Positions 1-64,000 of a stretch of 64,000 nucleotides of DNA are shown piece by piece. Within the stretch, counting starts at the first letter, position 1. Every line of letters starts with the position of its first letter. This stretch comes from a virus, in the IMG/VR virus record IMGVR_UViG_3300028558_000001, positions 62,001 to 126,000 of that record; one strand, written 5' to 3'. The position numbers and the translations under genes were made by a program. A model generated the notes under the pieces. The model was not told where the DNA came from. It saw only the letters and a list, made by a program, of their open reading frames with translations, and did no database searches.

Positions 1-420
1 GAAGATTTCTCTGTTATCAGTAAATTTGATCTGAAATAACTTCTGGTGAATTGGAAGGAAGATTAAATCTCCTTCCATTGGTCTAGAGATAGAATAAGGT
101 GTACCGATAACTGTTTTGAATCTATCAATGGATACTGCTAGTGTAATCTGTGATCTAACTTGCATACCAAACTTGGAATAGATCGTATCTTGTGGAGCGT
201 TATTGAAACCTGAAATAGATTCGATAAGCATTTCAATTGTGATTGGCGTATCATAGACTGACTGATCATCTGTAAAATAGATTTGATCGAAATTCTGTAG
301 GTTTCTAGGAATATAGATTACATCTTGTCCGTAAATTTGAATCATTTCATCTACAAGGCTTTGGACCAAGCCTTGTTCAGAAGCATATGTAGTTTGATTA
401 AAGTACGGATTAACTGTCAT
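1..420 (-). CDS. 14: Neck protein gp14 (partial, C-terminus beyond the window)
   Basis: The first 140 codons are present; the gene runs off the window edge in frame. The start ATG is at 418-420. The N-terminus (MTVNPYF, then an EQGLVQSLVDEMIQIYG stretch and a DVIYIPR motif) has the pattern of T4 gp14 neck proteins. In T4, gp14 joins gp13 to form the collar that closes the filled head and receives the tail. It lies downstream of gene 13, as in T4, but a homing endonuclease gene separates them. The endonuclease stop codon shares one base with this ATG, so translation may be coupled. Family assignment is by remembered sequence pattern; order relative to gp13 supports it. Confidence 0.82.
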   Translation of the reverse strand, partial: MTVNPYFNQTTYASEQGLVQSLVDEMIQIYGQDVIYIPRNLQNFDQIYFTDDQSVYDTPITIEMLIESISGFNNAPQDTIYSKFGMQVRSQITLAVSIDRFKTVIGTPYSISRPMEGDLIFLPIHQKLFQIKFTDNREIF

Positions 421-1142
421 TAAATATATTTCCAGTTTTTAAATCGTTCTGTTTTACTATTTAACCTACACGTAATGGTTCTAGGAGTAACATTATATAC
501 TTTGGCTGCATCAATAAGTAGTTGATATTCTACTTCATCAATAATAAATGGCTTTGATTTAATTACTTTATTTCTATACTCTGGATTTTCCCATAACTTT
601 TTAGTATTATTACGGTGAACTTCTTTTAACTCACTTGAATCTTTATCAAGCCAAGTTTGTCTGTTTTCAACTGGAGATTTTTCTTCCCAATATTTGATCA
701 TAGCTTCTCTATGGCTGCGAGCGCCATCATCCGACTTTTTATAAATCCTAGTTTTAAGACCTTCTTTATATTTTTCTTTTACTTCTGGCCTTTGCATGGC
801 TTCCTTCGTTTTTTTAGAAATCTTTTCTTTAATAGTTAGAGCTTTATTTTCATCAGTAGTCCAACGTGCTACAGTTGTGTGTAAATTGTAGTATCTTACT
901 TTTATCTCTTCTTTTTTAACCATATTAAGGTAATATTGTTCTTTTTCAAACAGGTCTTTTTTATTAGTATATATTCTAATAATAATACGTCTTTTAAAAT
1001 CATCTGGTCTTCTTTTATAGGAAGCTTTCATCCATCTAGAAGAACAAATATATCCATCATCTTCTGTTCCCCAATGACAACCTACATAATATCTCTTATG
1101 TTTTCGGTCGAACCAGATGTAAACGAAACCATATTTTTCCAT
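420..1142 (-). CDS. GIY-YIG homing endonuclease, free-standing
   Basis: A 240-residue protein with an N-terminal GIY-YIG nuclease signature: GFVYIW at residues 5-10 and YYVGCH at about 18-23. A lysine-rich middle follows (KEKISKKTKEAM and similar NUMOD-like stretches), with a C-terminal helix-turn-helix-like tail (AAKVYNVTPRTITCRL). This is the build of T4 Seg/phage GIY-YIG homing enzymes, which cut intron-less or variant alleles and spread by gene conversion. It is inserted between genes 13 and 14, and its stop overlaps the gene 14 start by one base. A late-type octamer lies 33 bases before its ATG, with AGGAG just upstream of the start. Confidence 0.85.
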   Translation of the reverse strand: MEKYGFVYIWFDRKHKRYYVGCHWGTEDDGYICSSRWMKASYKRRPDDFKRRIIIRIYTNKKDLFEKEQYYLNMVKKEEIKVRYYNLHTTVARWTTDENKALTIKEKISKKTKEAMQRPEVKEKYKEGLKTRIYKKSDDGARSHREAMIKYWEEKSPVENRQTWLDKDSSELKEVHRNNTKKLWENPEYRNKVIKSKPFIIDEVEYQLLIDAAKVYNVTPRTITCRLNSKTERFKNWKYI

Positions 1143-1174
1143 AAAATTTTCTCCTGTAATTGTTTCTACAGAAG

Positions 1175-1182
1175 TATTTATG
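1175..1182 (-). promoter_or_regulatory. T4 late-type promoter octamer CATAAATA
   Basis: The minus strand reads CATAAATA, one base from the T4 late -10 element TATAAATA. It sits 33 bases before the homing endonuclease ATG, in the gap after gene 13, a spacing seen at several other late genes here. It would let the endonuclease and gene 14 be expressed late on their own. Confidence 0.5.
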
Positions 1183-1197
1183 GTAAAAGTGTACCCC

Positions 1198-1956
1198 TCA
1201 GCCTATATAAACACCCATAGGAGCAAAGTATGTTTCTCTCATTTCCTTTTCAAGCTTTTCCTGTTCAATAACAGCTTCATCATAAATCTGCTTACCATTG
1301 AAAGTAATACCAGAAGGAAGAGTCATTGGACCGTACTTAGATGTATTAGTTCCGTATTGCTTTTTGATTAGAGCCGTGGCATACTTCTGTAGCCAACGAT
1401 TACCCCAAATTCTAGGATATTCATCTGGATCAATAACGTTATATGCTTCAACCATAATGAAGATACCGGGATTGATACCTGTCCAATCCATATCAATATA
1501 TAGAGTATTCTTAAATCTATTGTATCTTACTGGCTTCTCACCAACTAGAATCTGTTCTAGGAATTCTAGTCTTGATAGAGCCATGTAATATGGAACCATT
1601 GAGACAGATGTTAGATTATGAAGATCGTTTAACATGATCTGATAATGTAGGGAGAACATGTTATTAGTACTCATTTCCAAATCAATTGGGAAAATGCGTA
1701 CTGCCCCGACAAAGTTATCAGGGAGAGTAATGTACTTGTTATCAATATCTTGTTGTGTTAGACAATATGCATAATACGTCTGTTCTGTACCATCATAATG
1801 AAAGTCAGTGAAGTAATTTAGGGCTTCGTCAATTCTATCATCCAACTGATTAGCCAAATCAACTGTATCACCTTGAATGTTGATTTGTAGAACTGGCGCA
1901 CCTAATGCTCTTAGGCAATATGCTGCAAATTCATCCCTTGAGGTAGGTACTGCCAT
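1198..1956 (-). CDS. 13: Neck protein gp13
   Basis: A 252-residue protein, slightly shorter than T4 gp13 (about 309). It begins MAVPTSRDEF, typical of the family (a prediction of helices packed on the portal side). The C-terminal half contains the conserved run around NRWLQKYATALIKKQYG and KYGPMTLPSGITFNG, characteristic of gp13 homologues. gp13 binds the portal after DNA packaging and, with gp14, forms the neck to which the tail attaches. The gene follows the M15 endolysin on the minus strand by only 14 bases, so both are probably on one late transcript. Confidence 0.88.
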   Translation of the reverse strand: MAVPTSRDEFAAYCLRALGAPVLQINIQGDTVDLANQLDDRIDEALNYFTDFHYDGTEQTYYAYCLTQQDIDNKYITLPDNFVGAVRIFPIDLEMSTNNMFSLHYQIMLNDLHNLTSVSMVPYYMALSRLEFLEQILVGEKPVRYNRFKNTLYIDMDWTGINPGIFIMVEAYNVIDPDEYPRIWGNRWLQKYATALIKKQYGTNTSKYGPMTLPSGITFNGKQIYDEAVIEQEKLEKEMRETYFAPMGVYIG

Positions 1957-1970
1957 GTCTTATTCCTTAC

Positions 1971-2468
1971 TTAATGATGAGCACATAATTGGAAATGCAT
2001 TGGATCAATATCATTGTTTGCACCGCGCCAACAAAATCCATGCTTCTGTAGAATTGTAGCAAACTTCTCATCAATCATCTGTCCACCAGTATACTTATGA
2101 GGGAATGGATTATGTTGTGGGTCCATATCAATAGCACATCCCCATGAATGTACTGATAGACGTGAACCGCCGCGTTCAAGGCGATAACAGAAGGTTCCAC
2201 CAGTAATATTGAGTCTCTTGGCAACAATGTAATCATGACCAAGTGTATTAAGTACGTCAGTAAAAGCAGCGTCGAATGTCTCTAGTGTCTTTTTATGAAC
2301 TTCTAGATGTAACATCGCTTCTTTTGGATTGCCAGAATAGAACATTGGATATGGAGTAACCCAATGTGTCATGTTTTCGGCATACCACTTTGGATCAACG
2401 TTGCCGTTTCTTCCTCTTGGATTGCCATAAAAAGCATCTAGTTCAACAATATTTTCTTTAGGCCACAT
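1971..2468 (-). CDS. Endolysin, M15-family L,D/D,D-peptidase
   Basis: A 165-residue single-domain protein with the zinc-peptidase M15 signature: a Ser-x-His-x-x-Gly-x-x-x-Asp motif (SVHSWGCAIDMD, about residues 125-136) and a C-terminal DPMHFQ histidine. These supply the His, Asp and His ligands of the catalytic zinc. M15 endolysins cleave peptide cross-links in peptidoglycan. It has no signal peptide or membrane segment, so release probably depends on a holin that I could not identify. It lies among virion genes, just upstream of gene 13, far from the spanin pair at 62.2 kb. The ATG is preceded by an AGAGGAAAA ribosome site and, further up, AATAAATA. Confidence 0.87.
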   Translation of the reverse strand: MWPKENIVELDAFYGNPRGRNGNVDPKWYAENMTHWVTPYPMFYSGNPKEAMLHLEVHKKTLETFDAAFTDVLNTLGHDYIVAKRLNITGGTFCYRLERGGSRLSVHSWGCAIDMDPQHNPFPHKYTGGQMIDEKFATILQKHGFCWRGANNDIDPMHFQLCAHH

Positions 2469-2498
2469 TATGAATTTTCCTCTGTTAGTTATATATTC

Positions 2499-2506
2499 TA
2501 TTTATT
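2499..2506 (-). promoter_or_regulatory. T4 late-type promoter octamer AATAAATA
   Basis: The minus strand reads AATAAATA 31 bases before the M15 endolysin start, overlapping the stop codon of the preceding gene. The position fits a late promoter that boosts endolysin expression. Confidence 0.45.
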
Positions 2507-3149
2507 AGGAAACAGGCCAAACAACTGCATCAATTTCAGCAGTTGTAGTAATTGAATTGTTACTAATTCCATTTAGAACTGTGCCATATGTAATATAAGT
2601 ATTAGAAATCCAATTTCCTACTTCTGTGGCTAGTGTGATACATTCTGACCCTAGAATTGAAGTAGCAACTCCATTGTTATCAATCCAAGTCTTAGACTGA
2701 GTTGGATAATTCTGACCAAAGAGGGCTAGAAGTGATAATGATGCTTGCGTTGATGAAGTACCATCACATAGAATTTCTTTTGGAGTAGAATTGGCTTCCG
2801 CTACATTAACAGTAATGCCTTTATATAGGACATTGTAATGAACTAGATCAGTATATACATTTAATGATACTGATGGAGAAGGGGCAACAGTCTGATACAT
2901 AGAAGTTGCAACAATGGTGTTGGCAAATCTTTCATATGTAATACCACAAACTACCTGATTGTTTGCTGGTTGTTGAACAGGATCAGCTACCCTATAAATG
3001 TTTAGGGGTAATAGATCAGCATCGGCCATTGCCCATAATGTTGACCATGCGTATGAAACTGTATTAGCACCAGCACCAGTTGTAACTGGATTGCCGGGCG
3101 CTAATGGAATTATTGCCCCTGATGCATCTAAACTTACTAAAGTAGTCAA
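2505..3149 (-). CDS. Fibre-associated accessory protein, possible DUF4376-like
   Basis: A 214-residue protein with no catalytic motif. The N-terminus (SLDASGAIIPLAPGNP) is typical of phage tail accessory proteins. The C-terminal half has the pattern Trp-hydrophobic-Asp, then ECITLATEVGNWI, resembling the small helical domain (DUF4376-like) often found next to tail-fibre genes. It directly follows the glycine-rich adhesin and S74 fibre genes on the same strand, so a role in fibre assembly or as a minor fibre component is the simplest inference. Domain assignment is from memory and weak. Confidence 0.45.
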   Translation of the reverse strand: MTTLVSLDASGAIIPLAPGNPVTTGAGANTVSYAWSTLWAMADADLLPLNIYRVADPVQQPANNQVVCGITYERFANTIVATSMYQTVAPSPSVSLNVYTDLVHYNVLYKGITVNVAEANSTPKEILCDGTSSTQASLSLLALFGQNYPTQSKTWIDNNGVATSILGSECITLATEVGNWISNTYITYGTVLNGISNNSITTTAEIDAVVWPVS

Positions 3150-3160
3150 TTATATTCTCC

Positions 3161-3934
3161 TTAACCCCAAGATATTAAAACTCGTCCATTACCACCAGTG
3201 CCGCCTTGTGAATAACCTGATATAAGACCACCGCCGCCACCGCCGCCTACTGTTACGGACAGTCCTGTTCCTACTGCTATATTTCCAATGTAATAAGTAG
3301 ACTGTGAATAACCAGCGCCACCGCCTCCCCCGCCGCCGATCCCGCCACCGGAATTATAACCGCCGCCACCGCCACCACCCGGCCATGATCCTCCACCACC
3401 GGCTGTTCCCCCCGCAGCACCGCCGCCACCACCACCCGGCGAGCCGCCACCAGCACCGGCATAACCTAATCCACCAGAACCACCAGAATTACCACCGTCG
3501 TTTACTTGATTACCACCACCAGCAGAACCACCACCGCCTCCAGCATAATATCCAGAACCACCACCGCCTCCAGAAGCCCACAAATATCCACTTATTTGTG
3601 ATGTTCCACCACCAGAACCACCAGCATAAACATAATTAGTATAGCCAGCAGTACCGCCGCCGCCGCCACCCCAAACTTGGAATGTTATCCAGTTGAAGTG
3701 AGGAACATACCAAGTATAAGTTCCGGGCGTTCCTTGGTCCCATGAACCGGGAACGGCAGAAGTAGTTCCATAGAATTGTTTAATATCAATCAGACCTGAT
3801 GTGGGTACACCAGCGTTAGCAGAAATATTAGGAACGTATGAACCACCGCGATAATATGATTTTAAATCATTACCACCACCGAATTCGTTAATAATATTTT
3901 TTAAGCTTATTAGTCCAGAAGATGGAAGAGTCAT
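3161..3934 (-). CDS. Glycine-rich tip adhesin / receptor-binding candidate
   Basis: 257 residues. The first 60 contain two copies of a short phage virion motif (PSSGLISLKNI and PTSGLIDIKQFYG). From about residue 85 to the end the protein is dominated by glycine runs (for example VWGGGGGG and many GGGG-aromatic-GG blocks). This is the composition of polyglycine-sandwich adhesins such as the gp38 tips of T2/S16-like phages. Its start codon overlaps the stop of the S74 tail-fibre gene (ATGA), the classic arrangement of a fibre followed by its tip protein. I infer host-receptor recognition at the distal tail fibre; no homologue could be searched. Confidence 0.65.
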   Translation of the reverse strand: MTLPSSGLISLKNIINEFGGGNDLKSYYRGGSYVPNISANAGVPTSGLIDIKQFYGTTSAVPGSWDQGTPGTYTWYVPHFNWITFQVWGGGGGGTAGYTNYVYAGGSGGGTSQISGYLWASGGGGGSGYYAGGGGGSAGGGNQVNDGGNSGGSGGLGYAGAGGGSPGGGGGGAAGGTAGGGGSWPGGGGGGGYNSGGGIGGGGGGGAGYSQSTYYIGNIAVGTGLSVTVGGGGGGGLISGYSQGGTGGNGRVLISWG

Positions 3935-5757
3935 TTACTTTCCAGTATTTTGATTCTATCTTGTAGTTCTTTAATTTGCTTTTGTTGAGCCTGAACCGCG
4001 CCAATTAAATCGAAGATAATCTTATTTTCAGAAACAGTTAAATATGGATTTCCATTTTCATCTTTAGATGTTTCATTAATATGAACTGCATCTGGATTAA
4101 TTGGTACAACTTCCTGTGCGATCAAACCTCTTTGACGTTCACCTTCTTCTTTACCATTGATAGAACGTCCAATAGTATTCCAAGAGAAATCAACTACTCT
4201 ATATGAGTTTACTCTATGTAGACCTTCAACTGCATTAACAGAGACAATGTTTTCCTTAAGTCTTTCATCTGACCATGAAGCGTAAAGATCGCCAGTAGTA
4301 TAGAAGTTTCCATCATAGTTCATTAACCATTTAATAGTATTAGTATGGTCATTGAAACCATGTTGGTAGGAAGAGCCATTAGCAGCGGAAACATAAGTAG
4401 AGGTTCCGTTAGGTGTTATTTGAATTCTGGCAACAGAATTAGCATCATAGATATAACCAGTTGTAAGAATATGATTTGTGGATGATATTAATCCACCAAA
4501 GTTAGTTCCTGCTCCAGTACCGTCAATATTTACAACGCCAGTTGAAAGGTTCCAAGAAAGAGGTCTAAAGCTATTATATGTTCCTGTAGTATTGCCAGAT
4601 GCAGTCTGCATGAAGTACATAGAAGCACCATCATTACGGAAGAAAGTAGCATATGTTCCTCCGACTAATCTATATTGACCACCAGTACCGGAAGCATCAG
4701 TAGCAATTGCTAAGATAGAATTTGCTGCGATAGTATTGGCATTAATAGTATTTGATGTATGGGCAACAATAGTAGTTGTATTTGCTACGATAGTATTTGC
4801 GGTAATTGCAACCAAGTTAGCATTATTAGCTGTTACTGAATTGGAAGTAACAGATACTAAGTTAGCGGTATTAGATGTTAAAGCAGTAATTGTTCCGGTA
4901 TTGCTTCCAAGATTTACGGTAGAAACAGTATTAGTAGAAACAGTATTAGAAACAGTTAATATGCCTGTTGTACTATTGTATGTAAATGCCGCAGAAGCAC
5001 CCATTGTTCCAGAGCTATTAAACTGAACCTGTGTGTTAGCACCACCAGCAGCTACTAATGACGCAATAGAAACATATGAACCATTAGCATTTAAATAAAA
5101 TGATCCATTTGAAATGGCCGCTGTAGAAGGAACGGTAATATTAATGTTAGAGGTAGAGTTAGCTACCGCTATACTTGATGGTGTTAGAGTAACCTTGACA
5201 GTTGAGTTACCAACTAATACTGTATTATTTGTAGTTAGATTGGCATTAAGTGTTACAGTATTTCCAAATGTAGTTGGAGCATTTACAGTTAGGTTGTTTG
5301 AGGTAACTACTAGATTATTAGAATTAAATGCAGTATTAGAAACATTGAATGTAAGTAGGTTGGTGTTTACAGTATATGTATTAGAAGTAACTGATGAGTT
5401 TACAACAGATACAGACCATATAGAAGTATTAACTGAAACAGAGTTTGACGGAGTTAATGCAATATTCAGAGGGGTCATTGAGAAGAAGGTATTTGTAGTA
5501 TTGGCAAATACCGTATTGGTAACAATATTTAAAGTATTTGGAGCATTGATGGTCCCGCCACCAATGGAGTTACCGACGTTTAATACATTGATACCAATAT
5601 AGCCGTTACATACACCATTACCAGTTGTTACTGATCCAGTAGTGCTAGAATCTACAGTAAAGGTATTTGATGAAATGATTGTAGCAATCTGGTTAGTTCT
5701 GGTTAACCAAACTCCAAATGACTGACTATTTGCAACTGTAGAGACTGTAATTGACAT
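3931..5757 (-). CDS. Tail fibre with C-terminal peptidase S74 chaperone
   Basis: A 608-residue fibrous protein. Residues 1-350 are rich in short Asn/Thr/Ser/Val repeats (NTVSTNTV-like strings), typical of trimeric beta-structured shafts. The last about 115 residues start SDERLKENI, the hallmark of the S74 intramolecular chaperone. This domain trimerises fibres and then cleaves itself off. The tail (LIGAVQAQQKQIKELQDRIKIL) is a coiled coil, also typical of S74. The gene lies in the baseplate-fibre module and is translationally coupled to the glycine-rich adhesin downstream. Confidence 0.87.
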   Translation of the reverse strand: MSITVSTVANSQSFGVWLTRTNQIATIISSNTFTVDSSTTGSVTTGNGVCNGYIGINVLNVGNSIGGGTINAPNTLNIVTNTVFANTTNTFFSMTPLNIALTPSNSVSVNTSIWSVSVVNSSVTSNTYTVNTNLLTFNVSNTAFNSNNLVVTSNNLTVNAPTTFGNTVTLNANLTTNNTVLVGNSTVKVTLTPSSIAVANSTSNINITVPSTAAISNGSFYLNANGSYVSIASLVAAGGANTQVQFNSSGTMGASAAFTYNSTTGILTVSNTVSTNTVSTVNLGSNTGTITALTSNTANLVSVTSNSVTANNANLVAITANTIVANTTTIVAHTSNTINANTIAANSILAIATDASGTGGQYRLVGGTYATFFRNDGASMYFMQTASGNTTGTYNSFRPLSWNLSTGVVNIDGTGAGTNFGGLISSTNHILTTGYIYDANSVARIQITPNGTSTYVSAANGSSYQHGFNDHTNTIKWLMNYDGNFYTTGDLYASWSDERLKENIVSVNAVEGLHRVNSYRVVDFSWNTIGRSINGKEEGERQRGLIAQEVVPINPDAVHINETSKDENGNPYLTVSENKIIFDLIGAVQAQQKQIKELQDRIKILESK

Positions 5758-5772
5758 TTATATCCTATTTCT

Positions 5773-5991
5773 TTACGTTAATTTCTGTAAAATTAAGTTT
5801 AACTTTTCGTTAATATCTTCTACTTGCTTTTTAATATCATCATGCTCTACAATCATCTTCGTCAATTTAATTCTATTTTCACGTTCTTTCTTATAACCAT
5901 TTAGACCTTCAACATTGGTGTTCAAGATCGCTTTGGAATGAGAATCTCTTACTAAATATGGGTTATTTTCAACTTTAATATAGGATGACAT
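5773..5991 (-). CDS. Small conserved virion-module protein with coiled coil
   Basis: 72 residues. It opens MSSYIKVENNPYLVRD and continues SHSKAILNTN, a pattern I recall from short proteins beside baseplate genes of T4-like phages. The second half (EHDDIKKQVEDINEKLNLILQKL) is a predicted coiled coil. A perfect late octamer TATAAATA lies 19 bases upstream and AAGGAA precedes the ATG, so it is a real late gene. Function is unknown; a small fibre-attachment or assembly role would fit the neighbours. Confidence 0.65.
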   Translation of the reverse strand: MSSYIKVENNPYLVRDSHSKAILNTNVEGLNGYKKERENRIKLTKMIVEHDDIKKQVEDINEKLNLILQKLT

Positions 5992-6009
5992 GCATAAATT
6001 CCTTTATGT

Positions 6010-6017
6010 TATTTATA
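6010..6017 (-). promoter_or_regulatory. T4 late promoter TATAAATA
   Basis: An exact T4 late -10 octamer on the minus strand, 19 bases before the 72-residue gene and just downstream of the giant structural gene. It would drive the small gene and the S74 fibre. Confidence 0.65.
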
Positions 6018-6020
6018 AGA

Positions 6021-9000
6021 TTAAGCGGATGAAGGCGTAGCGATTGCTCTCAAATCACTTAATCTTGGATATAGGTATGATCCTGCATTTGATAGTAGGA
6101 CTACCTTAACAGCAAATGTGCTGTATGTGGTATATACCTGTCCAGTATTAGCTACATAAGTCAAGATACTTGTATTAGCTGGATCGAGATATGCAGTAGC
6201 ATTGCTTGGACTTGGAGCAGTAACAGGTAATGTAAAGATATATTCCTTGGTATCCTGCTTATTTACAGTAGATGATCTTACTGTATTTGTAGTGTTCATA
6301 GGAGTCCATAGTTTATTATTGAATGGATCAGAATCATATTGATTTAGGAATTTACCATATACATAAATCTGTGTGCCAGTAGGCCAATAAGCACCTAGAT
6401 ATACGATCAAATCTTCTGCATCCATACCTGTAGTTAGGGTAACTGTCTGAGAAATATATCTATTGACGGCCTGACCGTTATTGTTCAACTCAGATGTATA
6501 AACATCGTTGTTTGCATCTTCTGCATTGATTACAGTATGTAGGCATACTGCACCTAGCTTAGCAGTATCAATAATAGGTGAAATTAGGCTTGTCTGAGAT
6601 ACAAATGATGCATTGATTACAAGTGACTTATTTCCGTTCTTATAGATCAATTCATTTGAACGAGACATTACAACACGTTCCTGATCAATGAATGGAGTCG
6701 AAACACCAAATGATAGACCAGTTGAAGTTGTATCTGTTACATATGAAGTCGCTGAATTAGAAGTTCCAATTAAGTTATATGTTAGTGCAGTATCATTCAT
6801 TGCAGTAACAGCAAGTTTAGGCATTAATTCGCCATAATAAATATCGTTTAATGTAACTGTATTAGCATATGCTCCACTTGTTGAACCAATCAAGTACATG
6901 TTATTTGAGAACTGGATTGTTGAATTTGCCGTAGAGTTAGTGATATATAGGCTTGAGCTATTAGCAATAGAGACAATGCCAGTCAATCCAGTATTGCCAA
7001 TGATATTACCGATAGCAACTGTGCTGCTTGTAAATGTTGGTGCTGTATTGATAGAGAACGTTGTTCCAGTTAGAATGCTATTAACGTTAGCAACAAAAGC
7101 CTGTGACGTTGCAGAGTTTCTAAGAACAATCTTAGAGTTTGCTGTAAATAGACCTGAATTTGGAACAGTAATAATAGTATTACCTGATGTAGTTGCACCT
7201 GTTGTTACAACATCATTGGCAACAGGATATACTGCTTCTCCAAGCTGGAAGCTTCCACCATTAGTATTAGTAATAGTGAAGTATTCAGTATTATCATTTA
7301 CTAATTGTGCTGTGCCATTTAATGCAGTAAATGCATAAGTATATAGGTTAAACTTCAATCTCTTTGTCTGATCGGCAGTCCATGTTGTATTCTGAGAAGA
7401 CGTGAACAAATCACCTGTTCCGGTTAAGGAATAGATTGGTGAACCTGAAATAGTATCAGTTTTGCCAAGTTCTGCAACCCATAAGTTGTAGTTTGGATTT
7501 GAACCGTCTGGCATAATAACGATGCAATATTGTGTACCTGTCTGTAGAAGTACAGGAGCCTCAAATTGTACATTGGTTGCAACTGATGAATCAGATGAAA
7601 CATTGATCTGAGAAGGTGTTAAGTGAACTTGTGAGAAGTTCTGAATCGTCGCACCGGGATAACCATTCTGCATGTCACGGATCATAACTGTAACACCCAA
7701 GATTGGGTCTACTGATTCAAAGAACAAATCTACAGAAGAAACGAAAACCCCTTGAATATCATTTGATCCAAATACTTCATTGGTAATTGTAATACCCTGT
7801 GCTAATGGATCGACAATATAGTTAGATACGCCCTGAATAGTTGACGTAGTTGATGAAGTTGTCATAGTATTTGACACTTTTGTTGCAACTATCTGTGGGG
7901 TAATTGTATTAAGAGTTACGTTATTTTCTGCATAGGCAATATTAGTACCATAATAGGTAGCTGATGCAGTTGTAGTAATTGCATTTGATAGCGTTACCAT
8001 GTTATTAACATCACAAAGATTAAATGTTCTATTACCTGATCTAAAGGTAGCCGCTGGTAGGTAGAACATACCATAGATAGTTCCAGTAGAATCAGTAACT
8101 AGATTTTGACCGGCTTTAATATTGAAGTTAGAATCAGTTAATACGCAATCAGCAGATACGTTGGTATCATCCATCCAAGCATATAGTCTTGTATTTGGCT
8201 TCAAACCAGTTGCAATAAATTTAATTAGTTTAGCTTGACAATATGGCTGGATACTTACGTTTGTAACGTATGTTCCTAGATTATAGCTATTATTAGCTGC
8301 GGTTACGCCATATTTAGTACCATACTGAACATAATTATTATTTACAGTAGTAGTAGATACGGTAGCATTGGCATATGCAGTAAATGCCTGTGAAATATTT
8401 GGATTGCCTTCTGATACAATTAGAGGGCTTCCGTTATATGTTCCAGTAATTAAATTGCTTAGGCTTACTGCACCAGCCTTAATATATTGCTGAGAAGTAC
8501 TAGTAGAAGCAGATGAAGATGTTTCCTGCCAATTTCCCCATTGAGTAGGCCAAGCATTTGATATATTGGAGAAATTAGAGTATGAGTTATCTGTAACTAC
8601 AACATCTGGATTTACTGTTACGTCTGGTTGATAATCGCCAGTTGGGTTTAGAGTAATCGTACCTGACCATACATATAAGCTGTCTTGGGCAGCATTCATT
8701 GTCTCAGAAGCAAATGGCTGAGCAATGAATGGAGAAGAATTCTGGTTTGCAGTTAGTGAAACAATTCTACCATCAGATGAAACAGAGCAATTATCTCCAT
8801 TAATCTTATTATATTGTAGATGTACTAATTGTTGATTAAAAATAGGACGTGCTTCGCAGTTTGCAGAGTCAATAGCGATATTGAAATTAATATCACTAGT
8901 ATTACAAATTGTGAAATTCTGGAATGGGTCTGCTAGAATACCATTCTGCATTCTGTTCTGACCAGATGAATTTGTAATCATTAGGTTTTTTGCAGATAAT

Positions 9001-11969
9001 TCTAATGATGATAATGAAGTATAGTATTCTACTTGCTTTAGGCGAGCATCAAGACCACCAATATCCTTCATGGTATAACGTTTATTTGAGTTATATTGAA
9101 ATGTAACGATACCTGTTGTAGTATCATCTACAGTTAGAGTAGGATATGGAGGAACAGATACAGTTGCTAGAGTAATACCAGCAGTAATATCAGAAGGAGG
9201 AACGGGATTTTCCGCTGGAGTTCCTTCAATAATAACAACGGAACCTTTAGGAGTAAATCCTACTTTATCATAACGACCAAGATAATACTGTACCGCTGAC
9301 TGGAATGGAGAATCAATTACAGGAATATAACCATTATTAATGAATGTAAGTGTATTTGCTGGATTTAATACTGTACTTGGAGTAGCAATAACAGCAGCAA
9401 GGTTAGCAGCATATGGGATAGTATTCTGTGTAAATAATCTGAAATCTACACAGTTTCTAAGAGGATATGTGGCACCAGTTGATGGTGAGGTATATAGTGG
9501 AATATTTTTAGTATAAATGGTATTAGCAGTTACGCCAGTATCATCCACTGGATATGAATCAACTGAGAAGAACCCGATACCAGCCGATGTACTCATTGAG
9601 TATGATGTAACGCCTACTAGAAGTTTAGTTGAAGATGTGATAGTAGCACCATGATTATATAGTGATGCTAGACCATAATATGTATCACGCTGTCCATTGT
9701 CCAACTGCATTAGTGAACTTACATTTAGATTAGTATTTGAATATGAAGTACCAGCAAAAACAACAGCATTTTGTACGTCTGGAATACCTAAGCACCAAGG
9801 GCCAGTTGCTCCGTTGGGGTGAGTTGAACAATCAATTGTAACCCAAGTTAGGTTATTCAAAGTTTTTAAAGCTGGAGAAGCTGATGATCTTTGAACTGGA
9901 TAAATGATATTAGCATTGAAAGCAGAAGCAGTTGTGATGCCCAAATTGATAGTAAATGATGTTGAGCTATTAATAGTAATTGAAGGATTAGGAAAATGCT
10001 GACCAGCTACATATACCTGATTGTGAGCAGCAGTAGTCCAAGCATAAGTTGTTGGAGAAGAAACACTTAATGAAGTGCTATTAGCAATTGCGGTAATCTG
10101 ACGAATATCAGTTACAGTTGAGTTACCAATCTGAATATAGTCACCAACAATGTAAGCTGTATTGAATGCTGTGCTTAGACCACTTACAGTTGTTGTTGTG
10201 GTATTAGCTAGAGTCACAGTACCAGCGGCGGCTGAAAGGCTTGTTGTAGTAGAGTTAGTGATAATGAAATCAGATTGTACCTGTACCGCTGATAAAGTTC
10301 CAGTACCAAATGGGAGAGCATTAACGCCACCGACATAGGTTGGAATTGTTACGGTAGCTTGACCTGATGTATTAAAGCTAATTGAAGTATCTACGTTAAA
10401 GTCAAACTGACCAGATGTAGTATTTGTTGCATCTTTAAGAGTCTTAATAGCAGACTGATTAAATGGATATACTAAGCAACCTAGAGTGCTCTCATTTAGA
10501 GTACAATTTCCATTAACGTCTAGGATAACATCTGATACACCACCAGAAACGTATATAGAACGTACACTCTGGAAATTAGCACCAGATTGTAGGACAATAT
10601 TTGTTAAAAATACTAGATACTGTGCTGATGGTGTGCCGGGAACACCAGAGTAATATTCTACACCAATAACAGTTGCAGTTCCTAGTAAGGAACCAGCAGC
10701 AGAGATAGAACCAACGCCAATTCCCTTGGCTAGGTTCAATGAAATTCCATGAGAAGTAGCAGAACGTAGCTGTACAGACTGACCAATGGTTGGATTGAAT
10801 GCGCCAGCAAATTCATTTACAATTAGATAATTACCAAGAGTTGTGGTAATAGTTTGTGATGCTGCCTGTGCAACATCATTACCTTTACGGACTTTATTAA
10901 CTAACATTCCATTAGTTTGGACTTTATATCCATGAACATAAGCAGAACCCGGATCAATAGAAAGCTTAACATAGCTAGTATTTGGAGTTACGCCATCTGG
11001 TTGATATAAAGTAGTACAACGTAGATTGAATGGGCTAATAATAAAGTTGCCGCTCGTATCATCTGAAATCTGCGCCATTGCATCGCCAATAGTAGCATAA
11101 TCAGAAGCTTGACGGATAATGGCAGGATTACCACCTACGAAATCAACGATAGAGAAGAAGTTATTGGTTGAGCTTGAGCTTGTTGCTCTTTCTATCAATG
11201 TAGGAGTTAATTGAAGGCGATGAGCGCCGGGACCAGCATAGTTAGGAGAACCAGCAGAGTTATCGAGAAGTGAGCTATTTTCTTCTGGAGTTACAATAGT
11301 TTCAACTGTATTGAAACCAATTGAAATCTGATCTGGAGTATTATTATATTTAGAAACAATCATTGACTGCTTCTGAACGTCAAGGAAATATCCCTTATGG
11401 AAGATAGTACCATCTGAAACAGATAGAGAATATCCAACACCAGTTGCAGCAGAATTAGCACCGGAAATAGAGGAATTGGCAACAGTAATTGAACCAACTG
11501 CGACGTTAGCTGCATTGTAAATAGTTAGAACTTCATTCTCTTGGAATGTCTTAATGGTAGTGTCGTTTGATGAATTTAGATAATTCACATAGAGGGTATT
11601 TAGGTCAGGAGCTTGTGATACGTAACCAGCATATGTGTCAGTGATATATGCTCTCAGTCCGTTAGTAGATTGAACGTATGATCCTTTGAAATTTGAAATA
11701 GTAAAGGCAGAACTATTAGCATAAGAATCTAGAATTTTTACATATGGGAGAGAAGAATTAAAGGTAATTTTGCAGCCGTCAACGATTGAACCATCAACAA
11801 AGATATTCTTACCAAATTTTTCAATTTGGTACTGAGCCATTGTCTGTGTCTGGTTTACTTCTCTGATTTGGATCGGAGCAGTTGGTCTATGAAGGATTCT
11901 ATAAAATTGGTTATTAGAATTAAAGTCATCAAAATAAGGATATTGATTTAGATCAGTGTCAATTGACAT
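6021..11969 (-). CDS. Giant virion structural protein, DUF4815 N-terminus
   Basis: The largest gene here: 1982 residues. The N-terminus (QYPYFDDFN, then QFYRILHRPTAPIQIREV and FGKNIFVDGSIV) matches DUF4815 proteins, which are baseplate-proximal structural proteins of cyanophages and related T4-like phages. The remainder is beta-rich, low in charge and Asn/Thr/Ser rich, with repeat modules such as a GSTSGA motif shared with the 8-like, 7-like and gp53 proteins. It occupies the place of T4 genes 9-12 (short fibre and wedge-tip proteins) after the 8-like gene. I infer a peripheral baseplate or fibre-connector function. Confidence 0.75.
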   Translation of the reverse strand: MSIDTDLNQYPYFDDFNSNNQFYRILHRPTAPIQIREVNQTQTMAQYQIEKFGKNIFVDGSIVDGCKITFNSSLPYVKILDSYANSSAFTISNFKGSYVQSTNGLRAYITDTYAGYVSQAPDLNTLYVNYLNSSNDTTIKTFQENEVLTIYNAANVAVGSITVANSSISGANSAATGVGYSLSVSDGTIFHKGYFLDVQKQSMIVSKYNNTPDQISIGFNTVETIVTPEENSSLLDNSAGSPNYAGPGAHRLQLTPTLIERATSSSSTNNFFSIVDFVGGNPAIIRQASDYATIGDAMAQISDDTSGNFIISPFNLRCTTLYQPDGVTPNTSYVKLSIDPGSAYVHGYKVQTNGMLVNKVRKGNDVAQAASQTITTTLGNYLIVNEFAGAFNPTIGQSVQLRSATSHGISLNLAKGIGVGSISAAGSLLGTATVIGVEYYSGVPGTPSAQYLVFLTNIVLQSGANFQSVRSIYVSGGVSDVILDVNGNCTLNESTLGCLVYPFNQSAIKTLKDATNTTSGQFDFNVDTSISFNTSGQATVTIPTYVGGVNALPFGTGTLSAVQVQSDFIITNSTTTSLSAAAGTVTLANTTTTTVSGLSTAFNTAYIVGDYIQIGNSTVTDIRQITAIANSTSLSVSSPTTYAWTTAAHNQVYVAGQHFPNPSITINSSTSFTINLGITTASAFNANIIYPVQRSSASPALKTLNNLTWVTIDCSTHPNGATGPWCLGIPDVQNAVVFAGTSYSNTNLNVSSLMQLDNGQRDTYYGLASLYNHGATITSSTKLLVGVTSYSMSTSAGIGFFSVDSYPVDDTGVTANTIYTKNIPLYTSPSTGATYPLRNCVDFRLFTQNTIPYAANLAAVIATPSTVLNPANTLTFINNGYIPVIDSPFQSAVQYYLGRYDKVGFTPKGSVVIIEGTPAENPVPPSDITAGITLATVSVPPYPTLTVDDTTTGIVTFQYNSNKRYTMKDIGGLDARLKQVEYYTSLSSLELSAKNLMITNSSGQNRMQNGILADPFQNFTICNTSDINFNIAIDSANCEARPIFNQQLVHLQYNKINGDNCSVSSDGRIVSLTANQNSSPFIAQPFASETMNAAQDSLYVWSGTITLNPTGDYQPDVTVNPDVVVTDNSYSNFSNISNAWPTQWGNWQETSSSASTSTSQQYIKAGAVSLSNLITGTYNGSPLIVSEGNPNISQAFTAYANATVSTTTVNNNYVQYGTKYGVTAANNSYNLGTYVTNVSIQPYCQAKLIKFIATGLKPNTRLYAWMDDTNVSADCVLTDSNFNIKAGQNLVTDSTGTIYGMFYLPAATFRSGNRTFNLCDVNNMVTLSNAITTTASATYYGTNIAYAENNVTLNTITPQIVATKVSNTMTTSSTTSTIQGVSNYIVDPLAQGITITNEVFGSNDIQGVFVSSVDLFFESVDPILGVTVMIRDMQNGYPGATIQNFSQVHLTPSQINVSSDSSVATNVQFEAPVLLQTGTQYCIVIMPDGSNPNYNLWVAELGKTDTISGSPIYSLTGTGDLFTSSQNTTWTADQTKRLKFNLYTYAFTALNGTAQLVNDNTEYFTITNTNGGSFQLGEAVYPVANDVVTTGATTSGNTIITVPNSGLFTANSKIVLRNSATSQAFVANVNSILTGTTFSINTAPTFTSSTVAIGNIIGNTGLTGIVSIANSSSLYITNSTANSTIQFSNNMYLIGSTSGAYANTVTLNDIYYGELMPKLAVTAMNDTALTYNLIGTSNSATSYVTDTTSTGLSFGVSTPFIDQERVVMSRSNELIYKNGNKSLVINASFVSQTSLISPIIDTAKLGAVCLHTVINAEDANNDVYTSELNNNGQAVNRYISQTVTLTTGMDAEDLIVYLGAYWPTGTQIYVYGKFLNQYDSDPFNNKLWTPMNTTNTVRSSTVNKQDTKEYIFTLPVTAPSPSNATAYLDPANTSILTYVANTGQVYTTYSTFAVKVVLLSNAGSYLYPRLSDLRAIATPSSA

Positions 11970-12004
11970 ATTTATTTCTTCTCTCTTTTATATGGCTTTA
12001 TATC

Positions 12005-12012
12005 TATTTATC
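12005..12012 (-). promoter_or_regulatory. T4 late-type promoter octamer GATAAATA
   Basis: The minus strand reads GATAAATA 36 bases upstream of the DUF4815 giant gene, in the gap after the 8-like gene. One base differs from TATAAATA. Confidence 0.4.
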
Positions 12013-12014
12013 TA

Positions 12015-15000
12015 TCAAAATTTAATGATAAGCTTAATTTCTTCTTTTGATACCAATGATTTCGTAATTGGCGCAATATCATTAATATAAATTACCTTAC
12101 CAGTATTTCTAATTAGATCAGGATATTCCATTGTATTCTGGAAGGTAGAATATCCAACAGCACCGGAAGTATTTCCAATAAAGCTATTGGTAGTCTGGAA
12201 TGTTCCATTAACATCGTTCAGACGTAATACTGGATATGTATTAGAAATTGTTCCATTTGCAGTCAAAGTAGTAATAGTATTATTTGTAGACCATGCAGAT
12301 GAATTTGAAATCAATTTAATATATGTAGTATTAGCGAATGTAATTACACCATTTGCACCAGTATTAGCATTGGTTAGGACCAATCCTTTGGTAAATACGC
12401 CAGTATTTGCAGTATATAGTAAATCAATTTCATCAGAGGTTGAAATAATTCTTCCAGATGCACCGCTTATGGCTTGGTTAATGTATTCATTATTTGCAAA
12501 TACTCCAGAATTTGAAGACAAGGTAATTCTAGCAGTCTGATTAAATCTTACACCAAAATTATTTGTTACATCTACTGTATTATTTGATATAGCAACGTTA
12601 GCAACAGTAGCATAAGTATTTGAATTATAATCAATAAGAGTATCATTTGCAGAAATGATACCAGAGACGTTACTTAGACGAATATGGTTTTGATCAATAA
12701 CCTGTGTTATTGTGGCAGTGGCCCAAGAAGTTCCATCAGATACAGACTCTACGTTTGAACTAATAGAGAATGATGTAACGTTTGCAGATACAACATTTGA
12801 TGTTGCACCAGAAGTCAACCCAACAACATTTGCTCCTGTTACATATGTTCCCTGTACGTTTGCCAATTCAATGAATGATGAATTAGAATATACCAAGATG
12901 CCACAAGCATTAGAAGAAGGCTGAGTAACGAATTCGTTAACAACATAGTTCGTTAACATATTTGAAACATTCAATTTAACGCGAGAGAAATTGTTTACGG
13001 TTAGATATACGTCATTAAATGATGGATTCTTAATGATACCTGCACGTCTGTAACTTCCATATGTAGGAAATTTATATAGTTCATTAGATGAAGTATCGAA
13101 TGTTAGTGATACACCAGCATATGTTGCTCCTAGTTCTGAGTATACATCAGAACCATGACCAGTAATTGGGCTTACAGAGGCATATACAGCGGCATTTGAA
13201 CCAAATAAGCCATTTGCTTCGATAGTAACATTTGCATATGTATAGTTGTTACCGGAATTAAGGAGTATGATGTTATCAATCTCATATGATGAATATTGGT
13301 TTGTATTACATACACAATAAGCAGCCGCGCCTACGCCATCACCCACAATATTAACAGTTGGTGAAATAATATATTCTGTTAGGCTATTTGGTGAAGTAGA
13401 AAATGTCAGAACTGTTGCATTTGCAACTAACTGACCAAGATTAGAAATAATATTTATGGGCTGTCCAGAAGTAAATGCTCCAGAAGTAGATGATACCGTA
13501 ATATTAGGGAAGCTATTCATGTTTGCAATACGTGAATTTAAGGTAGATGACTGACCTGTAATGTACGTATTGACAGAGAACACTCCCTGAATGTTATTCA
13601 GAACTAAGGTTGAGGAATTAGCAAAAATAACAGTTCCGTTTGCTGATAAATCTACACCAGTTGAAGTGAAACACTTAACTATTTCACCATTAATATATGA
13701 TAGATTTGGTGAAGATACCGTATCAAATGTTAGCTTAATAGAAGATAAGTTTGTCTGAGTGATTGTACCAACAGTGTCGGTAACAGTCAATGAGGTTGGT
13801 TCTAGAGCAGATGTAACAGCATAGTGAACATTAGCAGAGAATGAATTATAAAATGGTACTGATACAGTAATAATTGATGAGTTAACAGCAGTAATTCTTC
13901 TAATATTGTTGTTAGTGTCTGAACCAACTCTAATATATTGATTTACTGCATAATCGGTAGTAAACTGAGTACCAGAGATTGCGGTAATTTGGTTATTACC
14001 ATTAGTCACAGTAACCGTACCGTTTTTAATACTACCACCTTGATTAGTATTAAAAATTGGAGTATTATTAGAAACGTTAAAATATGTATTTGAAGTTTTG
14101 TAAATATTTACAACAGAAGAGTTGGCAGAAATTACCGCGCCTGTAGCGCCATTATCTGTCTGATATACTGTATCGTTGACATTAAAAAATCCAGACTGAT
14201 ATACATATGCAATAGAATCTGTTCTCTGTTCTACTGATTGACCAGTCTGAATTGTTCCGTTAATATTTCCTAGATTTAAATTAACGTAAACATTAAATGG
14301 AGTATATACAGTTACTAACTTACTGGAACCAGAGTATGATGCAATCTTTCTGATCTGACCAGAACCAAATCCACTCTTAAAGTAGATTGATGAATTTGCA
14401 TAAAAATTATCAAGACTAGAAGCAGTATTGGCAACCTGTACTGAATATTGGTTAACAAATGACTGTAGTATTCCATCATGATATGCTTGATAATTAGAAC
14501 CAGAATTAGTGATATTTAAATTATCAATGGTGCCGGGAATGGCAGATGCAGCAACATTAACATCTTGTAAAACAGGAACGAATTGTGCTGTGGCAAAGTT
14601 ACTATAGCTGATTGAATCAATAGTATACATATACTTCCATAGATAACCGTCACCAGTAGAAAATGTTCCAGATGGTGAAGTTAGAAATGGCTTGATGGTA
14701 GATGGAGCGCCATTATTATTATCAAGGCATTTATATACTTGATTTGAATCGTTAACAACATAAAACTGCTTAGTAAATAACAAACTGTCAGTTGGATCAT
14801 ATTGAGCATATACTACATTAGAAGTCCAAGGATAGTTTGGAATCATAAATGAAATATTAGAAGCATTTAACAATTTACCATAAGTCATGTCATGGTAAAT
14901 TGATTGCTCGTATTCATAATATGAATTTACAGCAGATGGAGGACTAGTATCGTTTGTCCAAGGATTAGTGCGCCCCATGAAAACGTAATAGTTATTCTCA

Positions 15001-15068
15001 GTATTCGTTAAATCATTTATTAGATTTTGAATAACGTTAACATAGTGCTGATTGGTAAGTATTGCCAT
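12015..15068 (-). CDS. 8: Baseplate wedge protein, gp8-like, greatly expanded
   Basis: 1017 residues, against 334 in T4 gp8. The first about 170 residues keep the gp8 pattern: YYVFMGRTNPW, a later IPNYPW, then YKCLDNNNGAPS and GDGYLWKYMY. The C-terminal about 35 residues keep the other end of gp8 (DLIRNTGKVIYINDIAPI and EEIKLIIKF, compared with T4 LMRHSGEMIYMENRPPI and EEINILFTF). Between them lie about 800 residues of beta-rich repeats with recurring Asn-Gly-x-Phe and Thr-Ser-Gly-Ala motifs. The order 25-6-7-8 matches T4. I infer that the wedge core fold is retained and the insert projects outward. Confidence 0.75.
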   Translation of the reverse strand: MAILTNQHYVNVIQNLINDLTNTENNYYVFMGRTNPWTNDTSPPSAVNSYYEYEQSIYHDMTYGKLLNASNISFMIPNYPWTSNVVYAQYDPTDSLLFTKQFYVVNDSNQVYKCLDNNNGAPSTIKPFLTSPSGTFSTGDGYLWKYMYTIDSISYSNFATAQFVPVLQDVNVAASAIPGTIDNLNITNSGSNYQAYHDGILQSFVNQYSVQVANTASSLDNFYANSSIYFKSGFGSGQIRKIASYSGSSKLVTVYTPFNVYVNLNLGNINGTIQTGQSVEQRTDSIAYVYQSGFFNVNDTVYQTDNGATGAVISANSSVVNIYKTSNTYFNVSNNTPIFNTNQGGSIKNGTVTVTNGNNQITAISGTQFTTDYAVNQYIRVGSDTNNNIRRITAVNSSIITVSVPFYNSFSANVHYAVTSALEPTSLTVTDTVGTITQTNLSSIKLTFDTVSSPNLSYINGEIVKCFTSTGVDLSANGTVIFANSSTLVLNNIQGVFSVNTYITGQSSTLNSRIANMNSFPNITVSSTSGAFTSGQPINIISNLGQLVANATVLTFSTSPNSLTEYIISPTVNIVGDGVGAAAYCVCNTNQYSSYEIDNIILLNSGNNYTYANVTIEANGLFGSNAAVYASVSPITGHGSDVYSELGATYAGVSLTFDTSSNELYKFPTYGSYRRAGIIKNPSFNDVYLTVNNFSRVKLNVSNMLTNYVVNEFVTQPSSNACGILVYSNSSFIELANVQGTYVTGANVVGLTSGATSNVVSANVTSFSISSNVESVSDGTSWATATITQVIDQNHIRLSNVSGIISANDTLIDYNSNTYATVANVAISNNTVDVTNNFGVRFNQTARITLSSNSGVFANNEYINQAISGASGRIISTSDEIDLLYTANTGVFTKGLVLTNANTGANGVITFANTTYIKLISNSSAWSTNNTITTLTANGTISNTYPVLRLNDVNGTFQTTNSFIGNTSGAVGYSTFQNTMEYPDLIRNTGKVIYINDIAPITKSLVSKEEIKLIIKF

Positions 15069-15097
15069 TTCTATCCTGTTAATCCTTGATTAAGTTC

Positions 15098-17221
15098 TTA
15101 TAATCCGAAAGTAAATACTGGCACGTAACCACTATTATATGTTACAGTAAAGTTTACGCCATTGGCGGCATATGTTACTGAGGTATTTGCGACTCCAACA
15201 CTAGTATTTATTTCATTATCTACTAATGCTGACGTAGAATTTAGTTCCATGTCCCTCAAAGAGTATTTACCAAATAATTTCATACCGCATGGATGAACAA
15301 AATCTTCAACTAATTGTTGATATGTAGATAACATTCGTGGAGCAATTAGTTCATATGAGTAAGCCTGATAATAATCAGAGTCTTGTAGATAATTTGTAGA
15401 AGATAATATACCCTTATTATCTTTATAATAACCTGCTGATACACCATTCAAATCAACTACTGCTACGCCTGACACGGATGTTACATTATTTGATGTTAGA
15501 GAAACAATTTCATTTGGTTGATAACCAAATCCAGAATCAATTACCTGAACACCACCAATAATACCAGAAGCCGAATTAGCAGTAGCAGATACCACGGCAT
15601 CAGAACCCCAAAATCCACCAGAACCATCAGAAATCATTAATGGAGAGATAGCAGTATCAACAATACTTACAGTTGGACTAGATGAATAACCAATACCGGG
15701 ATTGATGTTATTTAGATATGATATTTTACCAATAATCATTGTGGTAAATGTTAGGGCATTTTGAATTTGAGTATCTAGATTCTCAATATCTGGAATATTA
15801 ACAGCAGGGAAACCCCAATTAGTTTGTCTGTTTGATGATGTAATAGTAGCAATAGCGCCAGAAGTTGCGCCACTAATGCTGATATTATTAACAAAGTGAC
15901 CGTTGGTAGTATTAAGAGAAACTGATGTAGAATTAGTTGCCGTGACAATACCATTTGCAACAAGAGTTGTTTTAGCTATGGTTGAATTGATCGTAATAAC
16001 ATTATTATTTGAACTGACTAGGGTAATTCCGGTATGTGGTAATGGATCAATCTTAGCTAAGGAAGTATTATTACCAGAAACTAGAATATAGCTTCCTTGT
16101 GATTCATCAACTGTTAATCCAGCAATTGATAATGTGGTATTTGATAAAGTTTCTCCGCTTACAATTGTATTACCTGATACATACTTTACGTCCAAACCAA
16201 CGACGTTGGCGGATGAGTTAACTGTTTCTCCGATAGAGAATGTTCCACTTAGGCCGGTATAATATAAAATATAACCATATGATGGAATTTCTAACTGAGT
16301 GCCATTATATGTATTGGCAATATCGGAGTTTAAGTAATATACTTGTTTATCTAATAGACCACCAATAGAGAAGGTTGCCCCTGAACCACCGCCACCAGTA
16401 ACAGAAATAACAGCATTTGCTGAATAACCAAATCCACCATTAAGAAGCTGGAAAGAGACCTTACCGTTTTGTGTTAAGGTACTAGTAACTATGGCTTTAG
16501 CTCCACTACCAGTACCATTAACGCTCAATACGTCGCCAACATTATAATTAGCACCACCCTGTACGATAGAAACAGTAGATAATGAACCGAAAATGATAGG
16601 GGCAAGTGATACATTCATTCCAGAAATATCATCTGAAAGAACTAACTCTCCATAAGCAAATTTACCATTAATATTAGATAGAATTAGCACATTAATTAAT
16701 CTATTATTAATGTTTTTAATTACATACTGTTCTACAATAGCATTCGCATTGGTTGTAGTTCCAGTAATTTTGGTTCCAACTAATTGTTCTAGATATGGTG
16801 AATCTGAAACTTCAATGTACTGAGGAACAACCCATGTTCCGTCAGATGCTTTTAGGATAGATTCAGATGGGATATTAATGTCTACATCTTCATTGAATAC
16901 CATACGAAATAGGAGTTGGGTGGCTCTAAAAGAACCCTTTGCCTTATAAAATTCATTAATATGTTTTACTAAAAGTCTTTTATCAGATAGAATATTCGCT
17001 GGAAGACCGTTTAGATATGTGTCAGTAAAATATGATAAAAAGCTATCTAACGTGTTATCAATGTCTGTATAATCAGCAATTGATCTTATTAAATAATTAA
17101 CGTTTCCTTCTTGTTCCATCCACTCATAATATGCTTGCATGAATGCAACCAGATTAGGGCCATCTGTTCTATAAATTTCTGGAAATTGCTTAGCAATTAG
17201 TGGAGAAATTATTTTATCCAT
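15098..17221 (-). CDS. 7: Baseplate wedge protein, gp7-position structural protein
   Basis: 707 residues in the place of T4 gene 7, between 6 and the 8-like gene; the start overlaps the gene 6 stop by one base. The N-terminal about 130 residues (QFPEIYRTDGPNLVAFMQAYYEWM, FYKAKGSFRATQLLFRMVF) form a helical domain I recall from cyanophage-type structural proteins. The rest is beta repeats: Gly-Gly-x-x-Tyr modules at about 222-245 and 261-285, each followed by a GSGA stretch, and several NGxF...SGATSGA modules. The last about 60 residues return to unique sequence (QQLVEDFVHPCGMKLFG). Equivalence to gp7 is by position and neighbours only. Confidence 0.55.
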   Translation of the reverse strand: MDKIISPLIAKQFPEIYRTDGPNLVAFMQAYYEWMEQEGNVNYLIRSIADYTDIDNTLDSFLSYFTDTYLNGLPANILSDKRLLVKHINEFYKAKGSFRATQLLFRMVFNEDVDINIPSESILKASDGTWVVPQYIEVSDSPYLEQLVGTKITGTTTNANAIVEQYVIKNINNRLINVLILSNINGKFAYGELVLSDDISGMNVSLAPIIFGSLSTVSIVQGGANYNVGDVLSVNGTGSGAKAIVTSTLTQNGKVSFQLLNGGFGYSANAVISVTGGGGSGATFSIGGLLDKQVYYLNSDIANTYNGTQLEIPSYGYILYYTGLSGTFSIGETVNSSANVVGLDVKYVSGNTIVSGETLSNTTLSIAGLTVDESQGSYILVSGNNTSLAKIDPLPHTGITLVSSNNNVITINSTIAKTTLVANGIVTATNSTSVSLNTTNGHFVNNISISGATSGAIATITSSNRQTNWGFPAVNIPDIENLDTQIQNALTFTTMIIGKISYLNNINPGIGYSSSPTVSIVDTAISPLMISDGSGGFWGSDAVVSATANSASGIIGGVQVIDSGFGYQPNEIVSLTSNNVTSVSGVAVVDLNGVSAGYYKDNKGILSSTNYLQDSDYYQAYSYELIAPRMLSTYQQLVEDFVHPCGMKLFGKYSLRDMELNSTSALVDNEINTSVGVANTSVTYAANGVNFTVTYNSGYVPVFTFGL

Positions 17222-18981
17222 TATAGATTTACGACCTGTACAGAAATTGTTGTTGGATCAATTTGCAGTATTGTATTATTTTGTCCATAAATGTCTTTGG
17301 ATTTTGAAGTAGCATAGAAAACTACGCCGGGAGAATTCAAGTAGTCATTTACAGTTATGGCACTCGTAGAAACTACACCAGTATCGTAATTAACATTTCC
17401 AATTTTAGAATAAATTGAAGGGCTGGTATAATTGACAAGATACAACGTTCCATCTGTAGCTACACCGCTTACTGTATCAGTGATGTAATAGCTAATGCCA
17501 CTAGAAAGAAAATTTGGAGTAAAAACTGATCCCGAAGTAATTGCATTATAGAAATTCATAGTACAACTATATGGAGTGTTTAGAGTTGCTTCAATCTGTA
17601 TTTTCATAGTAACAGTTGTTTCATTGGATAGAATATATTGATCTAGGGAATCAATCATGTCTGTTAGTTTAGAGAATCTTAGAGTAGTATCAAATTTATT
17701 TAGATTAGTAGTATTAAAATTGATGATACCATTAGAAACGATGCTCTGATATTCTGGGATAGTTAATGATGTATTAGAAATATCTACATGAAGTAAAGTA
17801 GATACATCTAGAAGCATGTCGCTTGGATCAACCATGACTGGAGAAATACCTACTGTATTTCTTTGTGAAATGAAATTAACTACATCTGCTTTTTGAGATA
17901 GTGAAATTGGTTCACCGGCAGTATTGATAACTGATATAAAAACTCTACCATAATCAACAGAAGTAGAGGTAGCAGTTCCGCCGTATACGTTAACATCTGA
18001 AACGTTCTGGAAATTTTCTTTAATTAGTTGCTTATAATCAGATGCAACTACTGCTCTATTCTGCGCCTTTGATGAATTAATGGCATTGAATTTAATAGAG
18101 TTAATATCTTCTGATGCACCACCACCAGAAGATGGACTTACAACATTAATTGTCAATGAATTAATAGTTGTGTTATTAATAGCTCCTAAGTTATCTGATA
18201 GAGTAAATGTTGTTACGCCATCTGCATCTGGACCAGCACACATTCTATATGTAGCCTGAATGACAGAATTGTTTAATGGTCTATGGCCGGTAACTCCATC
18301 ACCAAATACGATAGTGTACTTATCATCTGTTGATGCTTGAATAAAATAAATGTAAGAATTTGAATCAATCCCGAATAGATCACTCTGTAGTGATAGAGTA
18401 TATGTATTACCATTCTCAGTTAAGTAAACTGTTAGACTATCAGTATCAATATTTGGGTTTGATAAATCAAAAGATTGATTTTCATTGGTGTAATCTACAA
18501 CGAATGTTTCCGTAGTATAAAATCCATCATATACTGTTAGTGATGGAATATTGAAATAACCATTAGAAGAGAAATATATAGAATTTTCATTGGTCATGAA
18601 CTGATATGATGAATTACTATTCAGCCCGGAAAATCTTAATCCTGCTGGTAATTCTAGGCTATTTGTATTTGAGGTCTGAATCTGTAAATTCAGAATAGCC
18701 TCTGATGACTTCATAGAGCGAGGAAGATATTGCATTTCCTTAACTCTAGAAATTACAGAATTCTTCAATTGAGCAGTATCTAGAAATGATTCTGAGAACA
18801 TCATATTCATATAGAATGCATTCTGATACGTATTCTGTGCTAGAATATCTAGTAATACATTCATAGTTGATCCAGTAAAATCATAATCCTTAAAAATCGT
18901 CTGTGATTTAAGGTAAGTGATTAGATTTTGTTTATATGTATCTGGGTCTAGTACAGCAAAAGAAGGTGAACTATTAGCCAT
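17221..18981 (-). CDS. 6: Baseplate wedge protein gp6
   Basis: 586 residues (T4 gp6 about 660). The N-terminal region has the gp6/J-family pattern: FTGSTMNVLLDILAQNTYQNAFY, then EMQYLPRSMKS. The middle has TIVFGDGVTGHRPLNNS, a conserved FGDG-x-x-G motif of this family, followed by QNRAVVASDYKQLIKENF. gp6 dimers make the inner iris ring of the baseplate and bind gp25 and gp53. It follows gene 25 by 16 bases on the same strand, as in most T4-like phages. Identification is firm from motif pattern and synteny. Confidence 0.9.
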   Translation of the reverse strand: MANSSPSFAVLDPDTYKQNLITYLKSQTIFKDYDFTGSTMNVLLDILAQNTYQNAFYMNMMFSESFLDTAQLKNSVISRVKEMQYLPRSMKSSEAILNLQIQTSNTNSLELPAGLRFSGLNSNSSYQFMTNENSIYFSSNGYFNIPSLTVYDGFYTTETFVVDYTNENQSFDLSNPNIDTDSLTVYLTENGNTYTLSLQSDLFGIDSNSYIYFIQASTDDKYTIVFGDGVTGHRPLNNSVIQATYRMCAGPDADGVTTFTLSDNLGAINNTTINSLTINVVSPSSGGGASEDINSIKFNAINSSKAQNRAVVASDYKQLIKENFQNVSDVNVYGGTATSTSVDYGRVFISVINTAGEPISLSQKADVVNFISQRNTVGISPVMVDPSDMLLDVSTLLHVDISNTSLTIPEYQSIVSNGIINFNTTNLNKFDTTLRFSKLTDMIDSLDQYILSNETTVTMKIQIEATLNTPYSCTMNFYNAITSGSVFTPNFLSSGISYYITDTVSGVATDGTLYLVNYTSPSIYSKIGNVNYDTGVVSTSAITVNDYLNSPGVVFYATSKSKDIYGQNNTILQIDPTTISVQVVNL

Positions 18982-18997
18982 TTATTATTTTTACCTT

Positions 18998-19417
18998 TTA
19001 ACGAAGACGTTTAAGAATTAATGATAGTGTTATCGGAGCAGGGTTGTTTACTAATGAAAATGTCAGAGATACATTTAAATAATTTTCATCTGAACTTGGC
19101 GAAACATCTAGAGAAACAATCTTTACGCGAGGTTCATTGAATTCAATTGTATTTGTTATAGCGAATTTTATAGTATTTATCCCAATATCAACGTTCTGTT
19201 CGAACAATTGGCGCTTAACATCTGATCCAATAGTAGAATCATACCATCTTTCCCCAAGATTTGTTAGGATAAGACATTTTAGTGACTGCTTAATCGCCTG
19301 TTCATTAGTAACAACAGCAAGTCCATTAGATAATGGATTCATATCAAGGTTCATTGGTATATCAGAGAAATATACCTCTTGCTTTTTATTTGGTGTAATG
19401 AAATCAGAACGACTCAA
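18998..19417 (-). CDS. 25: Baseplate wedge protein gp25 (GPW/gp25 family)
   Basis: 139 residues, the usual length. It carries the gp25 signature: EQAIKQSLKCLILTNLGERWYDSTIGSDV in the middle, containing the conserved Gly-Glu-Arg (EPR-like motif) found also in P2 gpW and type VI secretion TssE. A C-terminal beta sheet with repeated hydrophobic strands ends in LILKRLR. gp25 links gp6 to the sheath and triggers contraction. It sits between the needle protein and gene 6, both on the same strand, with gaps of under 20 bases. Confidence 0.9.
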   Translation of the reverse strand: MSRSDFITPNKKQEVYFSDIPMNLDMNPLSNGLAVVTNEQAIKQSLKCLILTNLGERWYDSTIGSDVKRQLFEQNVDIGINTIKFAITNTIEFNEPRVKIVSLDVSPSSDENYLNVSLTFSLVNNPAPITLSLILKRLR

Positions 19418-19431
19418 TGTAGTATCCTTAT

Positions 19432-20175
19432 TTAAGAAATATTGACTTTTCCAGAAGCAGTAAGATCAATGTCGCCTCCGTCAGCCTTAAGAGTAATTTT
19501 ACCAGATGATTCAACCATAATATCACCAGCAGCAGTTTTAATCGTTACAGTTTGTGCATTAATAGTAGTAGTACCAGATGCCTTGACGGTAAAATTTTGA
19601 CATGCTAGTTGATAATTTCCATTGACTTTAATATCATAGTTTCCTTCAACATATGATCCTTTTTCTGATGCACAGTGTTCATATCTAACACCAGAAATAA
19701 ATTCGATAGAATCACCATCTGTTGAATGGTGAATAGAACCATCATGAGCGGTAACAGTATCTCCAGACGAACTTTGTTCATTGCCGTGCTTGGCATGTTG
19801 GTAGCCAGAAGCACCAGAAACACTAATTACAGACTGTCCTACTGCACCTGATACCGTTCCGCCATGCTCGGAATGATGATCACCATCCGTTTGTTTAACT
19901 GATGATCCGGCAATCTTAGTGTGATGATTGCCTTCTGTTGTGCTTGTCGTGCCGCCTTGGTTGTAATTATGAACTGTATTAGTAGAAAAGTGTTTCCAGC
20001 TTCCATCAGATGCAAATTCATGATAAGAACCTGTCTTATGTCCCCAACCTAAACTCTCAGAACCGGGAGTAGAATCTTGACGATGCCAAGAACCGTCTCT
20101 AAATTGATAGAAATCAACGTAGGGATATGTACCATTATTTGCTAAATCAGGAAGTTTCTGATTTTTATCTGTCAT
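19432..20175 (-). CDS. 5C: Cell-puncturing needle, separate gp5 C-terminal beta-helix
   Basis: 247 residues. The first about 60 describe a linker (YPYVDFYQFRDGSWHRQDS). Then follows a His- and Gly-rich stretch (TTEGNHHTKIAGSS, DGDHHSEHGG) and a long regular repeat of about eight residues (VKASGTTT, INAQTVTI, KTAAGDI, MVESSGKI, TLKADGGD, IDLTASGK). The periodic V-x-G-like octads match the triple-stranded beta-helix of T4 gp5C and VgrG spikes, with His clusters that could bind metal. Its ATG overlaps the stop of the OB-fold gene (ATGA), so the two products are made together. In T4 both parts come from one polypeptide that is cut by proteolysis. Confidence 0.8.
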   Translation of the reverse strand: MTDKNQKLPDLANNGTYPYVDFYQFRDGSWHRQDSTPGSESLGWGHKTGSYHEFASDGSWKHFSTNTVHNYNQGGTTSTTEGNHHTKIAGSSVKQTDGDHHSEHGGTVSGAVGQSVISVSGASGYQHAKHGNEQSSSGDTVTAHDGSIHHSTDGDSIEFISGVRYEHCASEKGSYVEGNYDIKVNGNYQLACQNFTVKASGTTTINAQTVTIKTAAGDIMVESSGKITLKADGGDIDLTASGKVNIS

Positions 20176-21512
20176 TTAAATAGTGTTCCTACAACCGATT
20201 TAATTTGGTTTATCTGTGCTGTTGGTAGATTTAAACCAAGACCATTTACAATATTTACCATATTTCCATTGAGCATACTCGCGGCTGGAGAACAGGCCAA
20301 TTCGGCAAGAGCTTTTTTACCAGACTCAGGCATTTTAAGAATTGCTTGGTTCTTGGCAAATTTCTGTAACGCTTGTTGTACTGTGCTAACATTTAATACA
20401 GAATTTGGTAAATGATCTGTGTTAGTTTTCTGAATTAAGTTACCAATTACTGGAATTAATTGTGCGACGTTATTCAGAATATTTCCCTGAGTGATACCAG
20501 AACCTAATGAATTAGACGTTGTTGCGTCATTCATCTGTGAAATATATTGTTGAATTAATGCTTCAAGAGTTAAATCTGTTAAAGTACCAGAGTTAATTAA
20601 ATTTAATAGATCACTAGCAAATTGACTTCCCTGTGATTGAACAATAGACTGAACATCTGGAGTGTAGCTAGTTTGTGTTTCTAACTGCATTAATGCTGAA
20701 TAGATAACTTGTCTTGAAGTATCTGAAATATTAGTTGAATTTAGAGCATTAACTAATGCTTGAATAATGTACTCCATTGACGTAGAAGATGCCGCCTGTG
20801 AAATACCAGATGATACAGATGATCCAGTTGTTTGAATATTCCCCATTGGAGAAGATATATTCATTAACTGTTTTAATTTTGTTAGAGCCTGTACAGCCTG
20901 TGGTAGTGATGCTGATAGATTGTTTGGATCGACTTGCTGTAATTGTCCTAGAACAGATTGTACAGAGCCGGGGAGAGAAGCAATAGTTGGTGCTGTTCCT
21001 AATTTAGTAACTTGTTTTGCTAATGCAACAATATCTCTAGCATCATTATCTGTTGTTGCTGGCGGCATATTGCTTCCGCTATCATCATTCTTAATATTCT
21101 TATTAGCTCTTGTTGAGAATGCATTATTAGCAACTCTTGCACCGGGAGGGGTGGAATTGGTTTTAGGATCAACTTGAACCTGTCCATTTACCGTAGTTCC
21201 AGCAACAGGATCGCCTGATTTTGCAATTGTTCCGAGCATGATTGGATATTGATGATCTGCATCTAAGAACATACCAAATACAGTAGAACCTTTTATAACT
21301 CCTACGGGAGCGGAACCAATTTGATTGTGTGCGGCTGATTTAATATTTTGAAGTGGAATACCCCAAGGATAATCGGATTCAGGAATACCAGCAGGATCAT
21401 CATATTTTCCATGAATCTTTAACTGTACTCTACCAGCTTTATCTTTATCATCTAAATTATGAACTTCTGCAATGAAGAATGAGCCGCCTTGTCCAAAGTT
21501 ACGATCAGTCAT
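20172..21512 (-). CDS. 5: Baseplate hub gp5-like protein with OB fold, no lysozyme
   Basis: 446 residues. The N-terminal about 100 residues are the gp5/VgrG-type OB fold (FFIAEVHNLDDKDKAGRVQLKI, then YPWGIPLQNI and GSTVFGMFLDADHQYPIMLG). A T4-lysozyme-like domain would be expected next, but no E-x8-D/C-x5-T pattern is present. Instead, Pro/Asn-rich linkers and about 300 residues of Gln/Leu/Ser-rich helix prediction follow (IIQALVNALNSTN, SDLLNLINSG). It sits between the 27-like hub gene and the needle gene, as T4 gene 5 pairs with gp27. The role should be to mount the needle on the gp27 ring. Confidence 0.78.
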   Translation of the reverse strand: MTDRNFGQGGSFFIAEVHNLDDKDKAGRVQLKIHGKYDDPAGIPESDYPWGIPLQNIKSAAHNQIGSAPVGVIKGSTVFGMFLDADHQYPIMLGTIAKSGDPVAGTTVNGQVQVDPKTNSTPPGARVANNAFSTRANKNIKNDDSGSNMPPATTDNDARDIVALAKQVTKLGTAPTIASLPGSVQSVLGQLQQVDPNNLSASLPQAVQALTKLKQLMNISSPMGNIQTTGSSVSSGISQAASSTSMEYIIQALVNALNSTNISDTSRQVIYSALMQLETQTSYTPDVQSIVQSQGSQFASDLLNLINSGTLTDLTLEALIQQYISQMNDATTSNSLGSGITQGNILNNVAQLIPVIGNLIQKTNTDHLPNSVLNVSTVQQALQKFAKNQAILKMPESGKKALAELACSPAASMLNGNMVNIVNGLGLNLPTAQINQIKSVVGTLFK

Positions 21513-21515
21513 CTA

Positions 21516-22733
21516 TTAAACTCCATTTTCCAATGAACCCTTAATACATTCAATATAGTCTACATAACGTGGTCTATCCGTAGCAGAACCAATCTCACGA
21601 TGAATTCTAGAGACTAAGAAATTACCGGAAATAAGAGGATCATTTGGAACATTAGTTGTTATTGCTACTTTCTGTGGTAGATTTAAATATATAACATCAC
21701 CGGCTTTGACTTTAGTATCTCCATTAACTTTTAACTTAACTGCGATCTGAGACATGTCAGCGACATATGCCATTTGATTTGGAGTAGTTTGATCAATATG
21801 TGTGTTCTGTCTATTATTTGAATCAACTGGAATGAAGCTGAATAGGCCAGCAGTTGCGCCAAATAAGCTTTTAAAAGTATTTGAGTTGAAACCACCAGTA
21901 CCGCCGACCCCATTACTTTGGTCTGGAGTTACAGTTTTAGTGACATACTGCCTTGTTCTAAAATCATATGTAGATACTTTTTGAGAAAGAGCGCCCATAT
22001 TAACACGATCAATAGCATCTGCCTGTTTAATAACTTCAAATGAAATTATGTTAGCATCCGTCAAGCTGGTTAGCGTTGATCCAACAGAATCGCTTTGATA
22101 GAAAGTTTTAACTGGACCTTGTGAAAATAGGTATTCCATTGTCTTGAAATGAAATCCAACAGCATTTTCAAAATATAGATAGGATGAAGATTTAGAAGTA
22201 GATGATGTTGCTCTGCGTCTAATCATATCAATTGCTTCATATGGCTTTTTATTAGGAACAACAATTTTTTGCGTTCCATCCGTTGCCTCTGTAGAAATTG
22301 ATTTAGAACTCTTCAAAAATGTTTTATGAATATCTGAAATGATAGACGAAATAAGATCATTATATGACTTAGATACATAATTAGCTTTTGCATGGATAGC
22401 TTCAATAGATACGCATCTTAGCGTATAGACCTTGGCTTTCATTATTCCTAAATCTTTATTGTTCTCAACTGAATTTAAATGAAATGTGTAATCAAGCACG
22501 TCGCCACCGGGAGCGGCAAAGGAAAACTCAACAGTCTCATCGCCAACTATTTTTAGATTACCTAATGAATCATCCATATCAAGAACGTTAATATCACATA
22601 CAATGCCGGGAGTGAAAATAGATTCATAGACTGACGCCATAACGAAACAGTTACCTAGATTAAGTGTTCCTCTTTCACAAGTTAACATAAGTGTATATAT
22701 TAAAATGTCGCCGGGATTAAAACTATTTCCCAT
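21516..22733 (-). CDS. 27: Baseplate hub protein, gp27-like
   Basis: 405 residues (T4 gp27 is 391). The start resembles hub proteins of T4-like marine phages: GDILIYTLML, LNLGNCFVMASVYESIFTPG, and EFSFAAPGGDVLDYTFHL. The fold family (gp27, gpD, VgrG N-part) is a two-barrel ring adapting threefold gp5 to the sixfold tail. The C-terminal part contains DVIYLNLPQKV and a GNFLVSRIHREIG motif typical of hub proteins. It overlaps gene 53 by one base and is followed 3 bases later by the gp5-like gene, which fits the partnership of gp27 with gp5. Confidence 0.75.
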   Translation of the reverse strand: MGNSFNPGDILIYTLMLTCERGTLNLGNCFVMASVYESIFTPGIVCDINVLDMDDSLGNLKIVGDETVEFSFAAPGGDVLDYTFHLNSVENNKDLGIMKAKVYTLRCVSIEAIHAKANYVSKSYNDLISSIISDIHKTFLKSSKSISTEATDGTQKIVVPNKKPYEAIDMIRRRATSSTSKSSSYLYFENAVGFHFKTMEYLFSQGPVKTFYQSDSVGSTLTSLTDANIISFEVIKQADAIDRVNMGALSQKVSTYDFRTRQYVTKTVTPDQSNGVGGTGGFNSNTFKSLFGATAGLFSFIPVDSNNRQNTHIDQTTPNQMAYVADMSQIAVKLKVNGDTKVKAGDVIYLNLPQKVAITTNVPNDPLISGNFLVSRIHREIGSATDRPRYVDYIECIKGSLENGV

Positions 22734-23611
22734 TATTTAAGAAGCCTTGTTAATTCTATTGATACTTGTGTCGCATATGAATTATTCAATAATCTAATAG
22801 ACTTGTTATTGTTATTCTTCTCATCTTCATAATCATAATAGGTGACTGGTGAATAGTATACTAACTCATCATTAGGAACGTTACTATAAACTGTAAATGT
22901 TAAATTCTGTGATGAAAGATAAGTGAAAGTAGCTCCAGATGTTCTACCAACTAATCTAACTTTGCAATCACTTGTAGGAACAACCGTTCCATTGATATGC
23001 TGGATTGATAGTGAATTAGTTCCAGAAGCAATTACAGTTCCATATCCATTTGTTACATCTTCAAGATAAACGTCAACGATTTCTCCTTTAGTGAATATTA
23101 CATTATCTATAGGAGAAATATTTACCATCATATTTGTATTAATAATCCAGTCTTCTTGTATTCTAGTATAAGCAGATATAACATTATTATATCCTAATAC
23201 TGGAGCATAATACTTTTGGATATTTGGAGGGTATGCTGCATATACAGATGGATCAATTGGATTTGGATTATCATACCAATTATTTCTATAATATATTACT
23301 GTTTCTTGAGCTTGTTGGACAGAGCCATATTGAGAAATAATGTATGTAGTAAAGTCATCATAGGGAAGATACCAGTCATAATATGGGTCAACCACTTGAT
23401 TAGACATGAATACTAGCCAATTCATATATGGATCGGAATAATATGCTTCTGCAACCTGATCTGATCTAATATCATTAGAAATATCATATGAATAATATAG
23501 ATATGGGTCTTTTGCAACAGTGTTTAAAAATGAGACACGCTCAGAAATATTTACTGCTTGCTGACCATTATAATTAATGATTGGGAATTTAGAAAAATAT
23601 GTCTGTGTCAT
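22733..23611 (-). CDS. 53: Baseplate wedge protein gp53
   Basis: 292 residues (T4 gp53 is 196). The N-terminal 110 residues have the gp53 pattern: MTQTYFSKFPIINYNG, SFLNTVAKDPYLYYSYDI, then AEAYYSDPYMNWLVFMSNQVVDPYYDW, a conserved region of this LysM-like wedge protein. About residues 165-245 carry an extra beta module (GEIVDVYLEDVTNGYGTV and VRLVGRTSGATF) that resembles repeats in the 7-like and 8-like proteins. gp53 staples adjacent wedges around the hub. It lies directly between genes 48 and 27-like, with overlaps or 1-base gaps. Confidence 0.85.
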   Translation of the reverse strand: MTQTYFSKFPIINYNGQQAVNISERVSFLNTVAKDPYLYYSYDISNDIRSDQVAEAYYSDPYMNWLVFMSNQVVDPYYDWYLPYDDFTTYIISQYGSVQQAQETVIYYRNNWYDNPNPIDPSVYAAYPPNIQKYYAPVLGYNNVISAYTRIQEDWIINTNMMVNISPIDNVIFTKGEIVDVYLEDVTNGYGTVIASGTNSLSIQHINGTVVPTSDCKVRLVGRTSGATFTYLSSQNLTFTVYSNVPNDELVYYSPVTYYDYEDEKNNNNKSIRLLNNSYATQVSIELTRLLK

Positions 23612-23612
23612 A

Positions 23613-24488
23613 TTAATTCCTATCTATCTGTTTAACAGTGCCATCACCATTGACTTGCCAATCACTCTTAAGATGATATTCGATTTCTAATAGGCTAATG
23701 CTCATTACTACTGACGCTGGACCTTTACTATCACCAAAAAAAGCAGGAGAACCTTCACCAGCATAATCTACTTCTACTGCTTCAATTACGCATGGCTTGA
23801 ATTTATACATATAATCGTTAGCTGGAGAAATAGAAATATAAACCATATCTGGATATGAAAGAAGAGTACCAGCCACGGCGGCGGTTGTATCTGGTAATGC
23901 ATGATATTTAAATGCATTAGTAATATTTTTCACGGCATTTGTTTCATCTAAATTTTTAGGAGTGAACTTCCATGAAAAGGTATGTTGTTTGAATGTAGGT
24001 GAATTAAATAGGACCGTAAGGAATGGATTAACGGCAACACCTGAAAGGCTTAGGACATTGTTTAGACTTGTTCCAGCCCCAGAAGCGACGTTTTGCGCGG
24101 CCATGACGGCTAGACCAGCACCAGCACCTAATGCGCCAGTAGCTAGTGATGAAAGAACGGCGGTTGCACTGTTTGTTGCACTCTTTCCACCAGAAATGGC
24201 AGATTCAATTGCTGCGCCAACGGCGGGATTTTGTGGTCCTCTATCATATGCAATTGTTTGATGATCAATTAATTTTGTAGGAAGAGGAAGTGATATACCA
24301 TCAGTGGCGCGATTAAAGCCCCTCTTGAAAATATCTGGTCTTTCATATTGGACAAACTGAAACATCATATAATAGTTTGAAGTATCAAGATCAGAAGGGA
24401 ACTTTAGTTTAGCCCCGACGCCGAGTCCAGTGCCTCCAGACTGTCCATTAAGAAATTGAATTACATTTGTGTCGAAATTGATAGCCAA
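23613..24488 (-). CDS. 48: Baseplate tail-tube cap gp48
   Basis: 291 residues (T4 gp48 is 364). The sequence has the tail-tube-cap pattern NPFLTVLFNSPTFKQHTFSWKFTPKN in the middle, followed by helix VKNITNAFKYHALPD. A C-terminal strand set ends in SLLEIEYHLKSDW. An Ala/Gly-rich helix (LATGALGAGAGLAVMAAQNVASGAG, about residues 112-136) is a membrane-like insert, unusual for tube proteins. gp48 caps the hub and starts the tube with gp54. It is the first gene of the minus-strand baseplate operon and has a perfect late promoter upstream. Confidence 0.82.
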   Translation of the reverse strand: MAINFDTNVIQFLNGQSGGTGLGVGAKLKFPSDLDTSNYYMMFQFVQYERPDIFKRGFNRATDGISLPLPTKLIDHQTIAYDRGPQNPAVGAAIESAISGGKSATNSATAVLSSLATGALGAGAGLAVMAAQNVASGAGTSLNNVLSLSGVAVNPFLTVLFNSPTFKQHTFSWKFTPKNLDETNAVKNITNAFKYHALPDTTAAVAGTLLSYPDMVYISISPANDYMYKFKPCVIEAVEVDYAGEGSPAFFGDSKGPASVVMSISLLEIEYHLKSDWQVNGDGTVKQIDRN

Positions 24489-24524
24489 CTTATATCCTAT
24501 AATAAATATTATATCTATTTAAAC

Positions 24525-24532
24525 TATTTATA
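24525..24532 (-). promoter_or_regulatory. T4 late promoter TATAAATA ahead of gene 48
   Basis: An exact T4 late -10 octamer on the minus strand, 37 bases before the gene 48 ATG, in the divergent gap between genes 48 and 4. It probably starts the long 48-to-14 late transcript. A second, weaker octamer (CATAAATA) lies at 24560-24567 on the same strand. Confidence 0.7.
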
Positions 24533-24577
24533 GGAAAACGCGCGACTTATCTCTAGGAGTATTTATGGAAAAGTATA

Positions 24578-25039
24578 GTGGCATATAAGTACTATAATGG
24601 TTATTATAAACCCAAGAATCCAAAGAAGTATAATGGTAAGGATTTAAATAATATTGTTTATCGTTCTGGTCTTGAATTAAAACTCTTTATGTACTTGGAT
24701 GCTCATCCTGACGTGATTTATTGGGGAAGTGAAGAACTAACCGTAGATTACATATCACCAAAAGACAACCGTAAACATAGATACTTTCCAGATGTAATTG
24801 TTAAACTTAAAGATCGCAACGGAAAGATTATTACTATGATGATCGAAATAAAGCCCTCGGATCAAGTTAATGAACCGAAGGCTATTGAGCGTGGTAAGCA
24901 ACCAACTAAACGACAGATTAATGAAATAATTACTTATGGTGTTAATCAAGCCAAATGGGCGGCAGCTAAAGTTTTCTGTGCCCAACAAGGTTGGGTATTT
25001 GAAATCATGACAGAGAAAGATATTAAAGGGTTGAAATAA
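24578..25039 (+). CDS. 4: Head completion protein gp4 (nuclease fold)
   Basis: 153 residues, the length of T4 gp4 (150), with a GTG start. The pattern NIVYRSGLELKLFMYLDAHPDVIYWGSEE, then HRYFPDVIVKL, IEIKPSDQ and the C-terminal NQAKWAAAKVFCAQQGWVFEIMTE is shared with T4 gp4 (YRSNWEKFFFEWLDKNPEIIAWGSE, YFMDFWMK, IEIKPK, KWKAAQ). The D and ExK residues form a restriction-endonuclease-like site. gp4 is needed to finish filled heads. A seven-codon frame (ATG at 24565) with the better ribosome site ends four bases after the GTG start codon. The 3' end overlaps the convergent Nudix gene by 17 bases. Confidence 0.88.
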   Translation: MAYKYYNGYYKPKNPKKYNGKDLNNIVYRSGLELKLFMYLDAHPDVIYWGSEELTVDYISPKDNRKHRYFPDVIVKLKDRNGKIITMMIEIKPSDQVNEPKAIERGKQPTKRQINEIITYGVNQAKWAAAKVFCAQQGWVFEIMTEKDIKGLK

Positions 25040-25412
25040 TATACTCAATAGCTTGAGGTACATGTTCAACAGTATTAAATTCACCGTTTAAAATATCTTC
25101 AATATGATAGATAGATACAATCTCATCTGTCTTGGAAGTAAAATACATCGGAGAAATAGTAGTATAATAGATGAACATTATTGCATCATCATATTTAATT
25201 GTTTCTGATAAAATGAAATTTTCTTCATCAACATTACAACCAGCTTCTTCTAATAGTTCTCTTTTAGCAGCAGTACGTGGAAGTTCACCTTCCTCTACTT
25301 TACCACCAATACCATTTAGTTGATCCTTCTGCCAATCTGGTCTTTTCTTTCGGATAAGAAGAACCTTATCCATAGTTTGGTTAAAAACAAACGTTAGTAC
25401 ATATTCTTGCAT
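25023..25412 (-). CDS. Nudix hydrolase
   Basis: 129 residues containing a full Nudix box at about residues 36-58: GIGGKVEEGELPRTAAKREL followed by LEEAG, which fits G-x5-E-x7-REU-x-EE-x-G. This motif binds Mg and cleaves nucleoside diphosphates linked to a second group, so (d)NTP clean-up, ADP-ribose or cap removal are possible. T4 encodes NudE, but this protein is shorter and closer to MutT in layout. It heads toward gene 4 and overlaps it. It belongs to the minus-strand cluster behind nrdJ, so a role in nucleotide-pool control is plausible. Confidence 0.9.
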   Translation of the reverse strand: MQEYVLTFVFNQTMDKVLLIRKKRPDWQKDQLNGIGGKVEEGELPRTAAKRELLEEAGCNVDEENFILSETIKYDDAIMFIYYTTISPMYFTSKTDEIVSIYHIEDILNGEFNTVEHVPQAIEYIISTL

Positions 25413-25663
25413 TAATATTGCTCCTGTAAATTATTCCTTGTAAAAGTTAATGAAATCTTATTATCTACTACTTTAGATTCATAACTAACCAAAACTCCAT
25501 ACGTTACACCATTATGATAACGGTCAATAGCATGTGCCATAATGGTGGATACATTATATCCATACATAGCCGCAAAATCATGAGCAAATTCTGGAGAATA
25601 CTCATACTCAATACCTTTATAACAACCTTTAATTGTTCCAGTTATTCCATCATACATAGCCAT
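25412..25663 (-). CDS. Hypothetical protein, nrdJ-nudix cluster
   Basis: 83 residues, with tyrosine-rich N-terminal half (GCYKGIEYEYSPEFAHDFAAMYGYN) and a beta-rich end. No motif recognised, no membrane segment. Its stop overlaps the Nudix start by one base and its start overlaps the upstream gene stop by one base, so it is translated as part of a coupled set. Tight packing supports a real gene; function unknown. Confidence 0.6.
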   Translation of the reverse strand: MAMYDGITGTIKGCYKGIEYEYSPEFAHDFAAMYGYNVSTIMAHAIDRYHNGVTYGVLVSYESKVVDNKISLTFTRNNLQEQY

Positions 25664-25941
25664 TAAATTTCCTTAATATCAATTACAATTTGATTATTAT
25701 CAATCATTATAGGAGTATTGTTAGTAGAATCACATACTATATTAAAAACTTCTAATTCTGGAAATGAAAAGTTAATAATACTACGAACATTAAGTCTAGT
25801 TAAAGCATCATTCATTTCAAATAAAATATAATCATAGATAACTTTTTTAATAGTTTCTCTTAAAGGTAAAGAGATTAAATTTGATATATTATCATCTACA
25901 TTAATGATAATAGTATCTTTTGGTGACATTACATTTAACAT
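25663..25941 (-). CDS. Hypothetical acidic protein, nrdJ-nudix cluster
   Basis: 92 residues, Ile/Asn/Asp rich (TIIINVDDNISNLISLPLRETIKKVI). The layout is beta strand, amphipathic helix, then beta strands, without recognised motifs. It sits 12 bases after nrdJ and overlaps the next gene by one base. Co-transcription with nrdJ is likely. Function unknown. Confidence 0.58.
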   Translation of the reverse strand: MLNVMSPKDTIIINVDDNISNLISLPLRETIKKVIYDYILFEMNDALTRLNVRSIINFSFPELEVFNIVCDSTNNTPIMIDNNQIVIDIKEI

Positions 25942-25953
25942 TAATTATTCCTT

Positions 25954-28167
25954 TTAAATTAAGCATCCATCTGCACCGTTGCCGACACATGCAGCAGCAC
26001 CGGTAGTTGAAACATCAATGTATTTCTTTTCAAAGAGAGAATTTTCCCAATCAATGTCAACTAGGTTTTGCTGAATCTTTTCCCACTTGTGAAGTAGATA
26101 TACGTCCTTGAGACAATATTCAGCGTCTTTTCTTACTCCACTAAAGTAATTGACACGATACTTCTCAAAGCGACGAATCCAATCCTTCTTAAGAAGATTA
26201 TCATGATCATCAGAGGAAATATCTGCACCAATTCCATATACAGCAGAACAAGCTGTCCATAGATTTCCAAAGGCTCTAAGAGCTTCGACAACTAATCCAG
26301 ATGCAAAGATTGCTCCTGTACCATAATATTCAATGATTTCTTCACCGCTCATGACTTTAGTGAATGGAGCCTGATCGTAATCTTTATCTCCTGATCCTGC
26401 TAGGAATGAAATACCAGCAAAAGTTTCCTTATGGTTAAAGACATATTCTTCTACTGTATCCCAATCATCAACTGTTACTGTATTAGAAATATTATGTCTA
26501 ACTGTTGGATCAACACATAGATCAAGATTAGTACCAGCTTCAACCCAATTTTTCTGAGCCTTAGCAATTAGTTCAAGATGCTTAACTCCTAACAAATCCT
26601 TATTGAAGATAGAAGTCTCAGGAGCAATAACAGGGAATGATACAACATAATCCGTTTTATTAGCTGACCATACTGATTCTTCTACCATATATGGATTGGT
26701 CTTCTTGATTAACTGAGCTACTTCGGTATCCTTGTTTAACTGCATGTTTCTTAGATACATTGGTGCATGTTCGCCACCAATACCAGAAGCAGTCATTAGA
26801 AGAACAGATGCATTACCAGATGGCTTGGAGCATGTGGTACGAGCAGCAGGATTAATGCCAATCATTTCGGCAACAATCTTATTAGTTTTCTTAACGATTT
26901 CAGCACCAGTTCTTAGAACTTCTTCATCAAATAGAATAGCAGGATTATTCATCCAACCAGTAATTGATACTCCTAATAGTGCTTCTCTCTCAAAAATCTT
27001 CTTTGAGGTCTCTGGTAAGAAGTTAAAGGTAGTATAACCAGCCTGTAGTGTACCGATAATTGCTCCTACCTTACATGCTCGATAGAATGTTTCAATATCA
27101 GAACACATACCGCCATTGGTTTCTACAAGATTACAGCCCTGCCAACCAGTCTGACCTTCATATTGAGGGAACATACCAATTTCTACACAAGGATTGTAGA
27201 CATGTTCTTCTGAATCAACAAAGACGAATCCGGGTTCACCAAATTCCTTAACACTCTTCATAAGTGAAGCGAACTTTTCTCTAGTAATCTTGGAGCGAAC
27301 AATGACTGCGGAGTTATTGGAACGTCCTCTTTGTGGGTTATCTGTGAACCAATTACCAGTCTTTGCCGTTGCCATTTCCTCATCTTCTGGTGAGAATAGG
27401 CAAATTGTAGCAGAACGACGAACACCACCAGAAATGACAGCATCAGCAGCATACATTACAATATCATAGACATGAATTGGTTTTAATTCAATTCCGCCCT
27501 TCTTGGAAAGTGTTAGTCCCTGTAATAGATACTCGATCTTATCTAGAGCTAGACGGAGAGGTTCTGGACCCGGAGCCTTGAAGCCACCTGAAATCATTGA
27601 ATTCTTAAGTCTAATTAGGGATAGATCAAAGTAAACTCTGCGGCCTTCGTATTCAGGATACTTACCGCCGCCCTCAAAGAAGGAAGCCATTAGAACGTCT
27701 AATGCTGTTGCCCATCCTTCAATAGAATCTTCAACGACATGAAGCTTGGGCTGCTTGGTGCGGAGTTTAATTTTGGGGAGTTTAGAGATATGGTGCTTTT
27801 GTACAGAGAAACCAGCACCAGCACCACATAACATAACCCAAAAGATTTCACCAAAAAATTCTGGTCTATCTGCATATGTAGAAGTACAATTATACATCTT
27901 CATATGGTTCTTAAGGATTTGATCGCCACCGAACTGTAAAGCTCTCTGAGCGCCTAGAACTAACTTGTCTTGATATGCGGAAGTTGCTTCTTCGATTAGT
28001 TCTAGTAATTGTGGTGTTAATTTATCTTCATAATACTTTTTATGCATATTCATAACTCTTAAGACTGATTCATTCCAAGTCTCGTATCTTCCAAGTTCCT
28101 CATCCCATCTAGAATAACCTTCATAAAACTTGGTGTCAGACATTAATTGACGTGTATTCAAATACAT
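25954..28167 (-). CDS. nrdJ: Ribonucleoside-triphosphate reductase, adenosylcobalamin-dependent (class II)
   Basis: 737 residues, almost the length of the monomeric Lactobacillus enzyme (739). It reduces NTPs to dNTPs using a B12 cofactor, independent of oxygen. Visible catalytic features are the first redox Cys in NCTSTYADRP (C94), the thiyl-radical Cys and Glu in NPCVEI (C327, E329), and the C-terminal dithiol CVGNGADGC (C727, C735) that is re-reduced by thioredoxin or glutaredoxin. The phage glutaredoxin at 42.0 kb is a candidate partner. T4 uses class I NrdAB instead; class II enzymes are common in marine T4-like phages. Transcribed away from the gene 2-like protein. Confidence 0.95.
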   Translation of the reverse strand: MYLNTRQLMSDTKFYEGYSRWDEELGRYETWNESVLRVMNMHKKYYEDKLTPQLLELIEEATSAYQDKLVLGAQRALQFGGDQILKNHMKMYNCTSTYADRPEFFGEIFWVMLCGAGAGFSVQKHHISKLPKIKLRTKQPKLHVVEDSIEGWATALDVLMASFFEGGGKYPEYEGRRVYFDLSLIRLKNSMISGGFKAPGPEPLRLALDKIEYLLQGLTLSKKGGIELKPIHVYDIVMYAADAVISGGVRRSATICLFSPEDEEMATAKTGNWFTDNPQRGRSNNSAVIVRSKITREKFASLMKSVKEFGEPGFVFVDSEEHVYNPCVEIGMFPQYEGQTGWQGCNLVETNGGMCSDIETFYRACKVGAIIGTLQAGYTTFNFLPETSKKIFEREALLGVSITGWMNNPAILFDEEVLRTGAEIVKKTNKIVAEMIGINPAARTTCSKPSGNASVLLMTASGIGGEHAPMYLRNMQLNKDTEVAQLIKKTNPYMVEESVWSANKTDYVVSFPVIAPETSIFNKDLLGVKHLELIAKAQKNWVEAGTNLDLCVDPTVRHNISNTVTVDDWDTVEEYVFNHKETFAGISFLAGSGDKDYDQAPFTKVMSGEEIIEYYGTGAIFASGLVVEALRAFGNLWTACSAVYGIGADISSDDHDNLLKKDWIRRFEKYRVNYFSGVRKDAEYCLKDVYLLHKWEKIQQNLVDIDWENSLFEKKYIDVSTTGAAACVGNGADGCLI

Positions 28168-28213
28168 TAACTTACTTACCTCTTTATAATTTTTGATTAA
28201 ATTTCATAGCGAC

Positions 28214-28221
28214 TATAAATA
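28214..28221 (+). promoter_or_regulatory. T4 late promoter TATAAATA ahead of the gene 2-like protein
   Basis: An exact T4 late octamer 28 bases before the ATG at 28250. Its presence argues that the longer frame opening at 28193 is not the true start, since that start would lie upstream of the promoter. Confidence 0.68.
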
Positions 28222-28249
28222 CTTACATACTATATTTAACTCTCTAATA

Positions 28250-28954
28250 ATGGATTTTTACTTGGCAGACTACCTTTTTCAACAAATTCGCAAAGAAGCT
28301 AAAACATTCCGAGACGAAGACGGTCAACCGATCAGTCTCAGACGAAATGAAGAAAAGGCCAGAGAATGGTATCAGAACGCGGCTGAGCAAGTAGCATCAG
28401 TCAATAATAACAGACTATTCCAGTCTATGGACCCATTTACTCGTTTCCAACGTATTGACTCAAGGTCAATTGGAAAAATGTACATGTTCCAATACGCAGC
28501 CAAGCATAGGGATAGACTTCCCTATTATGACATGTTTCCAATCGTTTTTCCAATAGAAATTTATTCTAATGGATTTCTTGGTATTAACCTCCATTACCTT
28601 CGCCCATATCATAGAGCATGGTTAATGGATGAACTTTTCAAGTTGAAAAATAATGATAGCTGGAATAAGAACACTAAACTCCAAGAAGATAAAGAAGCCG
28701 CTCTTTCATATCAATTCTTGAAGTCAGTTATTCCTTCCCCACTATTCAAGCCTACACTTCACAGGTATCTCATTTCAGATTCATCTAAAGGATATTACGC
28801 TGGTGTAGTATCTCCAAATTTCTATTATATCAATCCCGGTTTATGGGATTACGCTGCCCTTCTACCAACTCAACGTTTCGTAAAGGGTATCCACAATACG
28901 GCAATCTCATCAGAGCAAGTCTGGTTGGATTCAAACTCTGCTCGTTATCGGTGA
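28250..28954 (+). CDS. 2: DNA end protector, gp2-like (head completion)
   Basis: 234 residues from ATG 28250; an in-frame start at 28193 exists but precedes the late promoter. The sequence has MFQYAAKHRDRLPYYDMFPIVFPIEIYSNGFLGINLHYLRPYHRAWLMDEL, a pattern I associate with gp2-type proteins of T4-like phages. In T4, gp2 binds the ends of packaged DNA and blocks host RecBCD on entry. Location near gene 4 agrees with T4, where 2 and 4 are neighbours. The assignment is from pattern memory. A strong terminator follows 30 bases after the stop. Confidence 0.55.
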   Translation: MDFYLADYLFQQIRKEAKTFRDEDGQPISLRRNEEKAREWYQNAAEQVASVNNNRLFQSMDPFTRFQRIDSRSIGKMYMFQYAAKHRDRLPYYDMFPIVFPIEIYSNGFLGINLHYLRPYHRAWLMDELFKLKNNDSWNKNTKLQEDKEAALSYQFLKSVIPSPLFKPTLHRYLISDSSKGYYAGVVSPNFYYINPGLWDYAALLPTQRFVKGIHNTAISSEQVWLDSNSARYR

Positions 28955-28984
28955 TAAGAATAGTATTATAGCAAAGAATACTCG

Positions 28985-29024
28985 TCCTGCCAAGTAGAAA
29001 TATTTGGCAGGATTTGTCTTTTTT
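28985..29024 (+). terminator. Rho-independent terminator after the gene 2-like protein
   Basis: A nine-base perfect stem (TCCTGCCAA at 28985-28993, TTGGCAGGA at 29004-29012) with a ten-base loop, followed by TTTGTCTTTTTT. This is a textbook intrinsic terminator separating the late gene 2 transcript from the next early promoter two bases downstream. Confidence 0.9.
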
Positions 29025-29026
29025 AC

Positions 29027-29055
29027 TTGACACGTTTTTTGGAACTTGGTATAAT
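29027..29055 (+). promoter_or_regulatory. Consensus sigma-70 early promoter upstream of primase
   Basis: TTGACA at 29027-29032 and TATAAT at 29050-29055 with exactly 17 bases between them. It lies right behind a terminator and 81 bases before the primase ATG, so it is the best candidate for the main early promoter of the 29-32 kb block. Confidence 0.88.
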
Positions 29056-29135
29056 CCATATGTGTTCAGCAAGATAGTAATTGTTTTTGGTGACACTACA
29101 GGATCAACAGTTAGTAATAGGCGAAGTTAGGTATC

Positions 29136-30155
29136 ATGAATTATCTTGAATTGAAATATATGAATTTAGTTGCCTACAAGTTAAGGAACTATAAGCAACG
29201 ATCCAATAGACTCATTAACTTTTCATGTCCATATTGTGGAGATTCTTCTCATAAGAAGAATAGAGCTAGAGGATATATTCTAGAGAAGAATGGTTCTTCT
29301 GTATTCTATTGTCATAATTGTTCTGTTACAAAATCAGTAGAACAATTTATTAAATTTCTTGATGAAACAACATATCAAGAAATGATGATGGAAAAGTTTG
29401 AAGACACTAGAAAAGAAAAGAAAGATGAATATCAGGTTGACTTTTCGACGGTCAAGAGGACTTTTTCTAATAAGATATTAGGCGGAATGAAAAAGATTTC
29501 ACAACTGAAACATGATCATCCTGTCAAGAAATATATTGAATCAAGAATGATCCCAACTAATCTTCATTATAAGTTATATTACTGTCCAAAGTTCATGGCT
29601 TGGGTAAATTCGATCATTCCAGATAAGTTTTCAAAAGAAGCACTTGCCTATGATGAACCTAGACTCCTTATTCCTTTTTGGGACAAGGAGGGCAATATCC
29701 ATGCGTTTCAGGGAAGAAGTTTCAAGAGAAAGACCGATACCAAGTATATCACAATCGTCTTGGATGAATCAACGCCAAAATTATATGGGCTTGACACTCT
29801 GGACGAAAGGGCTAGAATCTACGTTCTTGAGGGTCCAATTGATTCTATGTTCATACCAAATGCCATAGCAACGGCTGGTGGAGATATGGTATCGGCAGTC
29901 TCAGGATTTGATAAAGAGAACCTTGTTATCGTATATGATAATGAACCACGTAGTATTGAAACTCATCATAAACTTGACAAAGCTATAGATAACGGGTATA
30001 ATGTTTGTATATTTCCAGATGCGGTCACTGAAAAAGATATTAATAAAATGCGCGAAGCTGGAAGAAGTTCGCCCGGTATTAAGTCAATAATTGATTACAA
30101 TATCTATTCTGGTTTAGAGGCCAAGCTAAGATTAGCCGAATGGTCCAAGAGATAA
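29136..30155 (+). CDS. 61: DNA primase gp61
   Basis: 339 residues, matching T4 gp61 (342). An N-terminal zinc finger is visible: CPYCGDSS at about residues 32-39 and CHNC near 60-63. The TOPRIM part has LIPFWDKEGNIHAFQGRS, KLYGLD, YVLEGPIDSMF (catalytic Glu) and the Asp in VIVYDNEPR. gp61 makes pentanucleotide RNA primers on the lagging strand, bound to the gp41 helicase (found at 55.7-57.2 kb on the other strand). A consensus early promoter precedes it, and another exact one lies inside its 3' part. Confidence 0.92.
   Translation: MNYLELKYMNLVAYKLRNYKQRSNRLINFSCPYCGDSSHKKNRARGYILEKNGSSVFYCHNCSVTKSVEQFIKFLDETTYQEMMMEKFEDTRKEKKDEYQVDFSTVKRTFSNKILGGMKKISQLKHDHPVKKYIESRMIPTNLHYKLYYCPKFMAWVNSIIPDKFSKEALAYDEPRLLIPFWDKEGNIHAFQGRSFKRKTDTKYITIVLDESTPKLYGLDTLDERARIYVLEGPIDSMFIPNAIATAGGDMVSAVSGFDKENLVIVYDNEPRSIETHHKLDKAIDNGYNVCIFPDAVTEKDINKMREAGRSSPGIKSIIDYNIYSGLEAKLRLAEWSKR
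29974..30002 (+). promoter_or_regulatory. Consensus sigma-70 promoter inside the primase gene
   Basis: TTGACA (29974-29979), 17-base spacer, TATAAT (29997-30002), all within the primase coding sequence and about 165 bases before the next gene. A weaker element (TTGACA, 16 bases, TAGAAT, 29791-29818) lies further up. Confidence 0.72.
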
Positions 30156-30167
30156 TAAGGAAAAAGA

Positions 30168-30368
30168 ATGAATGAGAAATCCGAAGCCCAATTGCTAATT
30201 GACAAAGTTACAAAAACTTTTTATGATTATGATAATGAGACAATGTATGTTGGTATATTAGATTTTATGATGCTATTAATTGATGCAGCAAAATTGATAG
30301 ATAAACAGGAAAAAGAAATTTTATCTCTTAAGGACGACATTTATAATGACAAATGGAGATATTCTTGA
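30168..30368 (+). CDS. Hypothetical helical protein after primase
   Basis: 66 residues, mostly helix (AQLLIDKVTKTFYDYDN, then MMLLIDAAKLIDKQEKEILSLKDDI). A GGAAAAAG ribosome site precedes the ATG. No family recognised. It belongs to the primase-thyA transcript. Confidence 0.6.
   Translation: MNEKSEAQLLIDKVTKTFYDYDNETMYVGILDFMMLLIDAAKLIDKQEKEILSLKDDIYNDKWRYS
30199..30227 (+). promoter_or_regulatory. Sigma-70-type promoter inside the 66-residue gene
   Basis: TTGACA (30199-30204), 17 bases, TATGAT (30222-30227; one mismatch). It is about 170 bases ahead of the gene at 30394 and 350 ahead of thyA. Confidence 0.55.
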
Positions 30369-30393
30369 GAGAAGTATGGTTTGGAGATAATTA

Positions 30394-30582
30394 GTGAATA
30401 CAGTTTCACCTTTTAAACGAGTCACAGTTAAAGATATAAGTGGAAACATAATATATAGTATTGTTGGATACACAAATAATTTTGTTATTAATTCCGATAT
30501 AACACAAGAATTGGGATTTGATATTATTGATGTGATCATAACAGATGATAGCCATGAAGTAATAGTGAGGAAGCAACATTGA
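30394..30582 (+). CDS. Hypothetical beta-rich protein before thyA
   Basis: 62 residues with a GTG start (TTGGAG seven bases upstream). The composition is beta-rich (RVTVKDISGNIIYSIVGYTN). Its TGA overlaps the UUG start of thyA by three bases, consistent with coupled translation. Function unknown. Confidence 0.55.
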   Translation: MNTVSPFKRVTVKDISGNIIYSIVGYTNNFVINSDITQELGFDIIDVIITDDSHEVIVRKQH

Positions 30583-31463
30583 AACAGTACCTTGATCTTA
30601 TACAAGATGTTCTAGATAATGGTGAAGAACATGATGATCGTACCGGAACTGGTACGCGCTCTGTTTTTGCTCGCCATGTACGCTTTGACCTATCCAAGGG
30701 GTTCCCTCTAGTCACAACCAAGAGGGTTCCATTTAAGGCTGTGTATGGTGAACTTCTATGGTTCCTTGAAGGTTCTACGGATGAGCGTAGGCTTGCTGAA
30801 ATTACTTTTGGCACTCGCGATCTAGATAAGAAAACAATCTGGACTGATAATGCTTTTGCTAATTATTGGAAAGATTATGCAAGTTTTTTTGGAGATTGTG
30901 GTAGAATCTATGGAATACAGTGGCGGAAGTGGCGTGGAACAGAGATTGTAAAAAACAACTGGAACAAGAAAGTTGAAGAACCAATCATCATTGACCAAAT
31001 CAAGAATGTGATCAAGTCAATTAAGGATGATCCTTCTGGCCGTAGGCATGTTGTAATGGCATACAATCCCGGTGAATTGAATCAGATGGTTTTGCCTCCG
31101 TGCCATATGTTTTTTCAGTTTTGGGTTTCTAACAAGAAAAAGCTATGTTGCCAGTTCTATATGAGAAGCAATGATGTTTTTCTTGGTCTTCCATTTAATA
31201 TTGCATCATATGCTCTACTTACTCATATGATGGCGCAAGTTTGTGGTCTTGAGGCTGGTGAGCTAATCTATACTGCTGGTGATGTACATCTATATCAAAA
31301 TCATATTGATCAGGCAATTGAACAGTTAAGCAGGGAACCATATCCACTTCCTCGGATTGAAATTGATCCGACTATTATGGACATTGACGATTTTAAACTT
31401 GACTCCATCAAGTTGGTAGATTATAAGTGTCATCCTGCAATTAAGGCACCAATGGCCGTCTAA
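30579..31463 (+). CDS. thyA: Thymidylate synthase
   Basis: 294 residues, ThyA type. It converts dUMP to dTMP with methylene-tetrahydrofolate. Visible signatures are DDRTGTGT near the N-terminus, GFPLVTTKR, GELLWFLEGSTD, the catalytic Cys in LPPCHMFFQF, the FYMRSNDVFLGLPFNIASYA substrate-binding stretch and GDVHLYQNH. The start is UUG with GAGGAAG upstream, overlapping the preceding stop. DHFR follows nine bases later, making the classic td-frd pair of T4-like phages. No intron is visible; the frame is continuous. Confidence 0.96.
   Translation: MKQYLDLIQDVLDNGEEHDDRTGTGTRSVFARHVRFDLSKGFPLVTTKRVPFKAVYGELLWFLEGSTDERRLAEITFGTRDLDKKTIWTDNAFANYWKDYASFFGDCGRIYGIQWRKWRGTEIVKNNWNKKVEEPIIIDQIKNVIKSIKDDPSGRRHVVMAYNPGELNQMVLPPCHMFFQFWVSNKKKLCCQFYMRSNDVFLGLPFNIASYALLTHMMAQVCGLEAGELIYTAGDVHLYQNHIDQAIEQLSREPYPLPRIEIDPTIMDIDDFKLDSIKLVDYKCHPAIKAPMAV
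31399..31427 (+). promoter_or_regulatory. Sigma-70-type promoter in the 3' end of thyA
   Basis: TTGACT, 17 bases, TATAAG (each one mismatch from consensus), 46 bases before the DHFR ATG. Position suggests a separate promoter for DHFR. Confidence 0.45.
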
Positions 31464-31472
31464 GGAATTAAT

Positions 31473-31973
31473 ATGAAAGTTAAAATCATTGCATGTATGG
31501 CGAACAATGGAATTATCGGTAAGGATGGTTCCATTCCTTGGAAGTGTTCTGATGATATGCATTTTTTCAAGTTTATGACTTGGGATAGAATTGTCATTAT
31601 GGGAAGAAAGACTTTTGAGTCGATCCCTAATGGACCGCTTGAGGGCCGTACTAGCTACATCATCACTTCTGCAAATGTGGATGAGATTCCTTTTACAATC
31701 GGTAAGAGGTATTTTAATTCTCTAGAAGAAGCTATTGAACGCGCCAAGTTTACAGAGAAGCTTTATCCTGATATGGATGATTGTTGGATCATTGGTGGCG
31801 CGTCCATCTACAAGCAAGCTATTCCCCTTGCTGATGAAATCTTTCTAAATGTTCTATATGATGATTATGAAGGTGATACCCACATGCCTCCCTTTGAGGA
31901 TAAGTATCGTCTTGTTTCGTCAAAGAACAAGAAGAATTTTATTGCCGAACATTATGAGAGGATCAAAGAATGA
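31473..31973 (+). CDS. frd: Dihydrofolate reductase
   Basis: 166 residues. DHFR pattern: IIACMANNGIIGKDGSIPWKCSDDMHFFKFMT at the N-terminus (Trp and Asp of the folate site), VIMGRKTFESI (NADPH site), then CWIIGGASIYKQAI. The enzyme regenerates tetrahydrofolate consumed by thymidylate synthase, whose gene lies immediately upstream. The next gene overlaps its stop by four bases. Slightly shorter than T4 Frd (193). Confidence 0.95.
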   Translation: MKVKIIACMANNGIIGKDGSIPWKCSDDMHFFKFMTWDRIVIMGRKTFESIPNGPLEGRTSYIITSANVDEIPFTIGKRYFNSLEEAIERAKFTEKLYPDMDDCWIIGGASIYKQAIPLADEIFLNVLYDDYEGDTHMPPFEDKYRLVSSKNKKNFIAEHYERIKE

Positions 31974-32191
31974 GCAGTAGGTTTGATAGGATAATTGAAG
32001 AGGTATTTGATTTGCCTTGGTATAAAGGAATATTTTTTATTATTGGACTAGCAATCCTTACAATTATATTCATGCCAATAGCAGTAATGTTTACTGTTGG
32101 CTTTGTTATGGTCATGCCAAAGTTTATTTTTCTACTCTTTGGTCTTTTCTGTGTCGGATATTTCATATACACATTCAATCGTGTAAAATGA
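31970..32191 (+). CDS. Small membrane protein after DHFR
   Basis: 73 residues, with an amphipathic N-terminus and two hydrophobic segments at about 20-42 and 46-66 (IFFIIGLAILTIIFMPIAVM, FIFLLFGLFCVGYFIY). It overlaps the DHFR stop (ATGA). Two-helix inner membrane protein of unknown function; a holin role is possible in principle but there is no late signal. Confidence 0.6.
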   Translation: MSSRFDRIIEEVFDLPWYKGIFFIIGLAILTIIFMPIAVMFTVGFVMVMPKFIFLLFGLFCVGYFIYTFNRVK

Positions 32192-32198
32192 AAGGCTA

Positions 32199-32224
32199 AA
32201 TAGCAATAAAGGATTATTGCTATT
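32199..32224 (+). promoter_or_regulatory. Perfect 10-bp hairpin whose loop holds the ribosome site
   Basis: AATAGCAATA (32199-32208) pairs fully with TATTGCTATT (32215-32224). The six-base loop AAGGAT is the only Shine-Dalgarno-like sequence before the UUG start at 32225, which abuts the stem. No U-run follows, so translational control fits better than termination. Confidence 0.6.
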
Positions 32225-32635
32225 TTGTGGTTGTATAACGAAAATGAATTTGGTATCAAAGATATTGGTGATGACGTTGCTTTTGTTTATCTCATTACCA
32301 ATCTTCTAACTAATAAGAAATATATTGGTAAAAAGAACTTCTATTTCCAGAAGACCAGACAGGTTAAAGGAAAGAAGAAACGGTATAAAGAAATCTCCGA
32401 TTGGTTGTCATACTATGGTTCTAATGAAGAACTAAAGAATGATGTTCTCCAATATGGAGAAGGTGCTTTTAAAAGAGAAATACTTAGGTTATGTAAGACA
32501 AAAGGTGAAGCATCTTACTTTGAAGCAAAATTCCAATTTGAAACAGATTGTATCCTAAGCGAACAATATTACAATTCATGGATTAGCTGTAGAGTTAGAA
32601 AATCTCACCTTAAAAATCTTCAACAGGCCACTTGA
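32225..32635 (+). CDS. GIY-YIG-like protein (small putative endonuclease)
   Basis: 136 residues. A GIY-YIG-type pattern is visible near the N-terminus: FVYLITNLLTNKKYIGKKN (residues about 20-38). It is followed by a Lys/Tyr-rich region (KGKKKRYKEISDWLSYYGS) and FKREILRLCKTKGEASYFEAKFQF, where E may serve as the metal ligand. It resembles a family of short GIY-YIG proteins common in T4-like phages rather than long homing enzymes. The start is UUG directly after a hairpin that displays the ribosome site. An early-type promoter overlaps its stop. Confidence 0.68.
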   Translation: MWLYNENEFGIKDIGDDVAFVYLITNLLTNKKYIGKKNFYFQKTRQVKGKKKRYKEISDWLSYYGSNEELKNDVLQYGEGAFKREILRLCKTKGEASYFEAKFQFETDCILSEQYYNSWISCRVRKSHLKNLQQAT

Positions 32636-32660
32636 CAGACAAATAGCCTATCTCTAAAAG
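32632..32660 (+). promoter_or_regulatory. Sigma-70-type promoter after the GIY-YIG gene
   Basis: TTGACA (32632-32637), 17 bases, TAAAAG (32655-32660; two mismatches), overlapping the GIY-YIG stop codon and 66 bases ahead of the next ATG. Confidence 0.5.
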
Positions 32661-32725
32661 AGACTCACTGAATAGTCAGTAATTCAAATATCTTTCAAAC
32701 CAACTAAGGAACTAGGACTATATAA

Positions 32726-32911
32726 ATGCGTGAATACGTGAAGAATATTGCTCATGATCGTTCAAAAAAGAATGAAACTTATGATGAGCCTTATGAAATT
32801 GATTTATCTGAGGAACATGAAGCTTCGAAGAAAAATCGCTCTGAAAAGAGAAATCACAAGGACAAGGATTATCGGCGCAAATATGAGGATGATGATGATG
32901 GATGGAATTGA
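32726..32911 (+). CDS. Small highly charged protein
   Basis: 61 residues, almost entirely charged (DEPYEIDLSEEHEASKKN, KDKDYRRKYEDDDD), probably disordered. AAGGAA lies 16 bases upstream of the ATG. Its end overlaps the next gene. No family recognised. Confidence 0.5.
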   Translation: MREYVKNIAHDRSKKNETYDEPYEIDLSEEHEASKKNRSEKRNHKDKDYRRKYEDDDDGWN

Positions 32912-33092
32912 TTTAAAAGATATTTCGGATGACTATCTAGTTGATCGTTATGATTACCTAGATGCTCTGATCAATATTGATGGATGGGATTGGAATCCTT
33001 CTATCCTCTCTGCTTTTGAGGTAGAGAAATCATTGGTATGGAAAGAGTTCATGACAAGAACTGACCCTAAAAAACATGAAGTGGAGAAGTAA
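32898..33092 (+). CDS. Small hypothetical protein
   Basis: 64 residues from the ATG at 32898; ATGs at 32889, 32892 and 32895 in the same frame are alternatives. I chose 32898 because AGGA at 32886-32889 is then eight bases away. The sequence is acidic with aromatic residues (DISDDYLVDRYDYLDALINIDGWDWNPS). It overlaps the preceding gene by 14 bases. A longer upstream frame is a shadow of that gene. Function unknown. Confidence 0.5.
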   Translation: MDGIDLKDISDDYLVDRYDYLDALINIDGWDWNPSILSAFEVEKSLVWKEFMTRTDPKKHEVEK

Positions 33093-33095
33093 ATT

Positions 33096-33320
33096 TTGTT
33101 AACAGCTATTATGCTTGTTCTACTACTTTATTGCTTCTATCGCATCGTGAAGTTTATTTGGTTCCGAGCACCACCTTACGCTGATTATTCGTCATCTTAT
33201 CTTGACTCGGCGGAAGAAGTATACTATAATACTGAAATTGAAGGTCGAACAGATCGCTATTACGATCCAAAGACCCATAATATGCACGTTCCCTATAAGA
33301 AGGAAGAAAATGGAAATTAA
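33096..33320 (+). CDS. Single-span membrane protein
   Basis: 74 residues with a UUG start (GGAGAAG upstream). The N-terminal segment TAIMLVLLLYCFYRIVKFIW is a membrane anchor or signal anchor; the remainder is polar with many tyrosines. Its end overlaps the glycosyltransferase start by 11 bases. Function unknown. Confidence 0.58.
   Translation: MLTAIMLVLLLYCFYRIVKFIWFRAPPYADYSSSYLDSAEEVYYNTEIEGRTDRYYDPKTHNMHVPYKKEENGN
33202..33230 (+). promoter_or_regulatory. Sigma-70-type promoter ahead of the glycosyltransferase
   Basis: TTGACT (33202-33207), 17 bases, TATAAT (33225-33230), one mismatch in twelve. It lies inside the membrane-protein gene, 80 bases before the glycosyltransferase ATG. Confidence 0.62.
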
Positions 33321-34293
33321 TGAATTAAATAGGAACGCCAAGGGAGGAACAGAACTTCTGATGGAAAGGCTTTACTCCACCATTCCATCAGAAGTTCTAG
33401 ATAAGTTTCAAATCATTCCCTCTCGCGTTAGAGAGTTAGATAAATATAAGATTAGAATCTTATATGCCCATGACCTAGCAGAAGACCCTGAATCAGAAGC
33501 GGCTCTAGAACATGGTAAGTGGCAGAATTTCCATAAAATTGTTTTCGTATCTAATTGGCAGATGCAATCATTTATCAATAGGTATAGAATTCCTTGGTCA
33601 TCATGTCTAGTGATTCCAAATTCAATCGAACCTATTAAGTGGGTCGATAGGCCAAACGGAAACATTAAGATAATTTATCATTCAACCCCTCATCGTGGTT
33701 TGAATATCCTAGTTCCAGTATTTGAGAAACTAGCAGAAGTAGATAAAGAGATTGAACTAGACGTTTATTCATCATTTGAATTATATGGATGGAAAGAACG
33801 TGATGCTCCTTTCGAAGAACTTTTCGAGAAGTGCCGTACTCATCCACAAATTCGGTATCATGGCTCTCAGCCTAATGACGTGATCCGTCAGGCCGTATCG
33901 GAAGCTGATATTTTCGCTTATCCCAATACGTGGCAAGAAACCTCCTGTCTTTGTTTAATTGAAGCTATGGCCGCTGGCTGTCTATGTGTCCATCCTAACT
34001 ATGGCGCTCTCTATGAGACTGCTATGAACTGGACGAACATGTATCAGTGGCATGAAGACATTAACGTACATGCTAATGGATTTTATTCATTACTGTTACA
34101 GGCAATCTCACAGGTACGTTCTGGGGATATGGCTACTCGTCTTAGAAGTCAGTCAGAAATGTCTAACATTATCTATGACTGGAATAACAGAAAATATCAG
34201 TGGGAAGGTCTATTAAACAACCTTCTATCTACGGTAACTGATACGTCTCTAAATTATGATAATAAAGTAATAACATTTAACACAGGATCATAA
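33310..34293 (+). CDS. Glycosyltransferase, GT-B / family 1-4 type
   Basis: 327 residues from the ATG at 33310, chosen because AAGGAAG lies just upstream; the frame is open further up to 33202 but inside another gene. Pattern of GT-B enzymes: KIVFVSNWQMQSFINRY, VIPNSIEP (nucleotide-sugar domain entry), then IIYHSTPHRGLNILVPVFEKL, a disordered loop, FAYPNTWQETSCLCLIEAMAAGCLCVHPNYGAL, containing the E-x7-E-like motif. It should transfer a sugar from a nucleotide sugar to DNA, protein or glycan. T4 modifies its DNA with glucosyltransferases, but this sequence is of the general lipopolysaccharide type, so the acceptor is unknown. Confidence 0.85.
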   Translation: MEINELNRNAKGGTELLMERLYSTIPSEVLDKFQIIPSRVRELDKYKIRILYAHDLAEDPESEAALEHGKWQNFHKIVFVSNWQMQSFINRYRIPWSSCLVIPNSIEPIKWVDRPNGNIKIIYHSTPHRGLNILVPVFEKLAEVDKEIELDVYSSFELYGWKERDAPFEELFEKCRTHPQIRYHGSQPNDVIRQAVSEADIFAYPNTWQETSCLCLIEAMAAGCLCVHPNYGALYETAMNWTNMYQWHEDINVHANGFYSLLLQAISQVRSGDMATRLRSQSEMSNIIYDWNNRKYQWEGLLNNLLSTVTDTSLNYDNKVITFNTGS

Positions 34294-34295
34294 TT

Positions 34296-34709
34296 TTGAG
34301 TACAGTTTCAAATAATATTTTAAGTTTTCCAGTAAATGATAATCTTCCTTATACGCCTCCAAAGACGAGGGAACAAATTAGAGAGAACATTGATTTAATC
34401 AGACAGATTCATGTTCAGGAAGCTCTTGAAATTGTTATGGAACTAATGTTTACCCATCTGCAATTAGCCGGGTTTAATATTGATGATGAGAATACTCCTT
34501 CACAAAGAGAAGGCGCTTTCATCGCAGAATCCATTCGGTCAGTTCTCCTAAATATCTATGGGATTGATCATCCCTTCCAGAAGATTTGTGACAACATCTT
34601 CGTTGAACGGAAAGATGGTTCTCTTGATATTGCTAAGGAAATTGCATTAGTTCTTAAGGAAGATAGTCCTGAACCTGAATTAGAATTAGAATTAGAAAAT
34701 GAGGAATAA
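34296..34709 (+). CDS. Hypothetical protein with acidic tail
   Basis: 137 residues, UUG start two bases after the glycosyltransferase stop region. The central part is helical (VQEALEIVMELMFTHLQLAGF, GAFIAESIRSVLLNIYGI) and the end is an acidic run (EDSPEPELELELENEE). I recall similar proteins beside RNase H in T4-like phages, without a known role. Its stop shares a base with the RNase H start. Confidence 0.6.
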   Translation: MSTVSNNILSFPVNDNLPYTPPKTREQIRENIDLIRQIHVQEALEIVMELMFTHLQLAGFNIDDENTPSQREGAFIAESIRSVLLNIYGIDHPFQKICDNIFVERKDGSLDIAKEIALVLKEDSPEPELELELENEE

Positions 34710-35572
34710 TGATAATTATTGATATTAGTCAAACCATTATTAGTAATATAATGGTTTCTCCTGAAATGAAAGAATCAAAGAACCTAAATCTTGAAATGGT
34801 TCGCAGTATGGTTCTAAAGACAATCAAATCATTCAATAATAAGTTTAAGAATGAGTATGGTAAGTTAGTTATTGCCGTCGATGCTGGTAATACATGGCGC
34901 AGGGAATATTTTCCTTATTATAAAGTAAAGCGTCGTGAAGCACATGCAGAGTCAGTAATTGACTGGAAGAAAGTCTATGAAATTATCAGGATCATCAAGA
35001 ACGAATTGAAAGAAACCTTTCCTTATCCGGTGATTGAAGTTGAAGGAGCCGAAGCTGACGATGTTATTGCTTCTCTCTGTAAACATTTTGGTGAAGAAGG
35101 ATTTGGTGCTTCTGAAAAGATTTTGATCTTATCAAGAGACAAAGACTTTATCCAGCTACACAAGTATTCTAATGTGGATCAATTTGATCCTATTGGAGAC
35201 AAGTGGATTAGAAATATTGATCCAGAATTATATCTCAAAGAACATATCATCCGTGGTGATTCTGGAGATTCAATTCCAAACATCTTATCTGCTGATGATT
35301 GTTTTGCCTTAAAGATTAGGCAGAAGTCAATCATGACCAAGAAAGTTGATGTATGGCTAGGACAGGATTGGAAAGAATTCTGTGACGAAGATACATTGAA
35401 AAGAGTAGAAAGAAACACCACTCTTATTGATCTAACTAGAATTCCTCCAGCTATTGGGGTTAAGGTCATTGAAGAGTATTCCGCCCAACAAGGTAAACCC
35501 CGCAATAAGATTTTTAACTATATGATTAAGAATGGTTTAACAAGTCTTATGGATGACTTACAGGATTTTTAA
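34709..35572 (+). CDS. rnh: Ribonuclease H, FEN-1/T4 RNase H type
   Basis: 287 residues (T4 RNase H 305). A flap-nuclease family pattern is present: MIIIDISQTI at the start (first metal Asp), VIAVDAGNTWRREYFPYYKVKRR in the arch, EVEGAEADDVIASL (Glu-x3-Asp-Asp metal cluster) and LILSRDKDFIQLH, then IRGDSGDSIPNI (helix-hairpin-helix entry). It removes RNA primers 5' to 3' on the lagging strand in concert with gp32. In T4 rnh sits next to 33-59-32; here it lies 10 kb away from that block. Confidence 0.92.
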   Translation: MIIIDISQTIISNIMVSPEMKESKNLNLEMVRSMVLKTIKSFNNKFKNEYGKLVIAVDAGNTWRREYFPYYKVKRREAHAESVIDWKKVYEIIRIIKNELKETFPYPVIEVEGAEADDVIASLCKHFGEEGFGASEKILILSRDKDFIQLHKYSNVDQFDPIGDKWIRNIDPELYLKEHIIRGDSGDSIPNILSADDCFALKIRQKSIMTKKVDVWLGQDWKEFCDEDTLKRVERNTTLIDLTRIPPAIGVKVIEEYSAQQGKPRNKIFNYMIKNGLTSLMDDLQDF

Positions 35573-35836
35573 ATGAATTTAGAAGAATTTTTAAAAAGAT
35601 ATACTGATGAAGTAGATACAGAAGATACTTTTAGATCACTGTTTCTTTCTGCTCAGTTAATGGAAGATTTAAAGGCAATTCAGGGTGTTGATGCTATTGA
35701 AGAGTTATATCAGATTATGAAGGTAGAGTTTACTGCTAAGGCTTCTTTAGAATTACTTACCGTAGATATGCTTGAATATATCTTAGAAAGAAAGAGAGAT
35801 AATGGTACAGAAGATAATCAACAGAACACTCAATAA
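35573..35836 (+). CDS. Hypothetical acidic helical protein after RNase H
   Basis: 87 residues, strongly acidic, all-helical (EEFLKRYTDEVDTEDTFRSLF, GVDAIEELYQIMKVEF). It starts directly after the RNase H stop. In T4 the next gene is dsbA, but I see no convincing similarity. I considered gp33 and rejected it because a better gp33 is at 45.5 kb. It overlaps the following gene by 35 bases. Confidence 0.58.
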   Translation: MNLEEFLKRYTDEVDTEDTFRSLFLSAQLMEDLKAIQGVDAIEELYQIMKVEFTAKASLELLTVDMLEYILERKRDNGTEDNQQNTQ

Positions 35837-36245
35837 TTTTTTTAATAGTGTTCAAGAAACCGAAATTGGTTCAGGAGTTAGATTTCCTATCAGAGCAACT
35901 ATTAAGTTGATTCTAGAAAATCAAGAATTGTTTTCTTTAAAGACAACAGCAGATGCACCAACATTTCTTTATAATGACCTTGCATATCTTGTTATGTCAA
36001 AGGCATTAAAAACTAAATTTGATTTATCTCAGACAATTGATGATAGGTTAATGAATCCAAAGCATTATGAAGATGATTATATAGATTTGGTAGTTAATGA
36101 GTTAGTATCCCTTATTAAAAGAGAAACAGAAGATGGTTCAATTTATATTATGTATGCACCAATCATTCTTGTGAAAGCTATTGATCCTGTTACCTATCAG
36201 CCTCAGATTGCATTTAAGACTAGATATGGTCTAGTAAAGAAGTGA
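35802..36245 (+). CDS. Hypothetical protein, replication block
   Basis: 147 residues, beginning inside the preceding gene. Mixed alpha-beta prediction with a basic N-terminus (MVQKIINRTLNNFFNSVQ) and a C-terminal beta hairpin. No motif recognised. The start at 35802 overlaps the upstream gene by 35 bases in another frame; a later start is possible but no better ribosome site is seen. Confidence 0.55.
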   Translation: MVQKIINRTLNNFFNSVQETEIGSGVRFPIRATIKLILENQELFSLKTTADAPTFLYNDLAYLVMSKALKTKFDLSQTIDDRLMNPKHYEDDYIDLVVNELVSLIKRETEDGSIYIMYAPIILVKAIDPVTYQPQIAFKTRYGLVKK

Positions 36246-36306
36246 TAACACAAGAAAGATTAAAAGAATTCGCTAATTTTTAATAAAAAAAGGAGTTACT
36301 ACCATT

Positions 36307-36765
36307 TTGCTATCAATTTCTGAAATTCTCGGCAAGTATGCCGAACTAAAGACCAAGGATGAAAAGATTGCTTGGTTACGTAAGAATGAATCATATGCTT
36401 TAAAGATGGTTCTCGTTGGTGCATATGATCCTAACGTTGTTTGGGATTTGCCAGAGGAAGACCCTAAGTATACTCCAAGTCCTTATCTAGATCAGGAGTC
36501 AATGCTCTATAAGGAAGCACGTAGATTTTATCTATTCACTCCTAATGGTAATCCAAACATTTCTAAGGAAAAGAAGATTTTACTTTTCACTCAGCTACTA
36601 GAAATGGTTACTCCGTCAGATGCTACTATGTTACTACATATGCGTGATAAGAAGTTACCATATGCTGGTCTAAATGCCAAGAGCATTAATGAGGCTTTCC
36701 CCGGTCTAATTCCAATGGTTGAATCATCTAAGGAAAAGAAGAAACTAGATTCTGAAACAACCTAA
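36307..36765 (+). CDS. Conserved phage protein, DUF6433-like
   Basis: 152 residues with a UUG start (AAAAGGAG 12 bases before). The pattern VLVGAYDPNVVWDLPEEDPKYTPS, LYKEARRFYLF, LFTQLLEMVTPSDATMLLHMRDKKLPY and EAFPGLIP matches a helical protein family found in many T4-like phages (recalled as DUF6433). No enzymatic residues are evident. It usually lies among replication and repair genes, as here. Role unknown. Confidence 0.68.
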   Translation: MLSISEILGKYAELKTKDEKIAWLRKNESYALKMVLVGAYDPNVVWDLPEEDPKYTPSPYLDQESMLYKEARRFYLFTPNGNPNISKEKKILLFTQLLEMVTPSDATMLLHMRDKKLPYAGLNAKSINEAFPGLIPMVESSKEKKKLDSETT

Positions 36766-36768
36766 TAA

Positions 36769-36776
36769 GATAAATA
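36769..36776 (+). promoter_or_regulatory. Possible late-type octamer GATAAATA
   Basis: GATAAATA, one mismatch from the T4 late element, 29 bases before the UUG of the FmdB-like gene and in the gap after the DUF6433-like gene. Confidence 0.3.
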
Positions 36777-36805
36777 TTAGGAGTTCAATTGAACGGAGTA
36801 AATTA

Positions 36806-37030
36806 TTGCCTACATATACTTTTTTGAATAAAGAGACTAATGAAGAATTTACTGACTTCATGAAGTGGAGTGATCTAGAACAATACTTATCAGACAATCC
36901 AAATTTACTATGTCTTCCATCTGCGCCTAGAATTGTTTCTGGGGTGGATACTAGACCTACAAATAATTTTAATGATCGTCTCAAAGATATTAAGAAATCA
37001 CATATGCATTCTACTGTTAAAACTTTCTGA
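36806..37030 (+). CDS. FmdB-like small protein without zinc cysteines
   Basis: 74 residues, UUG start with CGGAG upstream. It opens MPTYTFLNKETNEEFTDFM, the pattern of small FmdB-type zinc-ribbon proteins often annotated in T4-like phages, but the usual CxxC pairs are lacking (the only Cys is in NLLCLPS). The end (NFNDRLKDIKKSHMHSTV) is also typical of these phage versions. Function unknown. Confidence 0.55.
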   Translation: MPTYTFLNKETNEEFTDFMKWSDLEQYLSDNPNLLCLPSAPRIVSGVDTRPTNNFNDRLKDIKKSHMHSTVKTF

Positions 37031-37090
37031 TTGCATATTTTGTTGTCATTGAACTTAAATTCCCCAACAATACTAATAATAAAGGGTAAA

Positions 37091-37861
37091 ATGACCGATT
37101 TAGAAGAATCTGACCTTCCTCGTAGCAGGAAAGAACGTCGCCGCGCTCGTCGTGGAGGCAAAAGAAATCCCAATAATAACAATAATCAACCACAACCAAC
37201 TAAAGTTAATCTTGTATTAAAGACAGTTAATCCCTTAACTAAAAATCAAGATATTGCTTTTAAAGCCTATAGAGAAAAGCATTTATTACTTCATGGTTAT
37301 GCTGGTACAGGTAAAAGCTTCTTAGCTCTTTACTTTGCATTAAATGACGTATTAAATAATCAACTCTATGATAAAGTGATTATTATTAAATCGGCAGTTC
37401 AATCTAGAAATCAGGGTCATATGCCCGGAAATCAGGAACAAAAGCAAGCAGTCTTTGAGGCTCCATATCATTCCATTTGTTCAGATTTATTTGGACGCGG
37501 TGATGCATATGATGTTCTAAAGCAGAAGCGTATTGTTGAATTCACTACCACTTCATTCCTACGTGGTGAAACTCTTAATAATGCAGTAGTAATTCTAGAA
37601 GAAGTTCAGAATATGAACGATACTGAAATTAATACTTGTGTCACTAGATTAGGTGAAAATTCTAAGCTAATCATCAATGGTGACTTTAGACAGAATGATC
37701 TAGCTAATAGAAGAAATGAAGAATCAGGTATTGGTAAACTACTAGAAGTAGTAGATTATATGGGATGCTTCACCAAGATCGAAATGCAAATTGAAGATAT
37801 TGTTAGAAGTAAGTTAGTAAAAGACTGGATTGTTGCTCGTTCAAGAATTGGTCTAGTATAA
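37091..37861 (+). CDS. phoH: PhoH-like ATPase
   Basis: 256 residues from ATG 37091 (AAAGGG six bases upstream; the frame is open to 37031). A basic Asn-rich leader (RSRKERRRARRGGKR) is followed by a P-loop ATPase: HLLLHGYAGTGKSFLALYFA (Walker A), IIIKSAVQSRNQGHMPGN, then VVILEEVQNM (Walker B) and LIINGDFRQND. PhoH proteins are induced by phosphate starvation in hosts and are common in marine T4-like phages; the biochemical role may be RNA helicase-like. It is followed two bases later by a nuclease gene. Confidence 0.88.
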   Translation: MTDLEESDLPRSRKERRRARRGGKRNPNNNNNQPQPTKVNLVLKTVNPLTKNQDIAFKAYREKHLLLHGYAGTGKSFLALYFALNDVLNNQLYDKVIIIKSAVQSRNQGHMPGNQEQKQAVFEAPYHSICSDLFGRGDAYDVLKQKRIVEFTTTSFLRGETLNNAVVILEEVQNMNDTEINTCVTRLGENSKLIINGDFRQNDLANRRNEESGIGKLLEVVDYMGCFTKIEMQIEDIVRSKLVKDWIVARSRIGLV

Positions 37862-37862
37862 G

Positions 37863-38519
37863 GTGTTCAATCACTATTTGTTTCCGCGTACTGAAATCTC
37901 TGATCAGATAATAAATGATCAGAGATTTTATACAATACCGGATGGTCAAAAGTTCAAGTCAGTGACTACTCGTATTTCTGAATATTTAGAAAAGACTGGT
38001 GGACATGATTACCTTCATGCATGGCGAGAAGCCATTGGCGATGAAGAAGCCAATAAACAAATGGAGTTTGCCGCAGTACGCGGTTCAATTATTCATAACC
38101 TGTGCGAACAGTATGTTATGAATAATAAGTTTTGGAAGCGTGGAACTATGCCGTTCCACCTAGAAAGCTTCCTTCTACTTAAGAAAGAACTTGACAATCA
38201 CTTGACAATGGTTTATGGTATAGAATATCCGTTGTACTCTACTCGCCTAAAGACAGCCGGTAGGACTGATTTGATTGGTCAGTGGGATAAAGTGCCTTCA
38301 ATCATTGACTATAAAACGTCGAAAAAACTAAAAGAAGAAAAAAATATCTTAGGCTACTTTATTCAGAGCGCGTGTTATGCTATAATGCTCAATGAATTGA
38401 TCGGGACTAATATCAAGCAAGTTGTTATCCTTATAACAGTCGATCATGAACCAAACGCCCAAGTTTTTATTAAACCCGTTTCAGACTATAAGGATTTAGT
38501 CGAGGAAGTGTTTGGATAG
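37863..38519 (+). CDS. PD-(D/E)XK exonuclease, RecB/MGME1-like
   Basis: 218 residues with a GTG start. It has the RecB-family layout: FAAVRGSIIHNLCEQYV (conserved GxxxH), then AGRTDLIGQWDKVPSIIDYKTSKK, where Asp and the D-x-K motif bind Mg, and YFIQSACYAIMLNELIG (Q-x-x-x-Y). Single-strand-specific exonuclease activity is the usual function, in recombination or primer processing. The gene sits two bases after phoH, a pairing suggestive of joint expression. Confidence 0.82.
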   Translation: MFNHYLFPRTEISDQIINDQRFYTIPDGQKFKSVTTRISEYLEKTGGHDYLHAWREAIGDEEANKQMEFAAVRGSIIHNLCEQYVMNNKFWKRGTMPFHLESFLLLKKELDNHLTMVYGIEYPLYSTRLKTAGRTDLIGQWDKVPSIIDYKTSKKLKEEKNILGYFIQSACYAIMLNELIGTNIKQVVILITVDHEPNAQVFIKPVSDYKDLVEEVFG

Positions 38520-38526
38520 GAATAAA

Positions 38527-38589
38527 ATGTTACTTATATGGTACATGGCTTATATTGTATATTGGATTGGAAAATTCGAAACTAATTAA
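38527..38589 (+). CDS. Possible 20-residue hydrophobic peptide
   Basis: MLLIWYMAYIVYWIGKFETN: a short membrane-type peptide with AGGAAT just before the ATG, filling the gap between the nuclease gene and the next membrane protein. Its stop TAA overlaps an ATG in the next frame. Coding status is uncertain because of the length. Confidence 0.3.
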   Translation: MLLIWYMAYIVYWIGKFETN

Positions 38590-38600
38590 TGGAGTTAATT

Positions 38601-38795
38601 ATGATTAAAACATTTGTGTATTCATTTCTAATGGTGATGGTATTATTAGTTACTATTTTTGGTTCATTTTTTGCATTTATTGGATTATGTGGTTTTGTAT
38701 TATCAATGCCGCTTTCACTTCTTGTTGGAACCATATTATCAGCAAGTTTTGATATTGCAGTAATTGTTACACTACTAGAACATTTAGAAGGATAA
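38601..38795 (+). CDS. Small membrane protein
   Basis: 64 residues from ATG 38601, which has GGAG six bases upstream; the ATG at 38589 lacks this. Two hydrophobic segments cover nearly the full length (MVMVLLVTIFGSFFAFIGLC and LSLLVGTILSASFDIAVIV). Function unknown. Confidence 0.58.
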   Translation: MIKTFVYSFLMVMVLLVTIFGSFFAFIGLCGFVLSMPLSLLVGTILSASFDIAVIVTLLEHLEG

Positions 38796-38799
38796 AATT

Positions 38800-39249
38800 A
38801 TGAGTGTTATTGAACGAATTCGAGCAGATCAATTAACTGCCCGAAAGGCAAAGGAATTACAAAAGGTTGCCATGCTTTCTACTCTACTTGGTGAAATCAC
38901 TAAGGTTGGTAAAGATAATGGAAATCGTGAAACAACTGAGGCAGAAGCAATTGCTGTAATTAAGAAGTTTGAAAAGAATGTTCTTGATACAATGTTGATT
39001 GTAGAAAAGACCAATCCTTCTAGGATCAAGGAATTTCTAGACGAAGCTTCCGTATATAATTCATATCTTCCACAACAATTATCAGATCAAGAACTAAATA
39101 AGATTATTGCTCTTTTCATTGTTGAGAATTCAACTATGGATATTGTTGTTCAAATGAAAGATATTATGGCTTTCTTGAAGAATGAATATGCTGGTCTTTA
39201 TGATGGTAAGTCAGCATCTACTATTGCAAATCAATTATTGAAAGGTTAA
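38800..39249 (+). CDS. GatB/YqeY-family protein
   Basis: 149 residues matching the YqeY family: ERIRADQLTARKAKELQKVAMLSTLL at the N-terminus, an acidic middle, then YLPQQLSDQELNKII, a family hallmark. YqeY resembles the tail domain of the amidotransferase GatB and is thought to bind tRNA. Phage copies are frequent in T4-like genomes from Gram-negative hosts. With five tRNA genes 5 kb away, a link to tRNA charging is possible but is inference. Confidence 0.85.
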   Translation: MSVIERIRADQLTARKAKELQKVAMLSTLLGEITKVGKDNGNRETTEAEAIAVIKKFEKNVLDTMLIVEKTNPSRIKEFLDEASVYNSYLPQQLSDQELNKIIALFIVENSTMDIVVQMKDIMAFLKNEYAGLYDGKSASTIANQLLKG

Positions 39250-39251
39250 AA

Positions 39252-39452
39252 ATGGATACTCAAAATGGTGGCTTAGGAGTACTAAGCGTATTAGGAATTA
39301 TTTTTATTGTACTTAAGTTGACTGGTGTTATTGCTTGGTCATGGTGGCTAGTTCTAGCTCCTATCTATATTCCTCTTGTTCTTTCTTTTATTGCTATTGG
39401 TTTGGGAATTTATGTAGTAACCCGAATTAAGAAGTATGGTAAGGACAGTTAA
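39252..39452 (+). CDS. Small membrane protein, Fragile-X-F-like
   Basis: 66 residues. The pattern LKLTGVIAWSWWLVLAPIYIPLVLSFIAIG matches short phage/bacterial proteins annotated as transmembrane Fragile-X-F-type, with two membrane segments and a basic C-terminus (RIKKYGKDS). Located two bases after the YqeY gene. Function unknown. Confidence 0.68.
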   Translation: MDTQNGGLGVLSVLGIIFIVLKLTGVIAWSWWLVLAPIYIPLVLSFIAIGLGIYVVTRIKKYGKDS

Positions 39453-39454
39453 TA

Positions 39455-40537
39455 TTGACAATAACAAGACAAGATTGTATCAGAGAAATACAAAATATTG
39501 TTAATGAATCTGGACTTGAGAATATTACTAGAGATTACTTTAGATTAAACGCAAGTATTTCAGAACGTGATTGGATTTCTCATTTCGGTAATTTCCCTGA
39601 GTTTAAAAGACAGGCTGGCCTAGTTCCTTCCCGTCATGCTCAGAAGATCATTACACAAACCGCTCGTCATGCATCAGTAGATACGCTTCGATCATTTAAT
39701 GTTGAGAAGTATGGATATGAAGGAAAGTATACTAGAGACTCATCTAAGGTTTACCAAACCGTTTTAGTTGCCTCTGATATTCATGATACCCATGCTGATC
39801 CTTTTTACATGCGAATGCTTATTGAAGCCGCTAAGCGAGTACAACCAGAACGTATTGTTCTGAATGGAGACATTTTTGATTTTCCAGAATTTTCAAAATA
39901 TACTGTTGATCCTAGAGAATACGATGTATTGGGCCGTATTAAATGTGTCCATTCATATCTAGAAGCTCTACGTGAAGCAGCACCAGATGCACAGATTGAC
40001 CTAAATTCAGGTAATCATGAACATCGTTTGCTAAAGCATCTTGCAGAAGCAACACCGGCATTGGTAAACCTTCTATCTGATCTACATGGATTTACTATCT
40101 CATCATTACTAGGATTAGATAAGTATGAGATTAATTTCATTTCCAAGGATGACTTATCTGTTTTCTCTGAAAAGGATATGAAGAATGAGTTGAAGAAGAA
40201 CTATGTTGTAATTAATAATCAACTTCTTTTCCATCATTTTCCAGAGGGACAGCAGTTAGGGATTCCCGGTAGTAACGGGCATAACCATAAATTCTTATCT
40301 ACTTCAAAATTTAATCCAGCATATGGTTCATATCATTGGATTCAAACAGGTTGTGGACATATTCGCCATGCAAATTATTGTGATGGAAATAAATGGAATA
40401 ATGGTTTCTTACTCTACCATATGAATACTGAAACTAAACGTTCTCAGCCTGAATATGTAGATTGTACAAATGACTTCTGTATGCTTGGTGGAGTATTATA
40501 CCAAAGAACAGATAGTGAAATGAATTATTACGTTTAA
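39455..40537 (+). CDS. Calcineurin-like phosphoesterase with HNH-associated repeat
   Basis: 360 residues, UUG start (AAGGAC upstream). Residues about 5-55 (DYFRLNASISERDWISHFGNF, EFKRQAGL) resemble the homing-endonuclease-associated repeat, a small DNA-binding helix unit. From residue 105 a metallophosphoesterase core follows: ASDIHDTH, LNGDIFDFPEF, NSGNHEHR, HHFPEG and GCGH, supplying the Asp, His and Asn metal ligands. Such enzymes act on DNA ends, cyclic nucleotides or protein phosphates. The combination with a DNA-reading repeat suggests a nucleic-acid substrate; that is inference. Confidence 0.8.
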   Translation: MTITRQDCIREIQNIVNESGLENITRDYFRLNASISERDWISHFGNFPEFKRQAGLVPSRHAQKIITQTARHASVDTLRSFNVEKYGYEGKYTRDSSKVYQTVLVASDIHDTHADPFYMRMLIEAAKRVQPERIVLNGDIFDFPEFSKYTVDPREYDVLGRIKCVHSYLEALREAAPDAQIDLNSGNHEHRLLKHLAEATPALVNLLSDLHGFTISSLLGLDKYEINFISKDDLSVFSEKDMKNELKKNYVVINNQLLFHHFPEGQQLGIPGSNGHNHKFLSTSKFNPAYGSYHWIQTGCGHIRHANYCDGNKWNNGFLLYHMNTETKRSQPEYVDCTNDFCMLGGVLYQRTDSEMNYYV

Positions 40538-40552
40538 GTAAAGGAAACTATA

Positions 40553-41116
40553 TTGTCTATTCCAGTTAATTATGGTAGTCTAACTGAAATCCAAATGCAG
40601 TTAGATGAACTTTCCTATATGGAAAATATTATCAAAGAAATGCCATCTGATGGTTTGATGGTAGAGTGGGGTTCTGGTGGATCGACAGTTCATTGGTTAA
40701 AGACCATGAAAGATGATCAAAGACTTATCAGCATTGAACATAATCCTACTTGGTATAAGAAGGTAGATGAAAATCTAACTGATCATTATGCAGAGGAAAA
40801 GAAGCGTCTAACGTATTATTATAAGAGAGAACAATATGGATTTGAGCATGGATATGCTTCTGTAATTGAAGAGCATCCATTTGGTACTGATCAATATTTA
40901 GTTCCTGATCTTGATATTATGAATGCTGACGTATTCTTTATTGATGGAATTGCCAGAGCAACCGTTGCTCTACTTGTTCTTGCCTTCTCTGCTAAGGAAG
41001 CTCCACCAATTTTCATTCATGATTATGTTGGCAGAGAAGCATGGTATCAATGGGCGGTCCAGTTCTACCCCAAGAAAGAAGTAGTCGGAAAGACATTGTT
41101 GAGACTATGGAAGTGA
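40553..41116 (+). CDS. Class I methyltransferase-like protein
   Basis: 187 residues, UUG start with AAGGAA upstream. It shows a Rossmann-type SAM motif I (MVEWGSGGSTVHWL, about residues 36-49), motif II (LISIEHNPTWYKKV) and a later acidic strand (DVFFIDGIARATVALLVLAF). The C-terminal FIHDYVGREAWYQW would contact substrate. It resembles sugar or small-molecule methyltransferase-type folds rather than DNA methylases (no N/DPPY motif). Substrate unknown. Possibly linked to the glycosyltransferase at 33.3 kb, but not in the same operon. Confidence 0.65.
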   Translation: MSIPVNYGSLTEIQMQLDELSYMENIIKEMPSDGLMVEWGSGGSTVHWLKTMKDDQRLISIEHNPTWYKKVDENLTDHYAEEKKRLTYYYKREQYGFEHGYASVIEEHPFGTDQYLVPDLDIMNADVFFIDGIARATVALLVLAFSAKEAPPIFIHDYVGREAWYQWAVQFYPKKEVVGKTLLRLWK

Positions 41117-41122
41117 TGATAC

Positions 41123-41130
41123 TATAAATA
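41123..41130 (+). promoter_or_regulatory. T4 late promoter TATAAATA ahead of the nucleotidyltransferase
   Basis: Exact late octamer, 20 bases before the UUG of the nucleotidyltransferase-like gene, seven bases after the methyltransferase-like stop. It marks a late gene inside an early block. Confidence 0.68.
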
Positions 41131-41150
41131 ATTATAAACGGAGTTTATAA

Positions 41151-41864
41151 TTGTTATCATTTAAGCGATTCATCCTAGAAAAGACCACACTTGAATATCA
41201 TGATGAACTAAACCCTTCATTGTGGTCAGGTTTTCGCTTAAAGAAAGCCGTTAGAAGTAAGTTACTTCAACTAGCCAGAGAATGGCAAACCTTCTCAAAA
41301 ATACCAGACAACATTGTAGTTGACATTATCTTTACTGGAGGTAATGCCAACTACAATTACACTCAAGTATCTGATATTGATGTTCACATTGTTATTGATA
41401 AAAATAATATGTTCCCTGACCGTGAATTTCTAGATGAATATCTAAAAGATAAAAAGTTATTATGGTCCCTCATGCGTCATAACCGAGTAAGAGGATACCA
41501 AGTAGAATTTTACGCTCAAGACCAAGACGATAACTTAGTAGCATCTGCCGTATACTCTTTGAGACATGATAAGTGGATCAAGAAACCAGTACATGGTAAG
41601 TATAACTTCGAAGACGAAGGACTAGAGAAGAAAGTACAAGAGTATCGCACACTAATTGATACTTTCATTGAAAAGGGGGTTGACGCGCAAGACTTTGAAG
41701 TGGTAAAATCTAAACTTAGAGAACTACGTGCCACTTCATTGACGACAGGAGACGAATACTCGGAAGGTAATCTTATTTTCAAATCATTACGAAATGAAGG
41801 TTATCTTGACAAAATCAATTCATATCTTAATTCTCTAAAAGACAGAGAACTAAGTTTAGATTAA
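41151..41864 (+). CDS. Nucleotidyltransferase-like late protein, possible capsid cargo
   Basis: 237 residues, UUG start (CGGAG upstream). The middle has a nucleotidyltransferase core: FTGGNANYNYTQVSDIDVHIVID (residues 61-83) with the GG and D-x-D (D75, D77) that bind Mg-NTP. The N-terminus MLSFKRFILEKTT resembles the capsid-targeting leaders of T4 internal proteins, which share an amphipathic M-x-x-[FY]-x-x-F-[IL] pattern. The perfect late promoter supports synthesis with virion proteins. I infer an enzyme that may be packed into the head and injected; target unknown. Confidence 0.7.
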   Translation: MLSFKRFILEKTTLEYHDELNPSLWSGFRLKKAVRSKLLQLAREWQTFSKIPDNIVVDIIFTGGNANYNYTQVSDIDVHIVIDKNNMFPDREFLDEYLKDKKLLWSLMRHNRVRGYQVEFYAQDQDDNLVASAVYSLRHDKWIKKPVHGKYNFEDEGLEKKVQEYRTLIDTFIEKGVDAQDFEVVKSKLRELRATSLTTGDEYSEGNLIFKSLRNEGYLDKINSYLNSLKDRELSLD

Positions 41865-41874
41865 AAGGAATTTA

Positions 41875-42051
41875 ATGTTCATAATTACCTATCTATTAAT
41901 AGGGGCTGCACTTGCCCTTTATTCACAACCCCAAGTTGAACGTCTCGCAACCGAAAATAACAAGCATGTGATCACGGCGCTTATCGTGGCTTTCTGGCTT
42001 CCAATGGTCATGCAAATAGTTATAATGAGGAGTAAAAAGGATAATGATTGA
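41875..42051 (+). CDS. Small two-span membrane protein
   Basis: 58 residues, starting MFIITYLLIGAALALYSQP and ending near ITALIVAFWLPMVMQIVIMRSKKDND. Two hydrophobic helices flank a short polar loop. AAAGGAAT lies just before the ATG, and the end overlaps the glutaredoxin start by eight bases, which supports a real gene. Function unknown. Confidence 0.62.
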   Translation: MFIITYLLIGAALALYSQPQVERLATENNKHVITALIVAFWLPMVMQIVIMRSKKDND

Positions 42052-42307
42052 TATTGTAATTTATTCCAAGGATAATTGCACATATTGCGAACAGGCCAAG
42101 AATCTTCTAAAAATCAATGACTTAGAATTTCGGGAATTGAAATTAAATGAAGATTTTTCACGCGATGAGATTTTAGAACTATTTCCGACCGCCCGTACCT
42201 TTCCAATTATCGTGATTAATAACACGTACATTGGTGGATATTCACAGTTGACAACCGAAATGGAGCACGGTATAGATAATCTCGGTAAGACGGTGATTTT
42301 GGGCTGA
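42044..42307 (+). CDS. grx: Glutaredoxin
   Basis: 87 residues. The active site CTYC is at about residues 12-15 (KDNCTYCEQAKNLLK), followed by TFPIIVINNTYIGGYSQL, with the cis-Pro and GG of the glutathione site. It can supply electrons to the phage class II ribonucleotide reductase; T4 NrdC has the same job for class I. The start overlaps a membrane-protein gene. An early-type promoter lies in its 3' end. Confidence 0.92.
   Translation: MIDIVIYSKDNCTYCEQAKNLLKINDLEFRELKLNEDFSRDEILELFPTARTFPIIVINNTYIGGYSQLTTEMEHGIDNLGKTVILG
42248..42276 (+). promoter_or_regulatory. Sigma-70-type promoter in the glutaredoxin gene
   Basis: TTGACA (42248-42253), 17 bases, TATAGA (42271-42276; two mismatches). 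It precedes the beta-helix gene by about 130 bases. Confidence 0.45.
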
Positions 42308-42407
42308 GTTAGCCCCTCCATCTTATCAATCACAATTATGTGAAATTATCTGTGGCCATAGAAAAACAAAATGTCCCACGGATGATAAAAATGGGATGGT
42401 GGTTGTT

Positions 42408-42860
42408 ATGATTAATACTATGAGTAAAAATGCCTATATTGCCAAGGATGCACATGTTTTTGGCAATGCAAAAGTGTTTGGTACATCTGTTATGAAAGAT
42501 AGTGCCGTTATTTCTGGCAATGTGAAACTATATGATGCTTGTCAAATTTACGATACTGCTCATATTTCAGGAGATATGAGAGTGGCGGGAACTGCCAAGA
42601 TTTATGGAAACACAAAACTATTTGGAGTTGGTCATATTCAAGGGGAAGCAGATATTTCCTCGTCAAATGATTGGCTTACTATGGTTTATGCCGGGAAGGT
42701 AATAACCATCTACAAGTCCCGCTGTGATACTGGCTTTGAAGTTAACCTTGATGGAGTCAATACTAATCTTGTTGAACTTTCCGTCTTGGTTTCTGATAAG
42801 GTGGCGCGATACCTTAACCAACTGGTTAAGGAGCGGAAGTGGGTCACTAAAAAGAAATGA
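42408..42860 (+). CDS. Left-handed beta-helix (hexapeptide-repeat) protein
   Basis: 150 residues from ATG 42408 (frame open to 42396; 42420 is another choice). Residues about 5-80 show six-residue turns with small-hydrophobic spacing (AYIAKDAHVFGNAKVFGTS, AVISGNVKLYDACQIYDTAHISG), typical of beta-helix proteins such as acetyltransferases, but no catalytic His block is apparent. The second half is a separate alpha-beta part ending KERKWVTKKK. Similar polymer-like hexapeptide proteins occur in T4-like phages with unknown role. Confidence 0.6.
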   Translation: MINTMSKNAYIAKDAHVFGNAKVFGTSVMKDSAVISGNVKLYDACQIYDTAHISGDMRVAGTAKIYGNTKLFGVGHIQGEADISSSNDWLTMVYAGKVITIYKSRCDTGFEVNLDGVNTNLVELSVLVSDKVARYLNQLVKERKWVTKKK

Positions 42861-42866
42861 ACCAGT

Positions 42867-42894
42867 GAAGGGGATAGAATGAACTATCCCCTTC
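42867..42894 (+). terminator. Strong hairpin between the beta-helix gene and the 356-residue gene
   Basis: GAAGGGGATA (42867-42876) pairs perfectly with TATCCCCTTC (42885-42894), loop of eight bases. No U-run follows, so it may be a processing or stability hairpin rather than an intrinsic terminator. It is 18 bases before the next ATG. Confidence 0.5.
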
Positions 42895-42911
42895 TAAAGT
42901 AAGGATATATA

Positions 42912-43982
42912 ATGGCGAAGAATAAAAAGAATGCATCTGATTTAGCAGTTATTAATAAAAAATATTTCGGCTCTGAGCCTGTTAGTTTTGATTACTCTTA
43001 TGATGCAATGATGGGCGCATATACCTTTTATAATTATATGTGTGACCTTTCTGATGCTAGAGAATACTTAGTTAAATATCTTCTTGATAATCATCGCAGG
43101 GATGAAGCTAAATCAATCAATAGTCTCAAGGAATGCTGGATTCCGACCACGGCGGCATGGATCGCCCGCGTTATCTCCAATGGTAATGACGTTCCAGATA
43201 CTTCAATTGATTTTATGAATCGTAAAATCAAAGAAGCACTTTCTCATAAAATCGAAGATGAAGATAATCCCAAACCATCTGTACAATCATTTATCTCTGA
43301 TAAGAGCAATGATGTAATTGCTAATATCGAAGATATTATTGATTCTGGATATGACTCCTCATTTTCATATTATAACTATTTCAAGACTCATGAATTATCT
43401 GCCAATATCCTACGAAAAGTCAAGGACTATTATCTTCCCCTCCTAAATGAATATGAGAGCATTTCCGTTGACAGGGATTTGAAGGAAGGCTATCGGTTCC
43501 TTACGAAGAAGGACATTGCGATTCGAGTCGATTATCTCAAGAAGATGTTTTCTGATATTGATACCATTATCAATAACAAGAAGCAGATGCGTAAAAAGCC
43601 AGTACGTACTAAGACAGTCAAGAGTAAGAAAATAAACTTACTTGACTTCCAGTACATGAAGGAAGACGTAGGTAACAAATTAGTATCAGTTGATCCTAGT
43701 AAACTCATTGACAAGCGCGAAGTTTGGTTATATAATACAAAGTATAATGCATTGTCTGTCCTTTATTCTGATGAAGGTTTCTCTATCAAGGGAACTACAA
43801 TTCATAATATTACTGACAAGTCCGTGAGTAAAAAAATCGGAGCTTCGAAAACAAAGGTGTTGACTCGGGTCATGACAGACACTAAGGTACAGCTAAGGAA
43901 GTTGATGGGCGACATTAAGAGTGCCGCTCAAGAGGCAACGGGGCGTACAAATGAAAACGTTTTGATATTAAGAGTGTTTTGA
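42912..43982 (+). CDS. Conserved T4-like phage protein of unknown function
   Basis: 356 residues. Helical N-terminal part (DAMMGAYTFYNYMCDLSDAREYL, NSLKECWIPTTAAWIARVISNG), a basic linker at about 225-240 (KQMRKKPVRTKTVKSKK), and a C-terminal beta domain (DKREVWLYNTKYNALSVLYS, KGTTIHNITDKSVSKKIG). I recall similar long proteins in cyanophage-type genomes, never with an assigned role; the basic linker suggests nucleic-acid contact. The tRNA cluster follows five bases after its stop, and a consensus promoter inside its 3' part aims at the cluster. Confidence 0.6.
   Translation: MAKNKKNASDLAVINKKYFGSEPVSFDYSYDAMMGAYTFYNYMCDLSDAREYLVKYLLDNHRRDEAKSINSLKECWIPTTAAWIARVISNGNDVPDTSIDFMNRKIKEALSHKIEDEDNPKPSVQSFISDKSNDVIANIEDIIDSGYDSSFSYYNYFKTHELSANILRKVKDYYLPLLNEYESISVDRDLKEGYRFLTKKDIAIRVDYLKKMFSDIDTIINNKKQMRKKPVRTKTVKSKKINLLDFQYMKEDVGNKLVSVDPSKLIDKREVWLYNTKYNALSVLYSDEGFSIKGTTIHNITDKSVSKKIGASKTKVLTRVMTDTKVQLRKLMGDIKSAAQEATGRTNENVLILRVF
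43708..43736 (+). promoter_or_regulatory. Consensus sigma-70 promoter, likely for the tRNA cluster
   Basis: TTGACA (43708-43713), 17 bases, TATAAT (43731-43736): exact consensus inside the 356-residue gene. No other promoter lies between it and the tRNA-Gly gene 250 bases on. Confidence 0.75.
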
Positions 43983-43986
43983 ATAT

Positions 43987-44060
43987 GCGGGTATGGTATA
44001 TAGATTGTGCCTTGGGTTTCCAACCCAATGAAGGGGGTTTGAGTCCCTCTACCCGCTCCA
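43987..44060 (+). tRNA. tRNA-Gly (anticodon TCC)
   Basis: Cloverleaf read by eye: acceptor GCGGGTA/TACCCGC, anticodon arm TTGGG-TTTCCAA-CCCAA giving TCC, T arm GGGGG/CCCTC, encoded CCA end. The D arm is atypical (GGTA/TGCC with a nine-base loop). Confidence 0.82.
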
Positions 44061-44069
44061 ATTTCAATT

Positions 44070-44146
44070 GGTTCCGTAGCTCAGCAGGATAGAGCAACTG
44101 ACTTCTAATCAGTAGGTCGTAGGTTCGAGTCCTACCGGGATCGCCA
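44070..44146 (+). tRNA. tRNA-Arg (anticodon TCT)
   Basis: Acceptor GGTTCCG/CGGGATC (two G-U pairs), anticodon arm ACTGA-CTTCTAA-TCAGT giving TCT, T arm TAGGTTCGAGTCCTA, CCA encoded. It reads AGA/AGG codons, frequent in this AT-rich phage (the protein frames use AGA heavily). Confidence 0.92.
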
Positions 44147-44154
44147 TTTAACAT

Positions 44155-44232
44155 GGACACTTAGCTCAGTTGGTTTAGAGCAACGGACTTTTAATCCGTG
44201 GGTCGAGGGTTCGAATCCCTCAGTGTCTACCA
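44155..44232 (+). tRNA. tRNA-Lys (anticodon TTT)
   Basis: Acceptor GGACACT/AGTGTCT with a G-U first pair, anticodon arm ACGGA-CTTTTAA-TCCGT giving TTT, T arm GAGGGTTCGAATCCCTC, CCA encoded. Confidence 0.92.
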
Positions 44233-44251
44233 TTTATGAAAGGAACTCATC

Positions 44252-44419
44252 ATGTTTGGTTTGCTTTGTGAAGGATCAAATAGAGTAACCTGTGAACCTT
44301 GTACTTCTAACGATAAACTATCAATTGTCTATATGGATAGTTTTGGAGAAAGTATTGAAAAGATTTTTTGTGAACATTGTAAGGAACTAATAATTCCTAA
44401 AGAAAGTGGAGCGTGGTAA
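44252..44419 (+). CDS. Small four-cysteine protein between tRNA genes
   Basis: 55 residues from ATG 44252, preceded by AAAGGAAC. Cysteines fall in the pairs CEPC (residues 14-17) and CEHC (about 40-43), plus one at residue 6. Two CxxC knuckles about 23 residues apart suit a zinc ribbon. The stop is directly followed by the next ATG at 44420. Function unknown; many phage zinc ribbons bind host RNA polymerase or nucleic acid. Confidence 0.62.
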   Translation: MFGLLCEGSNRVTCEPCTSNDKLSIVYMDSFGESIEKIFCEHCKELIIPKESGAW

Positions 44420-44749
44420 ATGGGACATTATGATGATTGTCGGGAAGCATATGCAGAAGTGAAAGCTGACGAGGCTAGGGGAACTACTACTTCCTTTCCA
44501 AAGAAAGCACCAGTTGTACCGCCAACGACTAAGAAGCCAAAAGTTATTAAAGATAATAAGTTTATGGTGCTTAGTCATAACCCAAACTATTATAGTTTTG
44601 CTATTGTTAGTAATGAACCAGTGGAATATGAAAAGGCACTTGATGTAGCTAGAGAATCTGCATCTAAAAATATTGGTTATGAATACATTGTTGTTGAATT
44701 TAAGTCTCTTGTTAAGCCTTTTATTAAAACAGATGTAGTAGAATTTTAA
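44420..44749 (+). CDS. Hypothetical protein within the tRNA cluster
   Basis: 109 residues. A basic, Pro/Thr-rich stretch (KKAPVVPPTTKKPKVIKDN) divides a short helical start from a C-terminal beta-alpha-beta part (KFMVLSHNPNYYSFAIVSNEPVEYEKALDVA). It starts directly at the stop of the zinc-ribbon gene. No family recognised. Confidence 0.6.
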   Translation: MGHYDDCREAYAEVKADEARGTTTSFPKKAPVVPPTTKKPKVIKDNKFMVLSHNPNYYSFAIVSNEPVEYEKALDVARESASKNIGYEYIVVEFKSLVKPFIKTDVVEF

Positions 44750-44832
44750 GAACATCTTGGTAAGATAAGTAAACGGAGGATGGGAAATGGGTATGTGGAT
44801 AGCAATCCCTGATACCCCACCGGCCAAGACTA

Positions 44833-44859
44833 GGGGGAGAGTGAAGCTGGCTCTCCCCC
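44833..44859 (+). terminator. G+C-rich hairpin before tRNA-Ile
   Basis: GGGGGAGAG (44833-44841) pairs fully with CTCTCCCCC (44851-44859), nine-base loop. It lies 12 bases before the tRNA-Ile gene, without a U-run. It may separate or mark processing of the two tRNA groups; a short frame over it (from 44787) is probably not coding. Confidence 0.5.
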
Positions 44860-44870
44860 GGCGCTATTAT

Positions 44871-44946
44871 CGTCTTGTAGCTCAATTGGTTAGAGCAAGC
44901 ACCTTATAAGTGTTCGATCTGGGTTCAATTCCCGGCAGGACAACCA
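44871..44946 (+). tRNA. tRNA-Ile (anticodon TAT)
   Basis: Anticodon arm AGCAC-CTTATAA-GTGTT giving TAT; T arm CTGGGTTCAATTCCCGG; CCA encoded. Acceptor CGTCTTG/CAGGACA has an unpaired first position (C-A). TAT anticodons for isoleucine are rare in bacteria, which mostly use CAT with lysidine. Confidence 0.8.
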
Positions 44947-44955
44947 ATATTTAAC

Positions 44956-45031
44956 GGGAGTGTAGCTCAATTGGTAGAGCCGGTCGCTCATAACGGCCTC
45001 GTTGTAGGTTCAAGTCCTGCCACTCCCACCA
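44956..45031 (+). tRNA. tRNA with CAT anticodon (Met, elongator type; Ile2 possible)
   Basis: Acceptor GGGAGTG/CACTCCC, anticodon arm GGTCG-CTCATAA-CGGCC giving CAT, T arm TAGGTTCAAGTCCTG, CCA encoded. The paired first position rules out initiator tRNA. Because a TAT isoleucine tRNA is next to it, methionine is the simpler reading. Confidence 0.85.
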
Positions 45032-45037
45032 TAAATA
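45030..45037 (+). promoter_or_regulatory. Late-type octamer CATAAATA overlapping the tRNA CCA end
   Basis: CATAAATA 18 bases before the metallopeptidase ATG. One mismatch from TATAAATA. The first two bases are the last two of the tRNA gene. Confidence 0.35.
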
Positions 45038-45055
45038 TCCATACAAGGAGTATGT

Positions 45056-45508
45056 ATGGATATTTATATTACCGGAAAATCCCCCAAGATTACTAAACCA
45101 GAGATAAAGAAAGCAGTACGATTCTATGGATCGAAATTGCTCCGCTCTGATACTTATGATAAAATATACTTGGAAATCGCCTTGACCTCTCAGACAGATG
45201 GTTTTTATGGCTTTTGTGAGTGGATCGGAACTAATTACCGTCCCAAAGATTTTCTCATAACTCTTAACAATAGATTATGCAGAAAAACAACTCTCCAAAA
45301 TCTAGCACATGAAATGGTTCATCTTAGGCAGTATGCCACTAATCAACTATTTGATTATATGAATAATGATAATGTTAGATGGAAGAAATCATTATATGAT
45401 CAGGACGAAGTTAAATACATGGATCGTCCTTGGGAAATACAAGCTTATGAACTAGAAGATATATTATATGAACAATATGTAAAGGAATTTGATGACAACA
45501 TTACTTAA
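45056..45508 (+). CDS. SprT/IrrE-like zinc metallopeptidase-type protein
   Basis: 150 residues with HEMVHLRQ at about residues 86-93 (NLAHEMVHLRQY), a HExxH zinc site, followed by RPWEIQAYELE, whose Glu would be the third ligand. The layout is that of SprT-like or gluzincin-type small proteins in phages. AAGGAG precedes the ATG by five bases. It is upstream of genes 33, 59 and 32 and overlaps gene 33 by 17 bases. Target unknown; proteolysis of a DNA-bound host protein is a possibility by analogy with SprT. Confidence 0.72.
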   Translation: MDIYITGKSPKITKPEIKKAVRFYGSKLLRSDTYDKIYLEIALTSQTDGFYGFCEWIGTNYRPKDFLITLNNRLCRKTTLQNLAHEMVHLRQYATNQLFDYMNNDNVRWKKSLYDQDEVKYMDRPWEIQAYELEDILYEQYVKEFDDNIT

Positions 45509-45734
45509 ACAGATAGAAATTAATACTCTAGCATTTGAAGATGATATTGAACGATTGGTTTCTAAAAAGAAGATGACTTATCTGGAAGCAGTTATTCATT
45601 GGACCGAATCAAAGGGGATTGAAGTTGAATACGCTGCAACCCTCATTAAAAAGGACAATGTAATGAAGTCCAAACTTAAGGCCGAAGCGGAAGACCTTAA
45701 TTATATCCATCGCGGAGCCACCTTACCGATTTGA
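45492..45734 (+). CDS. 33: Late transcription coactivator gp33
   Basis: 80 residues from ATG 45492 (AAAGGAA upstream; UUG 45489 is an alternative). It fits the phage late-transcription-coactivator family: MTYLEAVIHWTESKGIEVEYAATLIKKD, then LKAEAEDLNYIHRGATL. In T4, gp33 bridges RNA polymerase and the sliding clamp and, with sigma gp55, allows transcription from TATAAATA promoters, which are abundant in this window. It lies in the T4 order 33-59-32. gp55 and the clamp are not in the window. Confidence 0.75.
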   Translation: MTTLLKQIEINTLAFEDDIERLVSKKKMTYLEAVIHWTESKGIEVEYAATLIKKDNVMKSKLKAEAEDLNYIHRGATLPI

Positions 45735-45740
45735 GTTTAT

Positions 45741-46313
45741 ATGTCAGCACTAACCGTATACTCCGACTACCTAGCTTTAAAAAGACATTTCTCGGATGAG
45801 AAATTTGATTACTTCAAATACGCTAGATTACCTGTCACAGTTGACAGCCTAGAGAAGCGTAAAGATAAGTACTACTTTTTAAAACTCTCTAAAGATAGAG
45901 AGTATAAACACTTCCTAATTGCTAACTTTGTAAAAGATAAAGACTTCTGGATTGGCGATATGTCAAGTCAGGATCGGATTATTACGTTCCAAGAATGGAA
46001 TAAGAAAATCCAATCTCTATCGTATACATTTAGGAATGAGTTGGGAAACCTTGACGAAGACTTCAATTCGAACTTCGTAATCAAGAATAACCAACACCCC
46101 AACGTAGTAAAGTTGTACCTAAAACGAAAGATTTCTCTTGAAACCTTAGTAATACTGGTTGACATTACTAACACGTTCAACTATAATATGCGTAAGTTGG
46201 ATGATGTGATCTGGAAGGATGTTGCTTTCAAGATCAAGAAATATTATCCATTCTTATCTCGTTATTATGCTAAAGAAAAATTAAAGGAAGAAGTTAAAAA
46301 ATATTTCGATTAA
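45741..46313 (+). CDS. 59: Helicase loader gp59
   Basis: 190 residues (T4 gp59 217). It shares the T4 pattern KRKDKYYFLKLSKDREYKHFLIANFVKDKDFWIGDM (T4: KRRDKYFFQKLSEKYK...FISNLVANQDAWIGDI). The C-terminal part is helical and basic (VAFKIKKYYPFLSRYYAKEKLKEEVKKYF). gp59 loads gp41 on gp32-coated forks. It directly follows gene 33 and precedes gene 32, as in T4. A consensus early promoter is embedded in its 3' third. Confidence 0.9.
   Translation: MSALTVYSDYLALKRHFSDEKFDYFKYARLPVTVDSLEKRKDKYYFLKLSKDREYKHFLIANFVKDKDFWIGDMSSQDRIITFQEWNKKIQSLSYTFRNELGNLDEDFNSNFVIKNNQHPNVVKLYLKRKISLETLVILVDITNTFNYNMRKLDDVIWKDVAFKIKKYYPFLSRYYAKEKLKEEVKKYFD
46159..46187 (+). promoter_or_regulatory. Consensus sigma-70 promoter inside gene 59, aimed at gene 32
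   Basis: TTGACA (46159-46164), 17 bases, TATAAT (46182-46187): exact consensus. It gives a leader of roughly 220 bases before gene 32, covering the candidate operator. Confidence 0.75.
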
Positions 46314-46338
46314 TTTTTCTTATATGGTGTGTGAAAAC

Positions 46339-46346
46339 AATAAATA
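46339..46346 (+). promoter_or_regulatory. Late-type octamer AATAAATA upstream of gene 32
   Basis: AATAAATA, one mismatch from consensus, 70 bases before the gene 32 ATG. T4 gene 32 also has early/middle and late promoters. Confidence 0.38.
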
Positions 46347-46351
46347 ATGAT

Positions 46352-46417
46352 GAAGCTTTGGCTTCTATACAAACATACAGAATATAAACACACAAACATA
46401 TAGGATATACAAACATA
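46352..46417 (+). promoter_or_regulatory. Candidate gp32 autogenous operator: hairpin plus three ACAAACATA repeats
   Basis: A hairpin GAAGC-TTTG-GCTTC (46352-46365) is followed by three exact copies of ACAAACATA at 46369-46377, 46392-46400 and 46409-46417. The last reaches into the start codon, and the ribosome site AGGAT lies between copies two and three. The leader after the hairpin has no pairing potential, as expected of a cooperative single-strand binding site. In T4, gp32 represses its own mRNA through a pseudoknot and an unstructured A/U tract. Confidence 0.55.
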
Positions 46418-47337
46418 TGGTAAATTTTGCCCAATTAAAGAAGAACCGTCAGGCTAATTTCGATAAGCTAGTACAAGAGACGGAAAAGTTAGACTCCAAA
46501 CAATTCACCAAAGATGAACGTTTCTGGCAACCAACTGTAGATAAGTCTGGTTCTGGTTATGCTGTTTTCCGCTTTCTACCAGAATATGGTGAGGAAGATA
46601 CTCCATACGTCCGCGTATTCGAGCATGGCTTTAAGGGTCCAACGGGTCAGTGGTATATTGAGAATTCACTAACAACTCTAGGTAAGCCTGATCCACTATC
46701 AGAACTAAACTCTAAGTTATGGAATTCTACTGAGGATGACAACCATCCAAACCGTAAGCAAGCCCGCGATCAAAAGCGTAAGCTAACTTTTATCTCAAAC
46801 ATTTACATGATTTCTGATCCTGCAAATCCTGAGAATAACGGTAAGGTCTTCTTATATAAGTATGGTAAGAAAATCTTTGACAAGCTAAAGGCTAAGATGC
46901 AGCCTGAGTTTGCGGATGAAGTAAAGATCAATCCTTTCGATCTTTGGGATGGCGCTACGTTCCGTCTAAAGATTTCTAAGGTAGCCGGTTATCGTAACTA
47001 CGATAAGTCAGACTTCGATGCAGCCGCACCACTATTTGCGGATGATAAGAAGTTAGAGGAAGTCTATAACAAGATGTATCCTCTAGCTCCATTCATTGAT
47101 CCTTCAAACTTCAAGGATTACAATACTCTCAAGGCACGTCTAGACGTTGTTCTAGGTGCAACTTCTGGTAAGTCATCTGTTGCTTCAACATTTGACGAAG
47201 AGGATGATGAGACAATTCCTTTCGAAACAACTTCCAGAAATCGGAAGACCGAAGCGAAGTCTCATAAGACAAGAGATATTGCTGAGACTGATATTGAAGA
47301 TGACGATGCTTTCATGGCAAGTCTTCTTGCAGATTAA
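46417..47337 (+). CDS. 32: Single-stranded DNA binding protein gp32
   Basis: 306 residues (T4 gp32 301). The basic N-terminal cooperativity arm (LKKNRQANFDKLVQETEKL), OB core (YAVFRFLPEYGEEDTPYVRVFEHGFKG), and acidic C-tail (ETDIEDDDAFMASLLAD) are all present. In T4, a zinc is held by His64 and three Cys; here no Cys exists, and residues 70-100 read GPTGQWYIENSLTTLGKPDP. The A-domain tail contacts gp59, gp33 and the polymerase. A perfect terminator palindrome follows eight bases after the stop. Confidence 0.95.
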   Translation: MVNFAQLKKNRQANFDKLVQETEKLDSKQFTKDERFWQPTVDKSGSGYAVFRFLPEYGEEDTPYVRVFEHGFKGPTGQWYIENSLTTLGKPDPLSELNSKLWNSTEDDNHPNRKQARDQKRKLTFISNIYMISDPANPENNGKVFLYKYGKKIFDKLKAKMQPEFADEVKINPFDLWDGATFRLKISKVAGYRNYDKSDFDAAAPLFADDKKLEEVYNKMYPLAPFIDPSNFKDYNTLKARLDVVLGATSGKSSVASTFDEEDDETIPFETTSRNRKTEAKSHKTRDIAETDIEDDDAFMASLLAD

Positions 47338-47344
47338 GTAAATT

Positions 47345-47370
47345 AAAGGAGGGGAAATTTCCCCTCCTTT
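47345..47370 (+). terminator. Terminator after gene 32
   Basis: A 26-base perfect palindrome: AAAGGAGGGGAAA / TTTCCCCTCCTTT. Stem with GGAGGGG/CCCCTCC and a T-rich 3' arm followed by ATCTTATTAT. It would stop the 33-59-32 transcript. Confidence 0.85.
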
Positions 47371-47386
47371 ATCTTATTATGAGTAC

Positions 47387-47415
47387 TTGACAGGTACGTT
47401 GAGTGCGTGTACTGT
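47387..47415 (+). promoter_or_regulatory. Possible sigma-70 promoter for the exported protein
   Basis: TTGACA (47387-47392), 17 bases, TACTGT (47410-47415; three mismatches), 41 bases before the ATG and right after the gene 32 terminator. The -35 is exact but the -10 is weak. Confidence 0.42.
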
Positions 47416-47455
47416 GATTGATACAGTGATTAATTCTAATTAATGGAGGTTTGTT

Positions 47456-47815
47456 ATGTTTAAAAAGTTTATGACTGCCGTGGCCGTATTTGGTTTGATG
47501 GCAATTACGAGTCCTGCCTTTGCAGAAGCAGCAGCAAAAACAAGTGAATGCACTGATCCAAAAAACTTTTCAGCCATGTTGGGTAGTAGTGGCTTCAAAC
47601 CTCTTATCATTGCAATGGACGTTGATAAGAATATGAACCAATTTGAGGTTCTAGTTAATAGTGAAACAAATGAAGTAATCGTTATCAATTATAATGTCAA
47701 TAAGCATGATGATCCCATCAGTAAAGTTTGTTTTACTGTATATGGGAATCATGTACATGTTGATAATGATGGACTTGCTTCCGTATACGACAAATACATG
47801 CCAACTCCTAAGTAA
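47456..47815 (+). CDS. Exported (periplasmic) protein with signal peptide
   Basis: 119 residues. The N-terminus MFKKFMTAVAVFGLMAITSPAFA-EAAA is a classical Sec signal (basic n-region, hydrophobic core, Ala-x-Ala cut after residue 23). The mature part is about 96 residues with two cysteines (C32 and C92) that may form a disulfide. AGGAGG-like GGAGG precedes the ATG. It stands alone between a terminator and the convergent tape-measure gene, whose stop abuts this one. No family recognised. Superinfection exclusion or receptor masking is a reasonable idea for a phage periplasmic protein but unproven. Confidence 0.75.
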   Translation: MFKKFMTAVAVFGLMAITSPAFAEAAAKTSECTDPKNFSAMLGSSGFKPLIIAMDVDKNMNQFEVLVNSETNEVIVINYNVNKHDDPISKVCFTVYGNHVHVDNDGLASVYDKYMPTPK

Positions 47816-50566
47816 TTAGGCAAAGCTTCCATAACCAGCGAACAACTTCTTTAGATGAGCGTCAGCGGGGGCAACTTCTGCGGTCTTTTCCTTTTTAGGA
47901 GTTGTTGTATCACTCTTGCTACTTCCAGTAGAAGTTTGGACACTAACCGATGAAGATGATGGAGTAGTTTTTGCTACTTCATTATCTGTAGATATATCGT
48001 CTAATTGTTTACCAGTAGATGGGTCTTGATCTAAAATAGTATTTTTAAATGTATTCTGATTATCAGCATTTAATGGGTCTATTCTAGATGCGTCTCTAAT
48101 ATCAGAATTCATTCTTCCACCAGAATCCCTCAACATTTCACCAACGCTTTTTCTCATTGGTGTTGGAGCGCCAATACTATTACCAAAAGTGTTCTGGTTA
48201 TCAGCACTAGTTAAATCATTATCAGTTGGAGTAATATTATATGGAGGTTTATATTCTACTTGTGAAGGAAGCGGAGTAGCTTCTTCTTCATTTAGTTGAC
48301 TTGGTGGACTTGGATTTGGATTTATACTAGTAGGTATATCTCTTTGACTCCAAGAAATAACTCGGTCCCTTACTTCCTCTGGAACTTTATTAAATTGACT
48401 TGGAGTCATTTTTTGAAGTTGTCTTAATGTAGGATCAGTTTTTAATGGCTTTTGTGGTATTGGTGACTTATAGACACGATCATCACCTTTATCAGAATCA
48501 AGAGAAGCTTTATCTGTTTTTACTACTGGTGCAGCATCTTTAGCTGGTGCATCATCTTTTTTAGCTGGAGCAGGTTCTTCTTTAGGTGTTAAATCAATTT
48601 TTCCTGCATCTTCTATTTTCATATTTTTTAAGTTATTATATAACTCTTCGGGATTAGTCCCTTGCTGAGCAGCCGCAGCCGCGACTTTCGCAAAGTACCC
48701 GCCATCATGTTCGCCACGAAATGATTTAATAAATTCTGCATATGATCTAGAATGTTGTGCTAGAGATACTAAGCTTTTCTGTGCTAAACTACCATACATT
48801 TGACGGTCATGTTCAGTTGCGCCTAACTCACCTTTACCACCATAACCCAATACAGGATCATTTGGATTTCTAAGCATTCTCTGACCTTGATCAATTAATT
48901 TATCAAGGTGTACTTTTTCTGCATCTGATAACTTATCATAATTTTGCTTTTTAAAGTTTTCCCAATACCCCTTTGTAATTTGAATTGGACCATATGCTGA
49001 TGATGATCTTCCCCCATTTTGAGAAGGTGTGACCCTTGTTCTGATGAATCTATTTTCATCAGTTATAGCCCCTGCATTTCCAGTCTCGGCTTTCATAATA
49101 GAACGCATCATTGTATCGGCAGGGGAGCTTACGAATGGACTCTTTGTATTAGGGCTACTTCTATTGTCAGGAGTGGCGTCACCACCACTCTGCTTTTCTC
49201 TCATTCTAGCAGAATAAGCATCTGATTCTTTATTAAATGCATCTTCATCATGAACTTTATCGCCCATACCAAATGCCTTTAACATAGAATCAGCATTTTT
49301 ACCGGCATTAACTCCAGTAGTTGCATTGTTAAATGCATTGCCTAACATTGCACCGCCAAGACCAAGCGCCCCGGCAATACCAAGTACAGTAGCTAATTTA
49401 GATTTAAACTCTTGGAATTTAGTTTCTAGATTTTTCTCACTTTTAGAAACCTTAACAGGCTTACCATCTGCCTCAGTAATATTATGTAGAAGTCTTTCAA
49501 CCTTTTCTTCTGTTTCAGCAATACGTTCTAGGAACTTGTTAGTGATCTTAGCTTCTTTAGGAAGTTCTTGTGCTTCTTTATCTAAGTCTTGTTCTTCGAG
49601 CTTATGAACAATATCTCCATTTGGCTTAATATAAAAATTAGCACTATCAGGACGCATACCATTTGTATTACGGAAGCCAGCCGCCGCAGAAAAACCACCA
49701 GATGATGTAGGCTTTCCAGCAAGAAATTGCTCACGCTCTTTCATTACTTCCTGCATTGTTTTATTATTTTCTTCCAAAACTTTTGCTAGTTTTGTATTTT
49801 CAGTTTTTCTAACAGCTTCAATAAGATCATTTGGCTTAGAACGTTTTACTTCTATATCACGATCTTCTTTTTCGTGTTCTACTCTTCTTTTAGTATTTTT
49901 AGCTACTTGCTGTTTTTGAACTAATTTTGCAACATTATATTGATAATCAGCTTCATCACTGGCTTTATTTAATGCAGTTAATTTGTCTCTATAAGCTTTA
50001 GTATTAAAAGCTCCTTTAATGCCTTTATGTTCTCTACGATGCTCAGAGATTTTTAATTTAGCTGATTTTCTATCAACGTCCATTTTCTGAACGGTTTCAT
50101 ATAAGTCAGATGTTTTGATTCTATCAGCAGCAGCTTCTTCACGTCTTTTAGCGTCTAGTGCTTCTCTAGCTTTTCTGTCTTGTTCTGCTTGTGCATCAAC
50201 TACTTTTTTTATTTCAGCATTACTAAGCTTCGAAGCAGCCGTAGCAGCAGCTTCTAGGTCTCTGATTTTTCTATCAAATGCCTTTTCCATAGCATCAATT
50301 TCTGCTTGGAATTTTTTGCGAGCGTTTTCATCGGCTCTCTGAGCCTTTTCATGAAGGTCTCTTAATTGTCTTTGGGCTGTAGCTAATTGATTATTGAGAG
50401 AACCTAAGTGTCTTTTCTGTTGTTCTTGTTCTCTATCTTGACGGTCAGCTTCACGTTTAGCTTTACGAGCATTAGCATCCATTGCTTTATATACATCTGG
50501 AAATGCTCTCTTTACAAGAAAATTAAAAGGATCGAATCCTGAGTTATTATTTTTATTATCACTCAT
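47816..50566 (-). CDS. Tape-measure/hub protein candidate with lytic transglycosylase domain
   Basis: 916 residues. Residues 30-290 are charged coiled coil (READRQDREQEQQKRHLGSL and similar). Residues 391-410 (LATVLGIAGALGLGGAMLGN) are a membrane-length hydrophobic stretch. Residues about 485-620 look like a lysozyme-fold transglycosylase: SIMKAETGNAGA with catalytic Glu494, then SSAYGPIQITKGYW. The last 250 residues are Pro/Asp/Ser rich and likely disordered. It follows gp26 and a small gene at the place of T4 genes 28-29. I infer a tail-length ruler or hub protein that enters the envelope and opens peptidoglycan, supplying the activity missing from the gp5-like protein. Confidence 0.6.
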   Translation of the reverse strand: MSDNKNNNSGFDPFNFLVKRAFPDVYKAMDANARKAKREADRQDREQEQQKRHLGSLNNQLATAQRQLRDLHEKAQRADENARKKFQAEIDAMEKAFDRKIRDLEAAATAASKLSNAEIKKVVDAQAEQDRKAREALDAKRREEAAADRIKTSDLYETVQKMDVDRKSAKLKISEHRREHKGIKGAFNTKAYRDKLTALNKASDEADYQYNVAKLVQKQQVAKNTKRRVEHEKEDRDIEVKRSKPNDLIEAVRKTENTKLAKVLEENNKTMQEVMKEREQFLAGKPTSSGGFSAAAGFRNTNGMRPDSANFYIKPNGDIVHKLEEQDLDKEAQELPKEAKITNKFLERIAETEEKVERLLHNITEADGKPVKVSKSEKNLETKFQEFKSKLATVLGIAGALGLGGAMLGNAFNNATTGVNAGKNADSMLKAFGMGDKVHDEDAFNKESDAYSARMREKQSGGDATPDNRSSPNTKSPFVSSPADTMMRSIMKAETGNAGAITDENRFIRTRVTPSQNGGRSSSAYGPIQITKGYWENFKKQNYDKLSDAEKVHLDKLIDQGQRMLRNPNDPVLGYGGKGELGATEHDRQMYGSLAQKSLVSLAQHSRSYAEFIKSFRGEHDGGYFAKVAAAAAQQGTNPEELYNNLKNMKIEDAGKIDLTPKEEPAPAKKDDAPAKDAAPVVKTDKASLDSDKGDDRVYKSPIPQKPLKTDPTLRQLQKMTPSQFNKVPEEVRDRVISWSQRDIPTSINPNPSPPSQLNEEEATPLPSQVEYKPPYNITPTDNDLTSADNQNTFGNSIGAPTPMRKSVGEMLRDSGGRMNSDIRDASRIDPLNADNQNTFKNTILDQDPSTGKQLDDISTDNEVAKTTPSSSSVSVQTSTGSSKSDTTTPKKEKTAEVAPADAHLKKLFAGYGSFA

Positions 50567-50600
50567 CTATTGGTTGCTTTCTTTCCTTTTAGTTTTCTTT

Positions 50601-50608
50601 TATTTATA
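50601..50608 (-). promoter_or_regulatory. T4 late promoter TATAAATA ahead of the tape-measure candidate
   Basis: Exact late octamer on the minus strand, 35 bases before the 916-residue gene, just past the stop of the small gene upstream. Confidence 0.65.
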
Positions 50609-50785
50609 TTATTTTGCTGCTTTTTTCCGCCTATCTTCTATTTCTCTCATGGTATTGACTACCATCTGTACATTAATGTCTCGTTCAAAGGGGAACCTGT
50701 TTTCCTGTTCCTCTATGTCCCATCCGTGATGTTGTTTCATTGAATATTCAGTAGTATAATAGTTGCTTAGACTATTATAGCTCAT
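50609..50785 (-). CDS. Small protein coupled to gp26
   Basis: 58 residues starting at ATG 50785, which overlaps the gp26 stop (TATGA). Sequence features: tyrosine-rich start (MSYNSLSNYYTTEY), HHGWDIEEQENRFPFERDINVQM, and a basic helical tail (MREIEDRRKKAAK). The WD-x3-QE-x4-PFERD pattern is one I recall from short proteins after gp26 in T4-like phages. It occupies the place of T4 gene 28/51 and may help hub assembly. Confidence 0.65.
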   Translation of the reverse strand: MSYNSLSNYYTTEYSMKQHHGWDIEEQENRFPFERDINVQMVVNTMREIEDRRKKAAK

Positions 50786-51498
50786 AGAAAGTAAAAAAAA
50801 TCCATAAATGTTGTTAATTCAATTTTACGATCAGTGTCTAGTGAATTCTTATACTTAATGACATGTTCAATGTTTGGAAGATTATTTAGGAAGGTCTGAA
50901 TCTTTTCAAATGCCTTGGCATCTAGATTTTCTTCGATCCATGTAACTACTTCTTCCTTTGGATATGAAGAAGGATCATAAACTGTATCGCCTTCATAAAT
51001 TTTATCAATTGTATTGATAATTAATTCAAATAATGATTCATTAACATCAGTTAAGTTAAGAAACTCTTTATCTTCATATAGAGAAGCGGCAGGATATTTT
51101 AGAGTTACAACAATGTCTTTTGTTACCTGAATCTTCTTATCGACGGTCTCAGGAAAATTGACGTGTAACTCGTCTAGAGGAATTTCAAAGTTATAAACTT
51201 TGTCGTCCATATTGTCCTTGAAGGCAGCTTTGATTTTATTGTTTACGGATGCGGCATATAGCTTGAGATAGATATACTCAAGATCGAAAATAGCGATATT
51301 GTCAACGTTAAAGTCAGTATCAATAGCGCAGTTGTTGACGATCTGCTTTACAGCTAATAGAACATCTGACACATTACCGGCAGTCTTGGCAATGAGAAGA
51401 ATCTTCTCTTCCTTAACTAGGAATGGTCTGAACTTTGCTTTCTTTTTTGTTGAGGGAATATCAATATTAAAAATAGGATGTTTAATCTTAGGAAGCAT
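50782..51498 (-). CDS. 26: Baseplate hub assembly protein gp26
   Basis: 238 residues (T4 gp26 208). The N-terminus LPKIKHPIFNIDIPSTKKKAKFRPFLVKEEKILLIAK is the conserved T4-baseplate family pattern (IPST, FRPFLVKEEK). The remainder is alpha/beta with a C-terminal FMDFFYF. gp26 acts during hub assembly, probably as a chaperone. It is followed by the 58-residue gene and the tape-measure candidate on the same strand. Confidence 0.88.
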   Translation of the reverse strand: MLPKIKHPIFNIDIPSTKKKAKFRPFLVKEEKILLIAKTAGNVSDVLLAVKQIVNNCAIDTDFNVDNIAIFDLEYIYLKLYAASVNNKIKAAFKDNMDDKVYNFEIPLDELHVNFPETVDKKIQVTKDIVVTLKYPAASLYEDKEFLNLTDVNESLFELIINTIDKIYEGDTVYDPSSYPKEEVVTWIEENLDAKAFEKIQTFLNNLPNIEHVIKYKNSLDTDRKIELTTFMDFFYFL

Positions 51499-51516
51499 TA
51501 AATAGAAACTCCAATA

Positions 51517-52092
51517 TTATGTTAATTGCAAACTCCAAGTAAAGTAGGAAATGCCTACAGTTACTTTCATTAAATTAGAACCATTTTCCCAACTTAAAGG
51601 TATTTCTTCTAAGTATGTAGGAAACGCCTTATTTAATGTATGGGTCATGACTGGATTTCCCTCATTTTCAAAAGTCTTAATTGTTATACTAGTTGTATAA
51701 TTGTCTTTATATGCTAATTGAAATGAAGGGATTCCTCCATTATTTATAGTAGAAAATTGAATTATATAGTTTAACCACCCATAAAAGAAGTTGTATATTT
51801 CTCCATTGGCGTCTGAAATAAAGGATATTGTACTATCAGTATATGTTATATTATATGGCATCTTCTGTGCTGGACCGATACCATAAATTAGGTTATCTCC
51901 AGTCTGTATTTTTAATCCCGGTAAAGCAGTATCACATGCCCTAAACGTCATTAGCTTAGCTAGATCAGATGATCCCATTGTAGAAATTTTACCTAACGCC
52001 GCATTAACAGGAATGGACACTTCAAATTTGTTATTTTGAAGTGTTCCATAATTTCCTATATTTTGTTTAAATGCGTTAACGTCAAACGCCAT
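51517..52092 (-). CDS. Tail-tube-fold protein (gp54/gp19 type)
   Basis: 191 residues from ATG 52092; a longer frame to 52182 is shadow coding. The fold pattern follows gp19 and gp54: LQNNKFEVSIPVN, RACDTALPGLKI, YNITYTDSTISFISDANGEIYNFFYGWLNYI and a C-terminal LNKAFPTYLEEIPLSWENGSNLMKVTVGISYFTW. T4 gp54 starts the tube on the baseplate; gp19 forms it. Location next to gp26 favours the initiator (gp54), length favours neither. Its start shares a base with the stop of the coiled-coil gene. Confidence 0.65.
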   Translation of the reverse strand: MAFDVNAFKQNIGNYGTLQNNKFEVSIPVNAALGKISTMGSSDLAKLMTFRACDTALPGLKIQTGDNLIYGIGPAQKMPYNITYTDSTISFISDANGEIYNFFYGWLNYIIQFSTINNGGIPSFQLAYKDNYTTSITIKTFENEGNPVMTHTLNKAFPTYLEEIPLSWENGSNLMKVTVGISYFTWSLQLT

Positions 52093-52544
52093 TAAGGATG
52101 AACTTTCTGTACTAATGTTATAGCGGTATAACCATATTGACCGATCCACATTAATACAGCACCGCCACCAACAGCTAACCAAATATATTTTGTTAGGGAA
52201 TCAAGCTTGCTACCAAGAGAATCAATTTTAGTAGATAATACTTTAATGTCTTCATCTTTCTCGGTTAACTTCTTTTCTACGGTTGCGTAATGATCCTTGA
52301 GCTTATTATCTAGTTCTGTACGGCTTTTATCGAGTGAGTCTCTATAATTATTATTGTTCTGTTCGTGATATGCCAAACGCTGTTCGTGAACTGCTAATAG
52401 ATTAGTTACATTAGATGAAACCTCAGTTAACTTATCTATCGTAATATCCATCTTTTCAACTAGAATAGATATTTGTGCCATGTTTTTTTGAAGCTCCGAT
52501 ACGTCGTCTCGTATTTTTTCTACACGTTCTACTGACACGATCAT
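52092..52544 (-). CDS. Coiled-coil protein with C-terminal membrane anchor
   Basis: 150 residues. Residues 1-115 form a long coiled coil (VEKIRDDVSELQKNMAQISIL, KLTEKDEDIKVLSTKIDSLG); residues 120-142 (YIWLAVGGGAVLMWIGQYGYTAI) are a membrane segment. Such tail-anchored coiled coils are common beside tail genes of phages; a role as holin partner or virion anchor is unknown. ATGA overlap with the 58-residue gene upstream. Confidence 0.65.
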   Translation of the reverse strand: MIVSVERVEKIRDDVSELQKNMAQISILVEKMDITIDKLTEVSSNVTNLLAVHEQRLAYHEQNNNNYRDSLDKSRTELDNKLKDHYATVEKKLTEKDEDIKVLSTKIDSLGSKLDSLTKYIWLAVGGGAVLMWIGQYGYTAITLVQKVHP

Positions 52545-52717
52545 GCCCCTTTTCTTTTTATGATAGAGTAAAGAGGCTTCTTTTTCTTACGGGTGTCTTT
52601 TCCGGGTTCTGCTTGATTTGGAAGGTTAGGATTATTTACACCAATGCCAGCAACGTTTCCGCCGCCCGCACAATTTGTAGGAGTTCCATCCTCCGCTATT
52701 GTTTTTATTTTTGACAT
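52541..52717 (-). CDS. Small conserved protein of T4-like phages
   Basis: 58 residues: MSKIKTIAEDGTPTNCAGGGNVAGIGV, then a Pro/Asn segment and a basic tail (DTRKKKKPLYSIIKRKGA). The xIAEDxxPTNxAGGGxxAGxG pattern recurs, as I remember it, in short proteins of many T4-like phages near tail or neck genes. AAAGGGAAATGGA precedes the ATG, and its TGA overlaps the next start. The Gly-rich turn and basic end suggest it binds another virion part. Function unknown. Confidence 0.65.
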   Translation of the reverse strand: MSKIKTIAEDGTPTNCAGGGNVAGIGVNNPNLPNQAEPGKDTRKKKKPLYSIIKRKGA

Positions 52718-52728
52718 TCCATTTCCCT

Positions 52729-53115
52729 TTATATTTTTCTTAATATGTCTATAATGCCAACGTCCATAGGGACGGCGGCGGTTTCTATATGTACGCCCTT
52801 AATATTATAAACATATTCTGGTAAAATATTTAGAGTTAAGAGAAACGGTTTAATTAACTCTAAATATTTTTCCATTTTTAAAAATATAATTCTACACAAC
52901 GCCTCTGGACCGAAAACATTATTTAGGATAATAAGGTGATTTAGAACTAGACGTTCATCTATTAAACCACTTGTCTTATACTTAGTTAGTGTTTTCTTTA
53001 TGTATTTAATGCGTTTTAAATCATCAAGAAATTCTTCTGTTGAATGACAATGAATATTATCATATTTGTTTGCACAGTATAGAATGAAGTTATCGTCATT
53101 CAATTCAGGTATCAT
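52729..53115 (-). CDS. Conserved phage protein, helical
   Basis: 128 residues. Pattern: NDDNFILYCANKYDN, HSTEEFLDDLKRIKYIKKTLTKY, GLIDERLVLNHLIILNNVFGPEALCRIIFLKMEKYL, IKPFLLTLNILPEYV. This all-helical family is widespread beside tail genes in T4-like phages, without a function. It sits between virion-type genes on a late strand. Confidence 0.65.
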   Translation of the reverse strand: MIPELNDDNFILYCANKYDNIHCHSTEEFLDDLKRIKYIKKTLTKYKTSGLIDERLVLNHLIILNNVFGPEALCRIIFLKMEKYLELIKPFLLTLNILPEYVYNIKGVHIETAAVPMDVGIIDILRKI

Positions 53116-53119
53116 TTAC

Positions 53120-53407
53120 TTAAAATGCTCCTAGAGCTACTCTCTTTAATACATTGTTGGCTACTGCCACATAGAGATAATTTAAATCCATAAAAATAGA
53201 CCCCTGTGAAACAGTGATTGAACTGTTCGCAGGGGTATTAGCAACATTAATTGAATTAGCAGTAGTATAGATATTACTAATTGATATTGTTTCTAACGCA
53301 GGGTTAGAAGGGTTAGCGAGTGAGACTAGAACTAGTCTGTCACTCGTCCCTGCTGTGTTAGCAATTGGTAATTGTGAAAATTTTATAGTATTAGTATTCG
53401 CGCTCAT
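53120..53407 (-). CDS. Small virion-type beta protein
   Basis: 95 residues beginning MSANTNTIKFSQLPIANTAG, with low charge and many Asn/Ser/Thr, ending in YLYVAVANNVLKRVALGAF. Composition matches the structural proteins of this phage. Lies four bases before the next gene. Probably a minor virion or fibre-attachment protein. Confidence 0.58.
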   Translation of the reverse strand: MSANTNTIKFSQLPIANTAGTSDRLVLVSLANPSNPALETISISNIYTTANSINVANTPANSSITVSQGSIFMDLNYLYVAVANNVLKRVALGAF

Positions 53408-53420
53408 GCTACTTTATTCC

Positions 53421-53969
53421 TTATGGAACGTTAGCTGTAGCTTGAATTGTTCCTGCTGCAACTAGTGTTTCATACTGTTTACGTCCTGCGCGACCACCAA
53501 ATGTTAGTGAAAATGCTGCTAGAGTACCGTTTGCTGTACCGCCTGTTGAGTTGGCTACAACTGCTGTTTCAGTACCAAGGAATCCAGAAGATGAACTTGT
53601 TAGTGTAACAGTATTAATAGTACCATTTGCATAGGTAGTAATAGCGCCTAGGGCAGGAGCATTGTTTGTATCATATGATACAACCTTAGCAATGTCTAGA
53701 TTTGAATAACCAGAACCACCATTAGTTACAGTAAACTTAGTGACTGGACCAGTGCCAGTACGGACTAGAACCCAACCATCATGGGACATTTTAAATCCAT
53801 TATTATTTGCTGTAGTTGAATTTGCTGGAAATACACCTACAACTTGGTTCTGTGTAAATGCATCTAGATTTGTATTAGAATACAAAGTATTACCACGCGC
53901 TTTGCTCGTAGCTAGAATGTGATACTTAGGTGCTGAGTTAGCGTTTGCTGTGTTTCCCCAAAGAGACAT
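53421..53969 (-). CDS. Virion protein with GG-x-GY beta module
   Basis: 182 residues, opening MSLWGNTANANSAPKY, a start shared by a virion protein of cyanophage-type genomes (recalled). Residues about 78-92 contain VTKFTVTNGGSGYSN, the same Gly-Gly-x-Gly-Tyr module found in the 7-position protein. The end has FGGRAGRKQYETLVAAGTI. Its start shares a base with the upstream acidic gene's stop. Likely structural. Confidence 0.65.
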   Translation of the reverse strand: MSLWGNTANANSAPKYHILATSKARGNTLYSNTNLDAFTQNQVVGVFPANSTTANNNGFKMSHDGWVLVRTGTGPVTKFTVTNGGSGYSNLDIAKVVSYDTNNAPALGAITTYANGTINTVTLTSSSSGFLGTETAVVANSTGGTANGTLAAFSLTFGGRAGRKQYETLVAAGTIQATANVP

Positions 53970-54319
53970 TATTGATTTCCTTCTGTGTTGTTGATTATTT
54001 TGTCGAAATGAGCAATTTCTGAATCAGAAAAAGTCACATCAATATTTTCACGTACAGAAGATTTCTTCTTTGGCTTTACGGACTTTTCTTTCTTTTCTTT
54101 GTCCTGTAAATTATCATCGTCTTTTTCTTCATTTCCGTCCCCATCGACACCATTAATTTTTGGGTCGGTTTCGACTTCTGTTTTTTCCGTTGGCTTCGTC
54201 TTAACGTCGCCTTCGTCTTTTTCTTCTTTATCAGTATCTTTAGCTTCTACTATCTTAGCGATAGTATTTAGAAAATCTTTTGATACCAATTCTCTAATAT
54301 CTGTAATAAAAATAGACAT
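53969..54319 (-). CDS. Highly charged acidic protein
   Basis: 116 residues. A hydrophobic N-terminal helix (FITDIRELVSKDFLNTIAKIVEA) is followed by about 65 residues of Glu/Asp/Lys repeats (DKEEKDEGDVKTKPTEKTEVE) and a short helix (SEIAHFDKIINNTEG). The composition recalls T4 prohead core proteins such as gp67/gp68, but no sequence match is evident. Two tandem late-type octamers lie upstream. Function unknown. Confidence 0.55.
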   Translation of the reverse strand: MSIFITDIRELVSKDFLNTIAKIVEAKDTDKEEKDEGDVKTKPTEKTEVETDPKINGVDGDGNEEKDDDNLQDKEKKEKSVKPKKKSSVRENIDVTFSDSEIAHFDKIINNTEGNQ

Positions 54320-54344
54320 TTGTTTCCCTATATAATAAAAACTA

Positions 54345-54361
54345 TATTTATTATATTTATT
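54345..54361 (-). promoter_or_regulatory. Tandem late-type octamers AATAAATA
   Basis: Two copies of AATAAATA on the minus strand (54345-54352 and 54354-54361), the nearer one 26 bases before the acidic protein ATG. They probably start the 54.3-50.8 kb late transcript. Confidence 0.45.
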
Positions 54362-54381
54362 GGAATCAAATGCCTATTAAA

Positions 54382-54579
54382 TTAAATAGCAATCTGTTTG
54401 AGGATTTTTCTTGCAGTACCGGGAGCTAGGTTTCCTTCATGTCTTGGGAGGGCGACAATTATACAAAACTCAGGATGAGAGTAGATTTCATGCGGGCCAC
54501 TGTTTCGTTTCAGGGACCATCCCTTTTTATAGAGAAGGGTTTTCATTTCTGATCGGGAGAATTGAATATTAGTTTTCAT
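54382..54579 (-). CDS. hicA: HicA-like mRNA interferase fold, solo
   Basis: 65 residues from ATG 54579 (a longer frame to 54651 overlaps the gene before). HicA layout: SRSEMKTLLYKKGWSLKRNSGPHEIYSHPEFCIIVALPRHEGNLAPGTARKILKQI. It contains the catalytic-type His (GPHEIY) and the PRH...L-x-x-GT-x-x-x-IL-x-Q end. HicA cleaves mRNA and is normally held by HicB. No HicB is next to it. It may be a phage host-shutoff enzyme, an antitoxin decoy or an RNA-binding relic. Confidence 0.75.
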   Translation of the reverse strand: MKTNIQFSRSEMKTLLYKKGWSLKRNSGPHEIYSHPEFCIIVALPRHEGNLAPGTARKILKQIAI

Positions 54580-54580
54580 A

Positions 54581-54793
54581 TCAATTCTCCGTGGAAGGTA
54601 AGCCTTCGACGGTAAAGAACTTTGGAATCCAACCTTCAAATGCCTTACCATCCTTTAGGTTAGAAAGAACTTTGTTTGCGGCAGAATATGTAGGGAAGTT
54701 ACCAAACATGATTTCAGAAGTCTTTTCATAGATAGCGAACTTGTTCTGATTAGTAGTTCTTAACTCATATACGTTTGTTAGGTTGTCCATCAT
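54581..54793 (-). CDS. Hypothetical protein upstream of hicA
   Basis: 70 residues, starting at one of two tandem ATGs (GGGGAAG upstream). Alpha-beta sequence (TNQNKFAIYEKTSEIMFGNFPTYSAANKVLSNL). Not HicB-like: it has no Arc or RNase H-type pattern. Its start overlaps the upstream stop. Function unknown. Confidence 0.55.
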   Translation of the reverse strand: MMDNLTNVYELRTTNQNKFAIYEKTSEIMFGNFPTYSAANKVLSNLKDGKAFEGWIPKFFTVEGLPSTEN

Positions 54794-55101
54794 TCGTCTT
54801 CCCCTGAACGAAAATAAGTATCGGATTCTTTAATCTTATTATAAAGATTTACGATTTCTGTTTGAGTAGAATCATGTATATCTGATAACCAATTAATAAG
54901 TTTATTTCTCTTCTCTACTAAAAGCTGTATTCTCTGATACTCTGCTTCCCTTCGTGTAGCAAAGGTATTAGCGAAAGGGATATAATAACGATTTTCTAAT
55001 TCATCGCCAACTAGGTATTCCTTAGCTTCATATTCTGTTCTAAGCACTTCGTATTTATATAAATCGTAAGTAACATCTGCTATAAACCATACTGTAGACA
55101 T
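54790..55101 (-). CDS. Hypothetical protein, gp41 operon
   Basis: 103 residues: beta-rich N-terminus (VWFIADVTYDLYKYEVLR), helical middle (RREAEYQRIQLLVEKRNKLINWL) and acidic end (FRSGEDE). No family recognised. Overlaps the next gene by four bases. Confidence 0.55.
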   Translation of the reverse strand: MSTVWFIADVTYDLYKYEVLRTEYEAKEYLVGDELENRYYIPFANTFATRREAEYQRIQLLVEKRNKLINWLSDIHDSTQTEIVNLYNKIKESDTYFRSGEDE

Positions 55102-55110
55102 GCTATTCTC

Positions 55111-55533
55111 CTAGTTTAAGTGGATTGTGGGTGGATCGTAGAGAAGTATTCCGGTTTCATTTTCGAACTTTTCTTTATTATCTTCTGGAAGATAGATTGA
55201 TGCTTGTACATACGACCTTTTAAAGTTTCTATTGAAACAATATAGATCGTTCAACCTTCCTCCATTTGTCATCAAAGAAAAACAGAATTCACCAAGAACT
55301 TTCTTTGATAACGATAATTTCTTACCGTCCTGACCAGCATCAGGAGTTACGTAATTCTTACCATTACAAATATGAATTTTTTCAAACATATTGTACTGTT
55401 CACGAAATAACTGAAAAATTCTGGTAATCTTATCAGAGGTAGCTTTCTTTTTATTAAGATAGTCTTTAACCATCATGGTAATATCCATATCATTCAAGTC
55501 TGGTTCAAGAATATCGAATAACGCATCCCACAT
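55111..55533 (-). CDS. Hypothetical protein, gp41 operon
   Basis: 140 residues from ATG 55533, preceded by AAGGAA; a UUG at 55563 is an alternative that would overlap the upstream stop by seven bases. Helical first half (DITMMVKDYLNKKKATSDKITRIFQLF) and beta second half (YVQASIYLPEDNKEKFENETG). No motif recognised. Confidence 0.55.
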   Translation of the reverse strand: MWDALFDILEPDLNDMDITMMVKDYLNKKKATSDKITRIFQLFREQYNMFEKIHICNGKNYVTPDAGQDGKKLSLSKKVLGEFCFSLMTNGGRLNDLYCFNRNFKRSYVQASIYLPEDNKEKFENETGILLYDPPTIHLN

Positions 55534-55556
55534 ATTAAAATATTCCTTAAATCTAT

Positions 55557-55721
55557 TTACCAATGATGCACCACGTTTACTATTAGTATCAAATTAGTGA
55601 CAATGTATACCAATACAATTCCACTTCTTATTAAAGCAACTTTATCGGATTCTGAATGGGAATGAGGCAAAGCCTTGTCTCCAAGGGCTTTGCTCCAATA
55701 ATACCATATATTATCAATCAT
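55557..55721 (-). CDS. Small tail-anchored membrane protein after gp41
   Basis: 54 residues. A polar start (MIDNIWYYWSKALGDKALPHSHSESDKVALIR) leads into a membrane helix (SGIVLVYIVTNLILIVNVV). The pattern DNIWYYWSKALG-x-KA...D-x-VALIR recurs, as I recall, in short membrane proteins of cyanophage-like T4-type genomes. It lies nine bases after gp41. Function unknown. Confidence 0.65.
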   Translation of the reverse strand: MIDNIWYYWSKALGDKALPHSHSESDKVALIRSGIVLVYIVTNLILIVNVVHHW

Positions 55722-55730
55722 ACGTTATTC

Positions 55731-57161
55731 CTATGAGAAATTATCAAATAGACTTTTGTTGAATTTACCTTTCTTCCTAGAACGGTCATTATCCTGTTCT
55801 CCAAAGAAAGTAGAATCCATAACAGGTCTATCGTCCTGAATTACTCCATCCCCATCAACGAGCAAGTTCTGGGCTGAGTCGTCTACATTGTAGAGACGCA
55901 TCTTAGACTTGTCAACTCCGACTACGAACTTATTATGTAGATCAAGAGAACCAAATCTATTTTTCAATTGCTTGAATACTAATTGTCCGAGTTTTCTAAG
56001 TTCTTCATTCTCGATAATGCCAAGCATGAAGTCTACCGTAAATGGAAGACCAGCAGATTCGGAAGTATCGGCAAGTGTAGGATCGGAGGATGACATGCCC
56101 TGTCTATTATACTGAGTACCAGAAATAATAGGAACATTTGCTTCTACTGCAAGACCACGTAATTCTTCTGCAATAGCTTTAATGTAGGAATATGAGTTAA
56201 CCGTTCCGCCCATCTTAATTCTAGATGAACAACAAATATTGATATAGTCAATATAGATAACATCTGGAATGAACTTCTTTTTAATCTTTAGTTCGTTTAG
56301 AAGATAACGGAAATGGGAAGCCCCGGCTGATCCAGTTGGATATTCTTTGATAATAAGTTTGCCGGTTGTTTTCTTCTTAACTCTGGCGATCTTCTTGTTA
56401 TACATTTCCTCTGGAATAGTTCCCATTTCGTCAAGAGGAATGTCGAGAAGGTTCGCGTCAATACGTTCTGCAATTCTTTCTTCTGCCATTTCAAGTGTGA
56501 TGTATAGGACGTTCCTACCATCCATTAGATTTGTAGCGGCCATGTGACACATAGCGCCGGTTTTAAACACGCCAGTACCGCCTAGAAGTACTGAGAGGGA
56601 CTTGCGAGGCAATCCGCCCTTTGTGATCTTGTTTAGATAATCAATATCGAATGGAATACGTTCTTCGATCTTATGATAGAATTCATATCTCTGATTAAAA
56701 TCTTCTAAGAAGTCATGTCCGATATTGGTATCAAAAGAAACTGCTAGGGCGTCTTGGAGAATGCCGGGAATGGCATCCTTAGTTAATGTTGACTTCTCCT
56801 TTTCATTTAAAATTTTAATTGATGAATGAATAGCATTATAGATAGATTTGTCCTGACAGAATGTTTCTGTTTGATCAAATAGCCAGTCTGTTGACGTTTT
56901 CTCGTCAAGCGAGAAGTTGGCGATCTTATCTTTGATTTCTTCAAATTGATCATCTGAAATCTTACTTGAATTTGATAGGTCAATGGCTAGTGATTCCTGT
57001 GATGGGAATGAGCCGTACTTGTTAACGTATGTATCAATTAGTTCAAATAAAACTTTGTCTTGATAGTCTGAGAAGTATTCTGTTTTGAGGAAGGGGAAAA
57101 TCTTTCTAGAATATGTTTCATTTAGTATTAGATTAGAAAAAATGATATTCTCGAAACTCAA
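55731..57161 (-). CDS. 41: Replicative DNA helicase-primase subunit gp41
   Basis: 476 residues (T4 gp41 475). RecA-type DnaB core: LLGGTGVFKTGAMCHMAATN (Walker A variant), VLYITLEMAEERIAERIDANLL, VIYIDYINICCS (Walker B), IISGTQYNRQG, and the C-terminal KNRFGSLDLHNKFVVGVD. It unwinds the fork as a hexamer, loaded by gp59, coupled to primase gp61. Upstream lie an 80-residue gene and uvsX, the order seen in cyanophage relatives. A near-consensus promoter is embedded near its 3' end. Confidence 0.94.
   Translation of the reverse strand: MSFENIIFSNLILNETYSRKIFPFLKTEYFSDYQDKVLFELIDTYVNKYGSFPSQESLAIDLSNSSKISDDQFEEIKDKIANFSLDEKTSTDWLFDQTETFCQDKSIYNAIHSSIKILNEKEKSTLTKDAIPGILQDALAVSFDTNIGHDFLEDFNQRYEFYHKIEERIPFDIDYLNKITKGGLPRKSLSVLLGGTGVFKTGAMCHMAATNLMDGRNVLYITLEMAEERIAERIDANLLDIPLDEMGTIPEEMYNKKIARVKKKTTGKLIIKEYPTGSAGASHFRYLLNELKIKKKFIPDVIYIDYINICCSSRIKMGGTVNSYSYIKAIAEELRGLAVEANVPIISGTQYNRQGMSSSDPTLADTSESAGLPFTVDFMLGIIENEELRKLGQLVFKQLKNRFGSLDLHNKFVVGVDKSKMRLYNVDDSAQNLLVDGDGVIQDDRPVMDSTFFGEQDNDRSRKKGKFNKSLFDNFS
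55887..55915 (-). promoter_or_regulatory. Sigma-70-type promoter in the 3' part of gp41
   Basis: Minus strand: TTGACA (55915-55910), 17 bases, TACAAT (55892-55887; one mismatch), about 165 bases ahead of the 54-residue membrane gene. Likely drives the four small genes and hicA. Confidence 0.6.
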
Positions 57162-57164
57162 TTA

Positions 57165-57407
57165 TTATCCTTCGTATGGTTGTTGTGGGATTGACTTAAT
57201 TACCAGATTGATTGTTTTTACTTGATGTTCAATCGTAGAATTAATATAAGCTACCGCTTCTTCCTTTGAAGAAAACTGGTGATATGTGGCGTTGTTTGTC
57301 ACAACGCCACTATCTGGATGCTCGGAGATAATTCTAAAATTAGTCTTAAAGTCATATAGAACGTAGTCGAAAACAACGTACCACGTTAAGGCTAATTCAT
57401 TACTCAT
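57165..57407 (-). CDS. Hypothetical protein between uvsX and gp41
   Basis: 80 residues, beta-rich start (LTWYVVFDYVLYDFKTNFRIISEH) then a helix (SSKEEAVAYINSTIEHQVKTINLVI). AAGGAG before the ATG. In T4 the gene between uvsX and 41 is 40, but no likeness can be claimed. Ends three bases before gp41. Confidence 0.58.
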   Translation of the reverse strand: MSNELALTWYVVFDYVLYDFKTNFRIISEHPDSGVVTNNATYHQFSSKEEAVAYINSTIEHQVKTINLVIKSIPQQPYEG

Positions 57408-57436
57408 AATATATCACTCCTTCAAGTAATTGTCAA
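57408..57436 (-). promoter_or_regulatory. Sigma-70-type promoter overlapping the start of the 80-residue gene
   Basis: Minus strand: TTGACA (57436-57431), 17 bases, TATATT (57413-57408; one mismatch). The -35 comes from the uvsX stop region. The start point would fall a few bases inside the 80-residue gene, so it would serve gp41 instead. Confidence 0.45.
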
Positions 57437-58536
57437 TGCAACATTTGCTTTCCTGTAGACCAATCTGGATCGGAGTCAGTATCAATTTCGTAGTCGGTTG
57501 GTTCAGACTCATAAGTATCATTATGAGAATTAACTAACTTGAACTTGTCAGATACGAACTTCGTAAACTTTGGATTGGCTAGAATATCATCCCAAAACTC
57601 GGCTGTATTTGTCGCACTTTCGCGAAGACTTGGTTCTGAGACAACCCCATCTTCATCTACCTTGGCGTACCAACCAACTTTAGGTTTAACAACAATTCCG
57701 CAGTCAAGAGCTAGATCAAGTAGACCAGAATACTTCTGAATTCCCTTGTCATAAAGAACTTGGAATGGTAACTTGGAACGTTCCTTGACGAAACGGGACT
57801 TCTCTACATTGAGAGTAAAGTTCCAACCGACAATATCAGTTCCTACTTTTTCTTGTGCCTTAGAGATAATGAAAGCCTGATTGGCAGAATACATTAGTCC
57901 AGTACCACCAGAAATAATGGTTTTGCCATACATCTTCATTTCTTCATAAGTGTGACAGATAGCAATACAAGGAACGTCCTTGGCTACGAGAGAGGGTGTT
58001 ACCATACGGAACAGTCCCTTCATAACCTTTGCTCTTTGCATTTCTGCCTTGCTCTCACCATCTAGAGCATCTTCTAGTTCCTTAAGAGAAGCAGTATTGC
58101 CTACTGAGTCAATTAGGAAGATTACCTTATCTCCACGATTGATTTCCTTTAACTGCTTAACAATATCGTACTTAAGCATTTCAAGATGTTCAATCGGAAC
58201 GTGCATAACACGTTTCGGATCAATGCCCTGAGATTCTAGATATTTTGGAGTAATTCCACCTTCTGAGTCATAGAAGATACAGACAGCATCTTCATACTTG
58301 CTTAAATAAGCTCTGACACATACTAGTGAGATATTTGTTTTGAATGTCTTACTTGGACCGGCAATGAGGGTTAGACCAGAAGATAGTCCACCATCAACTT
58401 CACCTGAGAACGCAATATTAACGATTGGAATATCGGTAGCAATTACGTCTTTATCATTAAAAAATTCGGATTCATCTAAGACAGAAGCAAATTTTGTTGG
58501 AGAGTTTTTTAATAGCCTCTGCATAAGTTTATTCAT
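57433..58536 (-). CDS. uvsX: UvsX recombinase
   Basis: 367 residues (T4 UvsX 391), RecA fold. Motifs: LIAGPSKTFKTNISLVCVRAYL (Walker A as in T4 GPSKSFKSN), CIFYDSEGGIT, KVIFLIDSVGNTASLKELEDAL (Walker B), CIAICHTYEEMKMYGKTIISGGTG, and an acidic C-tail (TDYEIDTDSDPDW). It catalyses strand exchange and recombination-dependent replication. Its gene follows the macro-domain gene, in the order 43-macro-uvsX-41. Confidence 0.95.
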   Translation of the reverse strand: MNKLMQRLLKNSPTKFASVLDESEFFNDKDVIATDIPIVNIAFSGEVDGGLSSGLTLIAGPSKTFKTNISLVCVRAYLSKYEDAVCIFYDSEGGITPKYLESQGIDPKRVMHVPIEHLEMLKYDIVKQLKEINRGDKVIFLIDSVGNTASLKELEDALDGESKAEMQRAKVMKGLFRMVTPSLVAKDVPCIAICHTYEEMKMYGKTIISGGTGLMYSANQAFIISKAQEKVGTDIVGWNFTLNVEKSRFVKERSKLPFQVLYDKGIQKYSGLLDLALDCGIVVKPKVGWYAKVDEDGVVSEPSLRESATNTAEFWDDILANPKFTKFVSDKFKLVNSHNDTYESEPTDYEIDTDSDPDWSTGKQMLH

Positions 58537-58570
58537 TTAGTTTCCTTTTGTTATGAGTTTATTGTAGTTA

Positions 58571-58592
58571 ATGTCCGTTCTCACGCGGACAT
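58571..58592 (-). terminator. Short hairpin between the macro-domain gene and uvsX
   Basis: ATGTCCG (58571-58577) pairs with CGGACAT (58586-58592), eight-base loop. No U-run. It may attenuate or process the macro/uvsX transcript. Confidence 0.35.
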
Positions 58593-58600
58593 ACTATTTA

Positions 58601-59035
58601 TCAAACATCATAACCAAAACTCATCTTTGTCCTTTCTTTTAATGGCATACCTAACCATGTAAATTCATCAGAATCGTTACCCTCTAGAATATCTAGAAAT
58701 CTAGCTGGCAACTTGACATTATCTAAGTCCATAGTTTCTTTGAATAGTGGAGCAATTTCTTCTGGAGTATAACCAGCAAGACCGCATCCAATTTCTGTAA
58801 CCATAAAAGTAAAGACTCCATGAATTTTGGCGTCTTTGATAAATTCGTTTACATAGACTTTGATCTTATCTAGGTCTAGTGTTTTTAGTTTTCTATCTTT
58901 AGTTGGAATTGCATAGGAATAGCCTTGAATTCCTACGCCCTGACCAATGATAGCGCCATGATTTTTATAGGCGAACAGAGCGGCACCCGCGCCATGTCTA
59001 CCAGCTTCGTTAGAACCGAATACGAAAATGTTCAT
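58601..59035 (-). CDS. Macro-domain-like protein
   Basis: 144 residues. The N-terminus NIFVFGSNEAGRHGAGAALFAYKNHGAIIGQGVGIQGYSYAIPTKD has the look of macro-domain ADP-ribose-binding proteins, with a conserved N-x-GxHGAGAA loop and a second Gly-rich loop (VTEIGCGLAGYTPEEIAPLF). Such phage proteins may remove ADP-ribose from nucleic acid or protein, for instance against host ADP-ribosyltransferase defence. It ends 64 bases before uvsX on the same strand. Confidence 0.75.
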   Translation of the reverse strand: MNIFVFGSNEAGRHGAGAALFAYKNHGAIIGQGVGIQGYSYAIPTKDRKLKTLDLDKIKVYVNEFIKDAKIHGVFTFMVTEIGCGLAGYTPEEIAPLFKETMDLDNVKLPARFLDILEGNDSDEFTWLGMPLKERTKMSFGYDV

Positions 59036-59037
59036 GA

Positions 59038-59367
59038 TTAATCCGTTGTGGTTGGAGTTGCCAAAGGTACTGCTTGATAGTGATCAAATAAACTACTCAT
59101 ATCATATTCAATATATTGTACTCCATGAGTTTCTTGGGGGATTTCAACAGTATATTCAGAACTTAAATTCCTAGCTCCTTCCTGTACTGTAGTACGAACA
59201 TATTCAATTGGTGGGGAATATTCATACTGGAGAGTAGCGCCACCACAGGGATTCTGCCCTGTTGGAAAAGGTTCACTAGTTTCCGTTACTTCGTCTACCC
59301 AAGCTATATTATATTTCTTTATTGGTGGCTCTATTACAGAATATTCAACTAATGGGTGTTTAAACAT
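59038..59367 (-). CDS. Hypothetical protein after DNA polymerase
   Basis: 109 residues, Pro/Thr/Tyr rich, low helix content (YSVIEPPIKKYNIAWVDEV, YEYSPPIEYVRTTVQ). Two bases separate it from the macro-domain gene. No motif recognised. AAAAGGAGAAT precedes the ATG. Confidence 0.55.
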   Translation of the reverse strand: MFKHPLVEYSVIEPPIKKYNIAWVDEVTETSEPFPTGQNPCGGATLQYEYSPPIEYVRTTVQEGARNLSSEYTVEIPQETHGVQYIEYDMSSLFDHYQAVPLATPTTTD

Positions 59368-59382
59368 AATATTCTCCTTTTG

Positions 59383-61893
59383 TTACCAACCTAGATCAAA
59401 TATGTCGTCTAAAGTAGCTGACTTATTTGGTTCCCATCCTACTGCTTTAAGAATAGTTGTGATTGGTGTTAGATAGTTCTTCTCAAACTGACGTTGATAA
59501 TCAATATATTGATCTAACCCTAATTCTTCTGGAAGCTCATCCACTACAGAAATAACTTCACTAAATGTAGGATTAGGCATTTTAAGATAAGTAATTCTGA
59601 TCTTATCTTCACTCTTAACCAAAGGTAGTTTTTTATCAAGTTTTTTCTTGACTAGAAAATCATTATAGACTAATGCCCCTTTGACATGATAAGGAGAACC
59701 TTTAAGATAGATGTTAGAAGAAGACTGATAACCTTTTAGATTATTAGCTGTGCCGGGAGTTGAAATATCTTTAAATGATTTGGTAAAGAAGTCTTTCTTT
59801 ACTTCCTCAATATATTTGACAACAGTATCCTCATCTGTTGTCATAATAAGTTTAATAGACTTCTTCAAATAATCTTTACAAATCATAGGTGTAGAAGACC
59901 TATTTGTTTCTAGTCCAACAGTTTTTAACTTAGGCTCGTCATAAGTAATTCCTTTGGAATTCATTACACTAAGAGCGTAGTGCTTCTTACCTGTCCAGAT
60001 TGCACGATCAGCAATATTCTCTCGCGCCATCCGAATCTTGTTTTTATAAGAATTCATGTAGACATGAAGTTCTTCAAAGGCGTCCTTAATGACCTTATCA
60101 AGATGGTTATTATAGAACTTCTCAAGGGCTTTGACAATCTCTTTTTTGTCAGTAATGCCAAGTTTTTTGACTAGAGCCTCAAGTGTAAAGTAGCAAGAAT
60201 CGGTATCTCCACCGACTAGATAATCTACGTCTACCGTCTTGAGAACTTTGTTTAGATACTTGTTGATCCTGTCTGCTACCCACCGTACTGCTAACTGACC
60301 AGAGAGCGTTACAGCTTCCGCCAGATCGACAGAATACCAACGACAATACTTGTTTGACAACATTCCATAGAAAGCGTTAATAGCGATCTTTAGTGCCATC
60401 TGCATAGCATCTAGGGAAGCCATCTTGTTCTTTGTCTCTAAGTCAATCTCTTTCCCGTTTGTTTCTTTCTCTAGTTTCTCTAACTGATCCTGATAGAAAG
60501 CTCTCTTATCGAAGAATGATTCCATGATTTCTGCCATAAATCCTTTGTTACCTTTAGAGAAGCAACAAAGATTTCCAGCAACAGACATATCATTAGCATC
60601 AATCTGACCGCGATGAACTTCTAGCGCACCATCAAGTAACTGATCAATAGTTAGTCTACCAATTTTTCCTAAGAATGATTCAGGAGAAATATTATAACTC
60701 ATAATCTGATGTGGATAACTTGATTTAATATCAACTGACAAAAGCCAGTGATACATTCCCGGTTCAGTTTCCTTAACGAAACCTCCTTCAAATGGGCGCA
60801 TGATTTCGGGCATGTCAAACTTGGGAATGACTTGATTCTTATCACCAAGAATATGATGAATACCAACATCCCAAGGCTTCACGGTTCCAAAAGCGTCTTT
60901 ATAATTACATTTATAAAGATAAGCTAGAGAGAATGCAACATTAAGAAATCCTAGCTTGGCGTCAAGCATATCGACTAGAACAACGTCATGAATATTATAA
61001 TCAATAAACAATTCAAAATTCTTTTCATATAGATCATTTAGATTTTTATAACCCAATGTTCTATAATCAATCTTGTTCTCGTTTAATTCAACTGATACGA
61101 TATAATCTAGAGAATATGATTCTTGGTTCTTAAATGAGAACTTCTTATATAGAGCCATATAATCTAGGACAGCTACACCAGCAATATCCCATACCTGATT
61201 TTCATCACCGAACTTGCCAGCTACCTCGTGTGACTCAAGAAGACCCCAAGGAGACATGCGCTTGGCAGCTTCTTCTGATAATACAAGACTGATACGATTG
61301 ATTAGAAATGGAATATCGTATGTTTCAATATTCCATCCGGTAACTACATCTGGATCAAGCATTTGCCAGATTTCAAGGAATTTATATAGTAATTCCTTTT
61401 CATCTTTACAAAGGTAGTAGAAGATATTATCTTCCTTTACTTTGTAATACTTTGTTCCAATGATATATGTCTTGCCATCTTTTCTTAATGTGATAGCCGT
61501 GATAGGTACTGGAGTGTTACGAACATCAATTGGACCATCAATCCAATTTTCAATATCCAATGAAACAACAGAAATAAGGGAACGGTCAAAATGAACCTCT
61601 CCCTTAAATTCATCATTAATATAAAGATATTCGAAATTTGTTAAACCAAAGTAATCAAAACCAGAAGTATCTTTATTTTCCCATAGATACTTTTTGGCAG
61701 AAGAAATAGAATCAAACTCTTTCTTATAGACGTGCTTTCCTTCTACGGTAGTATAACCAGTAGGCTTATTTGATGGAAGAAAGATATATGGTTCATAATT
61801 GAACTTCTCTTGAATTCTTTTACCATTCTGAATACCACGATATAAAATCTTACCCTTATGTACTCGACAGTTTGTATAAAATGTATTATTCAT
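59383..61893 (-). CDS. 43: DNA polymerase gp43 (family B)
   Basis: 836 residues (T4 gp43 898). The 3'-5' exonuclease has VVSLDIENWID (Exo I), TGWNIETYDIPFLINR (Exo II) and YNIHDVVLVD (Exo III). The polymerase has SVDIKSSYPHQI (motif A), KIAINAFYGMLSNKYC (motif B) and VGGDTDSCYF (motif C, catalytic Asp pair). The C-terminus ends SATLDDIFDLGW, which would bind the sliding clamp. The frame is unbroken, without intron or split. A possible early promoter is upstream of the small gene before it. Confidence 0.97.
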   Translation of the reverse strand: MNNTFYTNCRVHKGKILYRGIQNGKRIQEKFNYEPYIFLPSNKPTGYTTVEGKHVYKKEFDSISSAKKYLWENKDTSGFDYFGLTNFEYLYINDEFKGEVHFDRSLISVVSLDIENWIDGPIDVRNTPVPITAITLRKDGKTYIIGTKYYKVKEDNIFYYLCKDEKELLYKFLEIWQMLDPDVVTGWNIETYDIPFLINRISLVLSEEAAKRMSPWGLLESHEVAGKFGDENQVWDIAGVAVLDYMALYKKFSFKNQESYSLDYIVSVELNENKIDYRTLGYKNLNDLYEKNFELFIDYNIHDVVLVDMLDAKLGFLNVAFSLAYLYKCNYKDAFGTVKPWDVGIHHILGDKNQVIPKFDMPEIMRPFEGGFVKETEPGMYHWLLSVDIKSSYPHQIMSYNISPESFLGKIGRLTIDQLLDGALEVHRGQIDANDMSVAGNLCCFSKGNKGFMAEIMESFFDKRAFYQDQLEKLEKETNGKEIDLETKNKMASLDAMQMALKIAINAFYGMLSNKYCRWYSVDLAEAVTLSGQLAVRWVADRINKYLNKVLKTVDVDYLVGGDTDSCYFTLEALVKKLGITDKKEIVKALEKFYNNHLDKVIKDAFEELHVYMNSYKNKIRMARENIADRAIWTGKKHYALSVMNSKGITYDEPKLKTVGLETNRSSTPMICKDYLKKSIKLIMTTDEDTVVKYIEEVKKDFFTKSFKDISTPGTANNLKGYQSSSNIYLKGSPYHVKGALVYNDFLVKKKLDKKLPLVKSEDKIRITYLKMPNPTFSEVISVVDELPEELGLDQYIDYQRQFEKNYLTPITTILKAVGWEPNKSATLDDIFDLGW

Positions 61894-61900
61894 GATTTCC

Positions 61901-62125
61901 TTAGTGTAGTGTTACGGTTTTGTCAATATATTCTTGTGGCATAACGTATAGTGAACTTTCTACACTATCATAAAGATAGACTGGAGTCAACCCTGCATTT
62001 TCATAAATCAGTCCCTTGGCAAACGCTCGCCCGTAACCAGTGTCAAGACCAGCTTTATACATAGCCGTGATGATCGAATACGTTGGAATTACCTGTACAT
62101 CATCAAGGTTAAATTCTTTTGCCAT
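61901..62125 (-). CDS. Small protein upstream of DNA polymerase
   Basis: 74 residues from ATG 62125 (AAGGAAC upstream; a UUG at 62140 in frame lacks one). Sequence: MAKEFNLDDVQVIPTYSIITAM, later GYGRAFAKGLIYENAGLTPVYLYD. Seven bases separate it from gene 43. No family recognised; probably expressed with the polymerase. Confidence 0.6.
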   Translation of the reverse strand: MAKEFNLDDVQVIPTYSIITAMYKAGLDTGYGRAFAKGLIYENAGLTPVYLYDSVESSLYVMPQEYIDKTVTLH

Positions 62126-62138
62126 TTTAGTTCCTTTC

Positions 62139-62146
62139 AATAAATA
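62139..62146 (+). promoter_or_regulatory. Late-type octamer AATAAATA ahead of the spanin genes
   Basis: AATAAATA on the plus strand, 24 bases before the i-spanin ATG, with AAGGAG between. Fits late expression of lysis genes. Confidence 0.5.
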
Positions 62147-62148
62147 GT

Positions 62149-62177
62149 ATTATATAACCAAGGAGTATTTATGTTAG
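62149..62177 (-). promoter_or_regulatory. Possible sigma-70 promoter for the DNA polymerase operon
   Basis: Minus strand: CTAACA (62177-62172; two mismatches), 17 bases, TATAAT (62154-62149). It diverges from the late octamer of the spanins and lies 24 bases before the small gene upstream of gene 43. Confidence 0.5.
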
Positions 62178-62539
62178 CGTTTTTATTAAGTCCACTAGGA
62201 AAAATTGCTATGTATGTTGTGGCAGGACTTACAGCAATTACCATTGTTTGGGGAGCCGTGGCCTACCACGATAGCCAAGTCAAACAAATGGCTACATACG
62301 AATATAACCAGAAGCAGCTTGAACAGACTGTTAAAGATCAGGCCGACCAGATCAGTAAGCTTCGACAAACAGATGTTGACCAGCAAGCAATTGTTGATGC
62401 TGTTTCCCAAAAGAACAATGATCTAAATCAAAAAACTGATGCTATTAATAATTACATTTCAAATCAACCAGCAGATAAGAATGCTGTTTCTCCAATTATT
62501 ATTGATACTCTAAACAAGTTAAAGGTATTACAACAATGA
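62171..62539 (+). CDS. Rz: Rz-like inner-membrane spanin subunit
   Basis: 122 residues. One N-terminal membrane segment (IAMYVVAGLTAITIVWGAVAY) followed by about 70 residues of Gln/Asp-rich coiled coil (NQKQLEQTVKDQADQISKLRQ) and a short end. This is the i-spanin layout. The next gene is a lipoprotein overlapping it by four bases, the common Rz/Rz1 arrangement. Together they fuse inner and outer membranes at lysis. Confidence 0.85.
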   Translation: MLAFLLSPLGKIAMYVVAGLTAITIVWGAVAYHDSQVKQMATYEYNQKQLEQTVKDQADQISKLRQTDVDQQAIVDAVSQKNNDLNQKTDAINNYISNQPADKNAVSPIIIDTLNKLKVLQQ

Positions 62540-62811
62540 AGAAACTTTTTATTCTACCAATCCTTTTAATGCTAGGTGCATGTGATCCTACTGGTGGTCA
62601 AGTAATAAGAGCTAATAGCTATATTGTTATCTCACCGCCAGCAGAATTATATAACTGTCCTGTTGTGCGCGTTCCTGATACCAAAGGATTGACAAATCAA
62701 GATGTTGCTAGATTTATTCTACAACAATATAAGGCAAATGTCACATGCTATAATAGCTTAATGGCTATCAAGAAATACGCAGATCAGGTTAAGAAAATCT
62801 ATACAAATTAA
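62536..62811 (+). CDS. Rz1: Rz1-like outer-membrane lipoprotein spanin
   Basis: 91 residues. Lipoprotein signal MKKLFILPILLMLGAC with Cys16 in a lipobox (LGAC), then a periplasmic part (YIVISPPAELYNCPVVRVPDTKGL) with a short Pro-rich stretch and helical end. It overlaps the i-spanin stop (ATGA). The PPAELY-x-x-CP motif is common in phage o-spanins of this type. Convergent overlap of four bases with the 38-residue gene. Confidence 0.85.
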   Translation: MKKLFILPILLMLGACDPTGGQVIRANSYIVISPPAELYNCPVVRVPDTKGLTNQDVARFILQQYKANVTCYNSLMAIKKYADQVKKIYTN

Positions 62812-62924
62812 CCAGCCTCACTCAATGGTTCATATCGAATAATATAAAAAGAAGTCCCTACATAATAGCCGACTTCCCACATATTCAATTCAATATTATA
62901 ACGTTTTGTTAATTTCTGTTCCAT
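62808..62924 (-). CDS. Possible 38-residue protein
   Basis: Starts at ATG 62924, which overlaps the preceding TAA (TAATG), and ends over the Rz1 stop. Sequence: MEQKLTKRYNIELNMWEVGYY and VGTSFYIIRYEPLSEAG, a beta-hairpin-like peptide. Coupled position supports it, length argues for caution. Confidence 0.42.
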   Translation of the reverse strand: MEQKLTKRYNIELNMWEVGYYVGTSFYIIRYEPLSEAG

Positions 62925-63094
62925 TAGTCTACCCCTATTAATGGTTTTCCAACTAAAGTAAAATTCTTGTAGAGAGACGAAAGCCTCTCTACAAATCGTT
63001 TGGCGTCTATAAACGAATCAAATCTAATTCTCTTTTCGATTAGAAAGTTTCTATTGACAGCCGACTTAATGTTATATGAAACTGTTACTGACAT
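62924..63094 (-). CDS. Small hypothetical protein
   Basis: 56 residues, AAAGGAG seven bases before the ATG. Sequence: MSVTVSYNIKSAVNRNF, IEKRIRFDSFIDAKRFVERLSS, LYKNFTLVGKPLIGVD, an alpha-beta protein. Upstream is a gap of 24 bases. Function unknown. Confidence 0.55.
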   Translation of the reverse strand: MSVTVSYNIKSAVNRNFLIEKRIRFDSFIDAKRFVERLSSLYKNFTLVGKPLIGVD

Positions 63095-63118
63095 TATCGG
63101 CTCCTTTTCTTTTTAAAA

Positions 63119-63424
63119 CTAATCCACCAAATCATGAAGTTTAGCAGAAGTTAAAATAGATGTTAGGCATCTTGGTAGAATGGCTGGCTTGAAACGAGAA
63201 ATATCGAATCCTTGTGGGTCTCTTTTTCTATTAATTTCATCTACCACAACTATAAAACCAGAAATAGACCTTTCCCATATCTCAATTGACCTAACAGTAT
63301 AAAGACTTCCTTTTTTCAATCCATCTAAATCATCATCATATTTAATATGCTTTAATTGACATGATGTAGGATTATCATCAATACAAATGATAAAAGCTCC
63401 GGGTTGAGTCATTGCTGAAATCAT
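63119..63424 (-). CDS. Small beta protein of a phage family
   Basis: 101 residues with a pattern common to short phage proteins: LKKGSLYTVRSIEIWERSISGFIVVVDEIN then GFDISRFKPAIL. This single-domain fold (K-x-G-x-x-YTV, later RFKP) recurs in many phages, function unknown. A late-strand or early role cannot be read here. Confidence 0.6.
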   Translation of the reverse strand: MISAMTQPGAFIICIDDNPTSCQLKHIKYDDDLDGLKKGSLYTVRSIEIWERSISGFIVVVDEINRKRDPQGFDISRFKPAILPRCLTSILTSAKLHDLVD

Positions 63425-63426
63425 TA

Positions 63427-63630
63427 TTAAAGCCCTTTCTCTCCTAGCTCAGTTTTACAATACAAGTCTAGAGCAGTTAACACGTCTATATAGGATGAAT
63501 ATGGACCAATCTTATTTCCCCACGTTTCATCCCAAAAGTAGAAATCTTCTCCATCCTGCAAAACAACTTTATCTAAAAAGTCTTGCTCGTAATGTCGCAT
63601 CCAAAGCTTATTGGTAATATTTGACACCAT
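63427..63630 (-). CDS. Small hypothetical protein
   Basis: 67 residues from ATG 63630 (AGGAG five bases upstream; the frame is open to 63651). Aromatic-rich: WMRHYEQDFLDKVVLQDGEDFYFWDETWGNK. Overlaps the end of the next gene upstream by 23 bases. Function unknown. Confidence 0.5.
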   Translation of the reverse strand: MVSNITNKLWMRHYEQDFLDKVVLQDGEDFYFWDETWGNKIGPYSSYIDVLTALDLYCKTELGEKGL

Positions 63631-63853
63631 ACATACTCCTGAGCACGTCAATTGTAATATCCTGCTTGTAGTACGAATCTACGAACATTTTGATTTCATC
63701 ATCTAGGAAATCATAATGGTCATAGTTGGTCAGACCTTCCGTAAAATCTTCAAAGTCCTCTTCGCTCAGCATTTCCCTCATTATGTCTTTGTAAGTGTCC
63801 TGATAGCTTCTTCTGCCATTACGGAAATGGTCTAGATAAATTAATACGCACAT
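63608..63853 (-). CDS. Small acidic hypothetical protein
   Basis: 81 residues; acidic and aromatic (SEEDFEDFTEGLTNYDHYDFLDDEIKMF). GGAGTTGGAAT precedes the ATG at 63853. The upstream 147 bases hold no gene. Function unknown. Confidence 0.52.
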   Translation of the reverse strand: MCVLIYLDHFRNGRRSYQDTYKDIMREMLSEEDFEDFTEGLTNYDHYDFLDDEIKMFVDSYYKQDITIDVLRSMYGVKYYQ

Positions 63854-63964
63854 TCTAATTCCAACTCCTTATTTCACCAAAATAACTGCGAATCAATCGC
63901 TTAGTTATTTGATATGCCACATTATGGACTAATTCAAGCAACCTGCGCCATCGAAATTACACAA

Positions 63965-63973
63965 TTATCCACA
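63965..63973 (+). other. DnaA-box-like TTATCCACA in an intergenic stretch
   Basis: TTATCCACA matches the high-affinity host DnaA box. It lies in the noncoding sequence 63854-64000, beside an inverted repeat (ACAGTG at 63971-63976, CACTGT at 63987-63992). A single box could be chance. Confidence 0.3.
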
Positions 63974-64000
63974 GTGTCTTTTATGTCACTGTAAAATGGT

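Follow-up and report, generated by a model that had tools for sequence, protein, structure and literature searches.

The window analyzed here, a 64,000-nt stretch corresponding to bases 62001-126000 of a 176,660-bp IMG/VR phage contig, includes a gene 32 leader in a T4-like region (gp33, gp59, then gp32). gp33 occupies 45489-45734 and is followed by gp59, the helicase loader gene upstream of gp32 (45741..46313, + strand; phrog_269, PF08993); gp32 itself encodes a single-stranded DNA-binding protein of 306 aa (46417..47337, + strand; PF08804, phrog_224, 8gme). Five tRNA genes (Gly, Arg, Lys, Ile, and Met) lie in two clusters upstream of this gene group (43987-45031), and a 150-aa protein with an HEMVH motif, which matches PHROGs of unknown function only and is possibly a small metallopeptidase, is encoded at 45056-45508. 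The closest IMG/VR relatives of the phage are two contigs (L006 and L007) with gp32 identities of 67-70%; the nearest cultured phages, at 50-55%, are Stenotrophomonas phage DLP_6, cyanophages, and Methylophilales phage Melnitz. A blastn comparison of the gp59-gp32 junction with phage records returned zero matches, and an Rfam scan of 46200-46550 gave no match near the gathering score.

The gp32 protein scores 142.4 bits against the T4-type SSB family PF08804 (cutoff 26.8), matches phrog_224 with an E-value of 2e-106, and finds its best PDB match in T4 gp32 (8gme, E 2e-39). As a preliminary description of this DNA had stated, the protein is cysteine-less (zero Cys in 306 aa), so the Cys zinc ligands of T4 gp32 are absent; the zinc site is not defining for PF08804, and 121 of 150 gp32 proteins in the first set of relatives likewise have no Cys.

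Ahead of the leader is a late-promoter box, AATAAATA (46339..46346, + strand); it belongs to the NATAAATA class, NATAAATA being the late promoter of cyanophages (PMC2984593). Non-coding NATAAATA sites number 43 in the genome, and 28 of these 43 are located 26-90 nt ahead of an ORF start. The box is separated by a 5-nt spacer from a predicted hairpin, GAAGC-UUUG-GCUUC (46352..46365, + strand; 5-bp stem, 4-nt loop; -6.3 kcal/mol, z -3.2). T4 late promoters usually direct transcript starts at the end of the box + 6; with this geometry, the transcript start is expected at G46352, which is the first base of the hairpin. The hairpin loop (UUUG) is pairable with CAAA at 46370-46373, an arrangement that leaves zero nt to cross the second stem, and the structure is predicted as a plain hairpin only. 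In 42 of the 58 leaders that carry a late box, the best hairpin begins 0-5 nt past the box, compared with 5.7 expected from mononucleotide shuffles, so a hairpin at the expected 5' end of the late mRNA is a recurring element of the design; the combination of late box and immediate hairpin is frequent, not universal, among leaders with the AUAC ladder described below, and the hairpins differ in sequence among relatives.

A second 5' element, approximately ATnATG-n(4-7)-GTGGAYAAG, lies some 40-55 nt upstream of the gp32 ATG in 32 relatives (e.g., L111, L287, L251, and L209), at the place that the hairpin takes in other leaders. In three of the searched genomes it is found before gp32, and its few occurrences elsewhere seem to be fortuitous hits in coding sequence. 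The TGTGGAYAA within the element resembles a DnaA box (TTRTCCACA). RNAalifold returned zero RNA structure for the element, and a conserved mini-ORF was ruled out by eye: the ATG-to-GTG gap is 5 or 6 nt, and thus the frame is not kept.

Downstream of the hairpin, the 9-mer ACAAACATA is present in three exact copies (46369-46377, 46392-46400, and 46409-46417, + strand), the last of which ends on the A of the gp32 ATG (46417-46419). The preliminary description of three exact 9-mers running behind a small hairpin into the gp32 start (46369, 46392, and 46409; AUG at 46417) is therefore confirmed, as is the unpaired character it ascribed to the repeats: the tract is 57% A and alone folds at just -0.4 kcal/mol, and hence is unstructured. 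The 64-kb window holds no further copy, and the whole contig has five in total. Dinucleotide shuffling of the whole genome produced no 9-mer with three occurrences inside 60 nt (0 of 20 shuffles), and shuffling the window leader 5000 times gave 7-mer triplets 27 times and any triple 9-mer 0 times. Elsewhere in the genome, triple 9-mers are found at few sites, in most cases ordinary tandem repeats; perfect tandem arrays were observed outside the window at contig positions 25503-25588 (7.8 copies of the 11-mer TACTTCGTAGG) and 10868-10928 (the 15-mer GCAAATAATATTACT repeated about 4 times).

The 9-mer triplet exists but is not isolated, as each copy spans two neighboring units of a seven-step AYAY ladder on the + strand. 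The units are AUAC (46367..46370), AUAC (46375..46378), AUAU (46382..46385), ACAC (46390..46393), AUAU (46398..46401), AUAC (46407..46410), and AUAU (46415..46418), with steps of 8, 7, 8, 8, 9, and 8 nt; the fourth is degenerate, the weakest of the seven, and placed by spacing. Units 1-2, 4-5, and 6-7 hold the first, second, and third copies of ACAAACATA, respectively. A Shine-Dalgarno (SD) sequence, AGGA (46402..46405, + strand), lies between units 5 and 6, and unit 7 overlaps the AUG, so that the ladder, located in the gene 32 leader, overlaps the ribosome-binding site.

When repeat conservation was checked in the leaders of relatives, the exact 9-mer was not kept: L006 and L007, despite gp32 identities of 67-70%, retain one copy, and ACAAACATA was ruled out as the conserved unit. 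What is conserved at gp32 is an AUAC-type ladder, found in 146 gp32 leaders from Kyanoviridae-like phages that remained after redundancy was removed at 80% similarity. These leaders contain 475 AUACs (184 in shuffles), with at least one in 145 of the 146, and successive AUAC gaps of 8-11 nt number 231 against approximately 12 expected (35, 85, 71, and 40 at 8, 9, 10, and 11 nt, with about 3 expected for each), with further spacing peaks at 18-20 and ~27 nt; as the leaders are related by descent, these are counts of non-independent events. Relative to the start codon, which was picked by a rule favoring an SD, AUAC is phased near -5, -15, -25, and -34; its density goes up from -60, stays high until -1, and falls immediately and ~17-fold at the AUG. 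The SD of the relatives likewise lies between AUAC units, and the typical 3' end of the leader is AUACGGAGAAUACA ahead of the AUG. Judged by comparison of sequences, the conserved feature is the AUAC-type unit recurring every 9-10 nt, or about every 8 nt in the window. Pooled over pairs of related leaders, substitution per site is 0.032 in the AUAC core and 0.140 in the linkers, a figure dominated by large clusters; averaged over 14 clusters, it is 0.081 in the core vs. 0.128 in the linkers, with the core lower in 11 of 14 (Wilcoxon p 0.035). The slower change of the core is supportive, but modestly so, of the suggestion that it is under constraint.

The specificity of the ladder for gene 32 was assessed with a ladder model that was trained without the test leader, with similar leaders removed, and used to score all positions on both strands of nine phage genomes, including that of the window phage (two of the nine were covered up to 140 kb). 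The window gp32 leader ranks first in its 176,660-bp genome, with a score of 22.3 compared with 12.6 for the runner-up, and only 3 of 3000 shuffles of the leader match its score. The gp32 leader is top-ranked in eight of the nine genomes, the exception being P-RSM1, where the array is weak and the gp32 leader has rank 2. In cross-validation, 87% of leaders outscore 95% or more of the shuffles made from them.

Periodic arrays precede gp32 in other T4-like clades as well, as revealed by a motif-free measure that counts 4-mers repeated at a given lag, and ladders of this sort stand before gp32 in hundreds of relatives. Peaks appear at lags of 9-10 nt in the Kyano-like group (z about 30), 10 nt in the S-RSM4 cyanophage clade (z 16), and 9-10 nt in the Straboviridae (z 5-6), which show in addition a lag-5 peak that fits the UUAAA repeats of T4; leaders of other genes from the nine genomes, a control set that includes the gp32 leaders, have a ~1.3-fold excess at 9-10-nt lags. 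The letters of the unit vary by clade, being AAUCC or AAUCU (AAUCY) in the S-RSM4 clade and AACUGU in many Straboviridae. By a simple two-unit rule, 86 of 258 leaders in the wider set are without an array of any of the three unit types. On a quick gp32 tree (FastTree), 4 changes of unit type suffice for the array-bearing rows, and all four labels together require 26 changes vs. 55 when shuffled. Tandem AACUGU at ~10-13-nt spacing was observed before gp32 in the Straboviridae leaders L509, L568, L577, and L580 and is common in T4 relatives, and T4-type leaders keep one AACUGUUAA ahead of the UUAAA repeats. The gp32 leader of a 164-kb Straboviridae contig (L526) is without both the T4 pseudoknot sequence and AACUGU and reads ACUUUCAAAA-UCUUUUAAAA-CUUCCAAAGG, which resembles three 10-nt units.

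These comparisons bear on two further points. Such an array is not peculiar to the window phage, since AAUCY and AACUGU arrays of like period stand at the corresponding position in other T4-like clades; the difference in sequence from T4 holds. The tie to a cysteine-less gp32 proposed in the preliminary description is not supported: in the KVP40-like phage QD01, L216, and L176, AUAC arrays precede zinc-type gp32 proteins, and a link between loss of the zinc cysteines and the array was rejected on the same grounds.

The location, openness, periodicity, and gene-specificity of the array are as expected of an operator and favor autogenous, cooperative repression by gp32; on balance, the window leader probably functions as an autogenous translational operator of gene 32. 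gp32 would, we infer, be the protein that binds the array, and its binding would be repressive. In this model, a small hairpin would form the very 5' end of the late transcript, which would begin near G46352; behind it, within ~50 nt of unpaired RNA rich in A, C, and U, seven AYAY units at steps of roughly 8 nt would run through the SD to the AUG. Whenever gp32 outran the available ssDNA, protomers would assemble cooperatively along the tract and mask the ribosome-binding site; newly exposed ssDNA would draw the protein off again and let translation resume. The hairpin could act as a boundary, as a nucleation element, or in 5'-end protection. About one gp32 protomer would probably be accommodated per ladder unit. 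This equivalence may be wrong, since the sequence-independent site size of T4 gp32 on ssDNA is 7 nt (PMC7826291, PMC10484735), less than the usual 9-10-nt period; alternatively, RNA or differences between clades may lengthen the step beyond 7 nt. Also weighing against the model are the lack of conservation of the exact 9-mer, the weak array of P-RSM1, the leaders of the wider set that carry no array, and the presence of RegA in the genome. The preliminary idea of a gp32-specific operator unlike that of T4 thus gains from the comparison as regards the repeats, the 5' structure, and the unpaired tract, and is revised as regards the unit, which is AUAC-type rather than the 9-mer.

The alternative that retains the most force, although we regard it as unlikely, is that the leader is a translation enhancer, an unpaired, A-rich stretch kept free of structure for efficient output of a highly needed protein, with repeats that arose by slippage or local duplication. 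The tract is indeed unstructured and adjoins the SD, the leaders are G-poor (G 7% at -40 to -15), and linkers are more alike within one leader (similarity 0.47) than between leaders (0.36), as duplication would also produce. Openness, however, needs neither a strict 8-11-nt period, nor a fixed core with variable linkers, nor other cores in other clades, and the gp32 leader is unmatched at any other position in eight of nine genomes, though other genes also need strong expression. It is less likely still that a different RNA-binding protein, either phage RegA or a host regulator, binds the array. The window genome does encode RegA (141843-142202, - strand), and T4 RegA binds variable, unstructured, A+U-rich initiation regions (PMC3014915); T4 RegA nevertheless acts on many mRNAs, whereas the array occurs once per genome, at gp32, and the unit type tracks the gp32 tree, the one tree with which the comparison was made.

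A role of the repeats as DNA, in the form of origin iterons or transcription-factor sites, is considered very improbable. Short, phased direct repeats do adjoin a promoter and a replication gene, and GTGGAYA, in many cases within the DnaA-box-like TGTGGAYAA, is part of the nearby element seen in 32 other leaders, but that element is absent from the window leader. The period is about 9.3-9.5 nt rather than 10.5, which disfavors an explanation by helical phasing (10.5 bp), and the anchoring to the start codon, the interleaving with the SD, and the stop at the AUG make sense for RNA. That the triplet arose by chance from the A/C-rich composition of the leader, a notion to which the 57% A content and the 7-mer triplets of shuffled leaders lend themselves, is scarcely credible given the 9-mer and ladder-score shuffles, the first rank genome-wide, and the conservation of the ladder in relatives.

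Autogenous repression by gp32 can be extended, tentatively and with somewhat less than even prospects of being right, to the proposal that T4-like gene 32 leaders are sequence rulers, in which clade-specific units at a 9-10-nt period would each dock one gp32 protomer, in register as far as the AUG, and word and protein would have evolved together. If this is true, a supposedly sequence-neutral SSB reads a short RNA word. The arrays offer natural operators that are alike in spacing and differ in letters by clade, with a core that can be mutated and a spacing that can be altered, and they permit cross-tests between clades (e.g., gp32 of an AUAC phage on an AAUCY leader). A search of the open-access literature for prior reports of such arrays found T4/RB69 operator papers only.

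In T4 and RB69, gp32 represses its own mRNA through a leader that consists of a structured 5' part and an unpaired repeat tract (PMC535899, PMC3014915). Although their operator sequences are dissimilar, each of the two proteins can also repress the other's mRNA. By what means gp32 recognizes its own message among other single strands is a question still open in the T4 literature (PMC535899). A 2010 review pointed to the absence of the T4 pseudoknot and A+U-rich tract in RB49 and asked that gp32 autocontrol be examined across a range of T4-related phages (PMC3014915). The window leader resembles the T4/RB69 operator in its gene, its position, its 5' structure, and its long unpaired repeat tract extending through the ribosome-binding site. 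It differs in that the T4 operator combines a pseudoknot with UUAAA/UAAA repeats, whereas the window leader combines a predicted plain hairpin with AUAC-type units at 8-10-nt steps; it has no UUAAA/UAAA repeats, and AYAY units at about 8-nt steps stand in their place.

Three other systems invite comparison. M13 gp5 represses gene 2 mRNA (mentioned in PMC535899) and is thus, as proposed for the window gp32, a phage ssDNA-binding protein that represses an mRNA via its leader. The M13 protein differs in being unrelated to gp32 and in having its target in another gene. We know of no ~9-nt ladder in that target. RegA of T4-like phages shares with the proposed system the targeting of unstructured, A+U-rich initiation regions (PMC3014915). 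Its sites are loose and spread over many genes, in contrast to the window array, which is periodic and single in the genome. TRAP is a ring that reads NAG triplets about every 5-6 nt, and its operator is similar in presenting regularly spaced short motifs for protein assembly; it differs in the ring and in the ~5-6-nt spacing, whereas the AUAC ladder has steps of 8-11 nt and its proposed reader is a filament-forming SSB.
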